This document shows, one piece after another, positions 1 through 64,000 of a stretch of 64,000 bases of DNA. Numbering within the stretch: the first letter of the stretch is position 1; every line of letters starts with the position of its first letter. The DNA is from Fundidesulfovibrio agrisoli (lineage in GTDB: Bacteria > Desulfobacterota > Desulfovibrionia > Desulfovibrionales > Desulfovibrionaceae). The stretch is taken from NCBI RefSeq assembly GCF_022808715.1, contig NZ_JAKZKX010000002.1, positions 136,623 through 200,622 of the forward strand, written 5' to 3'. The notes below the pieces were generated by a model, which saw only the letters and a list, made by a program, of their open reading frames with translations, ran no database searches and had not been told where the DNA came from. A program made the position numbers and the translations under genes.

Positions 1-89
1 GCTCCGTTCTTGGCCTCCGCGGGGCCCCCCGGCCCGGTGTTTTTGAAGAACATCGGCCAGTGCGGCCCTGCGGAGGCCACGACAGGAGC
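1..89 (+). repeat. Long imperfect hairpin with conserved apical loop, copy 1
   Basis: Two arms beginning GGCCTCCGC and ending GCGGAGGCC pair around the loop TTTTGAAGA, which is closed by TGT/ACA. An outer GCTCC/GGAGC pairing extends to the window edge, so the left end may be cut. The inner arms contain several mismatches. The loop is shared with the hairpins at 151-231 and 49747-49820, whose arms are unrelated in sequence. No coding potential was recognised. The function is unknown; a structured RNA or a REP-like mobile hairpin are both possible. Confidence 0.6.
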
Positions 90-150
90 CGATGCAGCTC
101 ACCGCGTCTGACCGGGGCGAATATACAACCACTCTTCGTTCTATCGGCCC

Positions 151-231
151 CAGCCTGGGCCTCGTCAGCGCCGGGAAGGCCGCTGTATTTGAAGAACATC
201 AACCATCCCGGCGCTGGCGAGGCCCAGGCTG
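151..231 (+). repeat. Long near-perfect hairpin with conserved apical loop, copy 2
   Basis: The 26-base arms at 151-176 and 206-231 are complementary throughout apart from one G-U type pair. They enclose a 29-base loop region containing ATTTGAAGA closed by TGT/ACA. Together with copy 1 it fills the gene-free stretch 1-386 upstream of the DUF486 gene. The stretch 232-386 shows nothing else recognisable. Confidence 0.75.
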
Positions 232-386
232 GACCCGGCGCAGACCACCTTGGATGCGGGCACGGGGAAAGGCATTCCAAGGCGGCATCCACCTCTCGCC
301 CAACGTGCTTGCTTTGCGCCTCGGGCGGGACTATGCAGCCTGCGTCCCTGAAATCAGACCCCCAAAACACAAAGCATCACAAGCCT

Positions 387-734
387 ATGTTCACCCGCAC
401 CTTCTTCCTCACCGTCGGCATGCTCGTGGCTTCCAACGTGTTCATGACCTTCGCCTGGTACGCGCACCTCAAGAACCTGCACTCCCGCCCCTGGTGGATC
501 GCGGCGCTGTTCTCATGGGGCATCGCGCTTTTCGAGTACCTGCTGCAGGTGCCCGCCAACCGCATCGGCTTCAGCCAACTCAGCCTGCCGCAGCTCAAGA
601 TCATGCAGGAGGTCATCACGCTCTCGGTGTTCGCGCCGTTTTCCATCTGGTACATGAACCAGCCCCTCAAGCTGGACCACCTCTGGGCCGGGCTGTGCCT
701 GCTGGGCGCGGTGTACTTCATCTTCCGATCCTGA
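387..734 (+). CDS. DUF486 family (DMT superfamily) small membrane protein
   Basis: This is a 115-residue protein with four predicted hydrophobic helices. It opens with a segment containing SNVFMTFAWYAHL and later has the EYLLQVPANRIG segment typical of DUF486 proteins. These are single-unit members of the drug/metabolite transporter superfamily and probably dimerise in the inner membrane; the substrate is unknown. The ATG at 387 was chosen because family members begin just before the first helix. An in-frame ATG at 333 would add an 18-residue polar tail. The Shine-Dalgarno sequence is weak at either start. Confidence 0.8.
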   Translation: MFTRTFFLTVGMLVASNVFMTFAWYAHLKNLHSRPWWIAALFSWGIALFEYLLQVPANRIGFSQLSLPQLKIMQEVITLSVFAPFSIWYMNQPLKLDHLWAGLCLLGAVYFIFRS

Positions 735-753
735 CTTTGCCGGTCGAGTTTTC

Positions 754-776
754 AAAAAAAAAGGCGGAAAACCGCC
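754..776 (-). terminator. Small hairpin with A/T tract
   Basis: GGCGG-AAAA-CCGCC (763-776) is preceded on the plus strand by nine A residues. Read on the minus strand it has the form of an intrinsic terminator, although no minus-strand gene lies to its right. It may act weakly in both directions between the DUF486 gene and livH. Confidence 0.4.
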
Positions 777-892
777 CCGGGCCTTGACGAAAGCGGGTTT
801 CGTCTGCTCAAACAACGGGCCTCGACGATACCCGCCGCCACGGCGGGGCCGATTTACCCATACGACAGCAGCAAAGGCAAACCCGGCAGACC

Positions 893-1787
893 ATGGACTT
901 TTTTCTCCAGCAGCTCATCAACGCCCTGACCCTGGGTGGCTTCTACGCCCTCATCGCCCTGGGCTACACCATGGTCTACGGCATCATCCAGCTCATCAAC
1001 TTCGCCCACGGCGAGTTCTTCGCGGCGGGCGGCTACATGGGCGTCATCCTTCTGGCCTGGATGAACTCCCAGGGCTACATGCAGACCCACCCCTGGATCT
1101 GCCTGACCATCGCTTTCGTGCTGGCCATGGCCTACTGCGCCATCCTGGCCATGGGCGTGGAGAAGATCGCCTACAAGCCGCTGCGCAAGGCCTCCAAGCT
1201 CTCGGTGCTGCTCTCGGCCCTGGGCATGTCCATCTTCCTGCAGAACGGGCTGATGCTCACCCAGGGCGTCTACGACAAGACCTACCCCGGCGTGTTCGCC
1301 AAGGGCGCGGTGCAGATGGGCGGCTTCAACATCACCTACCTGCAGATCATCGCCCTGGGCATCACGGGGCTGCTGCTGGTGGGGCTCAACCGGCTGGTCT
1401 ACAAGTCGCGCCTGGGCAAGGCCATGCGCGCCACCGCCCAGGACAGGGTCATGGCCACCCTGGTGGGCGTCAGTTCCGACAGGATCATCTCGCTCACCTT
1501 CGCCATCGGCGCGGCCCTGGCCGCCGCCTCGGGCATACTGGTGGGGCTCTATTACGGCTCCGTGCGCTACGACATGGGCTTCGTCCCGGGCATCAAGGCC
1601 TTCGCGGCGGCGGTGCTGGGCGGCATCGGCTCCATCACCGGGGCCATGCTGGGCGGGCTCATCATCGGCATGACGGAGATCTTCTCCGCGGCCTACATTT
1701 CCGGCGAATACAAGGACGTTTTCGCGTTCATCATCCTCATCGCCGTGCTCTATTTCATGCCGACCGGCCTTCTGGGCGAGAACATCA

Positions 1788-1804
<17 letters not shown>
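893..1804 (+). CDS. livH: Branched-chain amino-acid ABC transporter permease LivH
   Basis: This is a 303-residue integral membrane protein of normal LivH length with about eight hydrophobic segments. The N-terminus (LGGFYALIALGYTMVYG, then INFAHGEFF) is diagnostic for LivH. It forms the translocation pore with LivM for leucine/isoleucine/valine or related amides. It is the first gene of the operon and overlaps livM by 17 bases. No periplasmic binding-protein gene lies upstream in the window; the preceding 158 bases hold only a small hairpin. Confidence 0.93.
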
Positions 1805-2992
<1,188 letters not shown>

Positions 2993-2996
<4 letters not shown>

Positions 2997-3712
2997 GCGC
3001 CCCCATCCTGGAGCTGCGCAACCTGAGCGCGGGCTGGGGCAGCGCCCCGGCCATCCGCGAGGTGAGCCTCACCGTGGAACGCGGCGAGATCGTGACAATC
3101 ATCGGCGCCAACGGCGCGGGCAAGTCCACCACGCTCATGGCCATCAGCTCCATCCTGCGGCCCATGTCCGGCCAGGTGCTCTACGAAGGCGCGGACACCG
3201 CCTCCGTGGCGGCCGAGAAGCTGCCCGCCATGGGCCTGTGCCAGGTGCCCGAAGGCAGGCGCATCTTCCCCCGGCTCACCGTGGCCGAAAACCTGGACAT
3301 GGGTGCCTACTTCCGCAAGGACGGCGACGCCGTGCGCCACGACATGGAGCACGTTTTCGAGCTGTTCCCGCGTCTGCGCGAGCGCCGCGACCAGAAGGGC
3401 GGCACCCTCTCCGGCGGGGAGCAGCAGATGCTGGCCATCGGGCGCGCGCTCATGGGCAGGCCCAAGCTCCTGCTGCTGGACGAGCCCTCCCTGGGTCTGG
3501 CCCCGCTCATCGTGGAGCACATCTTCGCCATCATCCGCCGCATCAACGAGGAGAGCGACATGACCGTGCTCCTCGTGGAGCAGAACGCGAATCTGGCCTT
3601 GGGCCTGGCGCACCGGGGCTACGTCATGGAGACGGGCCGCATCTCCATGACCGACACCGCCGAGAACCTGCTGCAAAATCCCGACATCCGCCGGGCCTAC
3701 CTGGGCGAGTAG
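2993..3712 (+). CDS. livF: Branched-chain amino-acid ABC transporter ATPase LivF
   Basis: This is a 239-residue ABC ATPase. It has Walker A GANGAGKST at 38-46, the Q-loop region VPEGRRIFPRLTV near 86-97, signature LSGGEQ at 139-144 and Walker B LLLLDEP at 159-165. The PEGRRIFPRLTVAENL stretch is typical of LivF rather than LivG. The GTG start overlaps the livM stop (GTGA). The usual second ATPase, LivG, which is normally encoded between livM and livF, is absent here, so LivF either works as a homodimer or uses a LivG encoded elsewhere. Confidence 0.93.
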
Positions 3713-3719
3713 CCCCACC

Positions 3720-4550
3720 GTGACCCGCTCCCGCGCGATGCTCGCGCTGGCCCTCACGGCCTGCCTGTGGTCCGTTGGCGGCGTGTTCATCAAATCCGTG
3801 GAGTGGAACCCCCTGGCCATCGCCGGGGCCCGCTCCGCCATCGCCGCCGCCACCCTGTTCGTGCTGCTGGGCAGGCCCCGCGTCAGCTTCAGCTGGCCGC
3901 TTCTCGGCGCGGCCGTGAGCACCGCCGCCTGCATGCTGCTCTTCGTCACGGCCACGCGCCTGACCACTGCCGCCAACGCCGTGGTGCTGCAATACCTCGC
4001 GCCCCTGCACGTGGCCATCCTGGCCCCCAAGTTCCTGGGCGAGCCCACCAAGCCGCGCGACTGGGCCGCGCTCGCCGTGGCCATGGCGGGCATGGCCTTG
4101 TTCTTCTGGGACGACGTCTCCCCCGACGGCAAGCTGGGCATCCTGCTGGCCCTGGGCTCCAGCCTCGCCTTCGCCGGAATCCCCCTGTGCCTGCGACGCC
4201 TGGGCGGGCGCGGCGGCCAGACCGAGGCCGTGCTGCTGGGCAACGCCCTGCTGGCCCTGGTCTGCCTGCCCTTCTATTTCCAGGGCTCTCCCCCGGACAT
4301 GAAGGGAGTGGGGGCGCTCATGATCCTGGGGGTGTTCCAGACCGGCCTGGCCTACTACATCTACACCCGGGCCGTGCAGCACGTGCGCGCCCTGGAAGCC
4401 ATGCTCATCCCGGTTATCGAGCCCATTTTGAACCCGGTGTGGGTGTTCCTGTTCATCGGGGAACGCCCCAGCCTGCACGCGGCCATCGGCGGCCTGATCG
4501 TGCTGGGCGCGGCGGCCGTTCAGGGCGTTCTCGCGGCGAGGGGCAAGTGA
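3720..4550 (+). CDS. EamA/DMT-family permease
   Basis: This is a 276-residue protein with ten predicted helices arranged as two EamA repeats. The first repeat starts ALTACLWSVGGVFIKS and the second contains GVFQTGLAYYIYTRAVQHV followed by EPILNPVWVFLFIGE. Proteins of this family export or import metabolites or amino acids; the substrate cannot be inferred. The GTG start lies seven bases after livF and the stop overlaps the next DMT gene (GTGA), so it is likely co-transcribed with the Liv genes. Confidence 0.85.
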   Translation: MTRSRAMLALALTACLWSVGGVFIKSVEWNPLAIAGARSAIAAATLFVLLGRPRVSFSWPLLGAAVSTAACMLLFVTATRLTTAANAVVLQYLAPLHVAILAPKFLGEPTKPRDWAALAVAMAGMALFFWDDVSPDGKLGILLALGSSLAFAGIPLCLRRLGGRGGQTEAVLLGNALLALVCLPFYFQGSPPDMKGVGALMILGVFQTGLAYYIYTRAVQHVRALEAMLIPVIEPILNPVWVFLFIGERPSLHAAIGGLIVLGAAAVQGVLAARGK

Positions 4551-5449
4551 GCCTGACCACCCTCAAGCTGTTCGTCACGGCCGTGATCTGGGGCGGCACC
4601 TTCATCGCCGGGCGCGTGCTCGGGCCGGAGATCGCCCCCTTCTCGGCCTCGTTCCTGCGCTTCGTCTCCGCCAACGTGTTCCTGCTGGCCTTCTTCCTGC
4701 TGAGGGAGGGCCGCCTGCCGAAGGTCACGCCCGGCCTGGCCCTGCTTGTGCTGGGCCTGGGGGCCACGGGCGTGTTCGGCTACAATGCCTTCTTCCTCTG
4801 GGGCCTCAAGAGCGTGCCCGCCGGGCGCGCGGCCATCATCGTGGCCGGGAACCCGGTGTTCATCGCGCTGTTTTCCTGGCTTTTGTTCAAGGAGCCCATG
4901 GGCTGGGCCAAGGCCCTGGGCATCCTCACCTGCCTGACCGGGGCCGCGCTGGTGATCGGACACGGAAACCCGCTGGGGCTCTTCACCGGCGGCATGGGCC
5001 TGGGCGAGCTCTCCATCGCCGGGGCGCTGTTCTGCTGGGTGGCCTATTCGCTGCTGGGCAAGCAGGTGATGGGCAGGCTCACGCCCCTTGCCGCCGTGAC
5101 CCTCTCCTGCCTGGCCGGCATGTGCATGCTCCTGCCGCCCGCCCTGAACGAGAACCTGGCCGCCCAGGCCGCTGGGCTGAGCCTCAAGGGGTGGATCGCA
5201 GTGGTCTACCTGGGCGTGCTGGGCACGGGCCTGGGCTTCGTCTGGTTCTACGAGGGCATCCAGCGCATAGGGGCCTCCCGCGCGGCGGTGTTCATCAACT
5301 TCGTGCCTGTCTCCGCGGCGGCCATGGGGGCCTGGATGCTGGGCGAACCCGTGGACGCCACCCTCATCATGGGCGGCGCGCTGGTGCTTGGCGGCGTGGC
5401 CCTGACCAACCGCAAGCCCGCCCCGCTCCCCGGGCGCGTTTCATCGTAG
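4547..5449 (+). CDS. EamA/DMT-family permease
   Basis: This is a 300-residue protein with ten predicted helices. The first EamA repeat begins LFVTAVIWGGTFIAGRVLGPEI and the second ends with GASRAAVFINFVPVSAA and a short polar tail. The GTG at 4547 overlaps the preceding stop codon, which fixes the start. It may form a heteromeric pair with the upstream DMT protein, since overlapping DMT genes often do, but each is long enough to act alone. The substrate is unknown. Confidence 0.85.
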   Translation: MSLTTLKLFVTAVIWGGTFIAGRVLGPEIAPFSASFLRFVSANVFLLAFFLLREGRLPKVTPGLALLVLGLGATGVFGYNAFFLWGLKSVPAGRAAIIVAGNPVFIALFSWLLFKEPMGWAKALGILTCLTGAALVIGHGNPLGLFTGGMGLGELSIAGALFCWVAYSLLGKQVMGRLTPLAAVTLSCLAGMCMLLPPALNENLAAQAAGLSLKGWIAVVYLGVLGTGLGFVWFYEGIQRIGASRAAVFINFVPVSAAAMGAWMLGEPVDATLIMGGALVLGGVALTNRKPAPLPGRVSS

Positions 5450-5508
5450 GGCTTCCCAAACCCCGCCCATGTGTTTACCTTGCACCAATGACGTTGCGAG
5501 GTGAGCCC

Positions 5509-6123
5509 ATGACCAGACCGACCCGCCTTGTTTCCCGGCTGCTGACAGTTCCGGGCTGCCTGCTGGCCCTCTGCGTCCTGCTGGGCGCCGCCCAGGCCGC
5601 GCCGTACAAGGTCCGCAAGGGCGACACCCTCGCTTCGGTGGCGGCCGCCAACAGCATCTCCGTCAAGGATCTGGCGCAGGCCAACAAACTGGCCGCCGGG
5701 GCCAGGCTCAAGCCCGGCCAGGTCATCCAGGTGCCGGCTGCCCCGACCCTGCCCAGGCCGGACATCACCGTCCCCGGCGAGAACCTCAAGTCCCTCACGG
5801 AACCCGAGGCGCAAGGGGGCCAGGGGTACTCGAAGGTGGAGCCTCCGAAGCCCGCCGCCTCCGGCAAGCCCGCCAGGCGCGGCGTGACCGTGGCCCCCGA
5901 GTTCCGCCCGGCCGTGGACGCCGTCACGCCCAAGTCGGACGTCCAAAAAGAGCCCAAAACCTACGACCGCAGCGCCCCCGGCGTCTCCGCCGTGATCCGC
6001 CAGGACGACAAGACCGAGATACGCGGCGTGGTCAACCTGCCCGGCGGGAAGAACCAGCCGGGCCGCACGGATCACGACAGCTCCTCGCCTTCGGCGGGTG
6101 TGCTGCTGCGTCGCAGCTTCTGA
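5509..6123 (+). CDS. Secreted LysM-domain protein
   Basis: This is a 204-residue protein. A signal peptide (hydrophobic stretch LLTVPGCLLALCVLLGAAQA, cleavage near residue 32) is followed by one LysM domain beginning YKVRKGDTLASVAAANSI. A Pro/Lys-rich, probably disordered C-terminal half follows. LysM binds peptidoglycan glycan, so a periplasmic wall-associated role is likely. The ATG at 5509 follows GAGGTGAG-type purines; an in-frame ATG 21 bases upstream is less well placed. No enzymatic domain is visible. Confidence 0.8.
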   Translation: MTRPTRLVSRLLTVPGCLLALCVLLGAAQAAPYKVRKGDTLASVAAANSISVKDLAQANKLAAGARLKPGQVIQVPAAPTLPRPDITVPGENLKSLTEPEAQGGQGYSKVEPPKPAASGKPARRGVTVAPEFRPAVDAVTPKSDVQKEPKTYDRSAPGVSAVIRQDDKTEIRGVVNLPGGKNQPGRTDHDSSSPSAGVLLRRSF

Positions 6124-6170
6124 TTTCCGCTTTCCATCCCCGGGCGAAGCGTATAGTCATTTTGCCCACC

Positions 6171-7019
6171 ATGTTCGCAGGTTACGCCCTGGTTGCCGCG
6201 GCCGCCCTGATGTGGGGGCTCATCGGCCCGCTCTCCAAGTTCGCCTTCCAGGCCGGAATGGCCCCTCTGGAAGTGGCTTTCTGGCGCGCCATGCTGGCCT
6301 GGGTGCTCTACGCGGGCCAGGCGGCGGCAACGGGCCGCGTGAAGGTGGAGCCGCGCGACGTGCCCTGGATTCTGGGCTTCGGCGTGGTCTGCATCGCCGG
6401 GTTGTTCGTGAGCTACGTGCTGGCCGTGCGCGAAGGCGGCGCGGCCCTGGCCTCGGTGCTGCTCTACACCGCGCCCGCCTGGGTGGCCCTGCTGGCCTGG
6501 CGCATCCTCAAGGAGCCCATGACCCGCATCAAGGCCATCGCCGTGGCGGCCACGGTGCTGGGCGTGGCCGGGGTCAGCCTGGGCGACGGGCTGGGGTCCT
6601 CGGTGAACGTGGCGGCCATCGTCCTGGGCCTCACGGCGGGGCTGACCTACGCGCTGTACTACATCTTCGGCAAGGCGTTCCTGACGCGCTATTCCACGCC
6701 CACCATCTTCCTCTACGCGCTGCCCACAGGGGCCGCCTGCATGGTCCCGTTCATCGACTTCGGCCCGCGCCCGGCCACGGCCTGGATCTCCTGCGCCGTG
6801 CTGGCCGTGTGCAGCACCTACGGGGCCTACTCGCTCTATTACGCGGGCCTGCGCCGCATCGAAGCCAGCCGCGCCGCCGTGGTGGCCTCCCTGGAGCCGG
6901 TCGTGGCCGCCGTGCTGGCCTTCATCCTCTTCGACGAACGCTTCTGCGCCCTGGGCTACGTTGGCTCCGCATTGATCCTGGGCGCGGTGCTCCTCACAAT
7001 CATCGCGGGGAAACGCTGA
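6171..7019 (+). CDS. EamA/DMT-family permease
   Basis: This is a 282-residue protein with ten hydrophobic segments in two EamA repeats (AALMWGLIGPLSKFAF; GAYSLYYAGLRRIEASRAAV). It is the third DMT permease in 3.3 kb but is not closely similar to the other two. The ATG at 6171 is preferred over an in-frame TTG at 6162. Its TGA overlaps the ATG of the Nudix-like gene, implying translational coupling. The substrate is unknown. Confidence 0.85.
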   Translation: MFAGYALVAAAALMWGLIGPLSKFAFQAGMAPLEVAFWRAMLAWVLYAGQAAATGRVKVEPRDVPWILGFGVVCIAGLFVSYVLAVREGGAALASVLLYTAPAWVALLAWRILKEPMTRIKAIAVAATVLGVAGVSLGDGLGSSVNVAAIVLGLTAGLTYALYYIFGKAFLTRYSTPTIFLYALPTGAACMVPFIDFGPRPATAWISCAVLAVCSTYGAYSLYYAGLRRIEASRAAVVASLEPVVAAVLAFILFDERFCALGYVGSALILGAVLLTIIAGKR

Positions 7020-7732
7020 TGTACGCCACCCATCCCGTTCCTGACGGCCTTGTCCTGCTGGACGCCAGCGAAACGCCCGCTCCCTCCGCGTCCGTACTTG
7101 AGCGCGTGGAGGCGCTCTGGGCCGAAACACAGGCCCGCACCCCCGGGCTTTTCAACGGAAGCCTGTTCAGCCTTGCGGCATTCGACGGCGCGCGCGCCCT
7201 GGGCTTCATGGCCCAGTACAAGTGGTACGTGGCCCAACTGGCCGAGCCTTCCCTGTTCGAGGCGCTCCGGGTGCGCTCGCTGGCCGTGAGCGGCCTGGTG
7301 AACGTGCGCGGGCACCTGGTGTTCGGCAAGCGCCGGGCCGGGCTCTCCCTGGAGGGCGGCCTGTGGGAGCTGGCCCCCTCGGGCACGCTCTCCGACGCTA
7401 GCCGGGAGCCGGACGGCTCGCTCTCCTGGCGGGGGCAGTTCGCCCGGGAGCTCACTGAGGAACTCGGCCTCAGCGCCCCCCTGGGCGCGCTCAAGGCCTT
7501 CGCCCTGGTGGAGGACACCGCCACCAACATCTGGGAGCTCGGAGTCTCCGCCGAGCTGGACCTGGACCCCGGCGACGTGCTCGCCGCCTACGCCGGGCTG
7601 GAGCGCACCGAGCACGACCAGCTCTCCATCGTGCCCCTGGCCGACGTGCCCCGCTTCCACAAGACGCGCCGCAAGGAGCTCACCGGCGTCACCGGTCCGC
7701 TGCTGGCCGCCGCCGGATACATCAAATCCTGA
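7019..7732 (+). CDS. Nudix-like hydrolase domain protein
   Basis: This is a 237-residue protein. The segment RELTEELGL near residue 150 matches the core REUxEExGU of the Nudix box. The upstream part (GGLWELAPSG) is separated from it by an insertion longer than canonical, and the usual Glu of GX5E is not in register. Catalysis on a nucleoside-diphosphate-linked substrate is therefore plausible but not certain. The ATG overlaps the preceding DMT gene's stop. The C-terminus is immediately followed by the palindromic repeat at 7733. Confidence 0.7.
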   Translation: MYATHPVPDGLVLLDASETPAPSASVLERVEALWAETQARTPGLFNGSLFSLAAFDGARALGFMAQYKWYVAQLAEPSLFEALRVRSLAVSGLVNVRGHLVFGKRRAGLSLEGGLWELAPSGTLSDASREPDGSLSWRGQFARELTEELGLSAPLGALKAFALVEDTATNIWELGVSAELDLDPGDVLAAYAGLERTEHDQLSIVPLADVPRFHKTRRKELTGVTGPLLAAAGYIKS

Positions 7733-7866
7733 CAGCCTGTTGAAAAATTCCCGCTGGCTGCGTTGCATCGAAAAAGTCAAACCCTTGCGCATGCCAACTA
7801 CTCGTCGGCCTTGACTTTTTCATGCGCCTTGCCAACGGGCTTTTTGAACAGGCTGCGAGAATCGAC
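7733..7866 (-). repeat. Palindromic dispersed repeat, copy A
   Basis: This is a nested inverted repeat of about 130 bases. The outer ends are CAGCCTGTTGAAAAA and TTTTTGAACAGGCTG, the inner arms GAAAAAGTCAA and TTGACTTTTTC. It matches copies at 34329-34461 and 37262-37395 when read on the minus strand. It begins at the first base after the TGA of the Nudix-like gene. Similar elements are, from memory, scattered through Deltaproteobacteria. It may act as a transcription terminator or be a non-autonomous mobile element. Confidence 0.85.
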
Positions 7867-7982
7867 GTTTTCAACGGGTAGATGAGCGCCGCCGCCTCCC
7901 CGCCCGCCGCAGCCGGGTTATGGCCCGGATCATGCATGCACGAGCGGGCACAGTATAAGCAAGCAACCGGGAGGATCATCGC

Positions 7983-9353
7983 GTGACCTTCACCTACCTC
8001 ATCGTCGGAGCAGGCCCCACCGGCCTCGGCGCGGCCCGCCGCCTCAAGGAGCTGGGCGCGGACGACTTCGCCGTGCTGGAAGCAACCCCCTATCCGGGCG
8101 GCCTGTCGGCCAGCTTCACGGACGGCCAGGGCTTCACCTGGGACGTGGGCGGGCACGTCGTCTTCTCCCACTACGACTATTTCGACCGCATGCTCGACGA
8201 GGCCCTGGAGGGCAAGTACCTGGAGCACCAGCGCGAAGCCTGGGTGCGCATCGCCAAGACCTGGGTGCCCTACCCCTTCCAGAACAACATCCGCTACCTG
8301 CCCCCGGAGCTGGTGTGGGAGTGCGTGCGCGGGCTGATGCCCGGCGCGCGGCCCTTCTGCGCCCCCGGCGAGACCCCGGCGGACTTCATGCAGTGGATCG
8401 AGCACATCTTCGGCGCGGGCATCGCCCGGCTGTTCATGATGCCCTACAATTTCAAGGTCTGGGCCACCCCGCCCGAGCTCATGAGCTACAAGTGGATCGG
8501 AGAGCGCGTGAGCGTGGTCGACTTGGAGCGCGTCCTCAAGAACGTGCTCCTGAAGCTCGACGACGTGTCCTGGGGCCCCAACCACCTGTTCAAGTTCCCC
8601 CTGCACGGCGGCACCGGGGCCATCTACCGGCACGTGGCCGCCAAGCTGGACGAGCACATCCGCTACAACCGCCGCGTCGTCAGCATCGACCACGCCGCCA
8701 AGGAAGTGCTCTGCGACACGGGCGAGCGCTTCGGGTACAAGAACCTGCTCTTCACCGGCCCGCTGGACCTGCTGGTGCGCGAGAAGCTGAGCGACGCGCC
8801 GGACATGGTACGCGAGGCCGCCGGGCAGCTGGCCCACAGCGGCGGCTGGATCGGCGGCGTGGGCGTGGACGGCCCCAAGACGGACTCGCGCTGCTGGATG
8901 TATTTCCCCGAGTCGGACAACCCCTTCTACCGCGTCACAAACTTCCACCACTATTCGCCCAACAACACCCCCGACCCCGACGGCATGACCGTGCGCAAGC
9001 GCGCCTACATGACCGAGGTCAGCTTCTCGGAGCACAAGCCCGAACCCACGGATCACCTGGACAGCGTGGTGGACGGTCTTGTAAACGTCTCCCTCATGTC
9101 GCCCGCCGAGCGCGACGCCGTGGTCTCCACCTGGGAGATGCGCCTCGACTACTCATACCCCATCCCCACCCTGGGCCGGGACAAGGCCCTGGGCCTGATC
9201 CAGCCCTGGCTGGAGGAGCGCTCCATCTACGGGCGCGGCCGCTTCGGTGGCTGGAAGTACGAGGTGAGCAACATGGACCATTCCGTGATGCAGGGCGTCG
9301 AGTGGGCCGAACGCATGGTCACAGCCAAACCGGAAAGCACCTATACCCTCTGA
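7983..9353 (+). CDS. FAD-dependent oxidoreductase (protoporphyrinogen-oxidase/UDP-galactopyranose-mutase-like)
   Basis: This is a 456-residue protein. The N-terminal Rossmann motif VGAGPTGLGAARRL is followed by ATPYPGGLSASF, the dinucleotide-binding arrangement of the amine-oxidase superfamily. Relatives act on sugars or polyprenoid-like substrates, often in cell-surface polysaccharide loci; the reaction here is not determinable. The GTG start follows a GGAGG purine run. The gene is 8 bases upstream of a peptidase gene and probably co-transcribed with it. Confidence 0.8.
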   Translation: MTFTYLIVGAGPTGLGAARRLKELGADDFAVLEATPYPGGLSASFTDGQGFTWDVGGHVVFSHYDYFDRMLDEALEGKYLEHQREAWVRIAKTWVPYPFQNNIRYLPPELVWECVRGLMPGARPFCAPGETPADFMQWIEHIFGAGIARLFMMPYNFKVWATPPELMSYKWIGERVSVVDLERVLKNVLLKLDDVSWGPNHLFKFPLHGGTGAIYRHVAAKLDEHIRYNRRVVSIDHAAKEVLCDTGERFGYKNLLFTGPLDLLVREKLSDAPDMVREAAGQLAHSGGWIGGVGVDGPKTDSRCWMYFPESDNPFYRVTNFHHYSPNNTPDPDGMTVRKRAYMTEVSFSEHKPEPTDHLDSVVDGLVNVSLMSPAERDAVVSTWEMRLDYSYPIPTLGRDKALGLIQPWLEERSIYGRGRFGGWKYEVSNMDHSVMQGVEWAERMVTAKPESTYTL

Positions 9354-9361
9354 GGTTACCC

Positions 9362-10462
9362 TTGTCCGACGCTTTGTTCTCACCCGATGTGTACGCCAAT
9401 CGCCGCGAAGCCCTGCGCGCCCGCATGCGCGACGCGGGCCAGAGCGCACTGCTTGTCTCCCACGCGGCCAACCGCTTCTACCTGAGCGGGTTCGAACTGC
9501 ACGACTCGCAGTGCAACGAATCCTCCGGGATGCTTCTCATCCTGGCCGACGGGCGCGACAAGCTGCTCACCGACCCCCGGTTCTACGACGCCGCGCGGCG
9601 CCTCTGGGCCGAGGAGGACATCTTCATCTACACCGGGCAGCGCCACACCCGCATTGCCGAGTTCCTCAAGGGCGCGCACAACGGCCCCATCGGCTTCGAG
9701 ACCAAGGCCATGAGCGTGGATTTCCACACCCGGCTGCGCGAGAACCTGGCCCTCGCCCCCTGCGACGGGCTGGTGGAGGGGCTGCGCCGCGTCAAGGAGC
9801 CCGCAGAAATCGAGGCGCTGGACCGCTCCACCGCGCTCAACGAGCGCGTGATGCTGGCCGCGCCCGAGGTGCTTCGGCCCGGGCGCAGCGAAGGCGAGGC
9901 CGCCTGGCGGCTGGAGCAGCTTTTCCGCGATTTCGGGGCCAGCGAGCTCTCCTTCGCGCCCATCGTGGCCGTGGACTCCAACGCCGCCCTGCCCCACGCC
10001 GAGCCGGGCCGGACCCTCATCACCGAGGAGTGCATGGTGCTGGTGGACATGGGCGGCCGCCTGGACGGCTACTGCTCCGACCAGACCCGCACCTTCTGGG
10101 TGGGCTCCAACCCGCCGAAGCACTTCCTGCGCGCCCTGGAGCGCACCCAGGAGGCCCAGGCCAAGGCCATGGAAATCATCCGCCCCGGCCTGCCCATCGC
10201 CGACGCCTACCGCGCGGCCTACGCCAGCTTCCAGCGCCACGGCGTGGAAAGCGCCTTCACCCACGCCCTGGGCCACGGCATCGGCCTGGAGACCCACGAG
10301 GCCCCCAGCGTCTCCCCGCTGGCCGAAGGCGTGCTGGAGCCGGGCATGGTCATCACCGTGGAGCCCGGCCTGTACTACCCCGAGTGGGGCGGCATCCGCT
10401 GGGAGCATACAGTAGTTGTCACCGAGGACGGCTGCCGCATCCTGGGGGCGGACGGTGCCTGA
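9362..10462 (+). CDS. M24-family Xaa-Pro aminopeptidase/dipeptidase
   Basis: This is a 366-residue protein. An N-terminal creatinase-like domain (about 1-135) is followed by the pita-bread metallopeptidase fold. Likely metal ligands are the two Asp in VDMGGRLDGYCSDQTRTF, His in HALGHGIGLETHEAP, Glu in TVEPGLYY and Glu in GIRWEHTVVV. It removes N-terminal residues preceding proline in the cytoplasm. The TTG start is supported by TGAGG seven bases upstream and by normal family length. The stop overlaps the start of the next small gene. Confidence 0.88.
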   Translation: MSDALFSPDVYANRREALRARMRDAGQSALLVSHAANRFYLSGFELHDSQCNESSGMLLILADGRDKLLTDPRFYDAARRLWAEEDIFIYTGQRHTRIAEFLKGAHNGPIGFETKAMSVDFHTRLRENLALAPCDGLVEGLRRVKEPAEIEALDRSTALNERVMLAAPEVLRPGRSEGEAAWRLEQLFRDFGASELSFAPIVAVDSNAALPHAEPGRTLITEECMVLVDMGGRLDGYCSDQTRTFWVGSNPPKHFLRALERTQEAQAKAMEIIRPGLPIADAYRAAYASFQRHGVESAFTHALGHGIGLETHEAPSVSPLAEGVLEPGMVITVEPGLYYPEWGGIRWEHTVVVTEDGCRILGADGA

Positions 10463-10718
10463 GCCGCGCCCGCGCAAGCGGCGTCAGCCCTACATCGCCC
10501 CACGAAGATCTGCGCGCCTCTACCTCAAGCTGGAGCCGAAGAACCTGGGGATGCTGCGCTTCCTGCTGGAGGCCCAGAGCCACCTGGGCCTGGCCACCAC
10601 CCTGGACCGCCACGCGGGCATCGCCAAGGTGATCTATTCGCCCGACTGCGAACGGGAGATGGCCGCCTTTCTTGAACAGGCGGCGGAACTCATTCCGCTT
10701 CAGCGCATCGCCATCTGA
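10455..10718 (+). CDS. DUF4911-like small protein
   Basis: This is an 87-residue protein with a basic N-terminus (PEPRPRKRRQPY). A compact domain contains LYLKLEPKNLGMLRFLLEA and then GLATTLDRHAGIAKVIYS. The pattern resembles DUF4911 proteins of Desulfovibrio-type genomes; the family assignment is from memory. The GTG start lies inside the last codons of the peptidase gene, so the two are translationally coupled. The function is unknown. Confidence 0.6.
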   Translation: MPEPRPRKRRQPYIAPRRSARLYLKLEPKNLGMLRFLLEAQSHLGLATTLDRHAGIAKVIYSPDCEREMAAFLEQAAELIPLQRIAI

Positions 10719-10727
10719 ATAACGAAA

Positions 10728-10870
10728 AGGCTGCCGGGCATGAGCCAAGGCAGCCTGCAACGACGCGAAGCAATAGGGGATTCCAAAGGAACGAAATTCC
10801 TTTGGCGGGAGAGTGCAGAGAGGGCGGAGCCCTCTTTGCCCGCCGGAGGCCCTTTCTCCTCCGGCTCAAC
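10728..10870. terminator. Cluster of hairpins between convergent genes
   Basis: Three inverted repeats lie in the 157-base gap between the DUF4911 gene and btaB. They are AGGCTGCC/GGCAGCCT (10728-10756), CCAAAGGAA/TTCCTTTGG (10783-10805) and a GAGGGC/GCCCTC stem. The last is followed by CTTTGCCCGCCGGAGGCCC, which recurs in part at 22398. The arrangement fits bidirectional termination. Confidence 0.55.
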
Positions 10871-10875
10871 CACCC

Positions 10876-11511
10876 CTAATCAGTGATCTTGCGCACCCAG
10901 GCCAGGTAGGCGTACCCCCCGCGCACCGATTCCATGCTCAGGTTGGCGCGCCCGGCGCGCTCCATGTTGCGCAGATACCCAAGCAACTCGGGCCTAAAGC
11001 TCACCCCGAACAGGTCCAGCCAGCGCGAGTGCGCCCAGTGCAGCCAGCCTGGCAGGCCGCCCTCCCCCCAGAAATCCACCACGGCCAGCGTGCCGCCGGG
11101 CCGCAGCAAGGCCCAGGCCGCCTCCAGGGCGGGTCCCCAGGCCGGAATCATGGACAAGGAATAGGAGAAGAACACCGCGTCGAAGGGCTCGTCCGTGCCG
11201 ACGACGGCGCATCCGAGGCGCTCCGCCGGGCAGCAGGTCAACGCCACGCCGCTGCCTTCGAGCTTCCTGCCCGCCGTCTCCAGCATCTTGCGGGATATAT
11301 CCAGCCCGCACAGCCGCAGGTCCGGGCGCAGGCGGCGCAGACGCTCAAGGTTGCGCCCGGTGCCGCAGCCCACCTCCAGCACGCGCCCGTTCTTGGGCGC
11401 GGGCAGCCCCTCCAGCAGACGGTCGCGCCCCAGCAGGTAGAAGCGGCGGGTGACGTCGTAGAAGTGGCGTTGCACCGCGTAGATGCGGTCCATCTTCAGG
11501 GCGTGGTCCAT
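10876..11511 (-). CDS. btaB: BtaB-like SAM-dependent N-methyltransferase (betaine lipid synthesis)
   Basis: This is a 211-residue class I methyltransferase with the SAM-binding motif VLEVGCGTGRNL near residues 44-55 and an acidic motif II, GLDIS. It starts four bases after the DUF3419/BtaA-like gene. The length equals that of Rhodobacter BtaB (about 210), and the neighbour is a BtaA homologue. By that context it should trimethylate the amino group of diacylglyceryl-homoserine to DGTS at the inner membrane. The fold alone would allow other methyl acceptors. Confidence 0.75.
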   Translation of the reverse strand: MDHALKMDRIYAVQRHFYDVTRRFYLLGRDRLLEGLPAPKNGRVLEVGCGTGRNLERLRRLRPDLRLCGLDISRKMLETAGRKLEGSGVALTCCPAERLGCAVVGTDEPFDAVFFSYSLSMIPAWGPALEAAWALLRPGGTLAVVDFWGEGGLPGWLHWAHSRWLDLFGVSFRPELLGYLRNMERAGRANLSMESVRGGYAYLAWVRKITD

Positions 11512-11515
11512 GGCT

Positions 11516-12742
11516 TCACCCCGCGAAACGGTAGAGGTGGAACCCCCCGTACAGGCAGGAGCGGTCCTGGGGAGTCAGCTCGCGGCTGAGGGCTTCGTCG
11601 TAGTGGAAGCGCTCCAGGAGCGCGGGCGGCAGCTGCCGCTCCAGGGGGGAGCTCTCCCCGGCGGTGCGGAAGATGACGCGCGCCCCGGACCGGGAGGTGC
11701 GGGCGATCTCGGCCCAGAGGCGGCCGAGCAACTCCGGGGTCATCCAGTCCTGCGAGTCCAGGAGCACGTAGCGGTCCAGGCTGCGGGCGGGCTGGCGCTC
11801 CAGCCAATCGATCAGGGAGGCGTTCAGCACCTTGGCCGCGGGCGCGGCCTCCTTGAGGGCCTGGAAGTTCTCCGAGCGCAGGTAGGCGGGCAGCGCGGGG
11901 CTGTCGATCTTGTCGTAGCGGCGGCCGAAGGCCTGCCAGGCGAAAGGGTTGTCCGCCAGCGGGAAGCCGCAGGCCAGCTTCTCCACCCGTTCGCGGTAGG
12001 CCTCCAACATGCCGCCGGGGCACTCGCGCTCCATGGCCTTGTACTGCTGCGGCGGCACGCCCAGGCTGTAGAGCACCGGGGCGAAGCCGGAGAACAGCCT
12101 GGCCAGGGGGCCGGTGAACAGAGGCTCCAGCTCCTTCTTGAAGGCCTCGCGCTGGTCGTCCATGGAGCGGGCCTTGAGGATGCGCTGCGGGTCGCGCCCG
12201 GAGACGCGGCAGAGGGTGCGCATCAGGCGCAGGAACCGGCCCATGCGAGCGTGCTCGTAGATGTTCTCCGCGAACATCTCGATGCGCGGCGCGCCCAGGA
12301 AGGAGCGCGCGCCCAGCCAGTAGGCGGCGGTGTCGCGGGGCAGATGGGGCTCGATGTGGCGCGAGAAGGCCCAGACGTTGGCCTTGTCGTCGGCGCGGCC
12401 GAAGAAGCGGAAGAAGGCCTCGTGCGTGGGCAGGCGGCGCGCGGCCTCCAGCTTGAGGCGGCTCAGGTGCACGTGGTTGCTGTTGAGGTCCACCGCGGTG
12501 ACGGCGCCCGCGCCCCCCAGCAGGTAGTGGCAGATGTTGCAGCCGCCGGAGGCGATGGTGACAACGTGGTCGCCGGTTTCGAGCTCCAGGGCCTTGAGGT
12601 CCACCCGAGGGTCCTCCCATATCTGGTTGTAGACGAAGCCGGAGAACCAGGAGACGAACAGGCGCTCCAGCACGCCCTGGCGGGAGAAGGCAGGGCTATG
12701 GCTGACCGCGGCCTTGAGCAGGCCGGTACAGGATTGCGACAT
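11516..12742 (-). CDS. btaA: BtaA-like DUF3419 protein (SAM:diacylglycerol 3-amino-3-carboxypropyltransferase)
   Basis: This 408-residue protein has the DUF3419 hallmarks NQIWEDPRVDLKAL, the SAM-site motif TIASGGCNICHYL and AVDLNSNHVHLSRLKL. BtaA moves the aminocarboxypropyl group of SAM onto diacylglycerol, the first step of the phosphorus-free lipid DGTS. The length matches Rhodobacter BtaA (about 415). It is followed after four bases by the btaB-like gene. The presumed Shine-Dalgarno GAGGG lies inside a hairpin immediately before the ATG. Orthology to BtaA, rather than another DUF3419 enzyme, is an inference from the pair. Confidence 0.8.
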   Translation of the reverse strand: MSQSCTGLLKAAVSHSPAFSRQGVLERLFVSWFSGFVYNQIWEDPRVDLKALELETGDHVVTIASGGCNICHYLLGGAGAVTAVDLNSNHVHLSRLKLEAARRLPTHEAFFRFFGRADDKANVWAFSRHIEPHLPRDTAAYWLGARSFLGAPRIEMFAENIYEHARMGRFLRLMRTLCRVSGRDPQRILKARSMDDQREAFKKELEPLFTGPLARLFSGFAPVLYSLGVPPQQYKAMERECPGGMLEAYRERVEKLACGFPLADNPFAWQAFGRRYDKIDSPALPAYLRSENFQALKEAAPAAKVLNASLIDWLERQPARSLDRYVLLDSQDWMTPELLGRLWAEIARTSRSGARVIFRTAGESSPLERQLPPALLERFHYDEALSRELTPQDRSCLYGGFHLYRFAG

Positions 12743-12745
12743 GTG

Positions 12746-12789
12746 AACCCTCGGGGTTGCGATTTTTCCTCTTCTAGGCCCGAGGGGTT
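12746..12789 (-). promoter_or_regulatory. 5'-UTR hairpin occluding the btaA ribosome-binding site
   Basis: On the minus strand, AACCCCTCGGG pairs with CCCGAGGGTT across 23 bases. The downstream arm contains the GAGGG that sits five bases before the btaA ATG. Folding would hide the ribosome-binding site, suggesting translational control. No PhoB box was recognised upstream. Confidence 0.5.
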
Positions 12790-12906
12790 ACGGATGCGTG
12801 ACGCCGGTGCGGCAATTGGAGCGGCAATCGTTGCGGCGCGCGGCTTACCGGCGGGGCAGGCCCGAAGCGATTGAATTTTACCCCCCACCGGGGTAACAAC
12901 CCGCAC

Positions 12907-14436
12907 ATGTTCCTGAATCTGACATCCGCCGCGCTGTGCCTGGCGGCCATACTCCTGGCGGGGTTCGCATCCCCGTGCCTGGCCCAGGCCCCCGGGAAGG
13001 AGACAAGCAAGGAGCAGCCCCAGCAGCCGCAAGACGTCACGGCCCATGTGGTGAACCGCCTGAGCTACGGCCCCTTCCCGGGCGAGATCGAGCGCGTGAA
13101 GTCCATGGGCCTCCAGGCCTACATCGACAGCCAGCTCGATCCCCAGTCCCTGCCGGAACCCCAGGCCCTCAAGGACAGGCTGGCCGCCCTCAAGACCGCC
13201 TCCATGGATACGGTGCAGCTCTTCCGCACGTATGGCCCCAAAGCGCCTGGCGGCCCGCGCCCGCACCCCACCATCGACGAGATCAACTCCGCCCGGGCCA
13301 AGGCCGCGATCATCGCGCGCGAGGCCGCCGAGGCCAAGCTCTGGCGGGCCATCCTCTCACCCAGGCAGCTCGAGGAGCTGCTCTGCGACTTCTGGTACAA
13401 CCACTTCAACGTCCCGGCGGCCAAGGGCCTGGCCCACCTCTGGGTGGGCAGCTACGAGCGCGAGGCCATCCGCCCCTTCGTGCTGGGCAAGTTCGAGGAC
13501 ATGCTTCAGGCCGTCACCCGCCACCCGGCCATGCTCATCTACCTGGAGAACTGGCAGAGCTCCTCCCCCGAGAGCGCCACCGGCAAGGGCCAGCAGCGCC
13601 CGCTTACGGAGTTGCACGCCCGGGAGCTCCTGGCCGCGCACACCTTCGGCCCGGACGCCGTGCTCAAACCCCAGGACGTGACCTCCCTGGCGATGATCCT
13701 GGCCGGATGGAGCATCGGCGCGCCGCGCGGCCAGAGCGACAAGAACGGCTTCCTCTTCGACGAGAAGCGCCACGACAACCGCGACAAAACCTTCCTGGGC
13801 GCGACCATCAAGGGCGCGGGCATGGCGGAAGGCGTGGAAGCCCTGCACATGCTGGCCCTGCACCCGCAGACGGCCAAGAACGTCTGCACCAAGCTGGCGC
13901 GCTTCTTCGTGGCGGACGACCCGCCCAAGCCGTTGGTGGAATCCCTGACCAAGACCTACCTCGACACCAAGGGCGACCTGCGCCAGGTGACGCGCGCCCT
14001 GCTCACCAGCCAGGAGTTTTTGGGCGCGAAATACGCCGGGACCAAGTTCAAGAACCCGCTGCGCTACGTGGCCTCCATCGTGCGCGCCTCGGACAGGGGC
14101 GTGGGCGAGGTGCGCTCCCTGGAGGAAATCCTGGAATGGCTGGGCATGCCCCTCTACGACGCGCCCGGCACCTCGGGCTTCAAGGACGTGCGCGACGGCT
14201 GGCTCTCCGCCGAATCGCTGGTGAACCGGCTGGACCTGGCGGCCATGGCGGGCAAGGGGGCGCTCTCCTGCTGGGTGACCGGCCCGTGCGGGCCGCCCGC
14301 GCCGCTGGACGCCGAAGCCCTGCTCAAGACCATGGGACTCAATTTGACGCCCGTGACGCGCCAGGCCCTGGACGCGGCCCCGGCGCAACTCAAGGCCGCC
14401 GTGCTTCTCGGCAGCCCGGAGGGGCAGCAATACTGA
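12907..14436 (+). CDS. Secreted DUF1800 family protein
   Basis: This is a 509-residue protein. A Sec signal peptide (SAALCLAAILLAGFASPCLA, cleavage near residue 27) precedes the DUF1800 domain. Typical blocks are HVVNRLSYGPFPGEIERV, LCDFWYNHFNVPAAKG and RPLTELHARELLAAHTFG. DUF1800 proteins are nearly always encoded next to DUF1501 proteins, as here 40 bases downstream; the pair's role is not established. The ATG at 12907 gives a proper signal peptide, whereas an upstream TTG would add a polar 12-residue tail. Confidence 0.88.
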   Translation: MFLNLTSAALCLAAILLAGFASPCLAQAPGKETSKEQPQQPQDVTAHVVNRLSYGPFPGEIERVKSMGLQAYIDSQLDPQSLPEPQALKDRLAALKTASMDTVQLFRTYGPKAPGGPRPHPTIDEINSARAKAAIIAREAAEAKLWRAILSPRQLEELLCDFWYNHFNVPAAKGLAHLWVGSYEREAIRPFVLGKFEDMLQAVTRHPAMLIYLENWQSSSPESATGKGQQRPLTELHARELLAAHTFGPDAVLKPQDVTSLAMILAGWSIGAPRGQSDKNGFLFDEKRHDNRDKTFLGATIKGAGMAEGVEALHMLALHPQTAKNVCTKLARFFVADDPPKPLVESLTKTYLDTKGDLRQVTRALLTSQEFLGAKYAGTKFKNPLRYVASIVRASDRGVGEVRSLEEILEWLGMPLYDAPGTSGFKDVRDGWLSAESLVNRLDLAAMAGKGALSCWVTGPCGPPAPLDAEALLKTMGLNLTPVTRQALDAAPAQLKAAVLLGSPEGQQY

Positions 14437-14476
14437 TGGACACCGTGAACGCCGCCAACTCCCGGAGAGCGGGATC

Positions 14477-15703
14477 ATGAAACGCAGGCAGTTCCTCGCC
14501 GCGGGCGCTACGGCCGCACTGACCTCGCTGCTGCCCCTGGGGCTGGGTTCCAGCGCTTTGGCCCAGGGCGGCGAATCCAAGCGGCTGATCGTCATTTTCC
14601 TACGCGGCGGGTTGGACGGCCTCTCCGCCCTGCCCCCGCAGGACGACCCCATCTACTGCCGCGCCCGCCCCGGCATCGCCCTGCCGCCCGTGGGGCAGGA
14701 GGGCGGCGCGCTGCCCCTGGCAACAGGCTTCGGGCTGCACCCGGCGCTGGAGCCCCTGCTGGAGCCCTGGAAGGCGGGCCTGCTGGCCTTCGTGCCGGCC
14801 TGCGGCCTGCCCACCCCGCTGCGCAGCCACCCAGAGGCCCAGAAGGCCATGGAGAGCGGCAACCCGCGCGAGCAGCACGTGCGCGACGGCTTCTTCGCAC
14901 GGCTGCTGCCCCTGCTGGGGCCTGCCGCAAAGGGGCTCACCCTCTCCCCCTCGCCGCCCATCATCAGCCAGGGCAGGCCGGGATTCCAGCAGATCAAGCC
15001 CACCGGCTTCCCGCCGTCGCTGTGGCGCATCGAACGCCCGGAGGTCTTCACCTCCTTCGACGCCATCTACGGCAAGGCCCCCGAGCCATGGGGCCGCAAC
15101 TACCGCCAGGCTCAGATCGTGCTCAAAAACCGCTTCACGGAGATGGACCGCGAGATGACCGCGGCCGCCTCCGGCGCGCCCTCGGTCCACGCCCTGCCGG
15201 ACATGGCGGGCAAGATCGTCTCCTACCTGGGGCAGAACCCAGCCACGCGGCTGGTGTATGCGGCCTTCGGCGGCATCGACGCCCACTTCGAGCAGGGCGC
15301 CGCCAAAGGGAAGCTGGCGGACGCCCTGGCCTCCATCGGCAAGGGCGTGGCCGCGCTGGCCAAGGCCCTGGGGCCCGACCTCAAGGACACGATGGTGCTG
15401 GTGATGAGCGAATTCGGAAGGAGCCTGCGCGAGAACGAGTACGGCGGCACGGACAACGGCCACGGCACGGTGCTGATGTCGCTGGGCGGCCCCACGGCGG
15501 GCGGCGCGCTGCACGGCGCGTGGCCCGGGCTCGCGCCGGAAAAGCTCTCCGACGGGCTGGACCTGGCCGTCACCGTGGACTACCGCGAAGTGCTGGCCGG
15601 GGTGGTCACCGCCCATTTCGGCCTGGGCCTGGAGGCCGTGGCCCAGGTTTTGCCCGGCTACACGCCCGACGGCTCCGTGCAGCCCCTCTTCCGCCGGGGA
15701 TAA
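14477..15703 (+). CDS. Tat-exported DUF1501 family protein
   Basis: This is a 408-residue protein. It begins MKRRQFLAAGATAALTSLLP, a twin-arginine signal with a hydrophobic core and an Ala-x-Ala cleavage region near residue 30. The mature part has the alkaline-phosphatase-like DUF1501 features RLIVIFLRGGLDGLSA, MSEFGRSLREN and NGHGT, consistent with a metal-dependent hydrolase fold. It is co-transcribed with the DUF1800 gene. Export folded through Tat suggests cytoplasmic cofactor loading. The substrate is unknown. Confidence 0.88.
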   Translation: MKRRQFLAAGATAALTSLLPLGLGSSALAQGGESKRLIVIFLRGGLDGLSALPPQDDPIYCRARPGIALPPVGQEGGALPLATGFGLHPALEPLLEPWKAGLLAFVPACGLPTPLRSHPEAQKAMESGNPREQHVRDGFFARLLPLLGPAAKGLTLSPSPPIISQGRPGFQQIKPTGFPPSLWRIERPEVFTSFDAIYGKAPEPWGRNYRQAQIVLKNRFTEMDREMTAAASGAPSVHALPDMAGKIVSYLGQNPATRLVYAAFGGIDAHFEQGAAKGKLADALASIGKGVAALAKALGPDLKDTMVLVMSEFGRSLRENEYGGTDNGHGTVLMSLGGPTAGGALHGAWPGLAPEKLSDGLDLAVTVDYREVLAGVVTAHFGLGLEAVAQVLPGYTPDGSVQPLFRRG

Positions 15704-15813
15704 GCACCGCCCCCCTAAAGATTACCAATAAACTGCCGACCAGTTTCCTTGGGAAGCGAGCGCGCCAAGCGGCGCGGCTTGACATGGATGTCCTCAAGCC
15801 CAAGGAGTTGCAC

Positions 15814-16236
15814 ATGGCCAAAGTTCTTTCCCTGCGCGAGTTCGCGCGGGGCAGGTCGGGCGCGGCCCAACAGCCGAAGTACGACGGGCCTGGCGGCGAA
15901 CCCTACATCAACGACAGCCAGGTATGGTCCAAGGACTACAGCAAACTGGAAAACGTGGTGTTCGGAGTTCTGAAAATCCGCGAGGTTCTCAACTATTACC
16001 TGTATTACGACGACGTCTGGACCTATCTCATCCTCAACCTGCTGGACGCGGCCGCCATGTCCAGCCCCGGGGACCACGCCGAATTGACGGAGGCCGTGGC
16101 GCAGATGCGCAACTACATCCTCCAGGCTGTGGACGCCGGAAACAGGAAGAACATGTACGCCGCCTTGCTCATCCTGGACCTGATCGCCAAGGCCCCCGGG
16201 TTCAAGGCGCAGGTGATGGGCCTGCCGCAGGACTAG
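15814..16236 (+). CDS. Hypothetical helical protein
   Basis: This is a 140-residue protein of unrecognised family. It has a polar N-terminus, then a predicted helical region (KLENVVFGVLKIREVLNYYLYYDDVWTYLI) and two further amphipathic helices. No signal peptide or catalytic motif is visible. AAGGAG seven bases before the ATG at 15814 decides the start over an in-frame ATG at 15784. It stands alone between the DUF1501 gene and a hairpin at 16272. Confidence 0.65.
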   Translation: MAKVLSLREFARGRSGAAQQPKYDGPGGEPYINDSQVWSKDYSKLENVVFGVLKIREVLNYYLYYDDVWTYLILNLLDAAAMSSPGDHAELTEAVAQMRNYILQAVDAGNRKNMYAALLILDLIAKAPGFKAQVMGLPQD

Positions 16237-16271
16237 AGGTCGTCCCAAACGCCTCGCACGACGCACATGCT

Positions 16272-16307
16272 CCGCGAGGGACGCCTTGACAGGCGGGTCC
16301 CTCGCGG
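16272..16307. terminator. GC-rich hairpin after the hypothetical gene
   Basis: CCGCGAGGGAC pairs with GTCCCTCGCGG around a GCC-TTGACA-GGC inner part. It lies 35 bases beyond the stop of the hypothetical gene and lacks a T tract, so it may be a structured 3' end rather than a classical intrinsic terminator. It occupies the start of the gene-free stretch 16237-16566. Confidence 0.45.
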
Positions 16308-16363
16308 GCGTGCGGCGGCTTCGCGGCCACAGACCGCGGCGTGCGAAAAGCGGGTGCGGGCAG

Positions 16364-16641
16364 CGGGCATGAATATGCCTACGCGCCGGCATCCGATCCC
16401 CGCCAAATCACATCAACCGGCTGAATCAGGAAATAGAACAGGACCGCGCCTTGGCGTTGGCCGCCAGGAAGGGGCAGAATTCAAGGGCCTGTGCGCTCAG
16501 CGTGGGCATACATATGCCTTCGCCCCGGCATCCGCCCCCTTCACCCATTCACGTTGTCTGGCAGAATCAGGAAATGGAACAGGATCGCGCCTTGGCGTTG
16601 GCAGCCAGGAACGGGCAGAATTCCAGGGCCTGGGCGCTCAG
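16364..16641. repeat. Tandem 141-base duplication covering the 3' end of the trmN6-like gene
   Basis: Sequence 16364-16500 recurs, diverged, at 16505-16641. For example GAATCAGGAAAT at 16423 and 16564 are 141 bases apart, and both copies continue through CGCGCCTTGGCGTTGG to GCGCTCAGCGTGG. The right copy contains the last about 25 codons of the functional minus-strand gene; the left copy is a decaying remnant outside it. Together with the hairpin this accounts for the gene-free stretch 16237-16566. Confidence 0.8.
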
Positions 16642-17343
16642 CGTGGTCTCCTCCCCGCGCCCGGAGTAAAGTTCCAGGGGAGGCTCCACCACGGTCTCGC
16701 TGCCGCCGTTCTTCACCGCCTCCAGCAGGATCAGGCGCGCTGGCTCGTCCAGCCGGGAGTGGACCATGCGCAGCCGCTTGGGCGCCAGGCGCGCGCCGGT
16801 GCAGGCGCTCAGCAGCTCCCCCAGCCGGGCGGCCGGGAATATGATCCCGAGCGCCCCCCTGTTGGACAAGATCCAGAAGGCTGCCGCGAGGAAGTCCTCC
16901 AGGCCGCCCCGGGCCTCGAAGCGCGCCAGGGTGCGCGCGGCCTCCCGGCAGGGCAGGCCGGTGCCGAGGGTGCGGTACGGAGGGTTGGCCAGCACGAGCC
17001 CCCTGCTCTCCGGGGTCAGGCCGTCGCGTGCGGCGCGGACGTCCATGGTCCGGGCCTCGAAGCGGTCCTCCAGGCCCAGCAGGCGGGCGTTGTCGAGGGC
17101 GGATGCGGTCATGGCCGGGTCGATGTCCAACCCCAGGCAGGAGCGAAGCGCGGGATGGATCATCAAGGCCGCGAAGGAGGCCACGCCGCAGCCGGAGCCC
17201 AGGTCGGCGGAGGCCACGTTGCGCTTGGGCTTGACGAAGGCTGCCAGCAGCAGCGGATCAAGGGAGAAGCGGTAGCCCCCCTTGGGCTGGCGCAGCCCGT
17301 TGGGGAAGGCCTCGCGGGCCTTGCTGGCGGCGTCCGCGCCCAT
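16567..17343 (-). CDS. TrmN6-like N6-adenine methyltransferase (tRNA1Val A37 type)
   Basis: This is a 258-residue class I methyltransferase. SAM motif I is ADLGSGCGVASFAAL near residue 47 and motif IV is LANPPY near residue 120, the NPPY signature of N6-adenine methylation. PKGGYRFSLDPLLLAAFV at the N-terminus is typical of the TrmN6/YfiC group, which modifies A37 of tRNA1Val. The start lies one base from the murJ stop, so it is co-transcribed with murJ. Its 3' end is duplicated just downstream. Confidence 0.8.
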   Translation of the reverse strand: MGADAASKAREAFPNGLRQPKGGYRFSLDPLLLAAFVKPKRNVASADLGSGCGVASFAALMIHPALRSCLGLDIDPAMTASALDNARLLGLEDRFEARTMDVRAARDGLTPESRGLVLANPPYRTLGTGLPCREAARTLARFEARGGLEDFLAAAFWILSNRGALGIIFPAARLGELLSACTGARLAPKRLRMVHSRLDEPARLILLEAVKNGGSETVVEPPLELYSGRGEETTLSAQALEFCPFLAANAKARSCSIS

Positions 17344-17344
17344 G

Positions 17345-18886
17345 CTAGGCCGCCTTCTTCCTCCGGGCGATCCTGCGCCACACGAAGCCGGTGAGCAGCT
17401 TCGCCTCCTCCACGCGCAACAGGGAGGCCAGCAGCAGGTAGGCCACTGCCCAGAAGGCTATCATGGCCAGGGCGGCGTACTTGCCCACGGGCGTGAGCCA
17501 GGCCCCCAGGCCGATGAGCAGGCTCAAGGCGGCGCTCAGGGCCACGCCGCGCCCCATCCGGGCCCAATCCCCCAGGTGGGTGCGCAGGGCGCGCCAGAGC
17601 AGCCAGACGTTGAGCCAGGAGGAGAGCGACGTGGCCAGCGCCAGCCCGGTGTGGGCCATGGGGAACATCAAGGCCGCGGCCAGGCCGATGTTCGCCGCCA
17701 CGCTGATGACCCCGGCGCGAACCGGGGTCCTGGTGTCGTGAAGGGCGTAGAAGGCCGAGACCAGGGGCCGCACGCAGGCGAAGGCTGGCAGGCCCACGCA
17801 GTAGGCCACCAGGGCCTGGGAGGTGGCCTGCGCGGCCTCGGGCGTGAAGGCGCCGCGCCCGAAGAGCACGTCCACCAGGGGCACGGCCAGGGCCATGAGC
17901 CCGGCCGTGGCGGGCAGGCAGATGAAGAGCGTCAGGCGCAGGGAGGCGTTGAGGGTGCGGGTGAACTCGCCGTCCTCCCGCGTCGCCGCCAGGCGGGAGA
18001 GGCTCGGAAGCGCGACGGTGCCCACGGCAACCCCGAACACGCCCAGGGGGAACTGCACCAGCCTGTCGGCGTAATAGAGCGCCGAGATGGAGCCCGCCGC
18101 CAGAAACGAGGCCAGCAGCGTGCCCACCACGATGTTGAGCTGGTAGATGGCCGCGCCGAACACCGTGGGCAGCATCAGCCTGCCCATGCGCACCACGCCC
18201 GCGTCCTTCAGGGACCACGGCCCGAACCAGCGGAACCCGAAGCGCCGAAGCGTCGGCACCTGCAGGTATATCTGGCCGAAGCCGCCCAGGATCACGGACC
18301 AGGCCAGGGCCGTGGGCACGTCCAGCCCGAAGAGCCAGGCCACGCCCGCGCCCGCGATGATGAAGGTGTTGAGTTCGCTGGTGGCCAGGGCCGGGGTGAG
18401 AAAATGGCCCATGGAGTTGAGCGCGCCCATGCACAGGGCCACCACGGAAATCTGGATGATGTAGGGGAAGACGATGCGCACCAGGTGGACGGTCATCTCC
18501 ATCTGGTCCGGGTTGTTCGCGAACCCCGGGGCGATGAGCATGGTCAGCGGCCGGGCGAAGACAATGGCCAGCACCGAGACCACGCCAAGGATCATGAGCA
18601 GCCAGACCAGGGCCGAGCGCGTCATGGTGAAGGCGGCCTCGTCGCCCTCCTCACCGCGCAGCCGGGAGAACACAGGCACGAAGGCCATGGTCATGGAGCC
18701 CTCGGCGAAGAGCCTGCGCAGGGTGTTGGGCAGCCGGTAGGCCACGTAGAAGGCGTCGGCGGCCGGACCGGCCCCGAGGACATAGGCCACGATGACGTCG
18801 CGGAAGAAGCCCAGCACCCGGGAGAGCAGCGTGGCTCCCCCGACGATGCCCGCGTCGCGCGCAATCTGTTTGACGTGTTCCGACAT
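17345..18886 (-). CDS. murJ: Lipid II flippase MurJ
   Basis: This is a 513-residue multispanning protein with about 14 hydrophobic segments. The N-terminal sequence contains ATLLSRVLGFFRDVIVAYVLG and YRLPNTLRRLFAEGSMTMAFVPVF, both hallmarks of MurJ/MviN. It flips undecaprenyl-linked peptidoglycan precursor across the inner membrane. ATG at 18886 preceded by AAGGTG is preferred to an upstream in-frame GTG at 18898. It precedes the trmN6-like gene. Confidence 0.93.
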   Translation of the reverse strand: MSEHVKQIARDAGIVGGATLLSRVLGFFRDVIVAYVLGAGPAADAFYVAYRLPNTLRRLFAEGSMTMAFVPVFSRLRGEEGDEAAFTMTRSALVWLLMILGVVSVLAIVFARPLTMLIAPGFANNPDQMEMTVHLVRIVFPYIIQISVVALCMGALNSMGHFLTPALATSELNTFIIAGAGVAWLFGLDVPTALAWSVILGGFGQIYLQVPTLRRFGFRWFGPWSLKDAGVVRMGRLMLPTVFGAAIYQLNIVVGTLLASFLAAGSISALYYADRLVQFPLGVFGVAVGTVALPSLSRLAATREDGEFTRTLNASLRLTLFICLPATAGLMALAVPLVDVLFGRGAFTPEAAQATSQALVAYCVGLPAFACVRPLVSAFYALHDTRTPVRAGVISVAANIGLAAALMFPMAHTGLALATSLSSWLNVWLLWRALRTHLGDWARMGRGVALSAALSLLIGLGAWLTPVGKYAALAMIAFWAVAYLLLASLLRVEEAKLLTGFVWRRIARRKKAA

Positions 18887-18936
18887 GGCGGGCCGCACCT
18901 TAGGCCAATCGCGCGGAGGCGTCTACGCTCCGGGGA

Positions 18937-20409
18937 TCACCAGAAAATCTTTCTGAAACGCTCGAACAGGCCCTCTTCCGCGGCCTCCTCCCGGCTCCCC
19001 AGGTCCTTCCGGTTGGCCTGCTCGCGCGCCTTGAAGATGCGGGTGATGTTGTCCATGAGGGACTGGTTGTGTTCGAGCACCGTGCGGAAGGCCTCGCGGT
19101 CGATCTCGAGACAGGTGGTGTTCTGCGTGGCCACCACGTCGGCGCTCCTGGGCTCCCCGGTGAGCAAGGCCATCTCGCCGAACATGTCGCCGGGGCCCAG
19201 CGTGGCCAGCTCCTTCTCGCCCACCCGCACGGATACGCCCCCGTCCGCGATGATGAACATGGTCGTGCCGCTCTGGCCCCTGGTCACGATGGAGGACCCG
19301 GGCAGATAGGCGCGCATGCCCGCGAACTCCGCCAGCAGTTCGAGCTCCCGGTTGTGCATCCCCGCGAAGAGCCCGGACCCGCCAAGGAGCTTCACCACGT
19401 CCGCCGGGGGATGGGGGCAGGGCCGTTCCTGCTCCTTGAGCATCACGCGCCGGGGGGCCGGGAACTCGATGCCCAGCTTGCGGAACTCGTACCAGGTCCC
19501 GGCCAGCACTTCGCTGCGGGCGGCCACGGTGTCCTCGAAGCCGGTGGCGTAAAAGGTGGCCCGGAAGAGCATGTGGTCCTGCCCTATCTCGATCAGGCGC
19601 ACGCGGGGGGCGGGCAGCGGGGCCACCAGGCGGGAGCGGCGCAGCACGTCCTCCAGGGCGCTCATGACCTTCACCGGCGGCGCGTGCAGCGGCGCGGGCA
19701 GGTTGACCACCACGCTCACCTGCGGAATCGGCTGGGAGATGTTCTGCAGCCGCTCCTTGGCGATGGCGTTGTTGGGGATGAGCACCTGGTTCTGCGTGAA
19801 GGTGACCAGCTTGGTGTAGCGCCAGGTGATTTCCGCCACCTGGCCCTCCTGGTCGCCCACCTTGATCCAGTCGCCCACCTGGAAGGGCTTCTCGGTCTGG
19901 ATGAGCAGGCCCGAGAACAGGCTGCCGATGGTGTCCTGCATGGAGAGGCCGACAACGGCGGTGAGGATGGCCGAAGAGGTCATCAGCGAGCCCACGTCCA
20001 CGCCGAGGATGCCGTGCAGCCCGAGCCCCGCCAGGGCCAGCATGCCCATGAAGGAAATCAGGGAAAGCAGTATCTTGTTGGCCGGGCGGCCCTTGATGCG
20101 GGCCATGTACATGCCCCCGTACACGTCGTGCAGGAAGGCCCGGAAGGCCAGCCAGGCCAGCAGCACGTACAGGGCGTAGGCCGGGGCCTGGAACAGGCCC
20201 ATGAACACGCGGGATTCCAGCAGGCGCAGCGCGCCCAGGGCCGCCAGCCACTTGCCGAAGGCCAGCGCCCCGGCGGCGCCCTTGTCGCTGTAGCGCAGTT
20301 GCAGCAGGTGCATGGCCACGGAGAGGGCGGCGAGCGCGGCGATGGCCGCCAGCACGGTGTAGGAGGCGTGCGAGATGGCGTCCATGGCCTGCATCAGCGG
20401 ATATTCCAT
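18937..20409 (-). CDS. MscS-family mechanosensitive channel with C-terminal cyclic-nucleotide-binding domain
   Basis: This is a 490-residue protein. Four hydrophobic segments precede the MscS pore and beta domain (SSAILTAVVGLSMQDTIGSLFSGLLI, FQVGDWIKVG, NNAIAKERLQN). The last about 140 residues form a cNMP-binding beta-roll (LFAGMHNRELELLAEFAG, then GDMFGEMALLTGEPRSADV). Such fusions gate ion flow by ligand as well as tension. The chosen ATG begins MEYPLMQAMD; an upstream in-frame start would add a polar tail overlapping tatD. It is divergent from tatD. Confidence 0.88.
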   Translation of the reverse strand: MEYPLMQAMDAISHASYTVLAAIAALAALSVAMHLLQLRYSDKGAAGALAFGKWLAALGALRLLESRVFMGLFQAPAYALYVLLAWLAFRAFLHDVYGGMYMARIKGRPANKILLSLISFMGMLALAGLGLHGILGVDVGSLMTSSAILTAVVGLSMQDTIGSLFSGLLIQTEKPFQVGDWIKVGDQEGQVAEITWRYTKLVTFTQNQVLIPNNAIAKERLQNISQPIPQVSVVVNLPAPLHAPPVKVMSALEDVLRRSRLVAPLPAPRVRLIEIGQDHMLFRATFYATGFEDTVAARSEVLAGTWYEFRKLGIEFPAPRRVMLKEQERPCPHPPADVVKLLGGSGLFAGMHNRELELLAEFAGMRAYLPGSSIVTRGQSGTTMFIIADGGVSVRVGEKELATLGPGDMFGEMALLTGEPRSADVVATQNTTCLEIDREAFRTVLEHNQSLMDNITRIFKAREQANRKDLGSREEAAEEGLFERFRKIFW

Positions 20410-20489
20410 GGCGCGCACTCTATCCGGCTGTTGCAGCAAGGCAATGATTTTTTCTTGCCCGCCGTCCGCCGCTGCGTTACCGCCCCCTG

Positions 20490-21329
20490 GTGTCAAAAAG
20501 CAAAGCCAACCGCCCCCTGCCCGAATCCCTGGGCCTGCCGTGCGTCGGCGTGGAGACCCACGCCCACCTGGACTACAAGCGCCTCGACCCGCAGGAGCTG
20601 CCCCTTGTGCTCGCCCGCGCCCGCAAGGCCGGCGTCGACCTGATCGGGAACGTGTTCCTGGGCGTGGAGGCCTACGCCGCCAACGCCCCGCTGATGCGCG
20701 ACCACCCCGAAATCTTCTTCCTGCTGGGCGTGCACCCCAACGACGCAGCCGAATCCGACGTGGCCCGCGTGTCGGACATGGCCGCCCTCTTCGCGGCCGA
20801 CCCCAACCTCAAGGCCCTGGGCGAGATCGGACTGGATTACTACTGGAAGGACACCCCGCCCGAATTGCAGAAGCGCCTTTTCCGCGAGCAGCTTGCCCTG
20901 GCGCGGGAGATCGGCGTGCCCGTGGCCATCCACAGCCGCGACGCCGCCGAGGACACCCTGGCCGTGCTGGACGACTCCGGCATGGAGGGCGAGCGTGTGC
21001 TCTGGCATTGCTTCGGGGCCGGGCCGGAACTGGCCGCCGAGCTCTTACGGCGCGGCTACACCATCTCCATCCCAGGGCCGGTGACGTACTCCAGGAACGA
21101 GGAGCTGCGCAGGGCCGTGGCCGGGATCGATCTCTCGCGCATGGTGCTGGAGTCCGACGCGCCGTTCCTTACGCCCGAGCCCTACCGGGGCCGCCCCAAC
21201 GAACCGGCCTACACCGTGTTCACGGCACAGGAAGTGGCGCGGATCAAGGGGCTGGACACGGAACAGGTCTGGCGCGCCACAGGGGACAACGCCCGCAGGT
21301 TCTACGGATTGCCGCAAGCAGGGGAATGA
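20490..21329 (+). CDS. tatD: TatD-family metal-dependent DNase/hydrolase
   Basis: This is a 279-residue TIM-barrel amidohydrolase. Metal-site motifs are ETHAHLD near residue 22, LGEIGLDYYW with the bridging Glu near 111, AIHSRDA near 147, WHCFGAG near 173 and ESDAPFLTPEPYRGRPNEP at the end. TatD proteins show 3'-5' exonuclease and related hydrolase activity in the cytoplasm. It starts with GTG, 80 bases from the divergent channel gene. It is followed at once by the AT-rich islet. Confidence 0.9.
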   Translation: MSKSKANRPLPESLGLPCVGVETHAHLDYKRLDPQELPLVLARARKAGVDLIGNVFLGVEAYAANAPLMRDHPEIFFLLGVHPNDAAESDVARVSDMAALFAADPNLKALGEIGLDYYWKDTPPELQKRLFREQLALAREIGVPVAIHSRDAAEDTLAVLDDSGMEGERVLWHCFGAGPELAAELLRRGYTISIPGPVTYSRNEELRRAVAGIDLSRMVLESDAPFLTPEPYRGRPNEPAYTVFTAQEVARIKGLDTEQVWRATGDNARRFYGLPQAGE

Positions 21330-21359
21330 CTCCTTTTAGAATTCATCACTCCATGCAAA

Positions 21360-22007
21360 TTATTCTACCCACATATTCGGCATTCTTTCTCCGGCTAGCC
21401 AGCGTTCGTAGGTCAGCATCTTATCCCAGGCTTCCTGACTAGACATTCGCCGTATTTTTAGATCAAATTTGTTAAAGAGATCCACGACCCACTCATACTC
21501 GGCATTGAAAGTATGGCGAACCTTGCCAGGCACATCTTCAAACCCAAGATCATCTGGGACAAACAGTATTGTCCCCTCACCGTCATCTGAAAACGACACA
21601 TCCCTATATTCCTTGCCATCTGTCCATACAGCATGTCGCTCGCCTTCAATGTAATATGGACCATTATACCAAATACGATAGCCACACACCAAACTGCCTC
21701 CATGTTTCTCTATATATTTTTCGACGTTCATGTCACAACAGCTCTGCCTACTCCATAGCTCCGGGTGGCAATCCAAGAACAACGGAGATTTGTTGCTGAG
21801 TTGCCTTGCAAACTGAACAACTTGCTCATTAATTTCGCCTGGTGTCGTCAATCCTTCAAGCAAAATTCTAGATATACGTTCGTATTCTTCTTGAGATCCC
21901 ATTTTCTTAACCCCGCTTGGTGACTGTTTATTTTGACATACACATTTTCTGGCAATGGCCTTGGCAATTCGCTGCTCCCGTGAACCTCTTTTTTTTGCCT
22001 CTCCCAT
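21360..22007 (-). CDS. Horizontally acquired hypothetical protein (MGEAKxRG N-terminus)
   Basis: This is a 215-residue protein encoded by AT-rich DNA. The N-terminus MGEAKKRGSREQRIAKAIA resembles a leader seen in several uncharacterised families, some with SEC-C zinc motifs. The middle section WYNGPYYIEGERHAVWTDG resembles small conserved proteins of unknown function. Cysteines occur at positions near 23, 25, 80 and 90. AGGAAGGGA four bases before the ATG strongly supports the start. No toxin, nuclease or defence domain could be recognised. Confidence 0.75.
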   Translation of the reverse strand: MGEAKKRGSREQRIAKAIARKCVCQNKQSPSGVKKMGSQEEYERISRILLEGLTTPGEINEQVVQFARQLSNKSPLFLDCHPELWSRQSCCDMNVEKYIEKHGGSLVCGYRIWYNGPYYIEGERHAVWTDGKEYRDVSFSDDGEGTILFVPDDLGFEDVPGKVRHTFNAEYEWVVDLFNKFDLKIRRMSSQEAWDKMLTYERWLAGERMPNMWVE

Positions 22008-22111
22008 ACTTTCCCTTCCTGATTACAATTCGAACAATAATTGCCCCCAAGAACGAATGCGGCGATATCGTGCACAGATCCACACCAGTGCGCGCGACAC
22101 GAGTTTTTATT

Positions 22112-22139
22112 TTTATAGTCATAAACCAATATTAGACAA
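22112..22139 (-). promoter_or_regulatory. Promoter-like sequence for the islet gene
   Basis: Reading the minus strand, TTGTCT and TATAAA are separated by 16 bases, about 105 bases upstream of the ATG at 22007. The AT-rich background raises the chance of a random match. Confidence 0.4.
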
Positions 22140-22437
22140 CTAAAATTGAAACAAATCAAGTGATCTGATATGTAGCAGTGCAATTAAATACTGACAGCAT
22201 TGAAAATGACCCACTGAGAGCACACTGCGGTACACAGTTGGAAAGCAAGAACGATCGCGCAGCTTGAAGTAGTGACAACACTAATGGAGCAGCGATATGT
22301 GACGATTTGGACTGGCAGTGCTGGCCTACTTAAAGACTTACAGCTAGGGACAAGGCGAATATTACCATTGATGAAATCAAAATAGCAGTGGCCAGAATTC
22401 CCTTTGCCCGCCGGAGGCCCCTCCCCCATTCATCCCC

Positions 22438-23724
22438 TCACTTCCCTCCGCGCAGGGCCTCGATGGGGTCCATGGCGGCGGCGCTCCGGGCCGGTTTCAG
22501 CCCGAAGACCAGGGCGATGGCCATGGCCGAGGCCATGGCCAGCAGGAACAGCTTCATCGACAGCCTGATCTCCAGGAGCCCCAGCTTGGCCAGCAGCTGC
22601 CCCATGCCGATGCCCAGGGCCATGCCCGCCACGGCCCCTATCAGCGTCAGCCAGACCGCCTCGGACAGAAACTGCAGGGTTATGTCCAGCGAGGTGGCCC
22701 CCATGGCCTTGCGCAGCCCAATCTCCTCCTGCCGCTCGCTCACGGAGAGGAACAGCAGGTTGGCCAGCACGAAACCGCCCACGATCATGGCCGCACCCGC
22801 CGTGATGCCCAGGAAGACCATGATCCCTCCGGTTATCATGGTCAGGAACTTGAGCACCTCGCTGGCGGAGATCACCGAGAAGTCGTCCGGCATGTCGTCG
22901 CCCAGCTTGTGCAGGTGTCGCAGCAAGGATTTGAGGCTGGCCAGATGGTCCTCCATCAGCTCTGGCTCCAGGAACTTGACGCGAAGCCCCCGAAAATACT
23001 TGCGTTCCAGGTTGAAACGCTGAGTGAGCGTGGTGAGGGGCATGATGAGCCTGTCATCCACGGAGACGCCCCCGCCGCCCGGGGTGAAGCCCCGATAGGC
23101 CAGCCTGCCCACCACCTGCACGGGCAGGTCCCCAGCGAGGATGACCTTGCCGATGGGCGACTCGTCCCCGAAGAGTTCCCGCGCGGGCGCGTCGCCGATG
23201 AGGCATACCTTGGCCGAGCGGAGCACGTCCTCCTCGGTGATGTCGCGCCCCTCCACCAAAGGCCAGTTCCAGGCCTGGGCGTAATCCGCCGTGGTGCCCA
23301 CGATGAGCGGGGTGACCATGTTGCGGTTCTCGTAGCGCAGGGTGACGGCCTGCTTGGCGCGCATGGGAGTGACCAGGTAGGCCCCGGGGAGGGAGCGCTC
23401 AATGGCCCGGGCGTCGTCCCAGGTGAGGGTCAGGGTGCGTTGGCCAACGGCGCGGTTCTCGATGTTGCCGCCGAAGATCAGCACCGCGTCCGGGCCGAAC
23501 CACTCCACGATCTCCAGGGCCTTGCGGCGAGCGCCGTCCACGGCCGCGATGATGATGGTCAGCGCGGCGATGCCCAAGGCCACGGCCAGAACCACGAAGG
23601 CCGAGCGCAGCTTGTAGGCCAAGAGCGCCCCCCAGGCCGCGCCCTGCGCGCGCAGGACGCTTCTGCCCAGGCGCAGGGCCTCAGGCGATGGTGCCGTCCT
23701 GAACCAGGACGCGGCGCTTGGCAT
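22438..23724 (-). CDS. MacB/FtsX-type ABC transporter permease
   Basis: This is a 428-residue permease. One N-terminal helix ([20 protein letters not shown]) is followed by a large periplasmic MacB-type domain, about 55-290. Three C-terminal helices follow, with the coupling motif [13 protein letters not shown] near residue 345. It overlaps the ATPase gene by 44 bases, forming a split MacB-like mechanotransmission ABC system for export of peptides, lipids or lipoproteins. The cognate adaptor could be the MacA-like protein encoded at 30636, but they are not contiguous. Confidence 0.88.
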
Positions 23725-24355
23725 GGCTGGCTGTCTCCTCGTCGTGGGTGACCACGATGATGGTCTTGCCGTTGGCGTTCACCTCGGCGAAGAGGCTCAT
23801 GATCTCGGCGGAGGTTTTGGAGTCGAGCTGGCCAGTGGGCTCGTCGGCCAGGATCAGGTCCGGGTCGTTGAGCATGGCCCGGGCCAGGGCCACGCGCTGC
23901 TGCTGGCCGCCCGAAAGCTGTGAGGGCTTGTGGCGCATCCTGTCCGCCAGGCCCACCTGGGCCAGCAGGTGCTCGGCGCGCTGGCGCAGCTGGTGCTGCG
24001 GGGCCGGGCTGTAGAGCCCGGGCAGCAGCACGTTGTCCAGCGCCGTGGCGTAGGGGATCAGGTAGAAGCTCTGGAACACGAAGCCGATGGATTGGTTGCG
24101 CAGCCCGGAGAGCTCGTCGTCTGAGAGGCCCGAGACGTCGCGCCCGCGCAGGAGGTAGCGCCCGGCCGTGGGCCTGTCCAGCAGCCCGATGATGTGCAAA
24201 AGCGTTGACTTGCCGGAGCCGGACGGGCCTTGCAGCGCCACGAACTCGCCCGCCCCGATCTCGAGTGAGACGTCGCGCAGCACGGCGGTGGGCGTCTCCG
24301 CGATGCGGTACGTCTTGTCCACGTGCTCCAGACGGATGAGCGGGTCGCTTGGCAT
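23681..24355 (-). CDS. MacB/LolD-type ABC transporter ATPase
   Basis: This is a 224-residue ABC ATPase. It has Walker [10 protein letters not shown] near residues 40-48, Q-loop VFQSFYL, signature LSGGQQQR near 144 and Walker B LILADEP near 165, followed by [12 protein letters not shown] typical of the LolD/MacB subfamily. The ATG at 24355 gives the standard length; the longer upstream reading frame is Pro/Arg-rich and not conserved. It is coupled to the permease gene by overlap. Confidence 0.9.
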
Positions 24356-24443
24356 GGCGGGGATAGTGCCAGATGGCGGCGGCGAGGTCGAGCCCCGTGG
24401 CCCCAAAGAGTTCGCGCCGGGGGAAGGCCCCCGGCGCGTGCGG

Positions 24444-25562
24444 TTATTTCTTGGGTTTGCCGTCCGGGCCGGCGGCTGGCTCGTCGGGCTTCGGGGCGGC
24501 TGGCTCGCCCTGCACCGGGGGGGCGGTGGCGGACGACTCAGAGGCGGCCTCTGCGACAGCCTCCGGAGCAGCTTCTGGGGCAGCTGCAGGGGTAGCCTCG
24601 CCGTGGGCGAGCTCGGCGGCGGTGTGGGCCTCAAGGTCGGCCTGGGCCACCTCGCGGACTGCGTCGGCTTCGGCGGCCGCCGCGTCGGGAGATTCAGGCG
24701 CGGGGGCGATTTCCGGCGCGGCCTCCGGCGCCTGTTCGGGCGCGGCCTCCACGGCGGGCACCTCGGCGCCCTGCTCCACGGCGGGTTGTTCCTCGGGCTG
24801 CTCCTCTGCCGGGGGCGTTGGGCGCTTGCCGAAGAAGTAGGCCACCCAGATGCCCACCTCGTAAAGGATGACCATGGGCGCGGCCATGAGGATCTGGTTC
24901 ACCACGTCCGGGGTGGGGGTCAGCACCGCGGCCACCACGAAGAAAACGACGATGGCCCAGCGGCGCTTGGCGCGCAACCACTTGTGGTCCACCACGCCGA
25001 AGCGCGCCAGGAAGAAGATGAACACCGGCATCTCGAAGATGATGCCGAATGCCAGCAGCAACCCCAGGCTGAAGGAATAGTACTCGGAGAGCCTGGGCAT
25101 CAGGGTGACCACTTCCGAGGCGTACTGCGCCAGGAACTGGAACCCGAACGGGAAGACGATGAAGTAGCCGAAGCAGGCCCCGGATACGAAGCACAGCGCG
25201 GTGAAGAAGGCCACGGGGATGGCCAGCTTGCGCTCCTCCTCGTAGAGGCCGGGGGCGATGAAGCTCCAGATCTGGTAGAAGATGTAGGGGCTGACGAGGA
25301 ACAGGCCCGCCACGAAGGATGCCTTCATGGAGATGAAGAAACCCTCGGTGAGGCTGGTGGTGATGAGCTCGCTCTTGGGGGGCAGCACCGACTTGAGCGG
25401 ATGCAGCAGCACCTCGAGAATGCGTTCGGCAAAGGCGAAGCACGCGGCGAAGCCGATGACCGCCGCGAATATGATCCTGATGAGCCGGGTGCGCAGCTCC
25501 TCCAGGTGGTCCAGCAGGCTCATTTCATGGCCCGGACCGTTCGCCTCGGGGATCGAGCTCAC
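24444..25562 (-). CDS. tatC: Sec-independent translocase TatC with long acidic C-terminal tail
   Basis: This is a 372-residue protein. Residues about 14-245 are TatC proper, with six helices, SLLDHLEELRTRL at the start and EGFFISMKASFVAGL. They are followed by about 125 residues rich in Ala, Pro and Glu, an unusual cytoplasmic extension. TatC is the receptor for twin-arginine signals such as that of the DUF1501 protein here. The GTG start overlaps the secF stop (GTGA); an internal ATG at residue 14 is an alternative. No tatA/tatB is nearby. Confidence 0.92.
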   Translation of the reverse strand: MSSIPEANGPGHEMSLLDHLEELRTRLIRIIFAAVIGFAACFAFAERILEVLLHPLKSVLPPKSELITTSLTEGFFISMKASFVAGLFLVSPYIFYQIWSFIAPGLYEEERKLAIPVAFFTALCFVSGACFGYFIVFPFGFQFLAQYASEVVTLMPRLSEYYSFSLGLLLAFGIIFEMPVFIFFLARFGVVDHKWLRAKRRWAIVVFFVVAAVLTPTPDVVNQILMAAPMVILYEVGIWVAYFFGKRPTPPAEEQPEEQPAVEQGAEVPAVEAAPEQAPEAAPEIAPAPESPDAAAAEADAVREVAQADLEAHTAAELAHGEATPAAAPEAAPEAVAEAASESSATAPPVQGEPAAPKPDEPAAGPDGKPKK

Positions 25563-26647
25563 GCCTTGCCGCCTTCAGCCGCGCCCTGCTCGTCCTGCTG
25601 GAAGGTGTCCAGGCCGGAGCCCAGGTCCACCAGGATGGGCGAGGCGACGAACACCGAGGAGTAGGTGCCGGTGACGATGCCGATGATCATGGCCAGGGCG
25701 AAGTCCTTGAGCACGGAGCCGCCGAACATGTACAGCGCGGTCACGGTGAAGAGCGTGATCAGCGAGGTGAGCATGGTGCGCGAGAGGGTCTGGTTCACGG
25801 CGTCGTTGATGACCTTCTCGAACGGCTCGCCCTTGGCCTGGCCCAGGCGCTCGCGGATGCGGTCGTAGACGATGATGGTGTCGTTGAGGGAGTAGCCCAG
25901 GATGGTCAGCAGGGCCGCCACGATGGTCAGGTCGAACTCGATGCCCAGGATGGAGAAGATGCCGATGGTGATGAACACGTCGTGCACGTCCGCCACCAGG
26001 GCGCCCAGGGCGTACTTGAGCTTGAGCGCCCAGCACAGCACCAGGGTCACGAGGATGGCCGCGATGATGAGGTAGCCGGTGGAGAGGCCGAAATGGCGCA
26101 GGGCCCACATGGCCGAAGTCAGGCCGGCGCCCATGAGCCCGGCGGCCATCCAGCGCTGCTCGAACCGGCCGGAGATGTACACCGCGATGATGACCACCGC
26201 GTAGAAGATGGCGTTGAGCGCGCCGGCGCGCAGATCCTCGCCGACCTTGGGGCCGACGACCTCCACGCGCTGCACCTCGAAGGCGCCGTCGCCCAGCTCG
26301 GCCTTGAGGGCCTTGTCCACCTTGGAGCGCACTTCCTCGAGGGGTTCGCCCTTCTCCGCGGCGCTGATGAGGAAGGAGTTGTCCTTCTCCTGGCCGAGGC
26401 GCTGCACGGTCAGGTGGGGCAGTCCGGCGGCGTCCAGAGGCTTCTGGATGTCGGCGGCGGTGACGGCCTTGGCGAACTTGAGCTGCACGGTCATGCCGCC
26501 CGCGAAGTCGACGCCGTACTTCGGCCCGCCCCTGGCCACGAGCGAAACGACGCCCGCAAGCACCAGCAGCAGGGAAATAACGTAGGCGTAGCGGCGGTAA
26601 CCGAGAAAATTGAAATTGATGTTCGGCTTGATCAGCTCAAGTCCCAT
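25559..26647 (-). CDS. secF: Protein translocase subunit SecF
   Basis: This is a 362-residue protein. The N-terminal helix is followed by YGVDFAGGMTVQLKF, a periplasmic domain, then five helices with DVHDVFITIG, GYSLNDTIIVYDRIRE and the NQTLSRTMLTS segment. All are diagnostic for SecF, which with SecD uses the proton gradient to complete Sec export. GGGGGAT six bases before the ATG supports the start. secD, normally directly upstream, is not here; an unrelated small gene lies 134 bases upstream instead. Confidence 0.93.
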   Translation of the reverse strand: MGLELIKPNINFNFLGYRRYAYVISLLLVLAGVVSLVARGGPKYGVDFAGGMTVQLKFAKAVTAADIQKPLDAAGLPHLTVQRLGQEKDNSFLISAAEKGEPLEEVRSKVDKALKAELGDGAFEVQRVEVVGPKVGEDLRAGALNAIFYAVVIIAVYISGRFEQRWMAAGLMGAGLTSAMWALRHFGLSTGYLIIAAILVTLVLCWALKLKYALGALVADVHDVFITIGIFSILGIEFDLTIVAALLTILGYSLNDTIIVYDRIRERLGQAKGEPFEKVINDAVNQTLSRTMLTSLITLFTVTALYMFGGSVLKDFALAMIIGIVTGTYSSVFVASPILVDLGSGLDTFQQDEQGAAEGGKA

Positions 26648-26781
26648 GAGGATCCCCCAAAGCGGAAATGGCGCCGGAAGTGGCGTAAGCAGAATGAAAT
26701 CGGTCTTTTCTGGGGCAATGTCAAGTGGCCCGGGAGCGGGCGCAGCCGTGAGGAGGGGGAAAGCGGCGAGGGCGGGGCGCC

Positions 26782-27138
26782 TCAGCCCTTTTTCTGGGCT
26801 TTTTTGCCCTGATCCTTGCCGGAGTCGCGGGTCTGATCCTTGCCGGAATCCTTGGAGGCCGTCTTGGCCTGGGCCTGCTTGCGGTTGTTCAGCCCCTGCA
26901 GGCTCTTCACCACCTTCTTTGAGGGGGCGGCCCGGTCGTTGATGAGGTCCGGCCTGGGGCTGATGCCCTTGAAGTCGTCCTCGGGGCTGCTCAGGGGCAA
27001 CGGCTCCACGGGCTCCACCCGGTTCAGGTCCACAAGCCGTGTCATGGCCTGGACCCCTTCGGCCGAACAAAGCTGGCCGCCCTTGACGAGCAAAGCCAGA
27101 AACAGCCCAAGCAGCAGGATGAGACGAAGATTGAACAC
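26782..27138 (-). CDS. Small signal-anchored hypothetical protein
   Basis: This is a 118-residue protein. It has an N-terminal hydrophobic segment (LRLILLLGLFLALLVKGGQLCSA) that could be a signal peptide or anchor. A charged region and a Lys/Asp/Gln-rich C-terminal tail follow, with repeats of DSGKDQ. It starts with GTG, supported by AAGGAG nine bases upstream. No family was recognised. The repetitive, basic tail suggests disorder. Confidence 0.6.
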   Translation of the reverse strand: MFNLRLILLLGLFLALLVKGGQLCSAEGVQAMTRLVDLNRVEPVEPLPLSSPEDDFKGISPRPDLINDRAAPSKKVVKSLQGLNNRKQAQAKTASKDSGKDQTRDSGKDQGKKAQKKG

Positions 27139-27310
27139 CCGGAGGCACTCCTTGTGGGTCCCGGCCGGCCTCGCCGGAATCCGGCGGACGGCCCAATGCG
27201 GAAGGACATGGATCGGATACACCCGGCCAGCAGCGAAGGCAAGAACGACATGCCCCGCCCGGGTTACGTTTTCATGAAAAAAAGCGGGGGCTTCGCAGCC
27301 CCCGACTTGT

Positions 27311-28156
27311 CTATTTGAGATACTTGAGGAATCCCGATCCGGGCGTGAGCACCACCCGGCTGTTGCTCTGCAGCGACTTTCGGTAGGCCTCCAGACTGCG
27401 CATGAACCCGTAGAACTCGGGGGACTGCCCAAGGGCCTCGCTGTAGACGCGCGTGGCGTCGGCGTCGCCCTGGCCGCGCAGGGTCTCGGAGGCCTTGTTG
27501 GCGTCCGCCAGCAGGATGGTGCGCTCCTTGTCTGCGGCGGATTTGATCTTGGCGGACTCCTCCAGGCCTTCGGAGCGGTAGAGCTTGGCTTGGCGCTCGC
27601 GCTCGGAGCGCATGCGCCCGAAGATGGCCTTCTCGTTCTGGGGCGGCAGGTCCGTGCGTTTGACGCGCACGTCCATGATCTGCAGGCCGTAGGGTTTGAC
27701 CGTGTCGTTGACGTTGCTGGTGACCACCGCCATGATTTCGGCCCTGCGGGAGGAGACAACCTCCTTCATGGTGTAGCTGCCGATGGCCACGCGGACTTCG
27801 GCGTAGATCAGGTCGTCCAGGCGGGACTTGGCCCGCTCCACCGTGCGCAGGGTCTGGTAGAACTGCAGCGGGTCCACGATGCGCCACTTGGCGTAGTTGT
27901 CCACCACGAGGGTCTTCTTCTCCTTGGTGAGCACCTCGGCGGGGTTGGCCTCGTAGCTGATGACGCGGGAATCGATGAGCACCACGTTCTGGATGAAGGG
28001 CAGCTTGAAGTGCAGGCCCGGCCCCAGGGAGCCGGAGACGGGCTTGCCCAGCTGGAGCACGATGGCCTGCTGGGTCTCGTCCACGGTGAACACGCATTGC
28101 ATGCCCAGGATGACCGAAACGAACACGGCGATGGCGATGATTGCTGTGCGCCTCAT
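27311..28156 (-). CDS. hflC: Protease modulator HflC
   Basis: This is a 281-residue SPFH/Band-7 protein with one N-terminal helix (AIIAIAVFVSVILGMQCVF). The Band-7 domain starts VDETQQAIVLQLGKPV and the coiled-coil region includes RMRSERERQAKLYRSEG, typical of HflC. With HflK it forms the membrane cage around FtsH. It follows hflK with a two-base gap. Confidence 0.93.
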   Translation of the reverse strand: MRRTAIIAIAVFVSVILGMQCVFTVDETQQAIVLQLGKPVSGSLGPGLHFKLPFIQNVVLIDSRVISYEANPAEVLTKEKKTLVVDNYAKWRIVDPLQFYQTLRTVERAKSRLDDLIYAEVRVAIGSYTMKEVVSSRRAEIMAVVTSNVNDTVKPYGLQIMDVRVKRTDLPPQNEKAIFGRMRSERERQAKLYRSEGLEESAKIKSAADKERTILLADANKASETLRGQGDADATRVYSEALGQSPEFYGFMRSLEAYRKSLQSNSRVVLTPGSGFLKYLK

Positions 28157-28158
28157 GG

Positions 28159-29229
28159 CTACTTCCCTCCCTTGTCGCCGGACTTGACGCGGCCCTGACG
28201 GTCCAGCGGGAGATACGGAACGACCTGTTTGAGCGCATCATCGCTGATGATGACCTTTTCAAGCTCCGGATTGGAGAAGATCTCCTCCATGGCCTCGATG
28301 AAGAGGCGATCGTGCGTGATGTCCTTGGCTTTGTTGTACTCGGCGAGCATGGCCAGGAAGCGGGACGCCTCGCCCTGGGCCTTGCGCACCACGGACTCTC
28401 GGTAGCCCTGGGCGTCGTTGAGCAGGGCCGCGGCCTGGCCGCGCGCCTTGGGCAGGATGTCGTTGGCGTAGGACTCGGCCTCGTTGATGTAACGGTCCTT
28501 GTCCTCCATGGCGCTGGCCACGTCCTTGAAGGCCTCCATCACGTCCTTGGGGGCGTGCACGTCCTGGAGCTGCACGGCCACGATGGTCACGCCGGAGTTG
28601 TAGCGGTCCAGGATGGACTGCAGCAGCTCCTTGGTGGTGTTCTGTATCTCCAGCTTGCCGGTGGTGAGCACGGAGTCGATGGTCTTGTTGCCGATGACCT
28701 CGCGCATGGCGGCCTCGGCCGCGGCCTTCACCGTGGGCACGGGCCGCTGGATGCGGAAGAGCCACTCCACCGGGTCGCCGATCTGGAACTGGACGATGAA
28801 CTGCACGTCCACGATGTTGTCGTCGCCGGTGAGCATGAGGGCTTCCTCGGGCACGGAGCGGTACTGGAAGCCGCCCTCCTGCTTCATGCCCGTGGTGGCA
28901 TAGCCCACCTCCACCTTCTGGACTTCCGCCACCTTAGGCGTCAGCACGCTTTCCACCGGGAAGGGGATGTGGTAGTGAGGCCCCGGACCGGTGGTGCGGT
29001 CGTAGGCGCCGAAACGCTTCACAACGCCCACTTCGCCGGGCTCCACGATGTAGATGCCCGAGGCAAGCCACAGCAGGGCCAGAATGATGAAGATCACCTT
29101 GGGCCCGCCTGGGACGTTGAAGTTGAAATCGCCCAGACGCTTGAACTCGTCGCCCAAACCCTTGAAATCAGGCCCCGAGCCGAACTGGCGTTGCCGTTTG
29201 TCCTGAAGTTTTTCCCAATCCCAGTTCAT
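28159..29229 (-). CDS. hflK: Protease modulator HflK
   Basis: This is a 356-residue SPFH protein. A short glycine-containing cytoplasmic N-terminus (MNWDWEKLQDKRQRQFGSG) is followed by one helix. The Band-7 domain starts YIVEPGEVGVVKRFGAY, and coiled coils follow up to the PYLPL end. It is the partner of HflC in the FtsH-HflKC complex. GGGAG seven bases before the ATG supports the start. Only 36 bases separate it from the divergent phosphomannomutase gene, so one or both promoters must extend into coding DNA. Confidence 0.93.
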   Translation of the reverse strand: MNWDWEKLQDKRQRQFGSGPDFKGLGDEFKRLGDFNFNVPGGPKVIFIILALLWLASGIYIVEPGEVGVVKRFGAYDRTTGPGPHYHIPFPVESVLTPKVAEVQKVEVGYATTGMKQEGGFQYRSVPEEALMLTGDDNIVDVQFIVQFQIGDPVEWLFRIQRPVPTVKAAAEAAMREVIGNKTIDSVLTTGKLEIQNTTKELLQSILDRYNSGVTIVAVQLQDVHAPKDVMEAFKDVASAMEDKDRYINEAESYANDILPKARGQAAALLNDAQGYRESVVRKAQGEASRFLAMLAEYNKAKDITHDRLFIEAMEEIFSNPELEKVIISDDALKQVVPYLPLDRQGRVKSGDKGGK

Positions 29230-29265
29230 CTGAAAACTCCCTGAAGGTGCAGGCCGGAACCAGAC

Positions 29266-30633
29266 ATGAAGCCCATCGTTCCAGACATATTCAGAGCATA
29301 CGACATACGGGGAATCGTCGACAAGGACTTTGACCCCGATTGGGTGGAGGTTTTTGGCCGCGCCTGCGGCGCGTACTTCCTCAAAAACGGCTACCGGCGC
29401 GCCGTGGTGGGCCACGACGCCCGCCTGAGTTCGCCCGGATATCAGCAGCGCCTGGCACAGGGCCTGGCCTCCACCGGAGTGGACGTGATCCTGGTGGGCA
29501 TGGTCTCCACGCCGGTGTGCTATTTCGCGGCCAAGCACCTGGGCGTCAATGCGGGTGTGATGGTCACGGCCAGCCACAACCCGCCGGAGTTCAACGGCTT
29601 CAAGGTCATCGCCGGGCCATCCACCATCTACGGCGACGAGATCCAGGCACTCTACTCCCTCATGGCCGGGGGCGACTTCCCCACGGGAACGGGGCTCATC
29701 TCCACCCACGACGTTCTGCCCGCCTACATCGAGGAGCTCACCAGCCAGGTCACGCTCTCGCGCCCCATCAAGGTGGTGCTGGACGGCGGCAACGGCGCGG
29801 GCGGACCGGCCACGGCCGCCGTGCTGCGCGGCATCGGCGCGGAGGTGGTGGAGCTCTACTGCGAGCCCGACGGCAACTTCCCCAACCACCACCCCGACCC
29901 CGTGGTGGAGAAGTACATGACCGACCTCATCGCCCGCGTGCCGGCCGAGGGCGCGGCCTGCGGCATCGGGCTGGACGGCGACGGCGACCGGCTGGGCGTT
30001 GTGGACGAGGCGGGCCGCCTGCTCTTCGGGGACCAGCTGCTGGCCATCTACGCCCGCGAGACCCTCAAGGACTTCCCCGGCGCCACCATAATCGGCGAGG
30101 TCAAGTGCTCGCACCTGACCTACAAGGACATCGCGGCCCACGGCGGCGACCCGGTCATGGGGGCCACGGGCCACTCGCTCATCAAGGCGCGCATGCAGGC
30201 CACCGGGGCCAAGCTGGCGGGCGAGATGAGCGGGCACATGTTCTTCGCGGACCGCTACTACGGCTTCGACGACGCCACCTACGCGGCCATGCGCTTCCTC
30301 GAGGTGCTGGACCGCCACCCCGAGGCCACTGCGGGCACCCTGCTGGCCGACTGGCCCAAGACCTACAACACCCCCGAGATCCGCTTCGACTGCCCCGACG
30401 CCATCAAGTTCGACGTGGTGCGCCGCGCGCAGGAGCATTTCCGCGCCCGCTACGACATCATCGACGTGGACGGCGCGCGCGTGGTCTTCCCCGACGGATG
30501 GGGCCTGATCCGGGCATCCAACACCCAGCCCGTGCTGGTGCTGCGCTTCGAGGCCGAGAGCCCTGAGCGACTGACCGAGATCAGGGCGCTCATCGAGGGG
30601 CCCCTGGCGGGCTGGATCAAGGAAATGAGCTGA
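29266..30633 (+). CDS. Phosphomannomutase/phosphoglucomutase
   Basis: This is a 455-residue alpha-D-phosphohexomutase. The phosphoserine loop TASHNPPEFNG is near residue 103, the metal loop GDGDRLG near 240, the sugar loop GEMSGHMFF near 322 and the phosphate-binding C-terminal RASNTQPVLVLR near 418. It interconverts hexose-6- and 1-phosphates for GDP-mannose or UDP-glucose supply. It precedes the adaptor gene by two bases. Confidence 0.92.
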   Translation: MKPIVPDIFRAYDIRGIVDKDFDPDWVEVFGRACGAYFLKNGYRRAVVGHDARLSSPGYQQRLAQGLASTGVDVILVGMVSTPVCYFAAKHLGVNAGVMVTASHNPPEFNGFKVIAGPSTIYGDEIQALYSLMAGGDFPTGTGLISTHDVLPAYIEELTSQVTLSRPIKVVLDGGNGAGGPATAAVLRGIGAEVVELYCEPDGNFPNHHPDPVVEKYMTDLIARVPAEGAACGIGLDGDGDRLGVVDEAGRLLFGDQLLAIYARETLKDFPGATIIGEVKCSHLTYKDIAAHGGDPVMGATGHSLIKARMQATGAKLAGEMSGHMFFADRYYGFDDATYAAMRFLEVLDRHPEATAGTLLADWPKTYNTPEIRFDCPDAIKFDVVRRAQEHFRARYDIIDVDGARVVFPDGWGLIRASNTQPVLVLRFEAESPERLTEIRALIEGPLAGWIKEMS

Positions 30634-30635
30634 CC

Positions 30636-31919
30636 GTGCTGCGCAGGTATTGGAAATGGCTGGCCCTGGCGGCGCTGCTGGCCGCCGTGGCCCTGGCGGT
30701 CTGGCGGCCCGGCATGCAGGACCGCGAGGCCAAGGTGCTGGCCACGGCCGAGGTGCGCCAGGGCGACGTGCGCAAGGTGCTCCAGGCCACGGGCATCGTG
30801 AAGGCCCAGGTCGGTGCCATCGTGCGCATCGGCGCGCGCGCCACCGGCACCATCAAGGAGATGCACGTGCGCGTGGGCGACGCGGTGAAGGCCGGTCAGA
30901 CCATCGCCGTCATCGACGACCGCGAGCTCCAGGCCCAGCGCGAGGAAGCCCTGGCCAAGCTGGAGCGCGCCCGGGCCGAGAAGCTGCGCGTGGATGACGT
31001 GTACCCCCGGCGCATCGCCGAGGCCGACGCCCAGCTCAAGCTGGCCGAGGCCCAGTGGGACTACGCCAAGGCCAACTCCGCCCGCCAGACCCAGCTCCTG
31101 CGCCAGAACCTCGTGGCGCGCGACACCCAGGAGGCGGCCGTGCGCGAGGAACTGGTCACCGCCAACACGGTGCGCGCCCGCAAGGCCACGCTGGACCTGA
31201 ACAAGACCGAGTTCGCCAAGGAGAAGGTCAAGGCCGACAAGAGCGTGGAGGAGGCCGAGGCCGGGCTGCAGACCATCGTCACGCGCATCAGCTACACCCA
31301 AATCGTCTCGCCCATCGACGGCGTGGTCAGCCAGGTCAGCACCCAGCAGGGCGAGACCGTGGTGGCGGGCCTGCAGGTGGCCAACCTCATCACCGTGCTG
31401 GACCCCACACGCCTGGAGATGTGGATCTACGTGGACGAGACCGACGTGGGCCAGGTGAAGCCGGACATGCCCGTGGAGTTCCGCGTGGACGCCTACCCCG
31501 ACACCACGTTCACCGGCTCAGTGGACACCATCTACCCCCAGCCGGAGATACGCGACAACATCGTCTACTATCAGGCGCTTGTACGTGTAAGCGCGGACAA
31601 CGCCACGCGCCTGCGCCCGGAGATGACCACCCAGTGCCAGATCGTGGTGCAGAAGAAGAGCGGCGTGCTGGTGATACCCAACTCGGCGCTCAAATGGGTG
31701 GACAACAAGCAGACGGTTTTCCTGGTCGAGGACGGCAAGGCGGAGAAGGTCTACCCCGAACTGGGCCTGGCCGGGCTCAACGAGACGGAAGTGGTCTCCG
31801 GCCTTGCGGCCGGGCAACTGGTGGCCACGCAGATCGTGCTGCCGGGCTCCGGCAAGAAGAGCGCGCCCGCCCCGAGCGGAGGGCAGCAGCAGTCAGGGCC
31901 GCCGCCCATGAGGCGCTAG
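30636..31919 (+). CDS. MacA/HlyD-type periplasmic adaptor protein
   Basis: This is a 427-residue membrane-fusion protein. An N-terminal anchor ([16 protein letters not shown]) and lipoyl halves ([31 protein letters not shown]) flank a long coiled coil, about 90-205. Beta-barrel and membrane-proximal domains follow. The layout resembles MacA, which links a MacB-type ABC permease to an outer-membrane channel. No ABC or TolC gene is adjacent; the split MacB-like pair at 22438-24355 is a possible partner. It starts with GTG, two bases after the mutase gene. Confidence 0.87.
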
Positions 31920-32686
31920 CTCCTTTCGAGACCGTACAACCCATCCAGAAACCCCACCTGCAGCGACCCAGGCCCCTTGGCCTCGGCGGCGGCCTTGGCC
32001 CCGCATTCCCCCATCACGGCCATGGCGTGCAGCGTGGCCGTGAAGGCGTCGGCGTTCACGGCCAGGAACGCCCCCACCAGCGCCGTGGCGGTGCAGCCCA
32101 TGCCCGTGACCAGGGTCATCATGGGGTGTCCGCCTTCCAGCAGGTGCACGCGCTTCCCGTCCGCCACCACGTCCACGGCCCCGCTCACGCATACGGCGCA
32201 GCCGTGCCTGCGGGCCACCGTCTGCGCGGCCTCCACGGCCTGGACGCTCTCATGGACGCTGTCCACGCCCTTGGACGCGGCCTCGATCCCTGCCAGAAAG
32301 AGAATCTCCGAGGCGTTGCCTCGAATGGCAGCCATCTTCACTTCCCCCAGCAGCTTCGCGGCCAGCTCGCGCCTGAAGCTCGTGGCCCCGCAGGCCACCG
32401 GGTCGAAGGCCACGGGCACCCCGGCGGCGTTGGCGGCCTTGCCCGCCGCCAGCATGCTCTCCACGTAGGCGGGCGCGGGCGTGCCCATGTTCAGCACCAC
32501 GGCGGAGGCGAACCCGGCCAGCTCGGCCGCGTCCGGCGCGGCGTGGCTCATGGCCGGGGAGGCACCAAGGGCCAGCAGGGCGTTGGCCGTGACGTTGGTG
32601 ACCACGTTGTTGGTGACGGAAAGCACCAGCGGGGCGCGCTGACGAATGGCGGCGATGTCCGCGCGGAGTGCGGGGCGATCTAACAT
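31916..32686 (-). CDS. thiM: Hydroxyethylthiazole kinase ThiM
   Basis: This is a 256-residue ribokinase-fold enzyme. [23 protein letters not shown] near the N-terminus, [16 protein letters not shown] and the catalytic GMGCTATAL loop identify ThiM. ThiM phosphorylates 4-methyl-5-hydroxyethylthiazole for thiamine salvage. AAGGAG before the ATG at 32686 supports the start. No other thi gene is close. A TPP riboswitch precedes it. Its 3' end overlaps the convergent adaptor gene by four bases. Confidence 0.93.
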
Positions 32687-32751
32687 GGCGGGCTCCTTGG
32701 CGGAGCGCCGGGTGGGTCGGGGGGTGCGCCGGGCCTTTGCCCGCCCTGCGG

Positions 32752-32838
32752 GTCCGATTCCCTCCGGCAGTCCGAACTGCGTCAGGTTCAATGGGTATGA
32801 TCTCAGTTCCGGCGCTCGGGCCGGAACACCCCAATCGG
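32752..32838 (-). promoter_or_regulatory. TPP riboswitch (THI element)
   Basis: On the minus strand the conserved blocks occur in order: GGGGTG, a variable GC hairpin, CTGAGATCATACCC, then TTGAACCTGA, a short P4/P5 arm and GGAGGGAATCGG. This matches the TPP aptamer consensus. It ends about 65 bases before the thiM start. That gap contains GC-rich sequence without a clear terminator, so control is probably at translation initiation. Confidence 0.92.
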
Positions 32839-32978
32839 CCCATGCAGGCTAGCCCCGCACCCGCATCAATGCAAGCGCCCGGATGGGGAGCGGCGGCAAT
32901 CCTTCGCCCCGCTGCGTGTTGACTTGCACCGCCTCAGGGCGTAGCGGCCCGCAATCACCGCACCTACCGGACCGGACA

Positions 32979-34229
32979 ATGAATTCTTCCAACACCCCAG
33001 ACGCCCCCGGCCAGGACCAGCTTCAGGGCCAGGCCCAGGACAGACCCCCCGCGACCCTCTTCAGCTTCGGCTTCATCGGGCTGTGCGTGCTCATCTTCCT
33101 GGCCTACTGCAACATCACGGTCTATTACAGCCTCTACGTCCACCTCACCAACATCGGCATCCCCGAGGGCTGGCGCGGCTTCCTGATCGGCAGCTCCTCG
33201 CTGGCCACCATCGTGTGCTACCTGCTCTTGAGCCCCTTCATGACCAGGCGGCGGGCCGCCGTCTGCGCCATCGCCGGGGCGCTCACGCTCATGGCCTGCG
33301 GCTCGGGCTACCTGTTTCTGCAAAGCCCCGGCGGCATCCTGGGGCTGCGCCTGGCCAACGGCCTGGGCATCTATCTGATAATGGCCGCCTCCATGACCCT
33401 GCTGGTCTCCCTGATTCCCGCGGAGCGCAGCGGGCAGGCCTTCGGGCTCTACTCGGTGGCCATCCTGCTGCCCTACTCCATCGTGCCCAGCGTCTTCGAC
33501 GCCCTTGGCCCGCGCCTGGGCTCGCTGGCCACCGGCTACACGATCATGTCGCTGTGCCTGGTGCCCGCCATGGCCGTGGTCTTCGTGGTGGGCAGGCGGC
33601 AGAAGGCCGACACCCGCCCGGAGCCCACCGTGAGCCTGCGCGACATGTACGCCAACGCCGCGCGGCCGCGCATCGCCCTGCTGCTGTGCATCAACGCGCT
33701 CTACATCATCGGGTTCTCGTCCATGTTCTTCATGGCCAAGGGCTTCTTCGAATCCAAGGGGTTCCAAGGGGTGGGGTTCTTCTTCACCATGCAGACGATC
33801 TGCATGATCGTGCTGCGCCTGATGGCCAACAGGCTCTTCGACAGGGTGCGCAAGCTGCGCCTGGTCCGGCTGAGCTTCGCGCTCACCGCCGCCGGGTTCG
33901 TGATGCTCACCTGGGCGCAGGGGCTCGGCATGGTCTGCGCCTCGGCCCTGCTGCTGGGCGTGGGCATGGGCCTGAGCTCGCCCGCGCTCTACGGGCTGAT
34001 GTTCACCATCTCGGACGAGCGCTACCGGGCCGTGAATTCCAACCTGATGACCATGTCCCTGCAGACGGGCAGCTTCCTCGGCCCCATGATCGGCAGCGAG
34101 GCCGTGCACCTGCTGGGCTACGGACACTTCCCCCTGGTGAACGCCGCCGTCATCCTGGCCGGTGCGGCCGTGAGCTTCATCATCGTCACCCGCCGCATCG
34201 ACCCGGACGGAGCCGCCGCCAAAGCCTAG
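32979..34229 (+). CDS. Major facilitator superfamily permease
   Basis: This is a 416-residue protein with twelve predicted helices. The N-terminal 25 residues are polar and Gln/Pro-rich. The cytoplasmic loop after helix 2 contains FMTRRRAAV and the second half begins RPRIALLLCINALYIIGFSSM. The general shape is that of an efflux-type MFS transporter; the substrate is unknown. It is divergent from the thiM riboswitch. The chosen ATG begins MNSSNTPDAPG; the upstream in-frame extension is low in conservation features. Confidence 0.82.
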   Translation: MNSSNTPDAPGQDQLQGQAQDRPPATLFSFGFIGLCVLIFLAYCNITVYYSLYVHLTNIGIPEGWRGFLIGSSSLATIVCYLLLSPFMTRRRAAVCAIAGALTLMACGSGYLFLQSPGGILGLRLANGLGIYLIMAASMTLLVSLIPAERSGQAFGLYSVAILLPYSIVPSVFDALGPRLGSLATGYTIMSLCLVPAMAVVFVVGRRQKADTRPEPTVSLRDMYANAARPRIALLLCINALYIIGFSSMFFMAKGFFESKGFQGVGFFFTMQTICMIVLRLMANRLFDRVRKLRLVRLSFALTAAGFVMLTWAQGLGMVCASALLLGVGMGLSSPALYGLMFTISDERYRAVNSNLMTMSLQTGSFLGPMIGSEAVHLLGYGHFPLVNAAVILAGAAVSFIIVTRRIDPDGAAAKA

Positions 34230-34248
34230 CCTCCTCCCCAAATAGAAA

Positions 34249-34274
34249 CCGGCGGAAGGTTCCCCCTCCGCCGG
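34249..34274 (+). terminator. Hairpin downstream of the MFS gene
   Basis: CCGGCGGA pairs with TCCGCCGG around a 10-base loop, 20 bases past the stop codon. The following CCCTCCTTAG has only a short pyrimidine run. Confidence 0.55.
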
Positions 34275-34328
34275 CCCTCCTTAGAGTCCGCAAGCGACTT
34301 CAGGGTTGTCAGCAACCCGGCACAGAAG

Positions 34329-34461
34329 CCGACTCTTGCAGCCTGCTCAAAAAGCCTGCTGGCAAGGCGCACGAAAAAGCCAAGCCCGACGCGTATTTTT
34401 CATACGCTAGGGTTTGGCTTTTTCGTGGCAACGCAGCCAGCGGGAATTTTTCAGCAGGCTG
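34329..34461 (+). repeat. Palindromic dispersed repeat, copy B
   Basis: The outer ends are GCAGCCTGCTCAAAAA and TTTTTCAGCAGGCTGC, and the inner arms GAAAAAGCCAAGCCC and GGGTTTGGCTTTTTC. Relative to copies A and C, the inner arms change on both sides together, so pairing is kept. The right end lies against the stop codon of the convergent REC-TPR gene. It probably terminates transcription from both sides. Confidence 0.87.
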
Positions 34462-35643
34462 CTAGGCGGCGTAGTTGCGGCGCATCTTGTGCAGCCCTTC
34501 GGTGACCACCCCGGCCACGTAGAGCACGGCGTTGAGCATGGTGGGGATGGCGTCGGGGATGATGGGGCCGGAGGGCTTGTCCTCCAGGACGCGGACCACC
34601 TCGCGCTCGCCCCAGGCCTTTCCGGTCCAGCGCTGGTAGAGGTCCTGCGCTTCCTCCTCGTGGGCGTCCAGGCGCAGGGCCTGGGTCACGGCCTTGGCCG
34701 CCAGGGCGGGTTCGCGCTTGAAATGGTAGGCCTTGGCCAGCTCCAGGTGCGCCTTGGCGCTGTCAGGGTCCAGGCGAAGGGCGTTGCTCAGGGCCATGAC
34801 CGCTCCGTCCCAGTCCATCTCGCGGGCCAGGCGCATGCCCAGGCTCAGGAACGGGTTGAAGCCGCTGCGGTCGTTCTGCAGGATGCTCACGAATTCCTTC
34901 TTGTAGTGCTCGAAGCGCTTGGTGCGGGCGCAGATGTCCGCCGCGCGGGTCATGGCCTTGCGGTAGCGCACCTCGTCGCCCAGGGCCTGCCAGCAGCGGG
35001 CCAGGCCCAGGTGCGCCTCGTACATCAGCTCGGAGAGGCGCGCCGCCGTGGTGAAGGCCGCCACGGCCTGGCTGTACTCCTCGCGCTCCAGGAGATGCAG
35101 GCCGCGCTCGTAGTGGTGGCGGGCTTCGTCCGGGGCCTCCAGGGCCTTCTCCAGAACCTCCACGGCCTCCTCGGCCTGGCCTTCCTCGATCAGCGCGGAA
35201 CATGCGGCCACATTGCCAAGCTCGGAGCGCAGGCACGCGCCGACCTTGCGGGCCAGACCCAGGTGCTTGAAGAAGGTGTCCAGGGTGTAGGGGCGCAGCA
35301 TGTAGCCCACACAGCCCAGGCCGATGGCCTCCAGCACGCGCTCGCGGCTCACGGAGCGGCCGATCATGACCACGGGTATGGAGGAGAAGCGCGGGTCGGC
35401 CTTGAGGGTGCGCATGAAGTTCCACCCGGTGCCGTCGCAAAGCACGTCGTCTATGAAGATCACGTCGGCCCCGTGCTTGCGCAGATGCTCCAGGGCGGAC
35501 CTGGCGCCGGGCACGGCGCGCGAGAAGGGGATGCGGGCGTTCTTGAGGCTCAAGCGGTCGACCCTGGCGTGGCCTTCGCTGGCGGTGACGACCAATGCGG
35601 AGTGCAGCAGGGGCTGGGAGTCGGAAGTCCTGTGAGCGTACAT
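34462..35643 (-). CDS. Receiver (REC)-like domain plus TPR protein
   Basis: This is a 393-residue protein. The N-terminal about 120 residues have receiver features: an acidic IFIDDVLCDGTGW with the presumed phospho-acceptor Asp, and VVMIGRS. The conserved Lys of the KP motif is replaced by Arg (MLRPY). Residues about 140-345 are TPR-like helical repeats (EEAVEVLEKALEAP, YEAHLGLARCWQALGD, AKAHLELAKAYHFKRE). There is no output DNA-binding domain, so it probably acts by protein-protein contact. GAGG seven bases before the ATG supports the start. Confidence 0.8.
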   Translation of the reverse strand: MYAHRTSDSQPLLHSALVVTASEGHARVDRLSLKNARIPFSRAVPGARSALEHLRKHGADVIFIDDVLCDGTGWNFMRTLKADPRFSSIPVVMIGRSVSRERVLEAIGLGCVGYMLRPYTLDTFFKHLGLARKVGACLRSELGNVAACSALIEEGQAEEAVEVLEKALEAPDEARHHYERGLHLLEREEYSQAVAAFTTAARLSELMYEAHLGLARCWQALGDEVRYRKAMTRAADICARTKRFEHYKKEFVSILQNDRSGFNPFLSLGMRLAREMDWDGAVMALSNALRLDPDSAKAHLELAKAYHFKREPALAAKAVTQALRLDAHEEEAQDLYQRWTGKAWGEREVVRVLEDKPSGPIIPDAIPTMLNAVLYVAGVVTEGLHKMRRNYAA

Positions 35644-35817
35644 GGCAAACCTCGCTTCGTCTGGATGCGCGGGACGCAATCGTCCTGCGGATTGCGGCGC
35701 GGCCTCCTGCTTTGGCAGGTACAGCCGCACCGCAATCTCCTCTCCCTTGCGAGGAGTATCGGAACGAACGGGATTTGCTTTAGGGGCTTTTTGGTGGCTT
35801 GTTGTGAAAACTGCGGA

Positions 35818-36348
35818 CTATTCGGCCCAGTTCTCCAGTTCCTGGGTCAGGCGCTCCACCAGCTCTTCCAGAGGCCTGTCCGGGGCCACCAGGTGGGCGC
35901 AGGCCAGGTAGTAGGGCTCGCGCTCCTGAACGGTCCTGCGGACCTCGTCCTCGAGCGAGAGGTTGGTGAGCGCGGGGCGCTGCTCGGGCAGCAGCTCCTC
36001 CATGAGCCTGGCCACCACCTTCTCCGGATCGGCCTGGAGGTAAACGGTGACGCCCTGGCCCAGCAGTTCGCGATTGCGGGCCTTGAGCACCGCGCCGCCG
36101 CCCGTGGCAACCACGTTGCCCGGGGTCTCGGCCACGGCGGCCAGAACGGCGGTCTCCAACTCGCGGAAGGAATCCCAGCCTTCGGTCTCCACCACGTCCG
36201 CGATGGTGCGGCCGGTGGTCTGGGTGAACTCCTCGTCCAGGTCCATGAACGGGCGGGAGAGGGCCTGGGCCAGCCTGCGGCCCACGGTGGTCTTGCCGCA
36301 GGCGCGCGGGCCCACCAGGTAGATGTTCTTGTCGGGTGATACGGCCAT
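35818..36348 (-). CDS. aroK: Shikimate kinase
   Basis: This is a 176-residue P-loop kinase. It has Walker A GPRACGKTTVGR near residue 12, the shikimate-binding DLDEEF near 35, GGGAVLKARNRELL near 80 and the lid with EREPYY. It phosphorylates shikimate in chorismate synthesis. GGAGGAAAC directly before the ATG fixes the start. The gene stands alone between the REC-TPR gene and the divergent TrmJ-like gene. Confidence 0.93.
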   Translation of the reverse strand: MAVSPDKNIYLVGPRACGKTTVGRRLAQALSRPFMDLDEEFTQTTGRTIADVVETEGWDSFRELETAVLAAVAETPGNVVATGGGAVLKARNRELLGQGVTVYLQADPEKVVARLMEELLPEQRPALTNLSLEDEVRRTVQEREPYYLACAHLVAPDRPLEELVERLTQELENWAE

Positions 36349-36445
36349 GTTTCCTCCCTTTGTTGCCTTGGAAGCCGCCCGGTTATCATTGCCAGTCTTG
36401 CAAGCCAAGCCGTCCGGGGCTACAGGCCCCGCCACGGAGGCGAAC

Positions 36446-37237
36446 ATGCTGAGCAACCTGGCTGTCGTGCTTTTCAGACCGAAATTTTCCGCCAACATCG
36501 GCTCAACGGCCCGGGCCATGGCCAACATGGGCTGCTCGAGGCTGATCGTGGTCAGCCCGCAGGAGTGGGACGAAGGCCGCGCACGCGCCCTGGCCACCCA
36601 GAAGGGGCAGGAGATCCTCGACACCATGACCGTGGTGGACGACCTGGCCCAGGCGCTGGCCCCCTTCCAGGCCGTCTACGGCACCACGGCCCGCACCGGG
36701 GGCTGGCGCAAGGGCCTGCTCACCCCGGAGACAGCCGCCGCGCGGGGCATGGAGGCCGTGCGCGCCGGTTCCGGCGTGGCCATCCTCTTCGGGCCGGAGG
36801 ACAAGGGCCTGACCAACGACGAAACCAAGGTCTGCGACAGGCTCGTATGCATCCCCACCTCGGAGGAGGCCTCCTCGCTGAACCTCTCCCAGGCCGTGCT
36901 CATCATCCTGTACGAGTTCATGAAGGCGGCCACGGCCCGCGCAGTGCCGGCCGAAGCACTCCAGAGCGTCACGGAGTCCGGGGAGCCCGGGGAGCCCGCC
37001 CCGGCGCAGCAGTCCCGCGCGGCCACCCACAAGGAACGCGAGGCCCTGTTCGCCAACCTGCGCGAGGCCCTCACCGCCATCGACTTCATCAAGGACGACA
37101 ACCCGGACTACTGGATGCTGCCCGTGCGGGCCTTCGTGGAGCGCATCCGCCTCAAGCGCGCGGAGTTCAACATGCTCATGGGCCTGTGCCGCCAGGTGAA
37201 GTGGGCCGTGGGGGCCAAGCGGGAGCCCAAGAGCTGA
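36446..37237 (+). CDS. TrmJ-like SPOUT RNA methyltransferase
   Basis: This is a 263-residue SpoU-family enzyme. NLAVVLFRPKFSANIGSTARAMANMG at the start, LFGPEDKGLTNDE (motif 2) and CIPTSEEASSLNLSQAV (motif 3) form the knotted SAM site. TrmJ relatives 2'-O-methylate position 32 of tRNA; the exact target here is unproven. GGAGG before the ATG supports the start. The 98-base divergent spacer with aroK is unremarkable. Confidence 0.87.
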   Translation: MLSNLAVVLFRPKFSANIGSTARAMANMGCSRLIVVSPQEWDEGRARALATQKGQEILDTMTVVDDLAQALAPFQAVYGTTARTGGWRKGLLTPETAAARGMEAVRAGSGVAILFGPEDKGLTNDETKVCDRLVCIPTSEEASSLNLSQAVLIILYEFMKAATARAVPAEALQSVTESGEPGEPAPAQQSRAATHKEREALFANLREALTAIDFIKDDNPDYWMLPVRAFVERIRLKRAEFNMLMGLCRQVKWAVGAKREPKS

Positions 37238-37261
37238 CCCAGCACAGCTAGCCGGTGAAAA

Positions 37262-37395
37262 GTCGATTCTTGTAGCCTGTTCAAAAAACTCGCTGGCAAG
37301 GCGCGGAAAAAAGTCAAGGCCGAAGCGTATTGGCCATACGTGAGGGTTTGACTTTTTTGCAGCAACGCAGCCAGCGAGGATTTTTCAACTGGCTA
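37262..37395 (+). repeat. Palindromic dispersed repeat, copy C
   Basis: This is the same architecture as copies A and B: GTCGATTCTTGTAGCCTG at the left, nested arms AAAAAAGTCAAGG and GGGTTTGACTTTTTT, and a right end TTTTTCAACTGGCTA abutting the stop codon of the convergent aldolase gene. The centre is GCGTATTGGCCATACG, a short perfect palindrome. Confidence 0.87.
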
Positions 37396-38580
37396 CTAGC
37401 CGCCGAAGCTCTCCACGCGCCGGAAATACTCCTCGCGGCAGGCGTTCTCCACCGTGAGCAGGGTGTCGAAGGCCTCCCGGAAGCCGGTGCGCCCGGTGGC
37501 GAACAGCCCGTGCCCCAGCACCACCGCCCCGCGCCTGCCGAGCATGGCCGGGGGCAGCGTGTTCACCAGCCCGCGCGGCCCCGTGCCCACCTCGCCCGGC
37601 ACCACGGGAATCTCCGCCAGGATGCCCCGCTCCCCCAGGAAGCGCGGGCGCGAGCAGTCCACATGGCAGCGCGCGGAATCAGGGCAGCCCGCCGCATCGC
37701 AATCCATGGAGAGGATCACCGCGAAGCGCGGATGCCCGTGCAGGATGACCCCGGCACCGGTGAGGGCAACGATGGCCTGGTGCGCGGTCAGCTCGCTGGA
37801 GGCCGTGAGCCCCGCGCAGGAGGAGCCGTCCAGGGGGCAGGGGTCAACGCAGTCGGGCAGCTCGTCCAGGGAGGAGCCGGTCTGGCTGATGAGCAGCACC
37901 CCGTCCAGATTGCAGGAGATGTTGCCGAAGAAGGAATCCACCAGCCCCAGGCCCACGGTGGCCTTGCCCGCGGCGTCCATGGCCGCCAGGGCCTGCTCCC
38001 TGGTCTCGAAGGGGCCTTCGGCCAACTCCGGGGCCACGGTGCGCGGCGGAGCCAGGAGGCTCTTGGCCGTGTGGAAGGCCGCCTCGTAAGCCGGGTCGGA
38101 GCGGCCCTCGCGCTTGAGGGCCAGATAGTCGGAAAAGAACTTCACGAAGCAGGCGAAGCACACTGAACTGGCGCTGACGAAGGCCTGTTCCGGGCTCACC
38201 GCGCCGTGGGCCAGCACGCCCCTGCCCCGCACGATCACGCTTTTGCGCCGGGACAGGGCCTCGGCCAGGGTCGCCGCGTCGAAGGAATCCACCACCGGCA
38301 GGTCGTGCAGGAAGGTGCGCGTCTCGCAGTCGCGCGGCAGGATGGCCCCGCCGCTGCGCCCGGCCAGGAAGTCCACGATGGTGGCGTAGGGCTCGCCAAG
38401 CGGCAGCCAGAGCAGCGAGTTGATGCCCATGCGCCCGAACACCCCGGCCAGCACGGCGTTCTCCGGTGTCTCGCGGTTGAAGGCCAGCCTGTCGTCCAGA
38501 AAGCCAAGCACGGGCGCGCCCGGCTCGCAGAGCCCGGCGGCGGCCAGTTTGCGGGCGTAGATCTCCAGTTCCTCAAGCAT
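37396..38580 (-). CDS. Class II aldolase/adducin-like protein
   Basis: This is a 394-residue protein with two aldolase-like halves. The second half has the class II signatures GLVDSFFGNISCN, SSELTAHQAIVALTGAGVILHGHPRF and VVLGHGLFATG, which supply likely metal-binding His residues. Several cysteines cluster in CDAAGCPDSARCHVDC. The substrate is probably a sugar or hydroxy-acid phosphate, but no specific member was recognised. It overlaps the upstream AOR gene by eight bases, so the two enzymes are co-translated. Confidence 0.78.
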   Translation of the reverse strand: MLEELEIYARKLAAAGLCEPGAPVLGFLDDRLAFNRETPENAVLAGVFGRMGINSLLWLPLGEPYATIVDFLAGRSGGAILPRDCETRTFLHDLPVVDSFDAATLAEALSRRKSVIVRGRGVLAHGAVSPEQAFVSASSVCFACFVKFFSDYLALKREGRSDPAYEAAFHTAKSLLAPPRTVAPELAEGPFETREQALAAMDAAGKATVGLGLVDSFFGNISCNLDGVLLISQTGSSLDELPDCVDPCPLDGSSCAGLTASSELTAHQAIVALTGAGVILHGHPRFAVILSMDCDAAGCPDSARCHVDCSRPRFLGERGILAEIPVVPGEVGTGPRGLVNTLPPAMLGRRGAVVLGHGLFATGRTGFREAFDTLLTVENACREEYFRRVESFGG

Positions 38581-40378
38581 GGCCGCCCTCCCCTCCTTCC
38601 GCGACCCCGGCTGGGCCTTCCGGCTTGAAGCGGCGGTAGCTCTCCAGCAGATCAAGCTCGCGGGCCTTCTCAAGCGTGGGCAGCCCCTGTGCGTCCAGGC
38701 CGCGCACCGCGTAGTAGCGCCCCCGGGCCTCCAGGAAGGCTTCGCGCGGGATGGGCCGCACCCCCGGTTCGGTACCCACGGCCCCGGGCGCGACGAAGAG
38801 CCGCTCCGGCAGGTCGTCGTCCGTCGCGTTGAAGCCCAGGCGGGCGTTCATCAGGCACTCCCGGTAGCGGATGCGCTCGCCCGCGCGGGCGAACAGCTCC
38901 GCCGCGCCGCCCAGGCCGGTGACGGCCTCGAAGGCGTGGCCGTATTCCTCCAGCGAGGCGGCGTAGAAAAGGTTGCGGCAGATCACCAGGCTGTCGCCCA
39001 CGGCCCCGGCGTTCTCGGCCAGGGCTATGATCCGGGCCTTGCCCAGGAAGCTGAAGCGGTCCGTGGCCACGGGCTTGCGCAGCACCTCGTGGCTCATGGG
39101 CAGCGCCCCCAGGTGGCAGCCGCCGCGCGGAGACACGGCGCTGGCCAGGGCCAGGCCGTACGCGCCGCGCGGGTCCTGCGCGGGCAGCTCCAGCCCTTTC
39201 ACGGTCATGGCCGATTCTGGATGGCCCAGCGAACTCGCCAGGGCGGCCGCGCCCTGGGCCAGGTCCGGCCGTCCGCCGCTTCCCAGATCGCCGATGGCGG
39301 CCAAGAAACGGGCGGGATCGGGCCCTGCGCCGTTCAGTTCGGCCTCGCAGGCCAGGGTGGAGGCGGTGGACACCGGGTCCAGCCCCAGCTCCAGGCACAG
39401 GGCGTTGGCCTGGACCGCGAAATCGAGATCCGCCACGTCCAGAAGTGCCGTGAAGTGCGAGAGCGCGTCCAGGTCCGGCAGGGTGCGGCCATCGGCGGCC
39501 ACCCTGCCGCAGCGGATGTGGCAGCCCCGGCAGCCGTGGGGGGCGCTCTCGAAGCGCCGCGCCAGTTGCACCGCGTTGCACTGGGGGGCGGGGGCGAAGC
39601 GCGAGGCCCGGAAGTTGCGCGTTGGCATCATGGAGCGGGCGTCCATCAGGTCGTACAAGGCGCAGGAGCCGAAGCGGGAGAGGCCGTGCCCGCCCGAGAG
39701 ATAGGGCGAGGCGGCGGTCAGGCGCAGGATGTCTTCGCGCGCGGCCTTGAGCCCGGCCGGGTCGGCCACCGCCACCCTGCCCGTGCCCTTCACGGCGACA
39801 TACTTGAGATTCTTTGCTGCCCAGCCGAGCCCCAGCCCACCTCGCTGGAAGCCGTGGCGGCCGTCCACCCAGACCGAGGCCATGCGCGCCCCATGCTCGG
39901 CCGCAGGACCTGTGGCGGCAACCGCGCCGTCCCAGCGCAGGGCCGTAAGCAGCCGGGAGCGGTTCAGTCCTGTAAGACCTGAAGCGTCCTCAAGGGCGCA
40001 ACCGCCGTCCACGATCTTGAGCCCCACGGGCTTGTCCGCCCTGCCTGTGAGCACCACGCCGTCGAATCCGGCCTTCTTGAGCTGCGCACCCAGGCGTCCG
40101 CCCGCCTGCGCGTCGAAGAAGCCGCCGGTCAGGGGCGAGCGCGACGCCAGGCAGGCCCGCCCGGCCGAAGGGGCCACAGTGCCGGTGAGCGGCCCGGCGA
40201 AGAGGCACAGGGGCATGTCCGGGTGGTCCCAGGGCAGGTGGATAAACGGGTCGAGGTAGTGCCCGGCCAGGCCCCTGCCGCCGATCCACTGGCGCAGCAG
40301 CTCCGGGCCGGGGGTCTCCACGCTGGTGGTGCCGCGCGTGAGGTCCACGCGCAGGATTTTTCCGGTCCATCCGTTCAT
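38573..40378 (-). CDS. Aldehyde:ferredoxin oxidoreductase (tungsten/AOR family)
   Basis: This is a 601-residue protein starting MNGWTGKILRVDLTRG, the standard AOR N-terminus. It has GRACLASRSPLTGGF and GGLGLGWAAKNLKYVAVKG in the pterin-binding domain. CRGCHIRCGR near residue 305 supplies cysteines for the 4Fe-4S cluster. AORs oxidise aldehydes to acids with ferredoxin in the cytoplasm. The coupling with a class II aldolase gene suggests a shared substrate. No MoaD-like or ferredoxin gene is adjacent. Confidence 0.9.
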   Translation of the reverse strand: MNGWTGKILRVDLTRGTTSVETPGPELLRQWIGGRGLAGHYLDPFIHLPWDHPDMPLCLFAGPLTGTVAPSAGRACLASRSPLTGGFFDAQAGGRLGAQLKKAGFDGVVLTGRADKPVGLKIVDGGCALEDASGLTGLNRSRLLTALRWDGAVAATGPAAEHGARMASVWVDGRHGFQRGGLGLGWAAKNLKYVAVKGTGRVAVADPAGLKAAREDILRLTAASPYLSGGHGLSRFGSCALYDLMDARSMMPTRNFRASRFAPAPQCNAVQLARRFESAPHGCRGCHIRCGRVAADGRTLPDLDALSHFTALLDVADLDFAVQANALCLELGLDPVSTASTLACEAELNGAGPDPARFLAAIGDLGSGGRPDLAQGAAALASSLGHPESAMTVKGLELPAQDPRGAYGLALASAVSPRGGCHLGALPMSHEVLRKPVATDRFSFLGKARIIALAENAGAVGDSLVICRNLFYAASLEEYGHAFEAVTGLGGAAELFARAGERIRYRECLMNARLGFNATDDDLPERLFVAPGAVGTEPGVRPIPREAFLEARGRYYAVRGLDAQGLPTLEKARELDLLESYRRFKPEGPAGVAEGGEGGHA

Positions 40379-40483
40379 GGCCGCGATACCTACCCGCGCC
40401 CGGGGCCTGCGGGCAACCCCCAAGTTCGTCGGCCCCCTAAAGTTATCCGGGTTACGGCCGATGACGGCAGTGAGGACACCGCC

Positions 40484-41386
40484 ATGAACATATCAGGCAC
40501 CAGCACCATATTCGGCAAGTCTGGCCCCTTCGCGCAGTTCGTCCAGCCCCTCTCCAAGGAGGCCGTGGACGCCTTCGCCAGCGTTATCGCCGGGCACTCC
40601 ACGCCTGCCGACGCCGCCAAGACGCCCGCCTCGGCCGAGAACGCGGCCAGCGGCTCCCAGGCCTCCAACAGCCAGCCCCAGGGCAAGCTGGAGCGGGCCC
40701 TGGAGCACGCCGTGAACTACGTGCAGGATCACTTCGGCGACAACGCCGCGCGCGTGGTCATGGGCCTGGTGGTCGCCAAGACCGGCGGGCAGAACGTCAC
40801 CGAGGAGAGCCTGGGCGAAGGCCTGGTGGACGGCCTGGAGTTCATCGACCGCACCTTCGGCACCAAGGCCGGAGACAAGGCCATCGCCTTCTTCAACGGC
40901 GAGCTGAACAAGACCATCAACGACTATTTCCAGAACGGCCAGAACGAGGAGTTCGGCGTCAAGACCGTAAGCGGCGCGCAGGCCGCCCTGGGCCAGGCCA
41001 CGGCCAAGGCCACGGCCGAGTTGCAGGATGCCCTGGCCGCCAACGCCGGCGACACCTCCCTGACCGACCTGCTCCCCGAACCCGGAGAGGAGGCCGAAGC
41101 GGCCGGGACCGCCGACGACGCGGAGGCCGGAACCACCACGGAAGCCGCCGCCGACACCGCGGCGACAACTGACGCCACAGCCACGGATGCCTCCTCGACG
41201 GACACCGCCACGGACGCCGCAGCCGACACCTCCGGGGCCGACGCCTCCACCACAAGCACCGCGACCCAGGCCGCCGGGCATCACCATCACCACATCCGCC
41301 GCCGCAGGGGCCATCGCTCCAAGCAACTTGCGGGCTACGCACCCCGCGACCTGCAGCGCGGCGTGGCCGTCAACGCCTCGGCCTAG
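40484..41386 (+). CDS. Low-complexity protein with natural polyhistidine/arginine tail
   Basis: This is a 300-residue protein. Residues about 60-185 look globular and helical (LERALEHAVNYVQDHFGDNAARVVMGLVVAKTG). Residues about 205-265 are almost entirely Ala, Thr, Asp and Ser, strongly acidic and repetitive. The C-terminus carries GHHHHHIRRRRGHR. There is no signal peptide. GAGG precedes the ATG. The His tract could bind metal, and the tail is basic enough to contact nucleic acid. No family was recognised. Confidence 0.7.
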   Translation: MNISGTSTIFGKSGPFAQFVQPLSKEAVDAFASVIAGHSTPADAAKTPASAENAASGSQASNSQPQGKLERALEHAVNYVQDHFGDNAARVVMGLVVAKTGGQNVTEESLGEGLVDGLEFIDRTFGTKAGDKAIAFFNGELNKTINDYFQNGQNEEFGVKTVSGAQAALGQATAKATAELQDALAANAGDTSLTDLLPEPGEEAEAAGTADDAEAGTTTEAAADTAATTDATATDASSTDTATDAAADTSGADASTTSTATQAAGHHHHHIRRRRGHRSKQLAGYAPRDLQRGVAVNASA

Positions 41387-41408
41387 CGGGCTCGCCCATC
41401 AGATGACA

Positions 41409-41456
41409 AAGCCCGGCTCCGGCGGTCGAACCGCCGGAGCCGGGCTTATTCTTTGA
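41409..41456. terminator. Strong hairpin between convergent genes
   Basis: A 17-base perfect stem (AAGCCCGGCTCCGGCGG and its complement) with a five-base loop is followed on the plus strand by ATTCTTT. It lies between the convergent low-complexity-protein gene and pfk. Confidence 0.85.
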
Positions 41457-41571
41457 TTTCCGTGGTGGGTCCGGCAGTCTGAACGCACGGGCCACGCCAG
41501 ATCGCCAGCATGAACAATCCCCGCCAAAACGCGGGATTCGCAGCCGGTCGAGGCACCCCGCCCCTTTCCCC

Positions 41572-42909
41572 CTACACCAGGCAGGCAGGCCCCACGCCGT
41601 CCTTGCACATGGGGGAGATGGCGTACTGGCCCGTGGATTCCAGCACGGCGCGCCAGTAGTCCGAAGCCAGGTCCAGCTTCTTGCGTTTCCTGGTCACAAG
41701 CTCCAGGGGCAGGTGCACGTAGCGGCCGTAGACCTTGCTGACCACCATGCCCGTCTTGCCCGCCATGGCCGCGTGCACCGCGAACTGGCCCAGGAAGCCG
41801 CAATAGACGCGGTCGTTGGCGTTGGCCGGCACGGAACGGATGATGTAGCTGGGGTCGATGTACTTGAGCGTCATGGGCTGGCCGCGCTCCTTCATGTAAT
41901 CCGTGATCTCGCCGGAGAGCAGCGTGGCGATGTCGCCCAGCACCGGGTTGCCCGAGGCGTCCGTCCTGCCGGACTGCTCCAGCAGGTGCTGACCCGCGCC
42001 CTCGGCCACCACGATCACGGCGTGCTTGCGGGCCTTGAGGCGCTTCTCCAGCGCGGGCAGCAGGCCGTGCTCGCCCCGGAGCTGGAAGGGGTCCTCGGGC
42101 ACGAGCACGAAGTTGACCTCCTTGAGGGCCAGGGTGGCCTGGGCCGCGATGAAGCCGGACTCGCGCCCCATGAGCTTCACCAGCCCCACGCCGCCGAGCA
42201 CGCCCAGGGCCTCGGTGTGGGCGCAGCGGATGGCCTCGGTGGCCTTCTCCACGGCGGTGTCGAACCCGAAGGACTGGGTGACGAGGCTGATGTCGTTGTC
42301 GATGGTCTTGGGCACGCCGATCACGGCGATTCTTGCCCCGCGCCGCACAACCTCCTCATGGATGGCGCGCGCAGCCTTGAGCGTGCCGTCGCCGCCGATG
42401 ACGAAGAGCACCCCGATGTTGGAGCGCTCCAGGGCGTCCACGATCTCCTCCGGCGGCTGAGGCCCACGCGAGGAGCCGAGCATGGTGCCGCCGAACTCGT
42501 GGATGTTGGAGACGTTGGCCGGGGTCAGCTCCACTATCTCGTGACCATATTTGGGTATGAAGCCCTGCAGCCCGTAGCGGATGCCCAGGGTGGCGGCCAG
42601 GTTGTAGTTGTGGTGGGCCTCCATGACGATGGAGCGGATGACGTCGTTGATGCCCGGGCAGAGCCCGCCGCAGGTCACGATGGCGGCCTTGACCTTGGAG
42701 GAATCGAAAAAGATGTTGGCGCGAGGCCCCGCGGGCTCGAAGAGCACGTCGGCGTTCTGGGAGGGGTCGTCCAGGTCCTCCGGGGAGACGCGCAGCGGCA
42801 CCTTGATGTCGTCGGGCACGAAACGGCAATAGGTCAGCGGAGAGGGGATGGCCGCCGGGCCGAGGGTCTTGATGCCGGTGTCGAGGGTCTTGTGCTTGGC
42901 GCGGGGCAT
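41572..42909 (-). CDS. 6-phosphofructokinase, ATP-type with PKTIDND motif
   Basis: This is a 445-residue PFK-family enzyme. FVIGGDGTLKAARAI keeps Gly at the position that selects ATP rather than PPi. PKTIDNDI carries the Lys usually seen in PPi-dependent and long ATP-PFKs. GLVKLMGRESGFIA provides substrate contacts. The combination resembles the long ATP-PFK group of spirochaetes and trypanosomes. It phosphorylates fructose 6-phosphate. GGAGGAGCC before the ATG supports the start; an upstream extension is unlikely. Confidence 0.88.
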   Translation of the reverse strand: MPRAKHKTLDTGIKTLGPAAIPSPLTYCRFVPDDIKVPLRVSPEDLDDPSQNADVLFEPAGPRANIFFDSSKVKAAIVTCGGLCPGINDVIRSIVMEAHHNYNLAATLGIRYGLQGFIPKYGHEIVELTPANVSNIHEFGGTMLGSSRGPQPPEEIVDALERSNIGVLFVIGGDGTLKAARAIHEEVVRRGARIAVIGVPKTIDNDISLVTQSFGFDTAVEKATEAIRCAHTEALGVLGGVGLVKLMGRESGFIAAQATLALKEVNFVLVPEDPFQLRGEHGLLPALEKRLKARKHAVIVVAEGAGQHLLEQSGRTDASGNPVLGDIATLLSGEITDYMKERGQPMTLKYIDPSYIIRSVPANANDRVYCGFLGQFAVHAAMAGKTGMVVSKVYGRYVHLPLELVTRKRKKLDLASDYWRAVLESTGQYAISPMCKDGVGPACLV

Positions 42910-43231
42910 GGCTCCTCCGTGGATTGCGGTTGGCTCGCCCCAGTGCATAGACCATCGACGCTGAAATTCAAAGGCGCTTGCGCGCCTCCCGCCGCCGTCA
43001 GCCGGTTCTCCCGGCATCGGGCCTGCATTTTTGTAACATCGACACAAGGTGATACAAATTTGTAAGTATCACATTCGCTACTCAAGCTGCTCGACCATTT
43101 TGAAAAAGAACAAAAAGAGCCGCGCCCGCACCCCGTGGGGATGTCCGGCTGATTTGCCAGCCGGGCATTTCCACGGAGCACGGACGCGGTGCACATCGCC
43201 TCGGACGCTTCCTGGCCAGTCTGTCCAGCCA
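42910..43231. other. Intergenic region with operator-like inverted repeat and terminator-like stem
   Basis: This 322-base gap between pfk and the small Cys-rich gene is locally AT-rich at 43025-43120. It contains the inverted repeat at 43049-43072 and, for the minus-strand gene ending at 43232, a nested hairpin (core GCCCGGCTGGC/GCCGG) running into a T-rich tract on the minus strand near 43095-43125. No gene was recognised. Confidence 0.55.
43049..43072. promoter_or_regulatory. Operator-like inverted repeat upstream of pfk
   Basis: The perfect seven-base arms GTGATAC and GTATCAC are separated by ten bases of AT-rich sequence (AAATTTGTAA), 140 bases upstream of the pfk start. The size and symmetry suit a dimeric HTH regulator. 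The regulator cannot be named. Confidence 0.5.
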
Positions 43232-43435
43232 TCAGATCGCGCCGCACATGCGTTTGTAGTTGTCGCATTCCGCCTTGCTCACGAAGGGGCAAGGCTCCTT
43301 GGCGAACCAGCCGCGCCCCGGGCACCAGAAGGAGCCCTTGAAGGGTTCGTTGCAGCCCCTGGAGCCGCCGAGCGCCCGCGACTTGGACCCGAAACTGATC
43401 CTGCCGTTGCCTGTGGAGACCTTCCATAGTGACAT
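43232..43435 (-). CDS. Small cysteine-rich hypothetical protein
   Basis: This is a 67-residue protein starting MSLWKVSTGNGR. Five cysteines (near 29, 40, 49, 59 and 66) and many aromatic/Gly residues suggest a compact, possibly metal-binding domain. There is no signal peptide. GGAGG eight bases before the ATG at 43435 favours this start over an ATG six bases upstream. No family was recognised. Confidence 0.6.
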   Translation of the reverse strand: MSLWKVSTGNGRISFGSKSRALGGSRGCNEPFKGSFWCPGRGWFAKEPCPFVSKAECDNYKRMCGAI

Positions 43436-43597
43436 GTTCATATCCTCCGTTTGAGGTATGGTAAGCATAAAGCGGGCCATCCACGCCGCCGGGCAACCCG
43501 GCAGTGGCGCGCCGCCGAAAAAGAGGGTAGGTGCTCTGGGGCCGACCCGGCGGCAGCCGCCAGCCGGGACGCACACACATCCGCACTGGAGGTTCCC

Positions 43598-44218
43598 GTG
43601 GGCATTCTCGCTGCAAGCGGCAGCTTCACCCGCTACGCCGTGGTCGGGGACATGACGGGCCAGATCGCCTCGGAAATTCCCGAGCGCCTGGCGAAATACA
43701 GCTTCCGCGACATCGACAACACCGCCGACGAGCGCAGCTTCGGCTGGGTCTGCCTGGAGGACTGGCTGGACAACTTCTGGCACGCCGCCCCGCCCGAGAA
43801 GGCGCACTACATGGCCTTCTCCCTGCGGCTCGATACCCGCAGGGTGCCTCCCGCCGTGTTCAAGAAGCATTTCATGCTGGCGATCAAGGCCGAGAAGGAA
43901 GCCATGAAGGAGACGGGCAAGTCCTTCATCACCAAGGACCGCAAGTCCGAAATCAAGGACCAGGTCATGCTCAAGCTGCGCGCCCGCTTCCTGCCCATCC
44001 CGGCGGTGTTCGACGCGGTCTGGAACCTGCGCTCCAACACGGTGCTGCTGGCCACCACCAACTCCAAGGTGCGCGCCCTCTTCGAGGACCACTTCATGGT
44101 CAGCTTCGGCCTCAGCCTGGAGCCGCTGACCCCCTACTTCCTGGCCCGGCGCCTGGCGGACCAGTCCCGCCACGCCCTGCTCGACGACCTCGAACCCAGC
44201 CCCTTCGCGGCCCCCTAG
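43598..44218 (+). CDS. RdgC-like protein
   Basis: This is a 206-residue protein. The C-terminal half (AVWNLRSNTVLLATTNSKVRALFEDHFMVSFGLSLEPLTPYFLA) has the pattern of the C-terminal region of RdgC, the ring-shaped DNA-binding modulator of RecA. It is shorter than E. coli RdgC (about 300), so it is a compact relative. The GTG start follows GGAGG by six bases. It is followed ten bases later by a second gene of unknown function, suggesting a two-protein unit. Confidence 0.65.
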   Translation: MGILAASGSFTRYAVVGDMTGQIASEIPERLAKYSFRDIDNTADERSFGWVCLEDWLDNFWHAAPPEKAHYMAFSLRLDTRRVPPAVFKKHFMLAIKAEKEAMKETGKSFITKDRKSEIKDQVMLKLRARFLPIPAVFDAVWNLRSNTVLLATTNSKVRALFEDHFMVSFGLSLEPLTPYFLARRLADQSRHALLDDLEPSPFAAP

Positions 44219-44228
44219 GAGGACCCCC

Positions 44229-44753
44229 ATGGATCTCATCAAGGCCGCCATACAGGACGGCGTGCTCGGGCAGGACTTTTTGACCTGGCTGTGGTTCCGC
44301 TCCGAGAAGAACGGCTGGCTCTTCCGCTCCTCCGACGGGCGCGAGTTCAACGTCTACCTGGAGCAGCGCCTCTCCGTGCGCGGCGGCTCCGGCGAGAACG
44401 TGGAGAAGGCCGTGGTCACCGGCCCGCACGCCGAGTTCACCGAGGCCAAGCTGGGCCTGCGCAACGGCAAGCTGGTGGACAAGGCCCTGCTGCGCCTGGA
44501 GCGCGACGGGGCCACCTGGACCGTGCTGCTGGGTTCGGACGACTTCTCGCTCTCCGGGCTCAAGACCCCCAAGATCGAAACCCGCCTGGAGGAAGGCGAC
44601 GACCCCGACGCCCCCTTCCTGGAAAAAATGATGCTGCTGGAGCAGTGCCTGGAGTTCGTGGACGACCTCTACCGCCAGTTCCTGGAGATTCGGCTCTCCA
44701 CGGGCTGGAACGACGAGCTGCGCACCTTCCGGGAGTGGCTGGCTGAACAGTAG
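44229..44753 (+). CDS. Hypothetical partner protein of the RdgC-like gene
   Basis: This is a 174-residue protein with the N-terminal motif GQDFLTWLWFRSEKNGW. A predicted beta-rich middle (FNVYLEQRLSVRGGSGENVEKAVVTG) and an acidic helical C-terminus follow. It is preceded by AGGAGG and closely linked to the RdgC-like gene. There is no recognisable catalytic motif. The gene ends just before a long perfect hairpin. By context it may act in DNA recombination or phage-related functions. Confidence 0.65.
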   Translation: MDLIKAAIQDGVLGQDFLTWLWFRSEKNGWLFRSSDGREFNVYLEQRLSVRGGSGENVEKAVVTGPHAEFTEAKLGLRNGKLVDKALLRLERDGATWTVLLGSDDFSLSGLKTPKIETRLEEGDDPDAPFLEKMMLLEQCLEFVDDLYRQFLEIRLSTGWNDELRTFREWLAEQ

Positions 44754-44768
44754 ACTGACCTTGCCATC

Positions 44769-44810
44769 GCCAACGAACAGACCCCGCTTCAGCGGGGTCT
44801 GTTCGTTGGC
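44769..44810. terminator. 19-bp perfect hairpin
   Basis: The arms GCCAACGAACAGACCCCGC and its exact complement enclose a four-base loop TTCA, between the convergent RdgC-partner gene and the large permease gene. There is no T tract. It is probably a transcription barrier in both directions. Confidence 0.75.
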
Positions 44811-44897
44811 GCGCTCATTAGACGGCGCTGGCCGAATCAGAAGAAGTTTCGCAGGACAGCAGGGAGGAACGCGCCCCAAGGCCGGTTGCGGGGTGCA

Positions 44898-44945
44898 GGG
44901 GCATCATGCCCCTGCCGGTGGGGTGCGGGGAGGCGGAGCCTCCCT
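44898..44945 (-). terminator. Twin hairpins after the large permease gene
   Basis: CAGGGGCATCATGCCCCTG and GGGAGGCGGAGCCTCCC are adjacent palindromes directly downstream, on the minus strand, of the permease gene. They resemble the hairpin cluster near 10830. Confidence 0.55.
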
Positions 44946-44957
44946 GCGTCCTTTCCA

Positions 44958-47501
44958 CTACTCGTTGCGCAAATGCGGCCAGGCCTTGCTGGAGAGCATC
45001 CGCCACAGCCCCCGCATGGCCATGCCCAGGGTCAGCGCGATGCCCAGCCCCAGGGTCAGGGCCACGGGCGCGGCGAAAAATCCCCAAGTGGTCTGCATGG
45101 TCTGCGTGACGAAGAACCATGAAAGCCCGGCCCCCAGGATCAGCGCGGCCAGCCCGGCGGCCAGCCCGGCCAGCCCGTACTCGCCCAGCATCACGGCCAT
45201 GATGTCCGCCCGTGTGGCCCCGCAGACCTTGTAGATCACCGCCTCGTAGACCCTGCGCCCCATGGAGGCCCGCAGGCTCTGCGCCAGCACCAGGAGCCCC
45301 GCCAGCAGCGTGACCACCGCGCTGGCCCGCACGGCCACGGCGATCTGCTCGGCCAGGTTGCCCACATCCGCCAGGGCCTCGTCCACGCGCTGCACGCTCA
45401 CGTTGCCGAAGCGCGCCCCCACCTTGCGGTAGACCTCCTCGGCGGCGTCCTGGGCCGAGGGCGAGACGTAGGCCGTGGCCAGATAGGTCATGGGCTGATC
45501 CTCGATGACGCCGGGCGAGAGCACGAACACGTGGTTAAGCGCCAGGGAGAGCCAGCGGATGCGGCGCAGGCTGGAGACGGTCAGCTCGATCTCGCGCCCG
45601 TAGACCGACACGGTGAGCCTGTCCCCCACCTTGAGCCCCAGGCCCTGGGCCACCTCGGCGTCCATGGAGACCAGCGGCGGGCCGGAATAGTCCTTGGGCC
45701 ACCACTTCCCGGCCTCCAGCTTCGCGCCGTGGGGCATCTCCCTGGCCCAGGTCAGGCTGCGGTCCCCGCGCACGGCCCAGGCCACGTTCTCGGGCACGTC
45801 CAGTTGCTCCACGGGAACGCCCTTGACGCTCACGATGCGCCCGCGCAGCGAGGGGGCCGTCTCAACGCGCTCCACGCCCGGCACTGAGGAGACCAGGGAT
45901 GTGAACTCGTCTATCTGGTAGGGCTGCACGTCCAGAAAGAAGAACGACGGGGCCTGCTCCGGCAGCTCGGCGCGCATGGCGTGCTGGAAGTTGGCGTCGG
46001 AGAGGCTCACCGCCGCCAGCACCGTGAGCCCGAGCCCAAGGCAGGCCACCACGGCCCCGCTGGGGTTGCCCGGGCGGGAGAACCCCCTGATGGCCAGGGC
46101 GGCGCGCGGGTCGGCGGGCAGCGGCACGGCCCGGGCGGCCAGAGACATCAGCCAGGCCAGCAGCCGGAAGGCCACGGCGCAGGCCGCCACCGAACCCAGG
46201 AAGCCCCAGCCCAGAAGCCGGTTGGGCGATGTTGCCAGCACCAGCAGGGCCAGGGCCAGCCCGCACGCGGCGGAGACGGCCAATGCGGCGCGTCCTGGGC
46301 GAGGGCGATGTGGATCGGCATAGCCCCGGAACAAGCTCATGGCCCCCACCCGCGTGCGGGAGGAAAGCGGCGGCACGCTGCAAGCCACGGCCGTGAGCAG
46401 CCCGAAGAGCACGGCCAGGCCCAGGGCCTTGGGGTACAGGCCCGACACCGGCGCCACGGGCAGCACGTCGGCCAGCAGCGGCCCGGCCACCAGCCCGGCC
46501 AGCGCGCCCATGGCAACGCCCGCCAGAATGCCCGCGCAAGCCAGGAGCATGATCTGCGGGAAGAAGATCCAGAACACTGTGCGCCCGGAGGCCCCGATGG
46601 CCTTGAAGGTGGCGATGGTCGCGGTCTTGGAGTCCAGATAGCCCGCCACGGCCTCGTAGACGCCCAGCCCGCCCAGCAGCAGCGCGGAGAGCCCCACCAG
46701 GGACATGAGCCCGGCCAGCCTGCGGAAGCCGTCGCCCACCGTGGGCGAGACCTCGCTGGCGGTGCGGATGCGCACACCGGGGTCCTTGAGTTCGGCCTTG
46801 AGGCGCGCGGCCGCGGCGTCCGGGCCCTGGGCCGCATCCTGACTTTGCGGCAGCAGCAGGCGGTACTCGTAGCGCACCAGGCTGCCGGGCAGCAGCAACC
46901 CCGTGGCCTCCATGGCCTTGGCGGAGATCACGGCGCGCGGCCCGAAGGCCAGCAGCCTGAAGGCCCGGTCCGGCTCCTGGACGAGTGTGGCCCGCACCTG
47001 GAAGTCGGCGTCCCCGATGCCCATCGTGTCACCCACCTTCAGGCCCAGGCGGGCCAGCAGGTCGGGGTGGACCACGACGCCGTACAGCCCGTCCCGCAGC
47101 GCAAGCGCCGCGCCCAGGGGCTCGCCCGTGGAGAGCAGCACCTCGCCGCGCAGGGGGTAGGCGTCGTCCACGGCTTTGAGCGAGGCCAGGGTGCGCCTGG
47201 GCTCTCCGTCGAGCCTGGCGGCCATGGCCCGCATCTCCATGACCTCGGAGACGCGCCCCAGACCTTTGAGCACGGCCAGCTCCCGCGGGGCCAGGGGGGT
47301 ATGGCTCTGGCTCACGGCCACGTCGCCGCCCGTGATGAGCGCGGCCTGGCCCTCCACGGCGCTGCGGAAGGCGGACGCAAGCGAACCCACGGCCGCGATG
47401 GCCGCCACGCCCAGGGCCAGGCAGCCCAGAAACGTCCAGACGCCCTTCATGCCGCCGCGCATCTCCCGGCGGGAGAGGCGCACACACATCCCGAAATCCA
47501 T
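44958..47501 (-). CDS. Large FtsX-family ABC permease (YbbP-like)
   Basis: This is an 847-residue protein with two FtsX-type units. An N-terminal helix (WTFLGCLALGVAAIAAVGSLASAF), a periplasmic domain and three helices (about 265-385) lead to a second soluble domain (about 480-690) and four C-terminal helices with coupling motif VYEAVIYKVCGATRADIM. It is related to YbbP/LolCE-type extractors. No ATPase gene is adjacent. ATG at 47501 preceded by GGAGG is chosen over GTG at 47513. Confidence 0.85.
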   Translation of the reverse strand: MDFGMCVRLSRREMRGGMKGVWTFLGCLALGVAAIAAVGSLASAFRSAVEGQAALITGGDVAVSQSHTPLAPRELAVLKGLGRVSEVMEMRAMAARLDGEPRRTLASLKAVDDAYPLRGEVLLSTGEPLGAALALRDGLYGVVVHPDLLARLGLKVGDTMGIGDADFQVRATLVQEPDRAFRLLAFGPRAVISAKAMEATGLLLPGSLVRYEYRLLLPQSQDAAQGPDAAAARLKAELKDPGVRIRTASEVSPTVGDGFRRLAGLMSLVGLSALLLGGLGVYEAVAGYLDSKTATIATFKAIGASGRTVFWIFFPQIMLLACAGILAGVAMGALAGLVAGPLLADVLPVAPVSGLYPKALGLAVLFGLLTAVACSVPPLSSRTRVGAMSLFRGYADPHRPRPGRAALAVSAACGLALALLVLATSPNRLLGWGFLGSVAACAVAFRLLAWLMSLAARAVPLPADPRAALAIRGFSRPGNPSGAVVACLGLGLTVLAAVSLSDANFQHAMRAELPEQAPSFFFLDVQPYQIDEFTSLVSSVPGVERVETAPSLRGRIVSVKGVPVEQLDVPENVAWAVRGDRSLTWAREMPHGAKLEAGKWWPKDYSGPPLVSMDAEVAQGLGLKVGDRLTVSVYGREIELTVSSLRRIRWLSLALNHVFVLSPGVIEDQPMTYLATAYVSPSAQDAAEEVYRKVGARFGNVSVQRVDEALADVGNLAEQIAVAVRASAVVTLLAGLLVLAQSLRASMGRRVYEAVIYKVCGATRADIMAVMLGEYGLAGLAAGLAALILGAGLSWFFVTQTMQTTWGFFAAPVALTLGLGIALTLGMAMRGLWRMLSSKAWPHLRNE

Positions 47502-47659
47502 CGTGTCCTCCACGTCCGCAGGCGCGGGCGTCGCACTCCGCTATGAACCACTTCCGCCCGCTTTTCCAGAGCGGGATTTTTCCCCCGCGCGCTTGACCTG
47601 CGCCCCGCCCGGGGCCACAATCGGGCCTCAATCCGACTCCCTATCCGAGGTCAGCCCCA

Positions 47660-48778
47660 ATGAATACTCCCAAGCAAAGCACCGTCTACTTCGCGGGCCT
47701 GCGCGCCCGAGGCCCCAAGGACAACAAGCTCTCCCGCATCGCCAAGCTCTTCGACAAGGCCGGGTTCAAATCCCTGGCCGAGGACGGCGCGCTGACCGCC
47801 GTGAAGGTCCACTTCGGCGAGCTGGGCAACGACACCTTCATCAGCCCCGTGCTGGTGCGCGCCGTGGTGGACCGCCTGCGCAAGCACGGGGCCAACCCGT
47901 TCCTGACGGACACGGCCACGCTCTACTCCGGCTCCCGCCAGAACGCCGTGGACCACCTGCGCACCACCGTGATGCACGGCTTCAACTACGAGACCGCCGG
48001 AGCCCCGGTGCTCATCGCCGACGGCCTGCGCGGCAACGACTGGCGCGAGGTGGAGGTGGGCCTCAAGCACTTCAAGAAGGTCAAGATCGCCTCCGGCATT
48101 CTGGACGCCGACTCCCTCGTCGCCGTGTCCCACTTCAAGGGGCACGAGATGGCCGGTTTCGGCGGGGCCATCAAGAACCTGGCCATGGGCTGCTCGCCCC
48201 CGGCGGGCAAGCGCGAGCAGCATTCGCCGCGCTTCCAGGTCAACGCGGGCAAGTGCGTGGGCTGCGCCGAATGCCTGAAAGTCTGCCCGGAGAACGCGGT
48301 GAAGTTCGCGGTGCAGAAGGCCTCCATCGACAAATCCATGTGCGTGGGCTGCGGCGAATGCATGACCGTGTGCCGCACCAAGGCCATCAGCATGGACTGG
48401 GCCACGGAGCTCGGCCCCTTCACCGAGAAGATGGTGGAGTACGCCCTCGGGGCCGTGAAGAGCCGCCCGGGCAAGACCGCCTATTTCAACTTCCTGGTGA
48501 ACATCACCCCGGACTGCGACTGCGCCTCCTGGTCGGACGCGCCCATCGTGCCGGATATCGGCATCCTGGCCTCCTGGGACCCCGTGGCCATTGACAAAGC
48601 CTGCCTTGATCTGGTCAATCGCCAGCACGGCCTCCACGGCTCCCAGTTGGGAACCAACTTCGCCCCCGGCGGACACAAGTTCCTGGGCACGTGGAAGCAC
48701 ACCCAGGGGGACCTCCAGCTCTCCTACGCCGAGGAAATCGGCCTGGGCACGCAGAATTACGTGCTCAAGGAGATCTAG
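47660..48778 (+). CDS. DUF362 protein with two 4Fe-4S ferredoxin motifs
   Basis: This is a 372-residue protein. A DUF362 domain (VKVHFGELGNDTFISPVLVR; SHFKGHEMAGFGGAIKN) surrounds a bacterial ferredoxin insert. The insert has CVGCAECLKVCP and CVGCGECMTVC near residues 198-240, enough for two 4Fe-4S clusters. It is likely a cytoplasmic electron-transfer or cofactor enzyme; DUF362 chemistry is not settled. There is no operon partner. The next 275 bases upstream of satP contain GC-rich hairpin-prone DNA but no recognised site. Confidence 0.87.
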   Translation: MNTPKQSTVYFAGLRARGPKDNKLSRIAKLFDKAGFKSLAEDGALTAVKVHFGELGNDTFISPVLVRAVVDRLRKHGANPFLTDTATLYSGSRQNAVDHLRTTVMHGFNYETAGAPVLIADGLRGNDWREVEVGLKHFKKVKIASGILDADSLVAVSHFKGHEMAGFGGAIKNLAMGCSPPAGKREQHSPRFQVNAGKCVGCAECLKVCPENAVKFAVQKASIDKSMCVGCGECMTVCRTKAISMDWATELGPFTEKMVEYALGAVKSRPGKTAYFNFLVNITPDCDCASWSDAPIVPDIGILASWDPVAIDKACLDLVNRQHGLHGSQLGTNFAPGGHKFLGTWKHTQGDLQLSYAEEIGLGTQNYVLKEI

Positions 48779-49053
48779 AGTACCCGCCCTGCCCCGTTCC
48801 GGCCTTCAGCGGCCCGCGCGCAGACGCATGCGGGCCGCCCGACCCGGGGCACCCCGGACGCTTCCGGGCCATCCTGACGGAAGCGCTTCCACACCACGCG
48901 TTTCGGCCCCACCCGGCCTCCCCGAAAGCTCTCGCCACGGGGCGGCCTTATACCAGGCGGCCCTCGCCGCGCGGCGCCCGGCTTCGGCCGCTGCCCGCTC
49001 CGCGGGGTCTGGCCTGCAACCATAAAACAGACCGGAATAGGAGATTTTCGGCC

Positions 49054-49605
49054 ATGAGCCAGACCACAGCCAATCCCGCTCCCGTAGGCCTTCTCGGCTT
49101 CGGGATGACCACCATCCTGCTCAACATCCACAACGCCGGGTTCTTCCCCATCAGCGCCATGATCCTGGGCATGGGCATCTTCTACGGCGGCATCGCCCAG
49201 GTCATCGCCGGGGTGCTCGAATACAAGAAGGGCAACACCTTCGCTTACACCGCGTTCACCAGCTACGGCATGTTCTGGCTGACCCTGGTGTTCCTCATCG
49301 TGGCCCCCAAGATGGGCCTGACCGGCGCCACCGAGCACGCCTTCATGGGCTGGTACCTGTTCGTGTGGGGCCTGTTCACCTTCTTCATGTGGATCGGCAC
49401 GCTGAAGAAAGGCCCGGTGCTCAAGTTCATCTTCGGCTCGCTCACCGTGCTGTTCTTCCTGCTGGCCATCAGGGACTGGACCGGCTCGGCGCTCATCGGC
49501 ACCATCGCGGGCTGGGAAGGCATCGTCTGCGGCGCTTCCGCCTTCTACCTGGGCGTGGCCGAGGTGCTGGAGGAGGCCTGCGGGCGCAAGGTGCTCCCCT
49601 TCTAG
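49054..49605 (+). CDS. satP: Acetate uptake transporter, SatP/YaaH (AceTr) family
   Basis: This is a 183-residue protein with six helices. It starts with NPAPVGLLGFGMTTILLNIHNAGFF, the NPAPLGL-type family signature, and later has FGGIAQ-like FYGGIAQVIAGVLEY. Members carry acetate or succinate with protons across the inner membrane, fitting acetate exchange in a sulfate reducer. AGGAG before the ATG supports the start. A GAGGCCGCC/GGCGGCCTC hairpin follows the gene. Confidence 0.9.
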   Translation: MSQTTANPAPVGLLGFGMTTILLNIHNAGFFPISAMILGMGIFYGGIAQVIAGVLEYKKGNTFAYTAFTSYGMFWLTLVFLIVAPKMGLTGATEHAFMGWYLFVWGLFTFFMWIGTLKKGPVLKFIFGSLTVLFFLLAIRDWTGSALIGTIAGWEGIVCGASAFYLGVAEVLEEACGRKVLPF

Positions 49606-49633
49606 CCCCGGCCGGATTTCGACCTTTTCACTG

Positions 49634-49680
49634 CGAGGCCGCCCGCCCGGATCCCCGGCGCTGGCGGCCTCGGCTCGTTT
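49634..49680 (+). terminator. satP terminator
   Basis: CGAGGCCGCC pairs with GGCGGCCTCG around a 19-base loop and is followed by GCTCGTTTTG, 29 bases after the satP stop. Confidence 0.65.
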
Positions 49681-49746
49681 TGCGCTCCCCGCAGGGCCCT
49701 TTGCAGCGCCCCGGCTAGGGCCCGATGCGATGCAGCCCAGCTTCGG

Positions 49747-49820
49747 GTCGCCCTCCCGCGCGCGGCGCGTCCTGATATTCTTCAAATATATCAGGCCGCG
49801 CCGCGCGCGGGAGGGGCGAC
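49747..49820 (-). repeat. Long hairpin with conserved apical loop, copy 3
   Basis: A stem of about 30 pairs (GGTCGCCC... and ...GGGCGACC) ends in the apical loop ATTTGAAGA closed by GATAT/ATATC on the minus strand. The arms are unrelated to copies 1 and 2, but the loop is the same. It lies in the gene-free stretch 49606-50069 between satP and the small gene before menG. That stretch also holds the satP terminator and the hairpin at 49992. Confidence 0.8.
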
Positions 49821-49991
49821 CGGAAGCGAGAAAACCCGCGGGGGGCCACACCGAATACCGTACCCTGCCGCCGCGCCATACCCTTCCGGCGCGGACGGAA
49901 TTCCCCGCTGCCGCGCCCCTCGACTCCCGGCTCCAGGCGTGGTAGTCAGCCCCTTGAAAAAAAGGGGAGTGCTTCAAGGTATTTCTCTTTT

Positions 49992-50046
49992 CCGCCCGGT
50001 TTGTCCTTTGGTGGTCAAAGGCCATTTCCCCCCGGGCGGTTTTTTC
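49992..50046 (+). terminator. Terminator/attenuator-like nested hairpin upstream of the menG operon
   Basis: CCGCCCGG pairs with CCGGGCGG across an inner CCTTTG/CAAAGG hairpin and is followed by a run of T residues, 24 bases before the GTG of the next gene. It could end upstream transcripts or attenuate the operon. Confidence 0.6.
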
Positions 50047-50069
50047 ACCACCAGACTGCGGAGAACGCC

Positions 50070-50249
50070 GTGGACAAGATACAGGACAAGGCCCTGCAGG
50101 TCGCCAAGGAGATCGTGGTGAAGTTCGTGGAGACGGGCCGCATCTCCCCTTCCAACTTCACGGCGCACTTCTCGCGCATCTACCTCGAGGTGCTGCGCAC
50201 CATCACCGAGCACACCCCCTACCAGGGCGAAACCAAGGATACCGACTAG
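50070..50249 (+). CDS. Small conserved-type helical protein upstream of menG
   Basis: This is a 59-residue protein beginning (GTG) DKIQDKALQVAKEIVVKFVETGRISPSNF. It is all helical in appearance, with no membrane segment. GGAG seven bases before the GTG supports the start. It ends one base before the menG ATG, so it is co-transcribed and probably translationally coupled. The function is unknown. Confidence 0.7.
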   Translation: MDKIQDKALQVAKEIVVKFVETGRISPSNFTAHFSRIYLEVLRTITEHTPYQGETKDTD

Positions 50250-50250
50250 C

Positions 50251-50961
50251 ATGGCGTCCGATCATGGCCGCAGCGTGGCCTCCATGTTCGGCCGTATCGC
50301 CGGCTGGTACGACTTCCTGAACCATTTCCTGAGCCTCGGGCTGGACATCCTCTGGCGCAGGCGGCTGGTGGACCACATCGGCGTTTCCGCCTCGGGCAGC
50401 CCCCGCGTGCTGGACCTTGCCGCCGGAACCCTGGACGTCTCCCTGGAGATCGCCCGGCGCTTCCCCCGCGCGCGCATAGCCGCGGCGGACTTCTGCCTGC
50501 CCATGCTCACGCAGGGCGCGCAGAAGCTGGCCCGGCGCGGCGTGGCCTCCATCGCCCCGGTGCAGGCCGACGGCAGGGCCCTGCCCTTCCCGGACGAAAC
50601 GTTCGAGGCCGCCACCATCGCCTTCGGCATCCGCAACATCCGGCCCCGCTCCGAGGCCTACGCGGAACTGCTGCGGGTGCTCAGGCCCGGCGGCAGGCTG
50701 TGCATCCTGGAGTTCGGCTCCGGCAAGCAGCGCATCCTGGGCGGGGTGTACAACCTGTACCTGAACCGGCTCCTGCCGCTTCTGGGGAAAGTTTTTTCGA
50801 AGGATGACGGGGCGTATCAGTATCTGGCCGACACCATCCGCGAATTCCCGGACGCGCCCTCCCTGGCTCAGGAGATGCGCGCCTCGGGCTTCGCTTCGGT
50901 CAATTGGGAGCGCCTGGCTTTCGGCATCGTGGTCATCCACGTGGGCGTCAAGCAGGGTTGA
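50251..50961 (+). CDS. menG: Demethylmenaquinone methyltransferase (MenG/UbiE)
   Basis: This is a 236-residue class I methyltransferase. The start VASMFGRIAGWYDFLNHFLSLGLD, SAM motif VLDLAAGTLDVSLEIA, and AFGIRNIRPRSEAYAELLRVLRPGGRL are the UbiE/MenG signatures. It carries out the final C-methylation of the menaquinone ring. mqnB and a polyprenyl synthase are encoded 1.9-2.7 kb downstream, supporting a quinone cluster. Confidence 0.92.
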   Translation: MASDHGRSVASMFGRIAGWYDFLNHFLSLGLDILWRRRLVDHIGVSASGSPRVLDLAAGTLDVSLEIARRFPRARIAAADFCLPMLTQGAQKLARRGVASIAPVQADGRALPFPDETFEAATIAFGIRNIRPRSEAYAELLRVLRPGGRLCILEFGSGKQRILGGVYNLYLNRLLPLLGKVFSKDDGAYQYLADTIREFPDAPSLAQEMRASGFASVNWERLAFGIVVIHVGVKQG

Positions 50962-50977
50962 GGGGCAATAGCGGGGG

Positions 50978-51175
50978 TCAGCGCTTCATCAGCCAGACCA
51001 GCGTCACCCCGGCGATCATGGCGCACAGCCCCATGATCCGCAGGGTCCTGGTTTTGGAGGAGGCCAGCGCGCGCAAGACCTCCGGCATCTTGTCCGCGAG
51101 CAGGAAATAAGGCAGGCCCTCGAGCACGAGCGCAATGCCAAGGCCCATGACAACGATTTTCCAGTCGATGTTCAT
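50978..51175 (-). CDS. DUF2065 family small membrane protein
   Basis: This is a 65-residue protein with two helices (VVMGLGIALVLEGLPYFLL; IMGLCAMIAGVTLVWLM). It resembles DUF2065 (YjeT) proteins, often linked with HflKC or purine genes in other bacteria. The ATG at 51175 begins MNIDWK, preceded by AGGTG. It is convergent with menG and divergent from the UDP-sugar dehydrogenase gene. Confidence 0.78.
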   Translation of the reverse strand: MNIDWKIVVMGLGIALVLEGLPYFLLADKMPEVLRALASSKTRTLRIMGLCAMIAGVTLVWLMKR

Positions 51176-51277
51176 GGGCAGCACCTAGCCCCAGCGGGGA
51201 GGTCCTGTCCAGTGCGCTTGCTGGCCGGGGCAAACTCCGGTAAGGACCCTTCGCCCGATTTCATTTTGGAGAAACAT

Positions 51278-52591
<1,314 letters not shown>

Positions 52592-52592
52592 C

Positions 52593-52814
52593 ATGCCGAT
52601 GCCCTGCCTGAATTGCGCACAGGACTGCTGACGCGGCTTCCTGGAAGCGAGTTCGCTTCTGAAGTCACTGCCCAGCGGTTGCGCGATCGAGGTGGAGATC
52701 CGCCCGGAACAGCGCCGCAAGCTCGACCTGGTGGCGGCTCACCGCAAGGCGGACGTGGAGTCCGTGCGGGACGCCGAGGAGGGCTTGTGCGTGGCCGTGG
52801 TCAGGAAGCGCTGA
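52593..52814 (+). CDS. Candidate TusA/SirA-like selenoprotein (in-frame UGA at codon 13)
   Basis: The frame reads ATG through 12 sense codons (MPMPCLNCAQDC), then TGA at 52629-52631, then 60 sense codons to TGA at 52812. GGAGG lies seven bases before the ATG, and the terminal stop is one base before mqnB. This is ideal operon spacing at both ends. Read through, Cys12-Sec13 is 17 residues from the conserved Gly (LPSG), the same spacing as CPxP to Gly in TusA. The end EEGLCVAVVRK also matches the TusA pattern. A hairpin with a G23-U24 loop follows the UGA. Sec insertion is inferred; the selB/selC machinery is not in this window. Confidence 0.8.
52629..52664 (+). promoter_or_regulatory. Putative bacterial SECIS element
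   Basis: Counting U of UGA as 1, GAAGCG (16-21) pairs with CGCUUC (26-31) around the loop A-G-U-U (22-25). G23 and U24 are therefore unpaired, exactly as in the E. coli fdhF SECIS. CUUC (9-12) can pair with GAAG (33-36) to extend the stem. The bulged U17 of fdhF is not present (A17). Confidence 0.7.
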
Positions 52815-52815
52815 A

Positions 52816-53580
52816 ATGACGCTGGCCCTGGCGGCGGCCACCCCGGGCGAACTGCGCCACGCACTGGCCAAGGTCGCTCCGGAGTTGGCCGGGCCGGAGA
52901 ATGCCGGGCCGGAGTATGCCGGGCCGGAGTATGCCGGACGGATACCCGCGAGGGGCGCGGCCCGGGCCAGGATCGCCGGGCGGGACGTATTGCTGCTGGT
53001 CACGGGCGTAGGCCCGCTGGCCGCCGCCCTGGAGGCCGCCGCCGCCCTGGAGCGCTTCGAGGTGGCGGGGATGCTCAACCTGGGCGTGGCTGGCAGCTTC
53101 GACACGGCCAAGGCCCCCCTGCTGGCCCCGGTGGCCGCCAGCGAGGAGGTCTGCGCCGATTTCGGCGTGGCCGGGCCGGACGGGCTTGCCGACGCCTCGG
53201 GCTTCCTCTTTCCGCAGTGGGAAGGCGGGGGCGAGAAAATTTTCGACAGGATACGCCTGCACCCGGACGAAGCCGCCAAGGCTCTGGGACTCGCCCTGCC
53301 GCAAGGCTGGTTGCGCGCCCCGGCGCTGACCTCGGCGGCGGTAACGGGCTCGGCGGAGCGCGCCGCGGCCCTGGCCGCCAGGCACGGGGCGCTCACCGAG
53401 AGCATGGAGGGGTTCGCACTCGCCCTGGCCTGCCGGGCGCGGGGCTTGCCTTTTTTGGAAGTTCGGACAATCTCCAACCCTGTCGGAGAACGCGACCACA
53501 AGCAATGGAAGCTCGCCCAGGCCCTCGCCGGGCTGGGAGACGTGCTGGCCGGGCTCATGCCCGTCCCGGGCGTCGGGTAA
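52816..53580 (+). CDS. mqnB: Futalosine hydrolase MqnB
   Basis: This is a 254-residue nucleosidase of the MTAN/PNP fold. VTGVGPLAAALEAAAAL and NLGVAGSFD form the purine site. TESMEGFALALACRARGLPFLEVRTISNPVGERD is the futalosine-hydrolase version of the catalytic Glu and Asp region. It cleaves futalosine to release hypoxanthine in the Mqn menaquinone route. Residues 26-41 hold a GPExAGPExAG repeat arising from tandem 15-base units. The ATG is one base from the preceding stop. Confidence 0.88.
   Translation: MTLALAAATPGELRHALAKVAPELAGPENAGPEYAGPEYAGRIPARGAARARIAGRDVLLLVTGVGPLAAALEAAAALERFEVAGMLNLGVAGSFDTAKAPLLAPVAASEEVCADFGVAGPDGLADASGFLFPQWEGGGEKIFDRIRLHPDEAAKALGLALPQGWLRAPALTSAAVTGSAERAAALAARHGALTESMEGFALALACRARGLPFLEVRTISNPVGERDHKQWKLAQALAGLGDVLAGLMPVPGVG
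52896..52945 (+). repeat. In-frame 15-base tandem repeat in mqnB
   Basis: The unit GCCGGGCCGGAGTAT occurs about three times (the first copy with AAT), adding Gly-Pro-Glu-Tyr-Ala type repeats to a surface position. The unit length keeps frame. Confidence 0.75.
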
Positions 53581-53611
53581 ACCGGGTCATGCCCGCCAAC
53601 ACAAGATTGCA

Positions 53612-54580
53612 ATGAACACATTCGCCTCATACCTGGCCGGGGAGCTTCCTAAGATCGAAACGTGCCTGCACGACCACGTGGCCACGCTCAATCCTTACGT
53701 CAAGCCCATGGCCGAGCACGTGCTCCAGGCCGGAGGCAAGCGCCTGCGCCCCGTGCTCACGCTGCTGTGCGCCCGCGCCCTGGGCTACTCCGGGGGCGAC
53801 CCCTACCCCCTGGCCTGCTCGCTGGAGGTGCTGCACTCCGCCACGCTGCTGCACGACGACGTGCTCGACGGCTCGGAGCTGCGCCGGGGCAGGCCCGCCG
53901 CGCACACTCTCTTCGGGGTGGGGCAGTCCATCCTGGCGGGCGACGCGTTGCTGGCCCTGGCCAACGTCATGATCGCCTCCTACAACGTCCCGCCGCTCAT
54001 GGTCTGCCTGTCGCAGGCCATCCTGAACACCGCCAGCGGCGAAGTGCAGGAGATCGCCCGCGTGCGCGACGTTACCATGGACATGCAGGGCTACCTGGAC
54101 ATCATCACCGGCAAGACCGCCTGCCTGATCCAGTCCGCCTGCGAGGCCGGGGCGCTGCTGGCCGGGGCTTCGCCAGAGCTGGTCAAGGCGGCGGCGGATT
54201 TCGGCATGAACATCGGCATCGCATTCCAGTTGGTGGACGACGCGCTGGACTACTCCTCCCCCAAGGAGGTCTCCGGCAAGCCCAAGGGCGCGGACATCCG
54301 CGAAGGCAAGCTGACCCTGCCGCTGATCTTCTACCTGGAGTCCCTCGACGACGCCGGGCGCGAGCGCTTTACAAAAGCTTTCAAAGAGAACACATTGCAG
54401 GAGAGTGAGCTGGAATCCACCCTCGTAGCGATCAACGCCGGAGGCTTTGTGGAACGCACCCGCGACATGGCCGCCTCTTACATACAGGACGCCGGGCGTT
54501 GCCTGGCGGCCTTCCCCACCACTCCGGAAACCTCGCTGCTGTATGCCGCCTTGGAGGGCATGGCCAAGCGCGACAAGTAA
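53612..54580 (+). CDS. Trans-polyprenyl diphosphate synthase
   Basis: This is a 322-residue all-helical prenyltransferase. GGKRLRPVL precedes the first Asp-rich motif DDVLD at 82-86, and the second (DDALDY) is near 213. Conserved KPKGADIREGKLTLPL follows. It builds the isoprenoid side chain, most likely for menaquinone given the adjacent mqnB and nearby menG. It starts 31 bases after mqnB and ends 8 bases before the HDOD-GGDEF gene. Confidence 0.9.
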   Translation: MNTFASYLAGELPKIETCLHDHVATLNPYVKPMAEHVLQAGGKRLRPVLTLLCARALGYSGGDPYPLACSLEVLHSATLLHDDVLDGSELRRGRPAAHTLFGVGQSILAGDALLALANVMIASYNVPPLMVCLSQAILNTASGEVQEIARVRDVTMDMQGYLDIITGKTACLIQSACEAGALLAGASPELVKAAADFGMNIGIAFQLVDDALDYSSPKEVSGKPKGADIREGKLTLPLIFYLESLDDAGRERFTKAFKENTLQESELESTLVAINAGGFVERTRDMAASYIQDAGRCLAAFPTTPETSLLYAALEGMAKRDK

Positions 54581-54588
54581 GGCCGCCC

Positions 54589-57075
54589 ATGACCAGCAGC
54601 ACCATCGCCACTCTTCGGGAATGCATGCGGCTCACCTTCCCCCCGGTGATGCTGCAGCTATTGGAAGAGGCGGTGAAGCCGACCCCGGATTTCGACGTCC
54701 TGGCCAGGATCATGGCCCTGGACCCGGTGCTAACGGCCACGGTGCTCACCCTGGCCAACTCCCCCTACTACGGCTCCGCCCAGAAAGTGACCGACCTGCA
54801 GCGCGCGGCCACCATCCTGGGCACGCGCGAGATCCTCAAGATCGCCCTCTCCGTCACCTACCAGAAGCATCTGAGCGTGGCCCTGACGGAGCGCGGCATC
54901 GATTTCTACGCCAACTGGCGCATCATCATCTGGGCGGCCATCGCGGCGGAGCTCCTGGCGGAGCGCCTCTGCCCCGAAACCGCGGACCAGGTCTACCTCT
55001 CGGCCCTGCTCAAGGACATCTCCCTGCTGCTCATGGCCTGCCACGAGCCGGAGAATTTCGCCCGGCCGGAAGGCGGCCCGCCCCTGACCTCCCTCGCCCA
55101 GGGCCAACTGGAGGACGAGCGCGAACGCTGGGTTGCCGACCACTGCCAGCTCACCACCATGCTGCTGCGGGAATGGAACATCCCCCTTCAGGACCCGAAG
55201 TGCATCATGCACCATCACGACCTGGAAGGCATCGACGCCCACTCCGCCCCCACGCAGTGCGTCATCCTGGCCACCCGCTGGGCGGAGCTTGAGATCGGCG
55301 CGCACCACCCCCCGGCGGAGGTGGTGCATTTCAGGAGCTTCCTGCTGCGCCGCCTGGGCCTCAGCCAGGAGGAACTGGACGAGGTCCACTCCCGCTGCAT
55401 CCAGCGTTTCCAGACCGTGCTCTCCACCCTGGGCATCGACGAGTCCCCCCCTGACGAGCGCTATTACCAGCACGGCATCCGCCAGATGCAGGAGTTCCAC
55501 TTCCTTGCCTCCGAGATCGCCACGGCCGCCGGCGGCAAGCTGGACGCCGCCCGGATCATCGGCAGGCACCTCAAGTGGGAATGGGGCGTGGACGAATGGG
55601 AGCTGGCCCTGGGCGTGCCAGAGTACCGCGACTGGGACCTGTTCAGGGCCTCCAAGTCCGACGGGGTGGCCTGCGTGCAGCACGGCGAAAAATTCGAGGA
55701 GCTGAGCTGGTCCCTGAGCCACGGCGCGCACTTCCCCATTGTCGCGCGCGACGTCCATCTGGGCGAGCTGCGCCTCTCCAAGAGGGGCCTGCGCGGCGAC
55801 GTGCTCAAGGAGGTGGCGCTCTACGTCTCCTTCGCCAGCCAGAACTACGAGCAGTACGCCCTGCGCCAGACCGTGCTGGAGCTCAAGGCCCACACTCTGG
55901 ACCAGCTCCCCGTGGGCGTGGCCAGGCTCTCCCCCAAGGGGGCCATCCTGGAGATCAACAACCGCCTGCGCGACTTCCTGGCCGTCCCCGGGGTGGAGCG
56001 CGGGGCGGACCTCTGGACCTCGCTGGGCGAAGGCAAGGGCTTCTCCCGCGACGGCCAGTGGGACACCTTCCTCCGGGACGCCTCGGCCCGTTCCCTGCAC
56101 AAGATCTTCTGCCTCTGGCAGGGCGAACACCAGGCCCACGACTCCTGCGTGTACCTGGCGGCCGAGAAGCGCACCTGGCAGGGCCGCGAGGAGATCCTGC
56201 TCTTCCTGGAGGACGTCTCCCTGGTCTCCGGCTGGGAGTTCAAGGCCCTCAAGCAGGGCGAGTTCCTCGAAAAGCTCGTGGGCTCCATGCGCGACAAGGT
56301 GTTCACCATCGACGTCAGCGGGCGCATCACCTTCGCCTCGCCCCGCGCCATCGACCTGCTCGGGCGCAACCTCTTCGACTGCGCCACCCCGACACATTCC
56401 TTCCAGGGCGACTGGGGGCCGCAGATGCTCGCCGGAGCGCCCGCCCCGGTGGAGACGGTGTTGCCCTCCCTGGGGGCCGCGGGGCGTACGCTGGAATTGG
56501 TGTTCTCCCCCCTGCCCAGCGCCTCCGGCGGCATGCGCCAGTGGCTCGTGGTGGGGCGCGACATCACCGCCGTGCGCCGCCTGGAGGAGAAACTCAAACG
56601 CATGGCCTTGTTCGACGGCCTCACCGGGCTTTTGAACCACTACCAGTTCCACGTGGTGCTGGAGCGCGAGGTCAACCGCTCGCGCCGCACCGGGCGTTCC
56701 CTGGGCCTGATCTTCTTCGACCTGGACAACTTCAAGGCAGTCAACGACAATCTGGGCCACCAGGCCGGTGATGAGGTGTTGCGCACGGTGGCGCGCATCC
56801 TCAAGGCTCGGCTGCGCAAGGGCATGGACTACCCCTGCCGCTACGGCGGGGACGAATTCGCCGTGGTGGTCACCGAGATCGAGCCGGACCAGCTCGAGCA
56901 TCTGGCCGGGCGCGTGCTGGCCGCGGTCAAGGAGGAGTTCAAGGGCGTGCTGGGCCTATCCATCGGCATGGCCATGCTCAAGGACGACGAACTGCCCTCC
57001 GCCCTGCTGCGCAGGACGGACCAGGCTTCTTACCAGGCCAAGAACCAGGGGGGGCACCGCATCCTCTGGGCCTGA
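54589..57075 (+). CDS. HDOD-PAS-GGDEF signalling protein
   Basis: This is an 828-residue soluble protein. The N-terminal HDOD domain (about 10-215) includes DPVLTATVLTLANSPYYG. A GAF-like/linker region follows, then PAS-like segments (about 445-540 and 570-650). The diguanylate-cyclase domain has FFDLDNFKAVNDNLGH and an intact active site YGGDEFAVV near residue 752. It should make cyclic di-GMP under control of its sensory parts. There are no membrane segments. Co-transcription with the prenyl synthase gene is likely from spacing. Confidence 0.88.
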   Translation: MTSSTIATLRECMRLTFPPVMLQLLEEAVKPTPDFDVLARIMALDPVLTATVLTLANSPYYGSAQKVTDLQRAATILGTREILKIALSVTYQKHLSVALTERGIDFYANWRIIIWAAIAAELLAERLCPETADQVYLSALLKDISLLLMACHEPENFARPEGGPPLTSLAQGQLEDERERWVADHCQLTTMLLREWNIPLQDPKCIMHHHDLEGIDAHSAPTQCVILATRWAELEIGAHHPPAEVVHFRSFLLRRLGLSQEELDEVHSRCIQRFQTVLSTLGIDESPPDERYYQHGIRQMQEFHFLASEIATAAGGKLDAARIIGRHLKWEWGVDEWELALGVPEYRDWDLFRASKSDGVACVQHGEKFEELSWSLSHGAHFPIVARDVHLGELRLSKRGLRGDVLKEVALYVSFASQNYEQYALRQTVLELKAHTLDQLPVGVARLSPKGAILEINNRLRDFLAVPGVERGADLWTSLGEGKGFSRDGQWDTFLRDASARSLHKIFCLWQGEHQAHDSCVYLAAEKRTWQGREEILLFLEDVSLVSGWEFKALKQGEFLEKLVGSMRDKVFTIDVSGRITFASPRAIDLLGRNLFDCATPTHSFQGDWGPQMLAGAPAPVETVLPSLGAAGRTLELVFSPLPSASGGMRQWLVVGRDITAVRRLEEKLKRMALFDGLTGLLNHYQFHVVLEREVNRSRRTGRSLGLIFFDLDNFKAVNDNLGHQAGDEVLRTVARILKARLRKGMDYPCRYGGDEFAVVVTEIEPDQLEHLAGRVLAAVKEEFKGVLGLSIGMAMLKDDELPSALLRRTDQASYQAKNQGGHRILWA

Positions 57076-57156
57076 ACGATGGCGATATGAACCGCCGGTC
57101 GGCCCAGGGGTCTGTCCGGCGTGCAACTCCCTACACTTACTGACGAGGAAATCCGC

Positions 57157-60144
57157 ATGCTCTTTCGGGTGGAAGTAGCTCCCAAGCCGCACGTTCTCGA
57201 CGTTCCCGGACGCCGCGCCGCGATGAGGATCACGCATGAACTTGGCGTGGAGGTCGAAGGCGCCGCCGTGGTGAAAACCTACACCGTGGCCGGGCTGGAC
57301 AAGCAGGAGATCGACCGTGTCATCGAGGCGGCCGCCCTGCACGACCCCGTGTCCCACGTGGCCTCGATCACGCCCCTGGCCCACGATTTCGACTGGATCA
57401 TCGAGGTTGGGCTGCGCCCCGGCGTCACCGACAACGAGGGCCGCACCGCCAAGGAGACCCTGGCCCTGGTGCTCGGGCTTGACAAGGCCCGCGCGCGCTC
57501 CCTGGCCGTGTACACCTCCAGCCAGTACGCCCTCTCCGGCAAGCTGGACCCTGCCCAGGTGGAGCACATCGCCAAGGACCACCTCTGCAACGAGCTGATC
57601 CAGCGCTTCGAGGTCAAGTCCGCCGCGCAGTGGGCCGAGAAGCCCGGCTTCGAGCCCCGCGCCGCCCAGGTGACCGGCCGCGCCAGCGACGAGGTGCTCA
57701 CCGTGGACTTGGCCGCCATGAGCGACGAGGAGCTCATGGCCTTCAGCCGCGACAACGTGCTGGCCCTCTCCCTTGAGGAAATGCTGGCCATCCGGGAGCA
57801 TTACGCCGCCCCCGGCACGGCCGAGCGCCGCAAGGCCGCCGGGCTCCCGGCACAGCCCACCGACGCCGAGCTTGAGGTGCTGGCCCAGACCTGGTCCGAG
57901 CACTGCAAGCACAAGATCTTCTCCGCCGACATCGACTACGAGAACGCCGAGACCGGCACGCGCCAGAGCATCCAGAGCCTCTACAAGACCTACATCCAGG
58001 GCTCCACGGCGGCCATCCGCAAGTCCATGGGCGCGGGCGACATCTGCCTCTCCGTGTTCAAGGACAACGCGGGCGTGATCCGCTTCACCGACGACCACCA
58101 CCTCTGCGTCAAGGTGGAGACGCACAACTCCCCCTCCGCGCTGGACCCCTACGGCGGCGCGCTCACCGGCATCGTGGGCGTCAACCGCGACCCCATGGGC
58201 ACCGGCATGGGCGCGAACCTGCTCTGCAACACGGACGTGTTCTGCTTCGCCTCCCCCTTCCACGACGAGCCCCTGCCGCCGCGCCTGCTGCACCCGCGCC
58301 GCGTGATGGAAGGCGTGCGCGAGGGCGTGGAGCACGGCGGCAACAAGTCCGGCATTCCCACGGTGAACGGCTCGGTGGTGTTCCACGAGCGTTTCCTGGG
58401 CAAGCCCCTGGTGTTCTGCGGCACCGTGGGCATCATGCCCGCCCAGGTGGGCGGCATGCCCAGCTTCGAGAAGCGCGCCCTGCCCGGCGACCGCATCGTC
58501 ATGACCGGCGGGCGCATCGGCAAGGACGGCATCCACGGGGCCACCTTCTCCTCCGAGGAGCTGCACGAGGGCTCCCCGGCCACGGCGGTGCAGATCGGCG
58601 ACCCCATCACCCAGCGCAAGATGTACGACTTCCTCATGCGCGCCAGGGACCTGGGCCTCTACCACGCCATCACCGACAACGGCGCTGGCGGCCTGTCCTC
58701 CTCCGTGGGCGAGATGGCCCAGGACAGCGGCGGCGCGGAGCTCGACCTCTCCAAGGCCCCGCTCAAGTACGACGGGCTGCGCCCCTGGGAGATCCTGCTC
58801 TCAGAGGCCCAGGAGCGCATGACCGTGGCCGTCGGCCCGGACCAGTTCGAGCGCTTCATGGCCCTGGCCGCCGAGATGGACGTGGAAGCCACCGACCTGG
58901 GCCGCTTCACGGACTCGGGCACCCTGAGCGTGAGCTACGGCCAGAAGCCCGTGGCCCTGCTGGACATGGGCTTCCTGCACGACGGCACCCCCAGGATGCG
59001 CCTGGAGGCCCGCTGGGAGCGCCCCGAGGCCGCCTGCCAGCCCCAGCCCGCCGTGGAGGACCAGGCCGGCCTGCTCATGAGCATGCTGGGCCGCCTGAAC
59101 ATCTGCAGCAAGGAGTACATGATCCGCCAGTACGACCACGAGGTCAAAGGCGCCAGCGTGGTCAAGCCCCTGGTGGGCGTGAAGCGCGACGGCCCGGCGG
59201 ACGCGGCCGTGATGCGCCCGGTGCTGGCCCGCAAGGAGGCCCTGGTGCTCTCCCACGGCATCTGCCCCAAGTACTCCGACCTGGACGCCTACTGGATGAT
59301 GGCCGGCGCCATCGACGAGGCCGTGCGCAACGCCGTGGCCACCGGCGCCGACCTGGCCCACATGGCCGGTGTGGACAACTTCTGCTGGTGCGACCCGGTG
59401 CAGTCCGCCAAGACGCCCGACGGCCGCTACAAGCTGGCCCAGCTGGTGCGCGCCAACCAGGCCCTGGCCCATTTCTGCCAGGCCTACGGCGTGCCCTGCG
59501 TCTCCGGCAAGGACTCCATGAAGAACGACTACACCGGCGGCGGGTCCAAGATCTCCATCCCGCCCACGGTGCTCTTCACGGTGCTCTCCGTGATCCCCGA
59601 CGCGGCCCAGACCATGACCTCCGACCTCAAGCAGGCCGGAGACGTGCTCTACGTGCTCGGCCTGACCCGCCCCGAGATGGGCGGCTCCGAGCTGGCGGAC
59701 GAGCTGGGCTTCAGCGACTGCCGCGTGCCCGAGGTGGACGCCCTCTCGGCCAAGGCCCGCTACCGCGGCCTGCGCAAGGCCATCAAGGGCCGCGTCGTCA
59801 ACGCCTGCCACGACTGCTCCGATGGCGGCCTGGCCGTGGCCCTGGCGGAAATGTGCATCGGCGGCCGCATGGGCGCCGACGTGGACCTGCTGCGCGTGCC
59901 CGCCAGCCCGGACTGCGCCACCTCCCTGGAGGTGCTCTACTCCGAGAGCCACTCCCGCTTCGTGGTCAGCGTGCCCTCGGGCAACGTGCCCAGCTTCGAG
60001 AAGCTCTTCGCCGGGCAGTGGATCGCCCCCATCGGGCGCGTCACGGACGACGGGGCGCTCACCATCCGCAACGGCGGAGCCGCCCTGTTGCGCTGCGGGG
60101 TGGACGACCTGGCCCAGGCATTCAAGGGCACCCTGGACTGGTAG
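57157..60144 (+). CDS. purL: Phosphoribosylformylglycinamidine synthase PurL with N-terminal PurS-like region
   Basis: This is a 995-residue protein. Residues about 1-170 resemble PurS-type and linker segments (RVEVAPKPHVLDVPGRRA; WIIEVGLRPGVTDNEG). The two AIRS-like halves contain QTWSEHCKHKIF, HNSPSALDPYGGA, EHGGNKSGIPT and NDNGAGGLSSSVGEM. The glutaminase domain is missing, so a separate PurQ must supply ammonia. It is the fourth step of purine synthesis. ATG at 57157 with GAGGAA eight bases upstream is preferred to GTG at 57121. Confidence 0.9.
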   Translation: MLFRVEVAPKPHVLDVPGRRAAMRITHELGVEVEGAAVVKTYTVAGLDKQEIDRVIEAAALHDPVSHVASITPLAHDFDWIIEVGLRPGVTDNEGRTAKETLALVLGLDKARARSLAVYTSSQYALSGKLDPAQVEHIAKDHLCNELIQRFEVKSAAQWAEKPGFEPRAAQVTGRASDEVLTVDLAAMSDEELMAFSRDNVLALSLEEMLAIREHYAAPGTAERRKAAGLPAQPTDAELEVLAQTWSEHCKHKIFSADIDYENAETGTRQSIQSLYKTYIQGSTAAIRKSMGAGDICLSVFKDNAGVIRFTDDHHLCVKVETHNSPSALDPYGGALTGIVGVNRDPMGTGMGANLLCNTDVFCFASPFHDEPLPPRLLHPRRVMEGVREGVEHGGNKSGIPTVNGSVVFHERFLGKPLVFCGTVGIMPAQVGGMPSFEKRALPGDRIVMTGGRIGKDGIHGATFSSEELHEGSPATAVQIGDPITQRKMYDFLMRARDLGLYHAITDNGAGGLSSSVGEMAQDSGGAELDLSKAPLKYDGLRPWEILLSEAQERMTVAVGPDQFERFMALAAEMDVEATDLGRFTDSGTLSVSYGQKPVALLDMGFLHDGTPRMRLEARWERPEAACQPQPAVEDQAGLLMSMLGRLNICSKEYMIRQYDHEVKGASVVKPLVGVKRDGPADAAVMRPVLARKEALVLSHGICPKYSDLDAYWMMAGAIDEAVRNAVATGADLAHMAGVDNFCWCDPVQSAKTPDGRYKLAQLVRANQALAHFCQAYGVPCVSGKDSMKNDYTGGGSKISIPPTVLFTVLSVIPDAAQTMTSDLKQAGDVLYVLGLTRPEMGGSELADELGFSDCRVPEVDALSAKARYRGLRKAIKGRVVNACHDCSDGGLAVALAEMCIGGRMGADVDLLRVPASPDCATSLEVLYSESHSRFVVSVPSGNVPSFEKLFAGQWIAPIGRVTDDGALTIRNGGAALLRCGVDDLAQAFKGTLDW

Positions 60145-60168
60145 AGCTACTATAGACCGCGCCTATCA

Positions 60169-60200
60169 AGCCCCGTCCGCCTTGCGGACGGGGCTTTCTG
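60169..60200 (+). terminator. purL terminator
   Basis: AGCCCCGTCCGC pairs with GCGGACGGGGCT around a CTT loop, followed by TTCTGATTTG, 24 bases past the purL stop. Confidence 0.85.
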
Positions 60201-60497
60201 ATTTGTAAGGCAGAAAAGGGCAGCAAGCATCGTTGTTTCAAGCATTTAGTATTGCAACTTTTGACTCCGTAGTGTAACGATTATTCTGCTTGCAGAATCC
60301 TTGCAAGAGTAGCTGTACTTGACAATTCAGCCGTACAGCGCCAAGGACGGGGCGTATTGTCCTGGCGGTCCGCCGAAGACCGATGGATTGTTCAGTTACG
60401 CACCTTCCCCGCTCTGGATTGCGGCTGCAAGCCCCTGGCTCCATCAACCGGCCAGGCGCCTGATGTGTTGCAACCAGAACCCGCAGGGAGGGGCCGT
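60201..60497. other. Upstream region of the cytochrome-chemoreceptor operon
   Basis: This is a 297-base gene-free stretch, AT-richer than its surroundings at 60230-60330. A weak promoter-like pair TTGACT (60261) and TATTCT (60282) with 15-base spacing is present, and TTGACA occurs at 60319 without a good -10. No recognisable operator was seen. Confidence 0.4.
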
Positions 60498-60956
60498 ATG
60501 CGCCGGGCAGCCGTCTTGTTAGCCGTTGCTGTATGCCTTGTGCCGCTGTTGGCAGTGTCGAACGCATTGTCCGCCGGGTATACGGGCTCCAAAGCCTGCG
60601 CTGAATGCCACCAGAAAGAATTCGAGTCGTATTCAAAGTCGGCCAAGAAGGCCCACTCCTTCCAATCGATCCAGATCATGGCCTCGAAGTTGAGTCCGGC
60701 CGAGCTTCAAGAGTGCTACGCCTGCCATACGACAGGGTACGGGCAGCCGGGCGGTTTCATCAGCGTCGAAAAGACGCCCCAGCTCGCCAACGCCGGGTGT
60801 GAGGTCTGCCACGGGCCGGGCGAGGCCCACGCCCAGTCCGGCGACAAGTCCCTCATCAAGTCCAAGCTTTCGGTCGAGCAATGCCAGGCATGCCACAACG
60901 AGCAGCGCGTGAAATCCTTTGGTTTCAAGCCGATGCTGTACGGCGGCGCACACTAG
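60498..60956 (+). CDS. Periplasmic tetrahaem cytochrome c (c554-like)
   Basis: This is a 152-residue protein. A signal peptide ([21 protein letters not shown]) is followed by four CxxCH sites: CAECH 34-38, CYACH 73-77, CEVCH 101-105 and CQACH 129-133. Additional His residues (H53, H111) could be distal ligands. The spacing resembles the cytochrome c554/NrfB-like superfamily. GGGAGGGG precedes the ATG. The haem chemoreceptor gene starts 14 bases later, so the two probably work together in redox sensing or signalling. Confidence 0.88.
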
Positions 60957-60970
60957 GGAGGAAAACGGCT

Positions 60971-63013
60971 GTGCATGTGTTCCATCAGTCACTCGGGTTC
61001 CGCGTCCTGTTGTTGATCACCGCCGTCACGGTGACCGTGTTCACGGGCCTGTTCCTGGCAAACGCCAGTTGGCAGTCGCGCTCCACCATGGGCCTCGTGA
61101 CCGCCAATTCCAACCGCATCTCCCACCTGATGCTCATGGCCGTTGAGGAGCCCATGCGCCTGGGCAAGAACTCCGAGACCGCCGGGGTGTTCGAGAAGAT
61201 GGCCAAGCGCGACGCGGCGGGGCACATCTTCCTCACCGACTACAAAGGCAACGTGACCTACTCAACCAACCAGAAGGCCCTGCGCAGGGATCTGGCCCCC
61301 TTCCTGGGCAGCCAGGCCGTCACCGGCCTGCTGGAGAAGGGCCTGGCCGGAGCGGAGGGCTCCGCCCAGACGGAGCTGAACGGGTCGAGCTTCATGGCCA
61401 TGGCCACCCCCATCCGCAACGAGCCCGAATGCCACCACTGCCACGGGGCCTCCAAGCCCATCCTGGGCACCATCGTCGTCCTGCAGGACATCACCCCCAC
61501 CCTGGCCCAGGCCCGGCAGGACCAGCTCATGAACGGCGGCATCTCCCTGGCCGGGCTGGTGCTGCTGCTCTGCCTGGTCACCTGGTTCATGAAACGGGCG
61601 GTGCTGAGCCGCATCCGGACCATCGCCGCCAACACCGCTCTGGTGCGCCAGGGCCGCCACGACGTGGATTTCAGCATGAAGGGCCAGGACGAGCTGGCCG
61701 GCCTCTCCCGCGATCTGGCGGGCATGGTGCGCACCATCCAGGACCAGCTGGAATACAACAAGAGCGTCCTGGAAGGCATCAACATCCCGCTCTTCGTCAC
61801 CGACCAGAACGGTGACTTCTGCTTCGCCAACACGCCGCTCTGCAAAATTCTGGGGCACCCCGAAGACGCCCTCAACTGCCGCCGGGCCGACATGATCCTG
61901 AGCGCGGGCGGCGCCTCGCTTGACCTCTGCGCCACGGTGCTGGCCTCGGGCACGTCCTCGGGCGGCAAGATCCTCTATGAGCGCGAGGACGGCGTGATCT
62001 TCCCCCTGCACTACGAGGTCTCCCCCCTGCGCGGGGCCAAGGGCCAGATGCTCGGCGTCATCGGAGTGCTCATGGACCTCACCGAAGAGGAGGAGGCCAA
62101 GGTGCAGATCGAGATGCAGCGCGCCAGCCTGCTCGAGGTGGCGCGCGAGGTCATGTCCGTGTCGGCCAACCTCTCCGAAGCCGCCACCGAACTGGCCGGA
62201 CAGATGGAAGTCGTGGCCCACAGCGTGGATGACACCGCTGCCCTCACGGCCAACCTCACCAAGGCCATGGACCAGATGAACGACACCGTGCTGGAGGTGG
62301 CCCGCAACGCCAGCGAGACCTCGAAGGCCTCCGAGCAGGCCCAGGCCGTGGCCCAGAAGGGCGGCACCGAGGTGAAGCTCACCGTGGACGAGACGCGCCA
62401 GGTGGCCTCCCGGGCGCAGTCCCTTGCCGAGTCCCTCAGCGAACTGACCGAGAGGGCCATGAACATCGGCCGCGTCATGGGCGTGGTGGGCGACATCGCC
62501 GACCAGACCAACCTGCTTGCCCTCAACGCCGCCATCGAGGCGGCTCGCGCCGGGGATGCGGGGCGGGGCTTCGCCGTGGTCGCGGACGAGGTCCGCAAGC
62601 TGGCCGAGAAGACCATGCAGGCCACGGCCGAGGTCAGCCACGCCGTGACCGAGATACAGGACGGCACCAGGCACGTGGCCGGGGGCATGGCCGGCACCAA
62701 GGAGTCCGTGGAGCACGCCGCCAGCATGGCGGAGCGCTCCGGCTCCGTGTTCTCCGACATCGTGTCGCACTCCGGGCGCATCGCGGACATGATCCGCTCC
62801 ATCGCCTCGGCCGCGGAGCAGCAGTCCTCCACCAGCGAGGCCATCAACGACAACGTCTCGCACATCAACGGCCTCTCGCAGGACGTGGCCATGCGCGTCA
62901 TGGAGGCCAACAAGCGCATCACCGCCGTGAGGGACATGTCCCACCACCTGGCGAAGCTTGCCGGCCGTTTCTCCGGCAACGGCGATGGGGGGAAGCAGGC
63001 ACTTCCCTCTTGA
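60971..63013 (+). CDS. Methyl-accepting chemotaxis protein with periplasmic c-type haem site
   Basis: This is a 680-residue chemoreceptor. TM1 spans about 9-29. The periplasmic domain contains CHHCH at 154-158, a covalent haem c site. TM2 spans about 186-207, followed by HAMP (about 210-262), PAS (about 275-390) and a signalling domain with [20 protein letters not shown] at the tip. The haem placement resembles DcrA of Desulfovibrio, an oxygen/redox sensor. The GTG start follows GGGAGG. It is co-transcribed with the tetrahaem cytochrome. Confidence 0.9.
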
Positions 63014-63256
63014 CAGGCGGGGCGATCACGCATGATAGATTTCGATAGTCGCGTGGTGCGCTCCGTAACCGGAGCCCCGCCGGCATGTCGGACCAGGAGT
63101 TTTTTCCGCGCCGCGCCTCAGGGCTTCGGCCGGTTCGCGCAACCGACGCATCGACCTCTTTGCCGCTCAGGCAAGGCTCGCCCCCGTGGCGGAGTCCGGC
63201 GCTGGGGGTAAAAAGATGGCGATTCGTCCTTCACCGTTTTCATCCGGAGGATATTC

Positions 63257-63415
63257 ATGGATAAATATGTCTGCAACGTCTGCGGATACGTGTACAATCC
63301 CGCCGAAGGCGATCCCGACAACAACGTTGCCCCCGGCACCCCGTGGGAGAAGGTTCCCGATGAGTGGACCTGCCCCGTCTGCGGAGCCTCCAAGGACGAA
63401 TTCTCCAAGGAATAG
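63257..63415 (+). CDS. rub: Rubredoxin
   Basis: This is a 52-residue protein with the iron-binding cysteines C6, C9, C39 and C42 (CNVCG and CPVCG) and the aromatic core YVYNPAEGD. The length is canonical. It donates electrons to the flavodiiron Roo encoded immediately downstream, as in other Desulfovibrio. CGGAGG seven bases before the ATG. The 243 bases upstream contain no recognised regulator site. Confidence 0.95.
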
Positions 63416-63428
63416 GCCCATTTTCCCA

Positions 63429-63462
63429 GCCCGCCGGGTATCCGGCGGGCCTCTCTTTTTTT
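63429..63462 (+). terminator. Hairpin with T tract between rub and roo
   Basis: GCCCGCCGG pairs with CCGGCGGGC around a four-base loop and is followed by CTCTCTTTTTTT. It probably gives partial termination, making rubredoxin mRNA more abundant than roo mRNA. Confidence 0.8.
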
Positions 63463-63474
63463 GAGGAATCCCCA

Positions 63475-64000
63475 ATGAAATCCGTCGAGATTCTAAAAGA
63501 TATTCACTACATAGGTGCCGTCGACTGGGATCGCCGCAACTTCCACGGCTATTCCCTCTCCCCCAAGGGCACCACGTACAACGCCTTCCTGATCCAGGAC
63601 GAGAAGAACACCGTGGTCGACACGGTGGACGCCTCCTTCGCGGGCGACCTGCTGTGCAAGATCGCGCATGTGATGCCCGTGGAGAAGGTGGACTACATAG
63701 TGGTCAACCACGTGGAGCCCGACCACTCCGGCGCGCTGCCCCGGCTGGTGGCCGCCTGCAAGCCCGAGAAGATCGTCTGCTCGGTCATGGGCGAAAAGGC
63801 TATCAAGGAGTACTACGACGCCAAGGACTGGCCCCTGCACGTGGTCAAGACCGGCGACACACTCTCCATCGGCAAGCGCACCCTGCACTTCATGGAGACC
63901 AGGATGCTGCACTGGCCCGACTCCATGATGACCTACATCCCGCACGACAAGCTGCTCATCTCCCAGGACGCCTTCGGCCAGAACTACGCCACCTCCGAGC
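63475..64000 (+). CDS. roo: Rubredoxin:oxygen oxidoreductase (flavodiiron protein), partial
   Basis: The first 175 residues are present; the gene runs off the window. The beta-lactamase-like diiron domain shows H79, E81, D83 and H84 in HVEPDHSG, and H145 in TRMLHWPDSM. All are at the positions known for D. gigas ROO. It reduces oxygen to water using rubredoxin electrons. GAGGAATCCCCA precedes the ATG. Confidence 0.95.
   Translation, partial: MKSVEILKDIHYIGAVDWDRRNFHGYSLSPKGTTYNAFLIQDEKNTVVDTVDASFAGDLLCKIAHVMPVEKVDYIVVNHVEPDHSGALPRLVAACKPEKIVCSVMGEKAIKEYYDAKDWPLHVVKTGDTLSIGKRTLHFMETRMLHWPDSMMTYIPHDKLLISQDAFGQNYATSE

Follow-up and report, generated by a model that had tools for sequence, protein, structure and literature searches.

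A short gene of Fundidesulfovibrio agrisoli contains an in-frame TGA at codon 13, and we found that this TGA, an RNA hairpin located directly behind it, and the encoded protein are all conserved among relatives, whereas the TusA fold of the protein is a model prediction. Gene content suggests that the source is a sulfate-reducing member of the Desulfovibrionales, phylum Desulfobacterota. The gene lies in a 64,000-nucleotide stretch of DNA, all of which was analysed and which is called the window here. Our overall reading, which we consider likely, is that the gene encodes a TusA-like protein found only in a selenocysteine (Sec) form, which serves either to relay sulfur or selenium or as a redox carrier; the function is inferred. 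It is very likely that the UGA is read as Sec, an inference from conservation and from the presence of the Sec machinery that is not supported by expression, mass-spectrometric, or 75Se data.

The coordinates of the gene and its neighbours are given in Table 1. The original prediction, made from the sequence alone, described a GGAGG-N7-ATG start, 12 codons, the TGA, 60 further open codons, and a stop one base before mqnB, and this layout is exact: 12 codons run from the ATG to a Cys, followed by the TGA, the 60 open codons, and the stop codon, with a single base between the latter and the mqnB ATG. The upstream gene, predicted as a UDP-sugar dehydrogenase, was confirmed as a nucleotide sugar dehydrogenase by its TIGR03026 match. 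The translation of the read-through product is MPMPCLNCAQDC-Sec-RGFLEASSLLKSLPSGCAIEVEIRPEQRRKLDLVAAHRKADVESVRDAEEGLCVAVVRKR. Because the window is GC-rich and contains 250 open reading frames of at least 80 amino acids, many of them overlapping, a bare open frame is little evidence here, and it is conservation in 85 genomes, with a single TGA in each, that raises the Sec gene above the level of chance. The Sec gene is placed amid menaquinone genes, namely those for a UbiE-type methyltransferase, MqnB, and a polyprenyl synthetase. Two other features of the window were observed: a short in-frame repeat of gccgggccggag-aat/tat units near the start of mqnB (~52888-52938), and a TPP riboswitch at 32742-32843 on the minus strand (60.4 bits, gathering score 54.3).

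Table 1. Positions in the window of the Sec gene, its internal elements, and neighbouring genes.
Feature	Positions	Strand	Basis or remark
UbiE/COQ5-type methyltransferase	50251..50961	+	PF01209, 193 bits
Nucleotide sugar dehydrogenase, upstream neighbour	51212..52591	+	TIGR03026, 386 bits (cut-off 190); mechanical open reading frame, real start possibly further in
Ribosome-binding site GGAGG	52581..52585	+	7 bases 5' of the ATG, within the end of the upstream gene
TusA-like selenoprotein gene	52593..52814	+	73 residues, Sec at 13; TGA-bearing relatives in 85 genomes; predicted fold
Sec-encoding TGA, codon 13, preceded by Cys12	52629..52631	+	Cys and Sec columns invariant in 50 rows
bSECIS hairpin	52644..52659	+	Stem 52644-52649 with 52654-52659; AGUU loop 52650-52653
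Stop codon (TGA) of the Sec gene	52812-52814	+	Sequence
mqnB, futalosine hydrolase, downstream neighbour	52816..53580	+	TIGR03664, 184 bits (cut-off 125)
Polyprenyl synthetase	53612..54580	+	PF00348, 231 bits

The distribution of the family was evaluated in 348 genomes of the order and in a phylum sample of 395 genomes, both of which include the genome of the window. With the window protein as query, 15 of 59 genomes matched (its own included), and all 15 had one in-frame TGA. Profile A1, built from those 15, matched 55 of the 348 order genomes (54 with one TGA) and 26 of the 395 phylum-sample genomes (25 with one TGA), and profile A2, built from 50 diverse members, matched 56 (54 with one TGA) and 32 (all with one TGA), respectively. 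When the two samples are combined, the Sec family is present in 85 genomes of this phylum, and every one of them has a single in-frame TGA. The proteins of 74 of these genomes were inspected by eye, and C-U was present at the Sec site in all 74; the remaining 11 rest on the stop count of the search only. The members used for A2 and for the hairpin were extracted by a pattern requiring [DE]-C-U, which 69 of 69 fetched TGA loci passed, and five later loci were taken with a looser pattern, all of which had C-U, preceded in one by Asn.

The matches that departed from this pattern were set aside. That of genome G167, which lacks an inner TGA, was 32 residues long, and by-eye inspection of its surroundings suggested the antisense strand of a gene resembling 6-phosphogluconolactonase; that of G613, also without an inner TGA, was a 16-residue chance match to A1 that disappeared with the broader A2; and in G330, marked as having a TAG, the TAG is an ordinary end codon and the protein is a Cys-containing TusA outside the Sec family. 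One locus (L123) was a chance pattern match in a TusA locus and was dropped before the hairpin counts. Contigs of named organisms gave no match to the window-protein query (P0001), and an 18-residue Cys-coded match in Novosphingobium, obtained on such contigs with profile A3, was taken as chance.

The original prediction proposed that homologues with UGA or Cys at position 13 be sought, and that a lack of conservation past the UGA or a sequencing error would refute it. Homologues with UGA were found, the sequence is kept beyond the UGA, and an error is excluded because other genomes carry a TGA at the same codon. In six congeners, dN/dS 3' of the TGA was below 1 in all 15 pairs (range 0.09 to 0.85). 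The presence of the TGA in 85 genomes thus rules out a chance open frame, a sequencing error, and a pseudogene. No Cys version of the Sec family was found in the 348-genome order sample or the 395-genome phylum sample, and such a version should have scored at least equally because both profiles carry Cys at the Sec column. This does not prove its absence, since both samples come from a single phylum and the search scored no more than 14-16 first-look candidates per genome, nor does it bear on other phyla.

All 50 A2 members have Cys12 and Sec13. Position 11 holds Asp in 47 of them and Glu in the other 3, Gly occupies position 15 in 42, and Phe or Tyr occupies position 16 in 45. The core of the family is C-U-x-[GA]-[FY], mostly with Asp in front. 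The motif comes in two styles, CWxDCUxGFxExSSRL throughout most of the window's order and, elsewhere, DYRxDCUxGFxDVSLRLR or IDSRKDCUKGLVGVGLRFR. The additional cysteines to which the original prediction drew attention fared less well: Cys5 is not conserved in A2, 29 of the 50 members have Cys at position 8 whereas 18 have Tyr, and the proposed C-x2-C-x3-C-U start holds for the close kin of the window and not for the family as a whole. Variation was also seen at the N terminus. Three members of genus g45 (L090-L092, 4001-4267, minus strand) have a possible N-terminal extension with an extra Cys before CWDDCU, the start having been chosen by script. In a group with L074, L076, and L077 (Sec codon near 1525-1605) and L159 (upstream of the Sec gene), the open frame with the Sec domain is 167-223 codons long, and the portion of this frame upstream of the domain has hydrophobic, signal-peptide-like stretches, so that some members are perhaps exported or leader-bearing.

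The hairpin behind the TGA was also predicted, as a GAAGCG/CGCUUC stem with G23-U24 in the loop, and this held. The stem in the window is GAAGCG and CGCTTC around an AGTT loop, with G23-U24, numbered from the U of the UGA, inside that loop. The six-pair stem starts 12 nt 3' of the TGA without gaps over 68 distinct 48-mers, and the loop has four bases, as in the window, in 35 sequences and six in 30. Position 23 is G in 67 of the 68, and G-U is present in 58. For pair counts, 30 of the 48-mers were in set A5 and 35 in set A7; L007, L079, and L086 fit neither register at 5/6 pairs and were omitted. Paired cells amounted to 99.4% (A5) and 99.0% (A7), values that are biased upward because the sets were selected by pairing, and both-side changes are therefore the better measure. 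These numbered 31 cells in A5 and 43 in A7 versus 8.0 and 14.6 in shuffles, levels equalled by 8 and 6 of 500 shuffles, respectively. The level of pair types was equalled by 0 of 500 shuffles for A5 and 53 of 500 for A7, and covariation scores were 0.52 and 0.65 versus 0.02-0.26 for slid versions. For A6, an earlier second set holding 31 of the 35, two of five measures were not above the shuffles (202 and 328 of 500).

Synonymous recoding supported the same conclusion: the family mean of 5.85 of six pairs dropped to 4.32, and none of 300 replicates was as high. The codons of this control were drawn from the same 48-mer region, which makes it conservative. The local fold was more stable than the mean of its own control in 68 of 68 sequences, and the window sequence alone has six pairs versus 3.95 in recodings, 2.3% of which reach six. 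Of 55 sequences with Ser at codon 8, 53 use AGT, a preference that is odd for GC-rich genes unless the RNA matters. The published bSECIS rules (PMC13188914) are satisfied by 67 of 68 members and 0.54 of synonymous recodings, and they also pass 64.5% of the 1475 TGA triplets of the window and are thus loose in such DNA. A strict version (at least six unbroken pairs, a 4- or 6-base loop that begins 18 nt past the UGA, and G in the first two bases of that loop) was met by 62 of 68 members versus 0.086 of recodings and 7 of the 1475 window TGAs. At gathering scores, Rfam recognised no SECIS anywhere in the window, and its only match around the Sec gene was at 15 bits versus 80.

The machinery needed to read such a codon is present in the same genome, where a check for selA, selB, and selC had been suggested. 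We found a tRNA-Sec with a TCA anticodon, SelB (367 bits, cut-off 242), and SelA (604 bits, cut-off 268), the latter two on one contig. In the phylum sample, SelB was above the cut-off in 353 of 395 genomes, including all 32 carriers matched by A2; given this background, the co-occurrence of carrier and machinery is consistent but weak.

It is very likely, although predicted by model, that the protein belongs to the TusA/SirA superfamily and consists of one beta-alpha-beta-alpha-beta-beta domain. An AF2 model of the window protein made from A2 had a mean pLDDT of 90.7; its elements run E-H-E-H-E-E, and helix 1 begins at residue 12, with Cys12-Sec13 at that point. The leading structure match was TsuB/YeeD from the complex for thiosulfate uptake (Z 11.4 over 73 residues, 2.0 A, 16% identity), followed by a SirA-like structure (Z 10.4) and E. 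coli TusA (Z 10.1, 9.8, and 9.1). The next structures were HP1264 (Z 9.0) and Alba (Z 8.8), so that the lead over unrelated rows is small for the weaker TusA chains (9.1 versus 8.8). No Foldseek match reached E 0.001, the top three being chains of the TsuA-TsuB complex at 1.1-1.6e-3. The predicted fold of a second-branch member had the same leaders, at Z 9.1-10.4, followed by 8.2 and 7.7.

Profile comparison gave the same assignment. Against 22 TusA domains, hhalign returned a probability of 92.5 and an E of 5e-7 over 56 columns, versus an E of 0.018 for the best of 30 column shuffles and 0.011 for the reversed profile. The window protein itself had no significant Pfam match, TusA (PF01206) included; PF01206 matched 8 of 50 members at E up to 10 (best 2.1e-6), and the three family matches for which bit scores were available, at 12.8, 14.2, and 19.9 bits, fell short of its cut-off of 28.6. 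BRCT_2 matched 5 of 50 members (best E 0.0059), which was taken as chance. None of 11 members, the window protein included, came near a cut-off in NCBIfam 20.0, and a PDB sequence search returned only two unrelated matches (E 0.57 and 1.5). The predicted likeness to TusA therefore held by fold and profile, though not by a Pfam match of the window protein alone. Elsewhere in the same genome, two adjacent weak TusA-domain matches in long frames were seen (C23:144305-144454 and C23:145129-145257; L099 and L100), and such pairs recur in several relatives.

The CPxP motif of TusA is absent, all 50 A2 rows having Cys followed by Sec, so the mechanism of TusA is not simply transferable. The alignments disagree as to which residue occupies the position of the catalytic Cys. 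With the N terminus forced into the alignment, hhalign placed Cys12 there, as had been predicted, and Sec13 at the following Pro, whereas HMMER, using the DCCP-containing TusA of G330 and one other TusA, placed Sec13 at the catalytic Cys with the Pro of CPxP deleted. We lean, with some reservation, toward Sec13, which agrees with the D-x4-C-[C/U] pattern and with the distance to the leading Asp.

Gene neighbourhoods were compared by clustering the neighbours of 59 loci, with crude gene calling. A nucleotide sugar dehydrogenase was directly upstream in 19 loci, 14 of which also had an mqnB-type gene directly downstream; an mqnB-type gene alone was present in 2, ribosomal protein S1 upstream with a TauE/SafE transporter downstream in 10, and a LysR upstream in 5. 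Recurrent neighbours were absent in 23 loci, one of which (L154) does have a LysR. A single protein was tested per cluster to name those of the dehydrogenase, mqnB, and TauE, and S1 was read from the sequence. The LysR just upstream was above the cut-off of NF040786, the selenium metabolism-associated LysR, in all seven loci tested (the five, L154, and L184), at 254.6-274.3 bits versus 250, and this LysR subfamily has been linked with Sec biosynthesis (PMC5322559). The context thus varies, as it would for a housekeeping carrier, and in one lineage it ties the Sec gene to selenium. In genus g8 (L171-L175, L178, and L179), the gene was seen to follow a 2-hydroxyacyl-CoA dehydratase-like gene and its activator, both identified by eye, and S1; 2-hydroxyacyl-CoA dehydratase-like genes also occur near selenium genes (PMC5322559).

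In the mechanism that we propose, UGA 13 would be decoded by tRNA-Sec and SelB, aided by the hairpin directly behind it, and would place Sec13 and Cys12 where the first helix begins, either at the persulfide site of TusA or beside it. In TusA, the sulfur is bound to the Cys as a persulfide. The Sec may accept sulfane sulfur or selenium from a desulfurase, a Sec lyase, or polysulfide, and Cys12 may resolve or release the chalcogen by way of a Cys-Sec selenenylsulfide; with a selenol in this position, both loading and unloading should be quicker. The idea of a Cys-Sec redox or sulfur/selenium-transfer protein, put forward in the original prediction, is supported as a reading with an inferred function. 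A chalcogen relay is the most likely specific function, although it could as readily prove wrong as right; donor, acceptor, chemistry, and sulfur transfer are all inferred.

The strongest alternative is a thiol redox protein, in which a Cys12-Sec13 selenenylsulfide would reduce disulfides, peroxides, or oxidised sulfur but would carry no chalcogen atom. The adjacent Cys and Sec are invariant, and most uncharacterised selenoproteins are held to be likely redox proteins (PMC13188914); however, the TusA fold and profile homology suggest a sulfur carrier, and a selenium-linked regulator adjoins the gene in one lineage, and we consider this alternative clearly less likely than not. Handling of metals or metalloids (Hg, As, or Se oxyanions) through the Cys-Sec pair is unlikely. 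Some CU-motif families in the 2026 selenoprotein table are mercury- or metal-related (HgcA, SaoL, and MbdU; PMC13188914), and two genes among the neighbours in one group were read by eye as cobaltochelatase-like and molybdopterin oxidoreductase genes, but the fold is that of TusA, and no metal gene was found among the few neighbours tested against families. A bolder form of the relay, also unlikely, is a dedicated selenium carrier that would bind selenium or sulfur on its Sec and hand it to selenophosphate synthetase or another acceptor; in its favour, one lineage has the gene directly after that for the selenium LysR regulator, and, if true, a selenoprotein would feed selenoprotein synthesis. 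It is very unlikely that the UGA is a selenium sensor, with termination at codon 13 under low selenium uncoupling the translation of mqnB and the frame serving as a regulatory leader: the tight packing between two genes would fit, but the codons past the UGA show conservation at the protein level throughout the phylum, whereas the next gene varies by lineage. A true stop followed by a decayed or chance frame, for which there is nothing beyond standard gene calling, is all but excluded by one TGA in each of 85 genomes and by the constraint on protein and hairpin.

We return to the Sec-only TusA-like protein as the preferred reading. The original prediction knew of no described family with a C-x2-C-x3-C-U start, and the Sec family is absent from the 119 prokaryotic selenoprotein families tabulated in 2026 (PMC13188914) and from NCBIfam as scanned with 11 members. 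TusA/SirA has no entry in that table and no mention in that review, neither name is mentioned in PMC9312934 or PMC12013277, and the sections of PMC4607533 and PMC1914089 that bear on the matter contain no such family. No description of a TusA-like selenoprotein was found in the open-access literature searched, and we consider it likely that the family is new to the literature, with the reservation that most subscription papers and all preprints were outside the search. Searches based on Cys/Sec pairs would tend to miss it because no Cys version turned up in the genomes searched; deep-Sep, for example, needs the top ten matches to include either a known Sec homologue or two or more Cys homologues (PMC12013277). 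The family would add to the 119 and would place Sec in a sulfur-carrier fold, where the table lists none. TusAD transcripts rise on selenium depletion in a methanogen (PMC11097638), and the route by which SelD receives selenium is, by a 2026 account, not yet fully worked out (PMC13188914). A small TusA-like protein that contains Sec and is encoded beside a selenium LysR is a concrete, testable candidate for this role.

Several known systems resemble the Sec family in part. Hypothetical selenoprotein DG (NF049953) has the motif GUxG in comparison to C-U-x-G here; the 11 members scanned had no match in NCBIfam 20.0, although the presence of NF049953 in that release was not checked. Selenoprotein forms of the DsrE-like, rhodanese-like, and YeeE/YedE families are tabulated (PMC13188914) and likewise have Sec in sulfur-related families, but in other domains. 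YedF (TIGR03527), a SirA-like plus DsrE-like protein linked to selenium (PMC5322559), shares a TusA-like domain with a selenium connection, whereas it has two domains and CPxP and the Sec protein is a single domain of 73 residues. The DCCP-type TusA of G330 (L211:3995-4216) matches the Sec profile over positions 6-76 of 78 (E 1e-4) and shares D-C-C/U with the family; it differs in having Cys instead of Sec, in keeping the Pro, and in lying beside ThiF, and it is an ordinary TusA (PF01206, 5.2e-15). The surrounding region (L211:1836-6613) was observed to contain ThiF and a ThiI-like protein beside this gene; a cysteine-desulfurase-like gene and one for quinolinate synthase were recognised there by eye. 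The best structural match is TsuB/YeeD (8k1r, 8j4c), which belongs to the YeeE-YeeD system for thiosulfate uptake, but the identity is 16%, and no YeeE was recognised among the neighbour clusters, for which no dedicated search was made. Relative to TusA/SirA itself (PF01206; E. coli TusA 1dcj and 3lvj), the Sec family is alike in length, in the predicted beta-alpha-beta-alpha-beta-beta fold, in having its presumed reactive residues where helix 1 begins, and in profile homology, and is set apart by C-Sec-x-[GAP] in place of CPxP and by one in-frame TGA in every member found.
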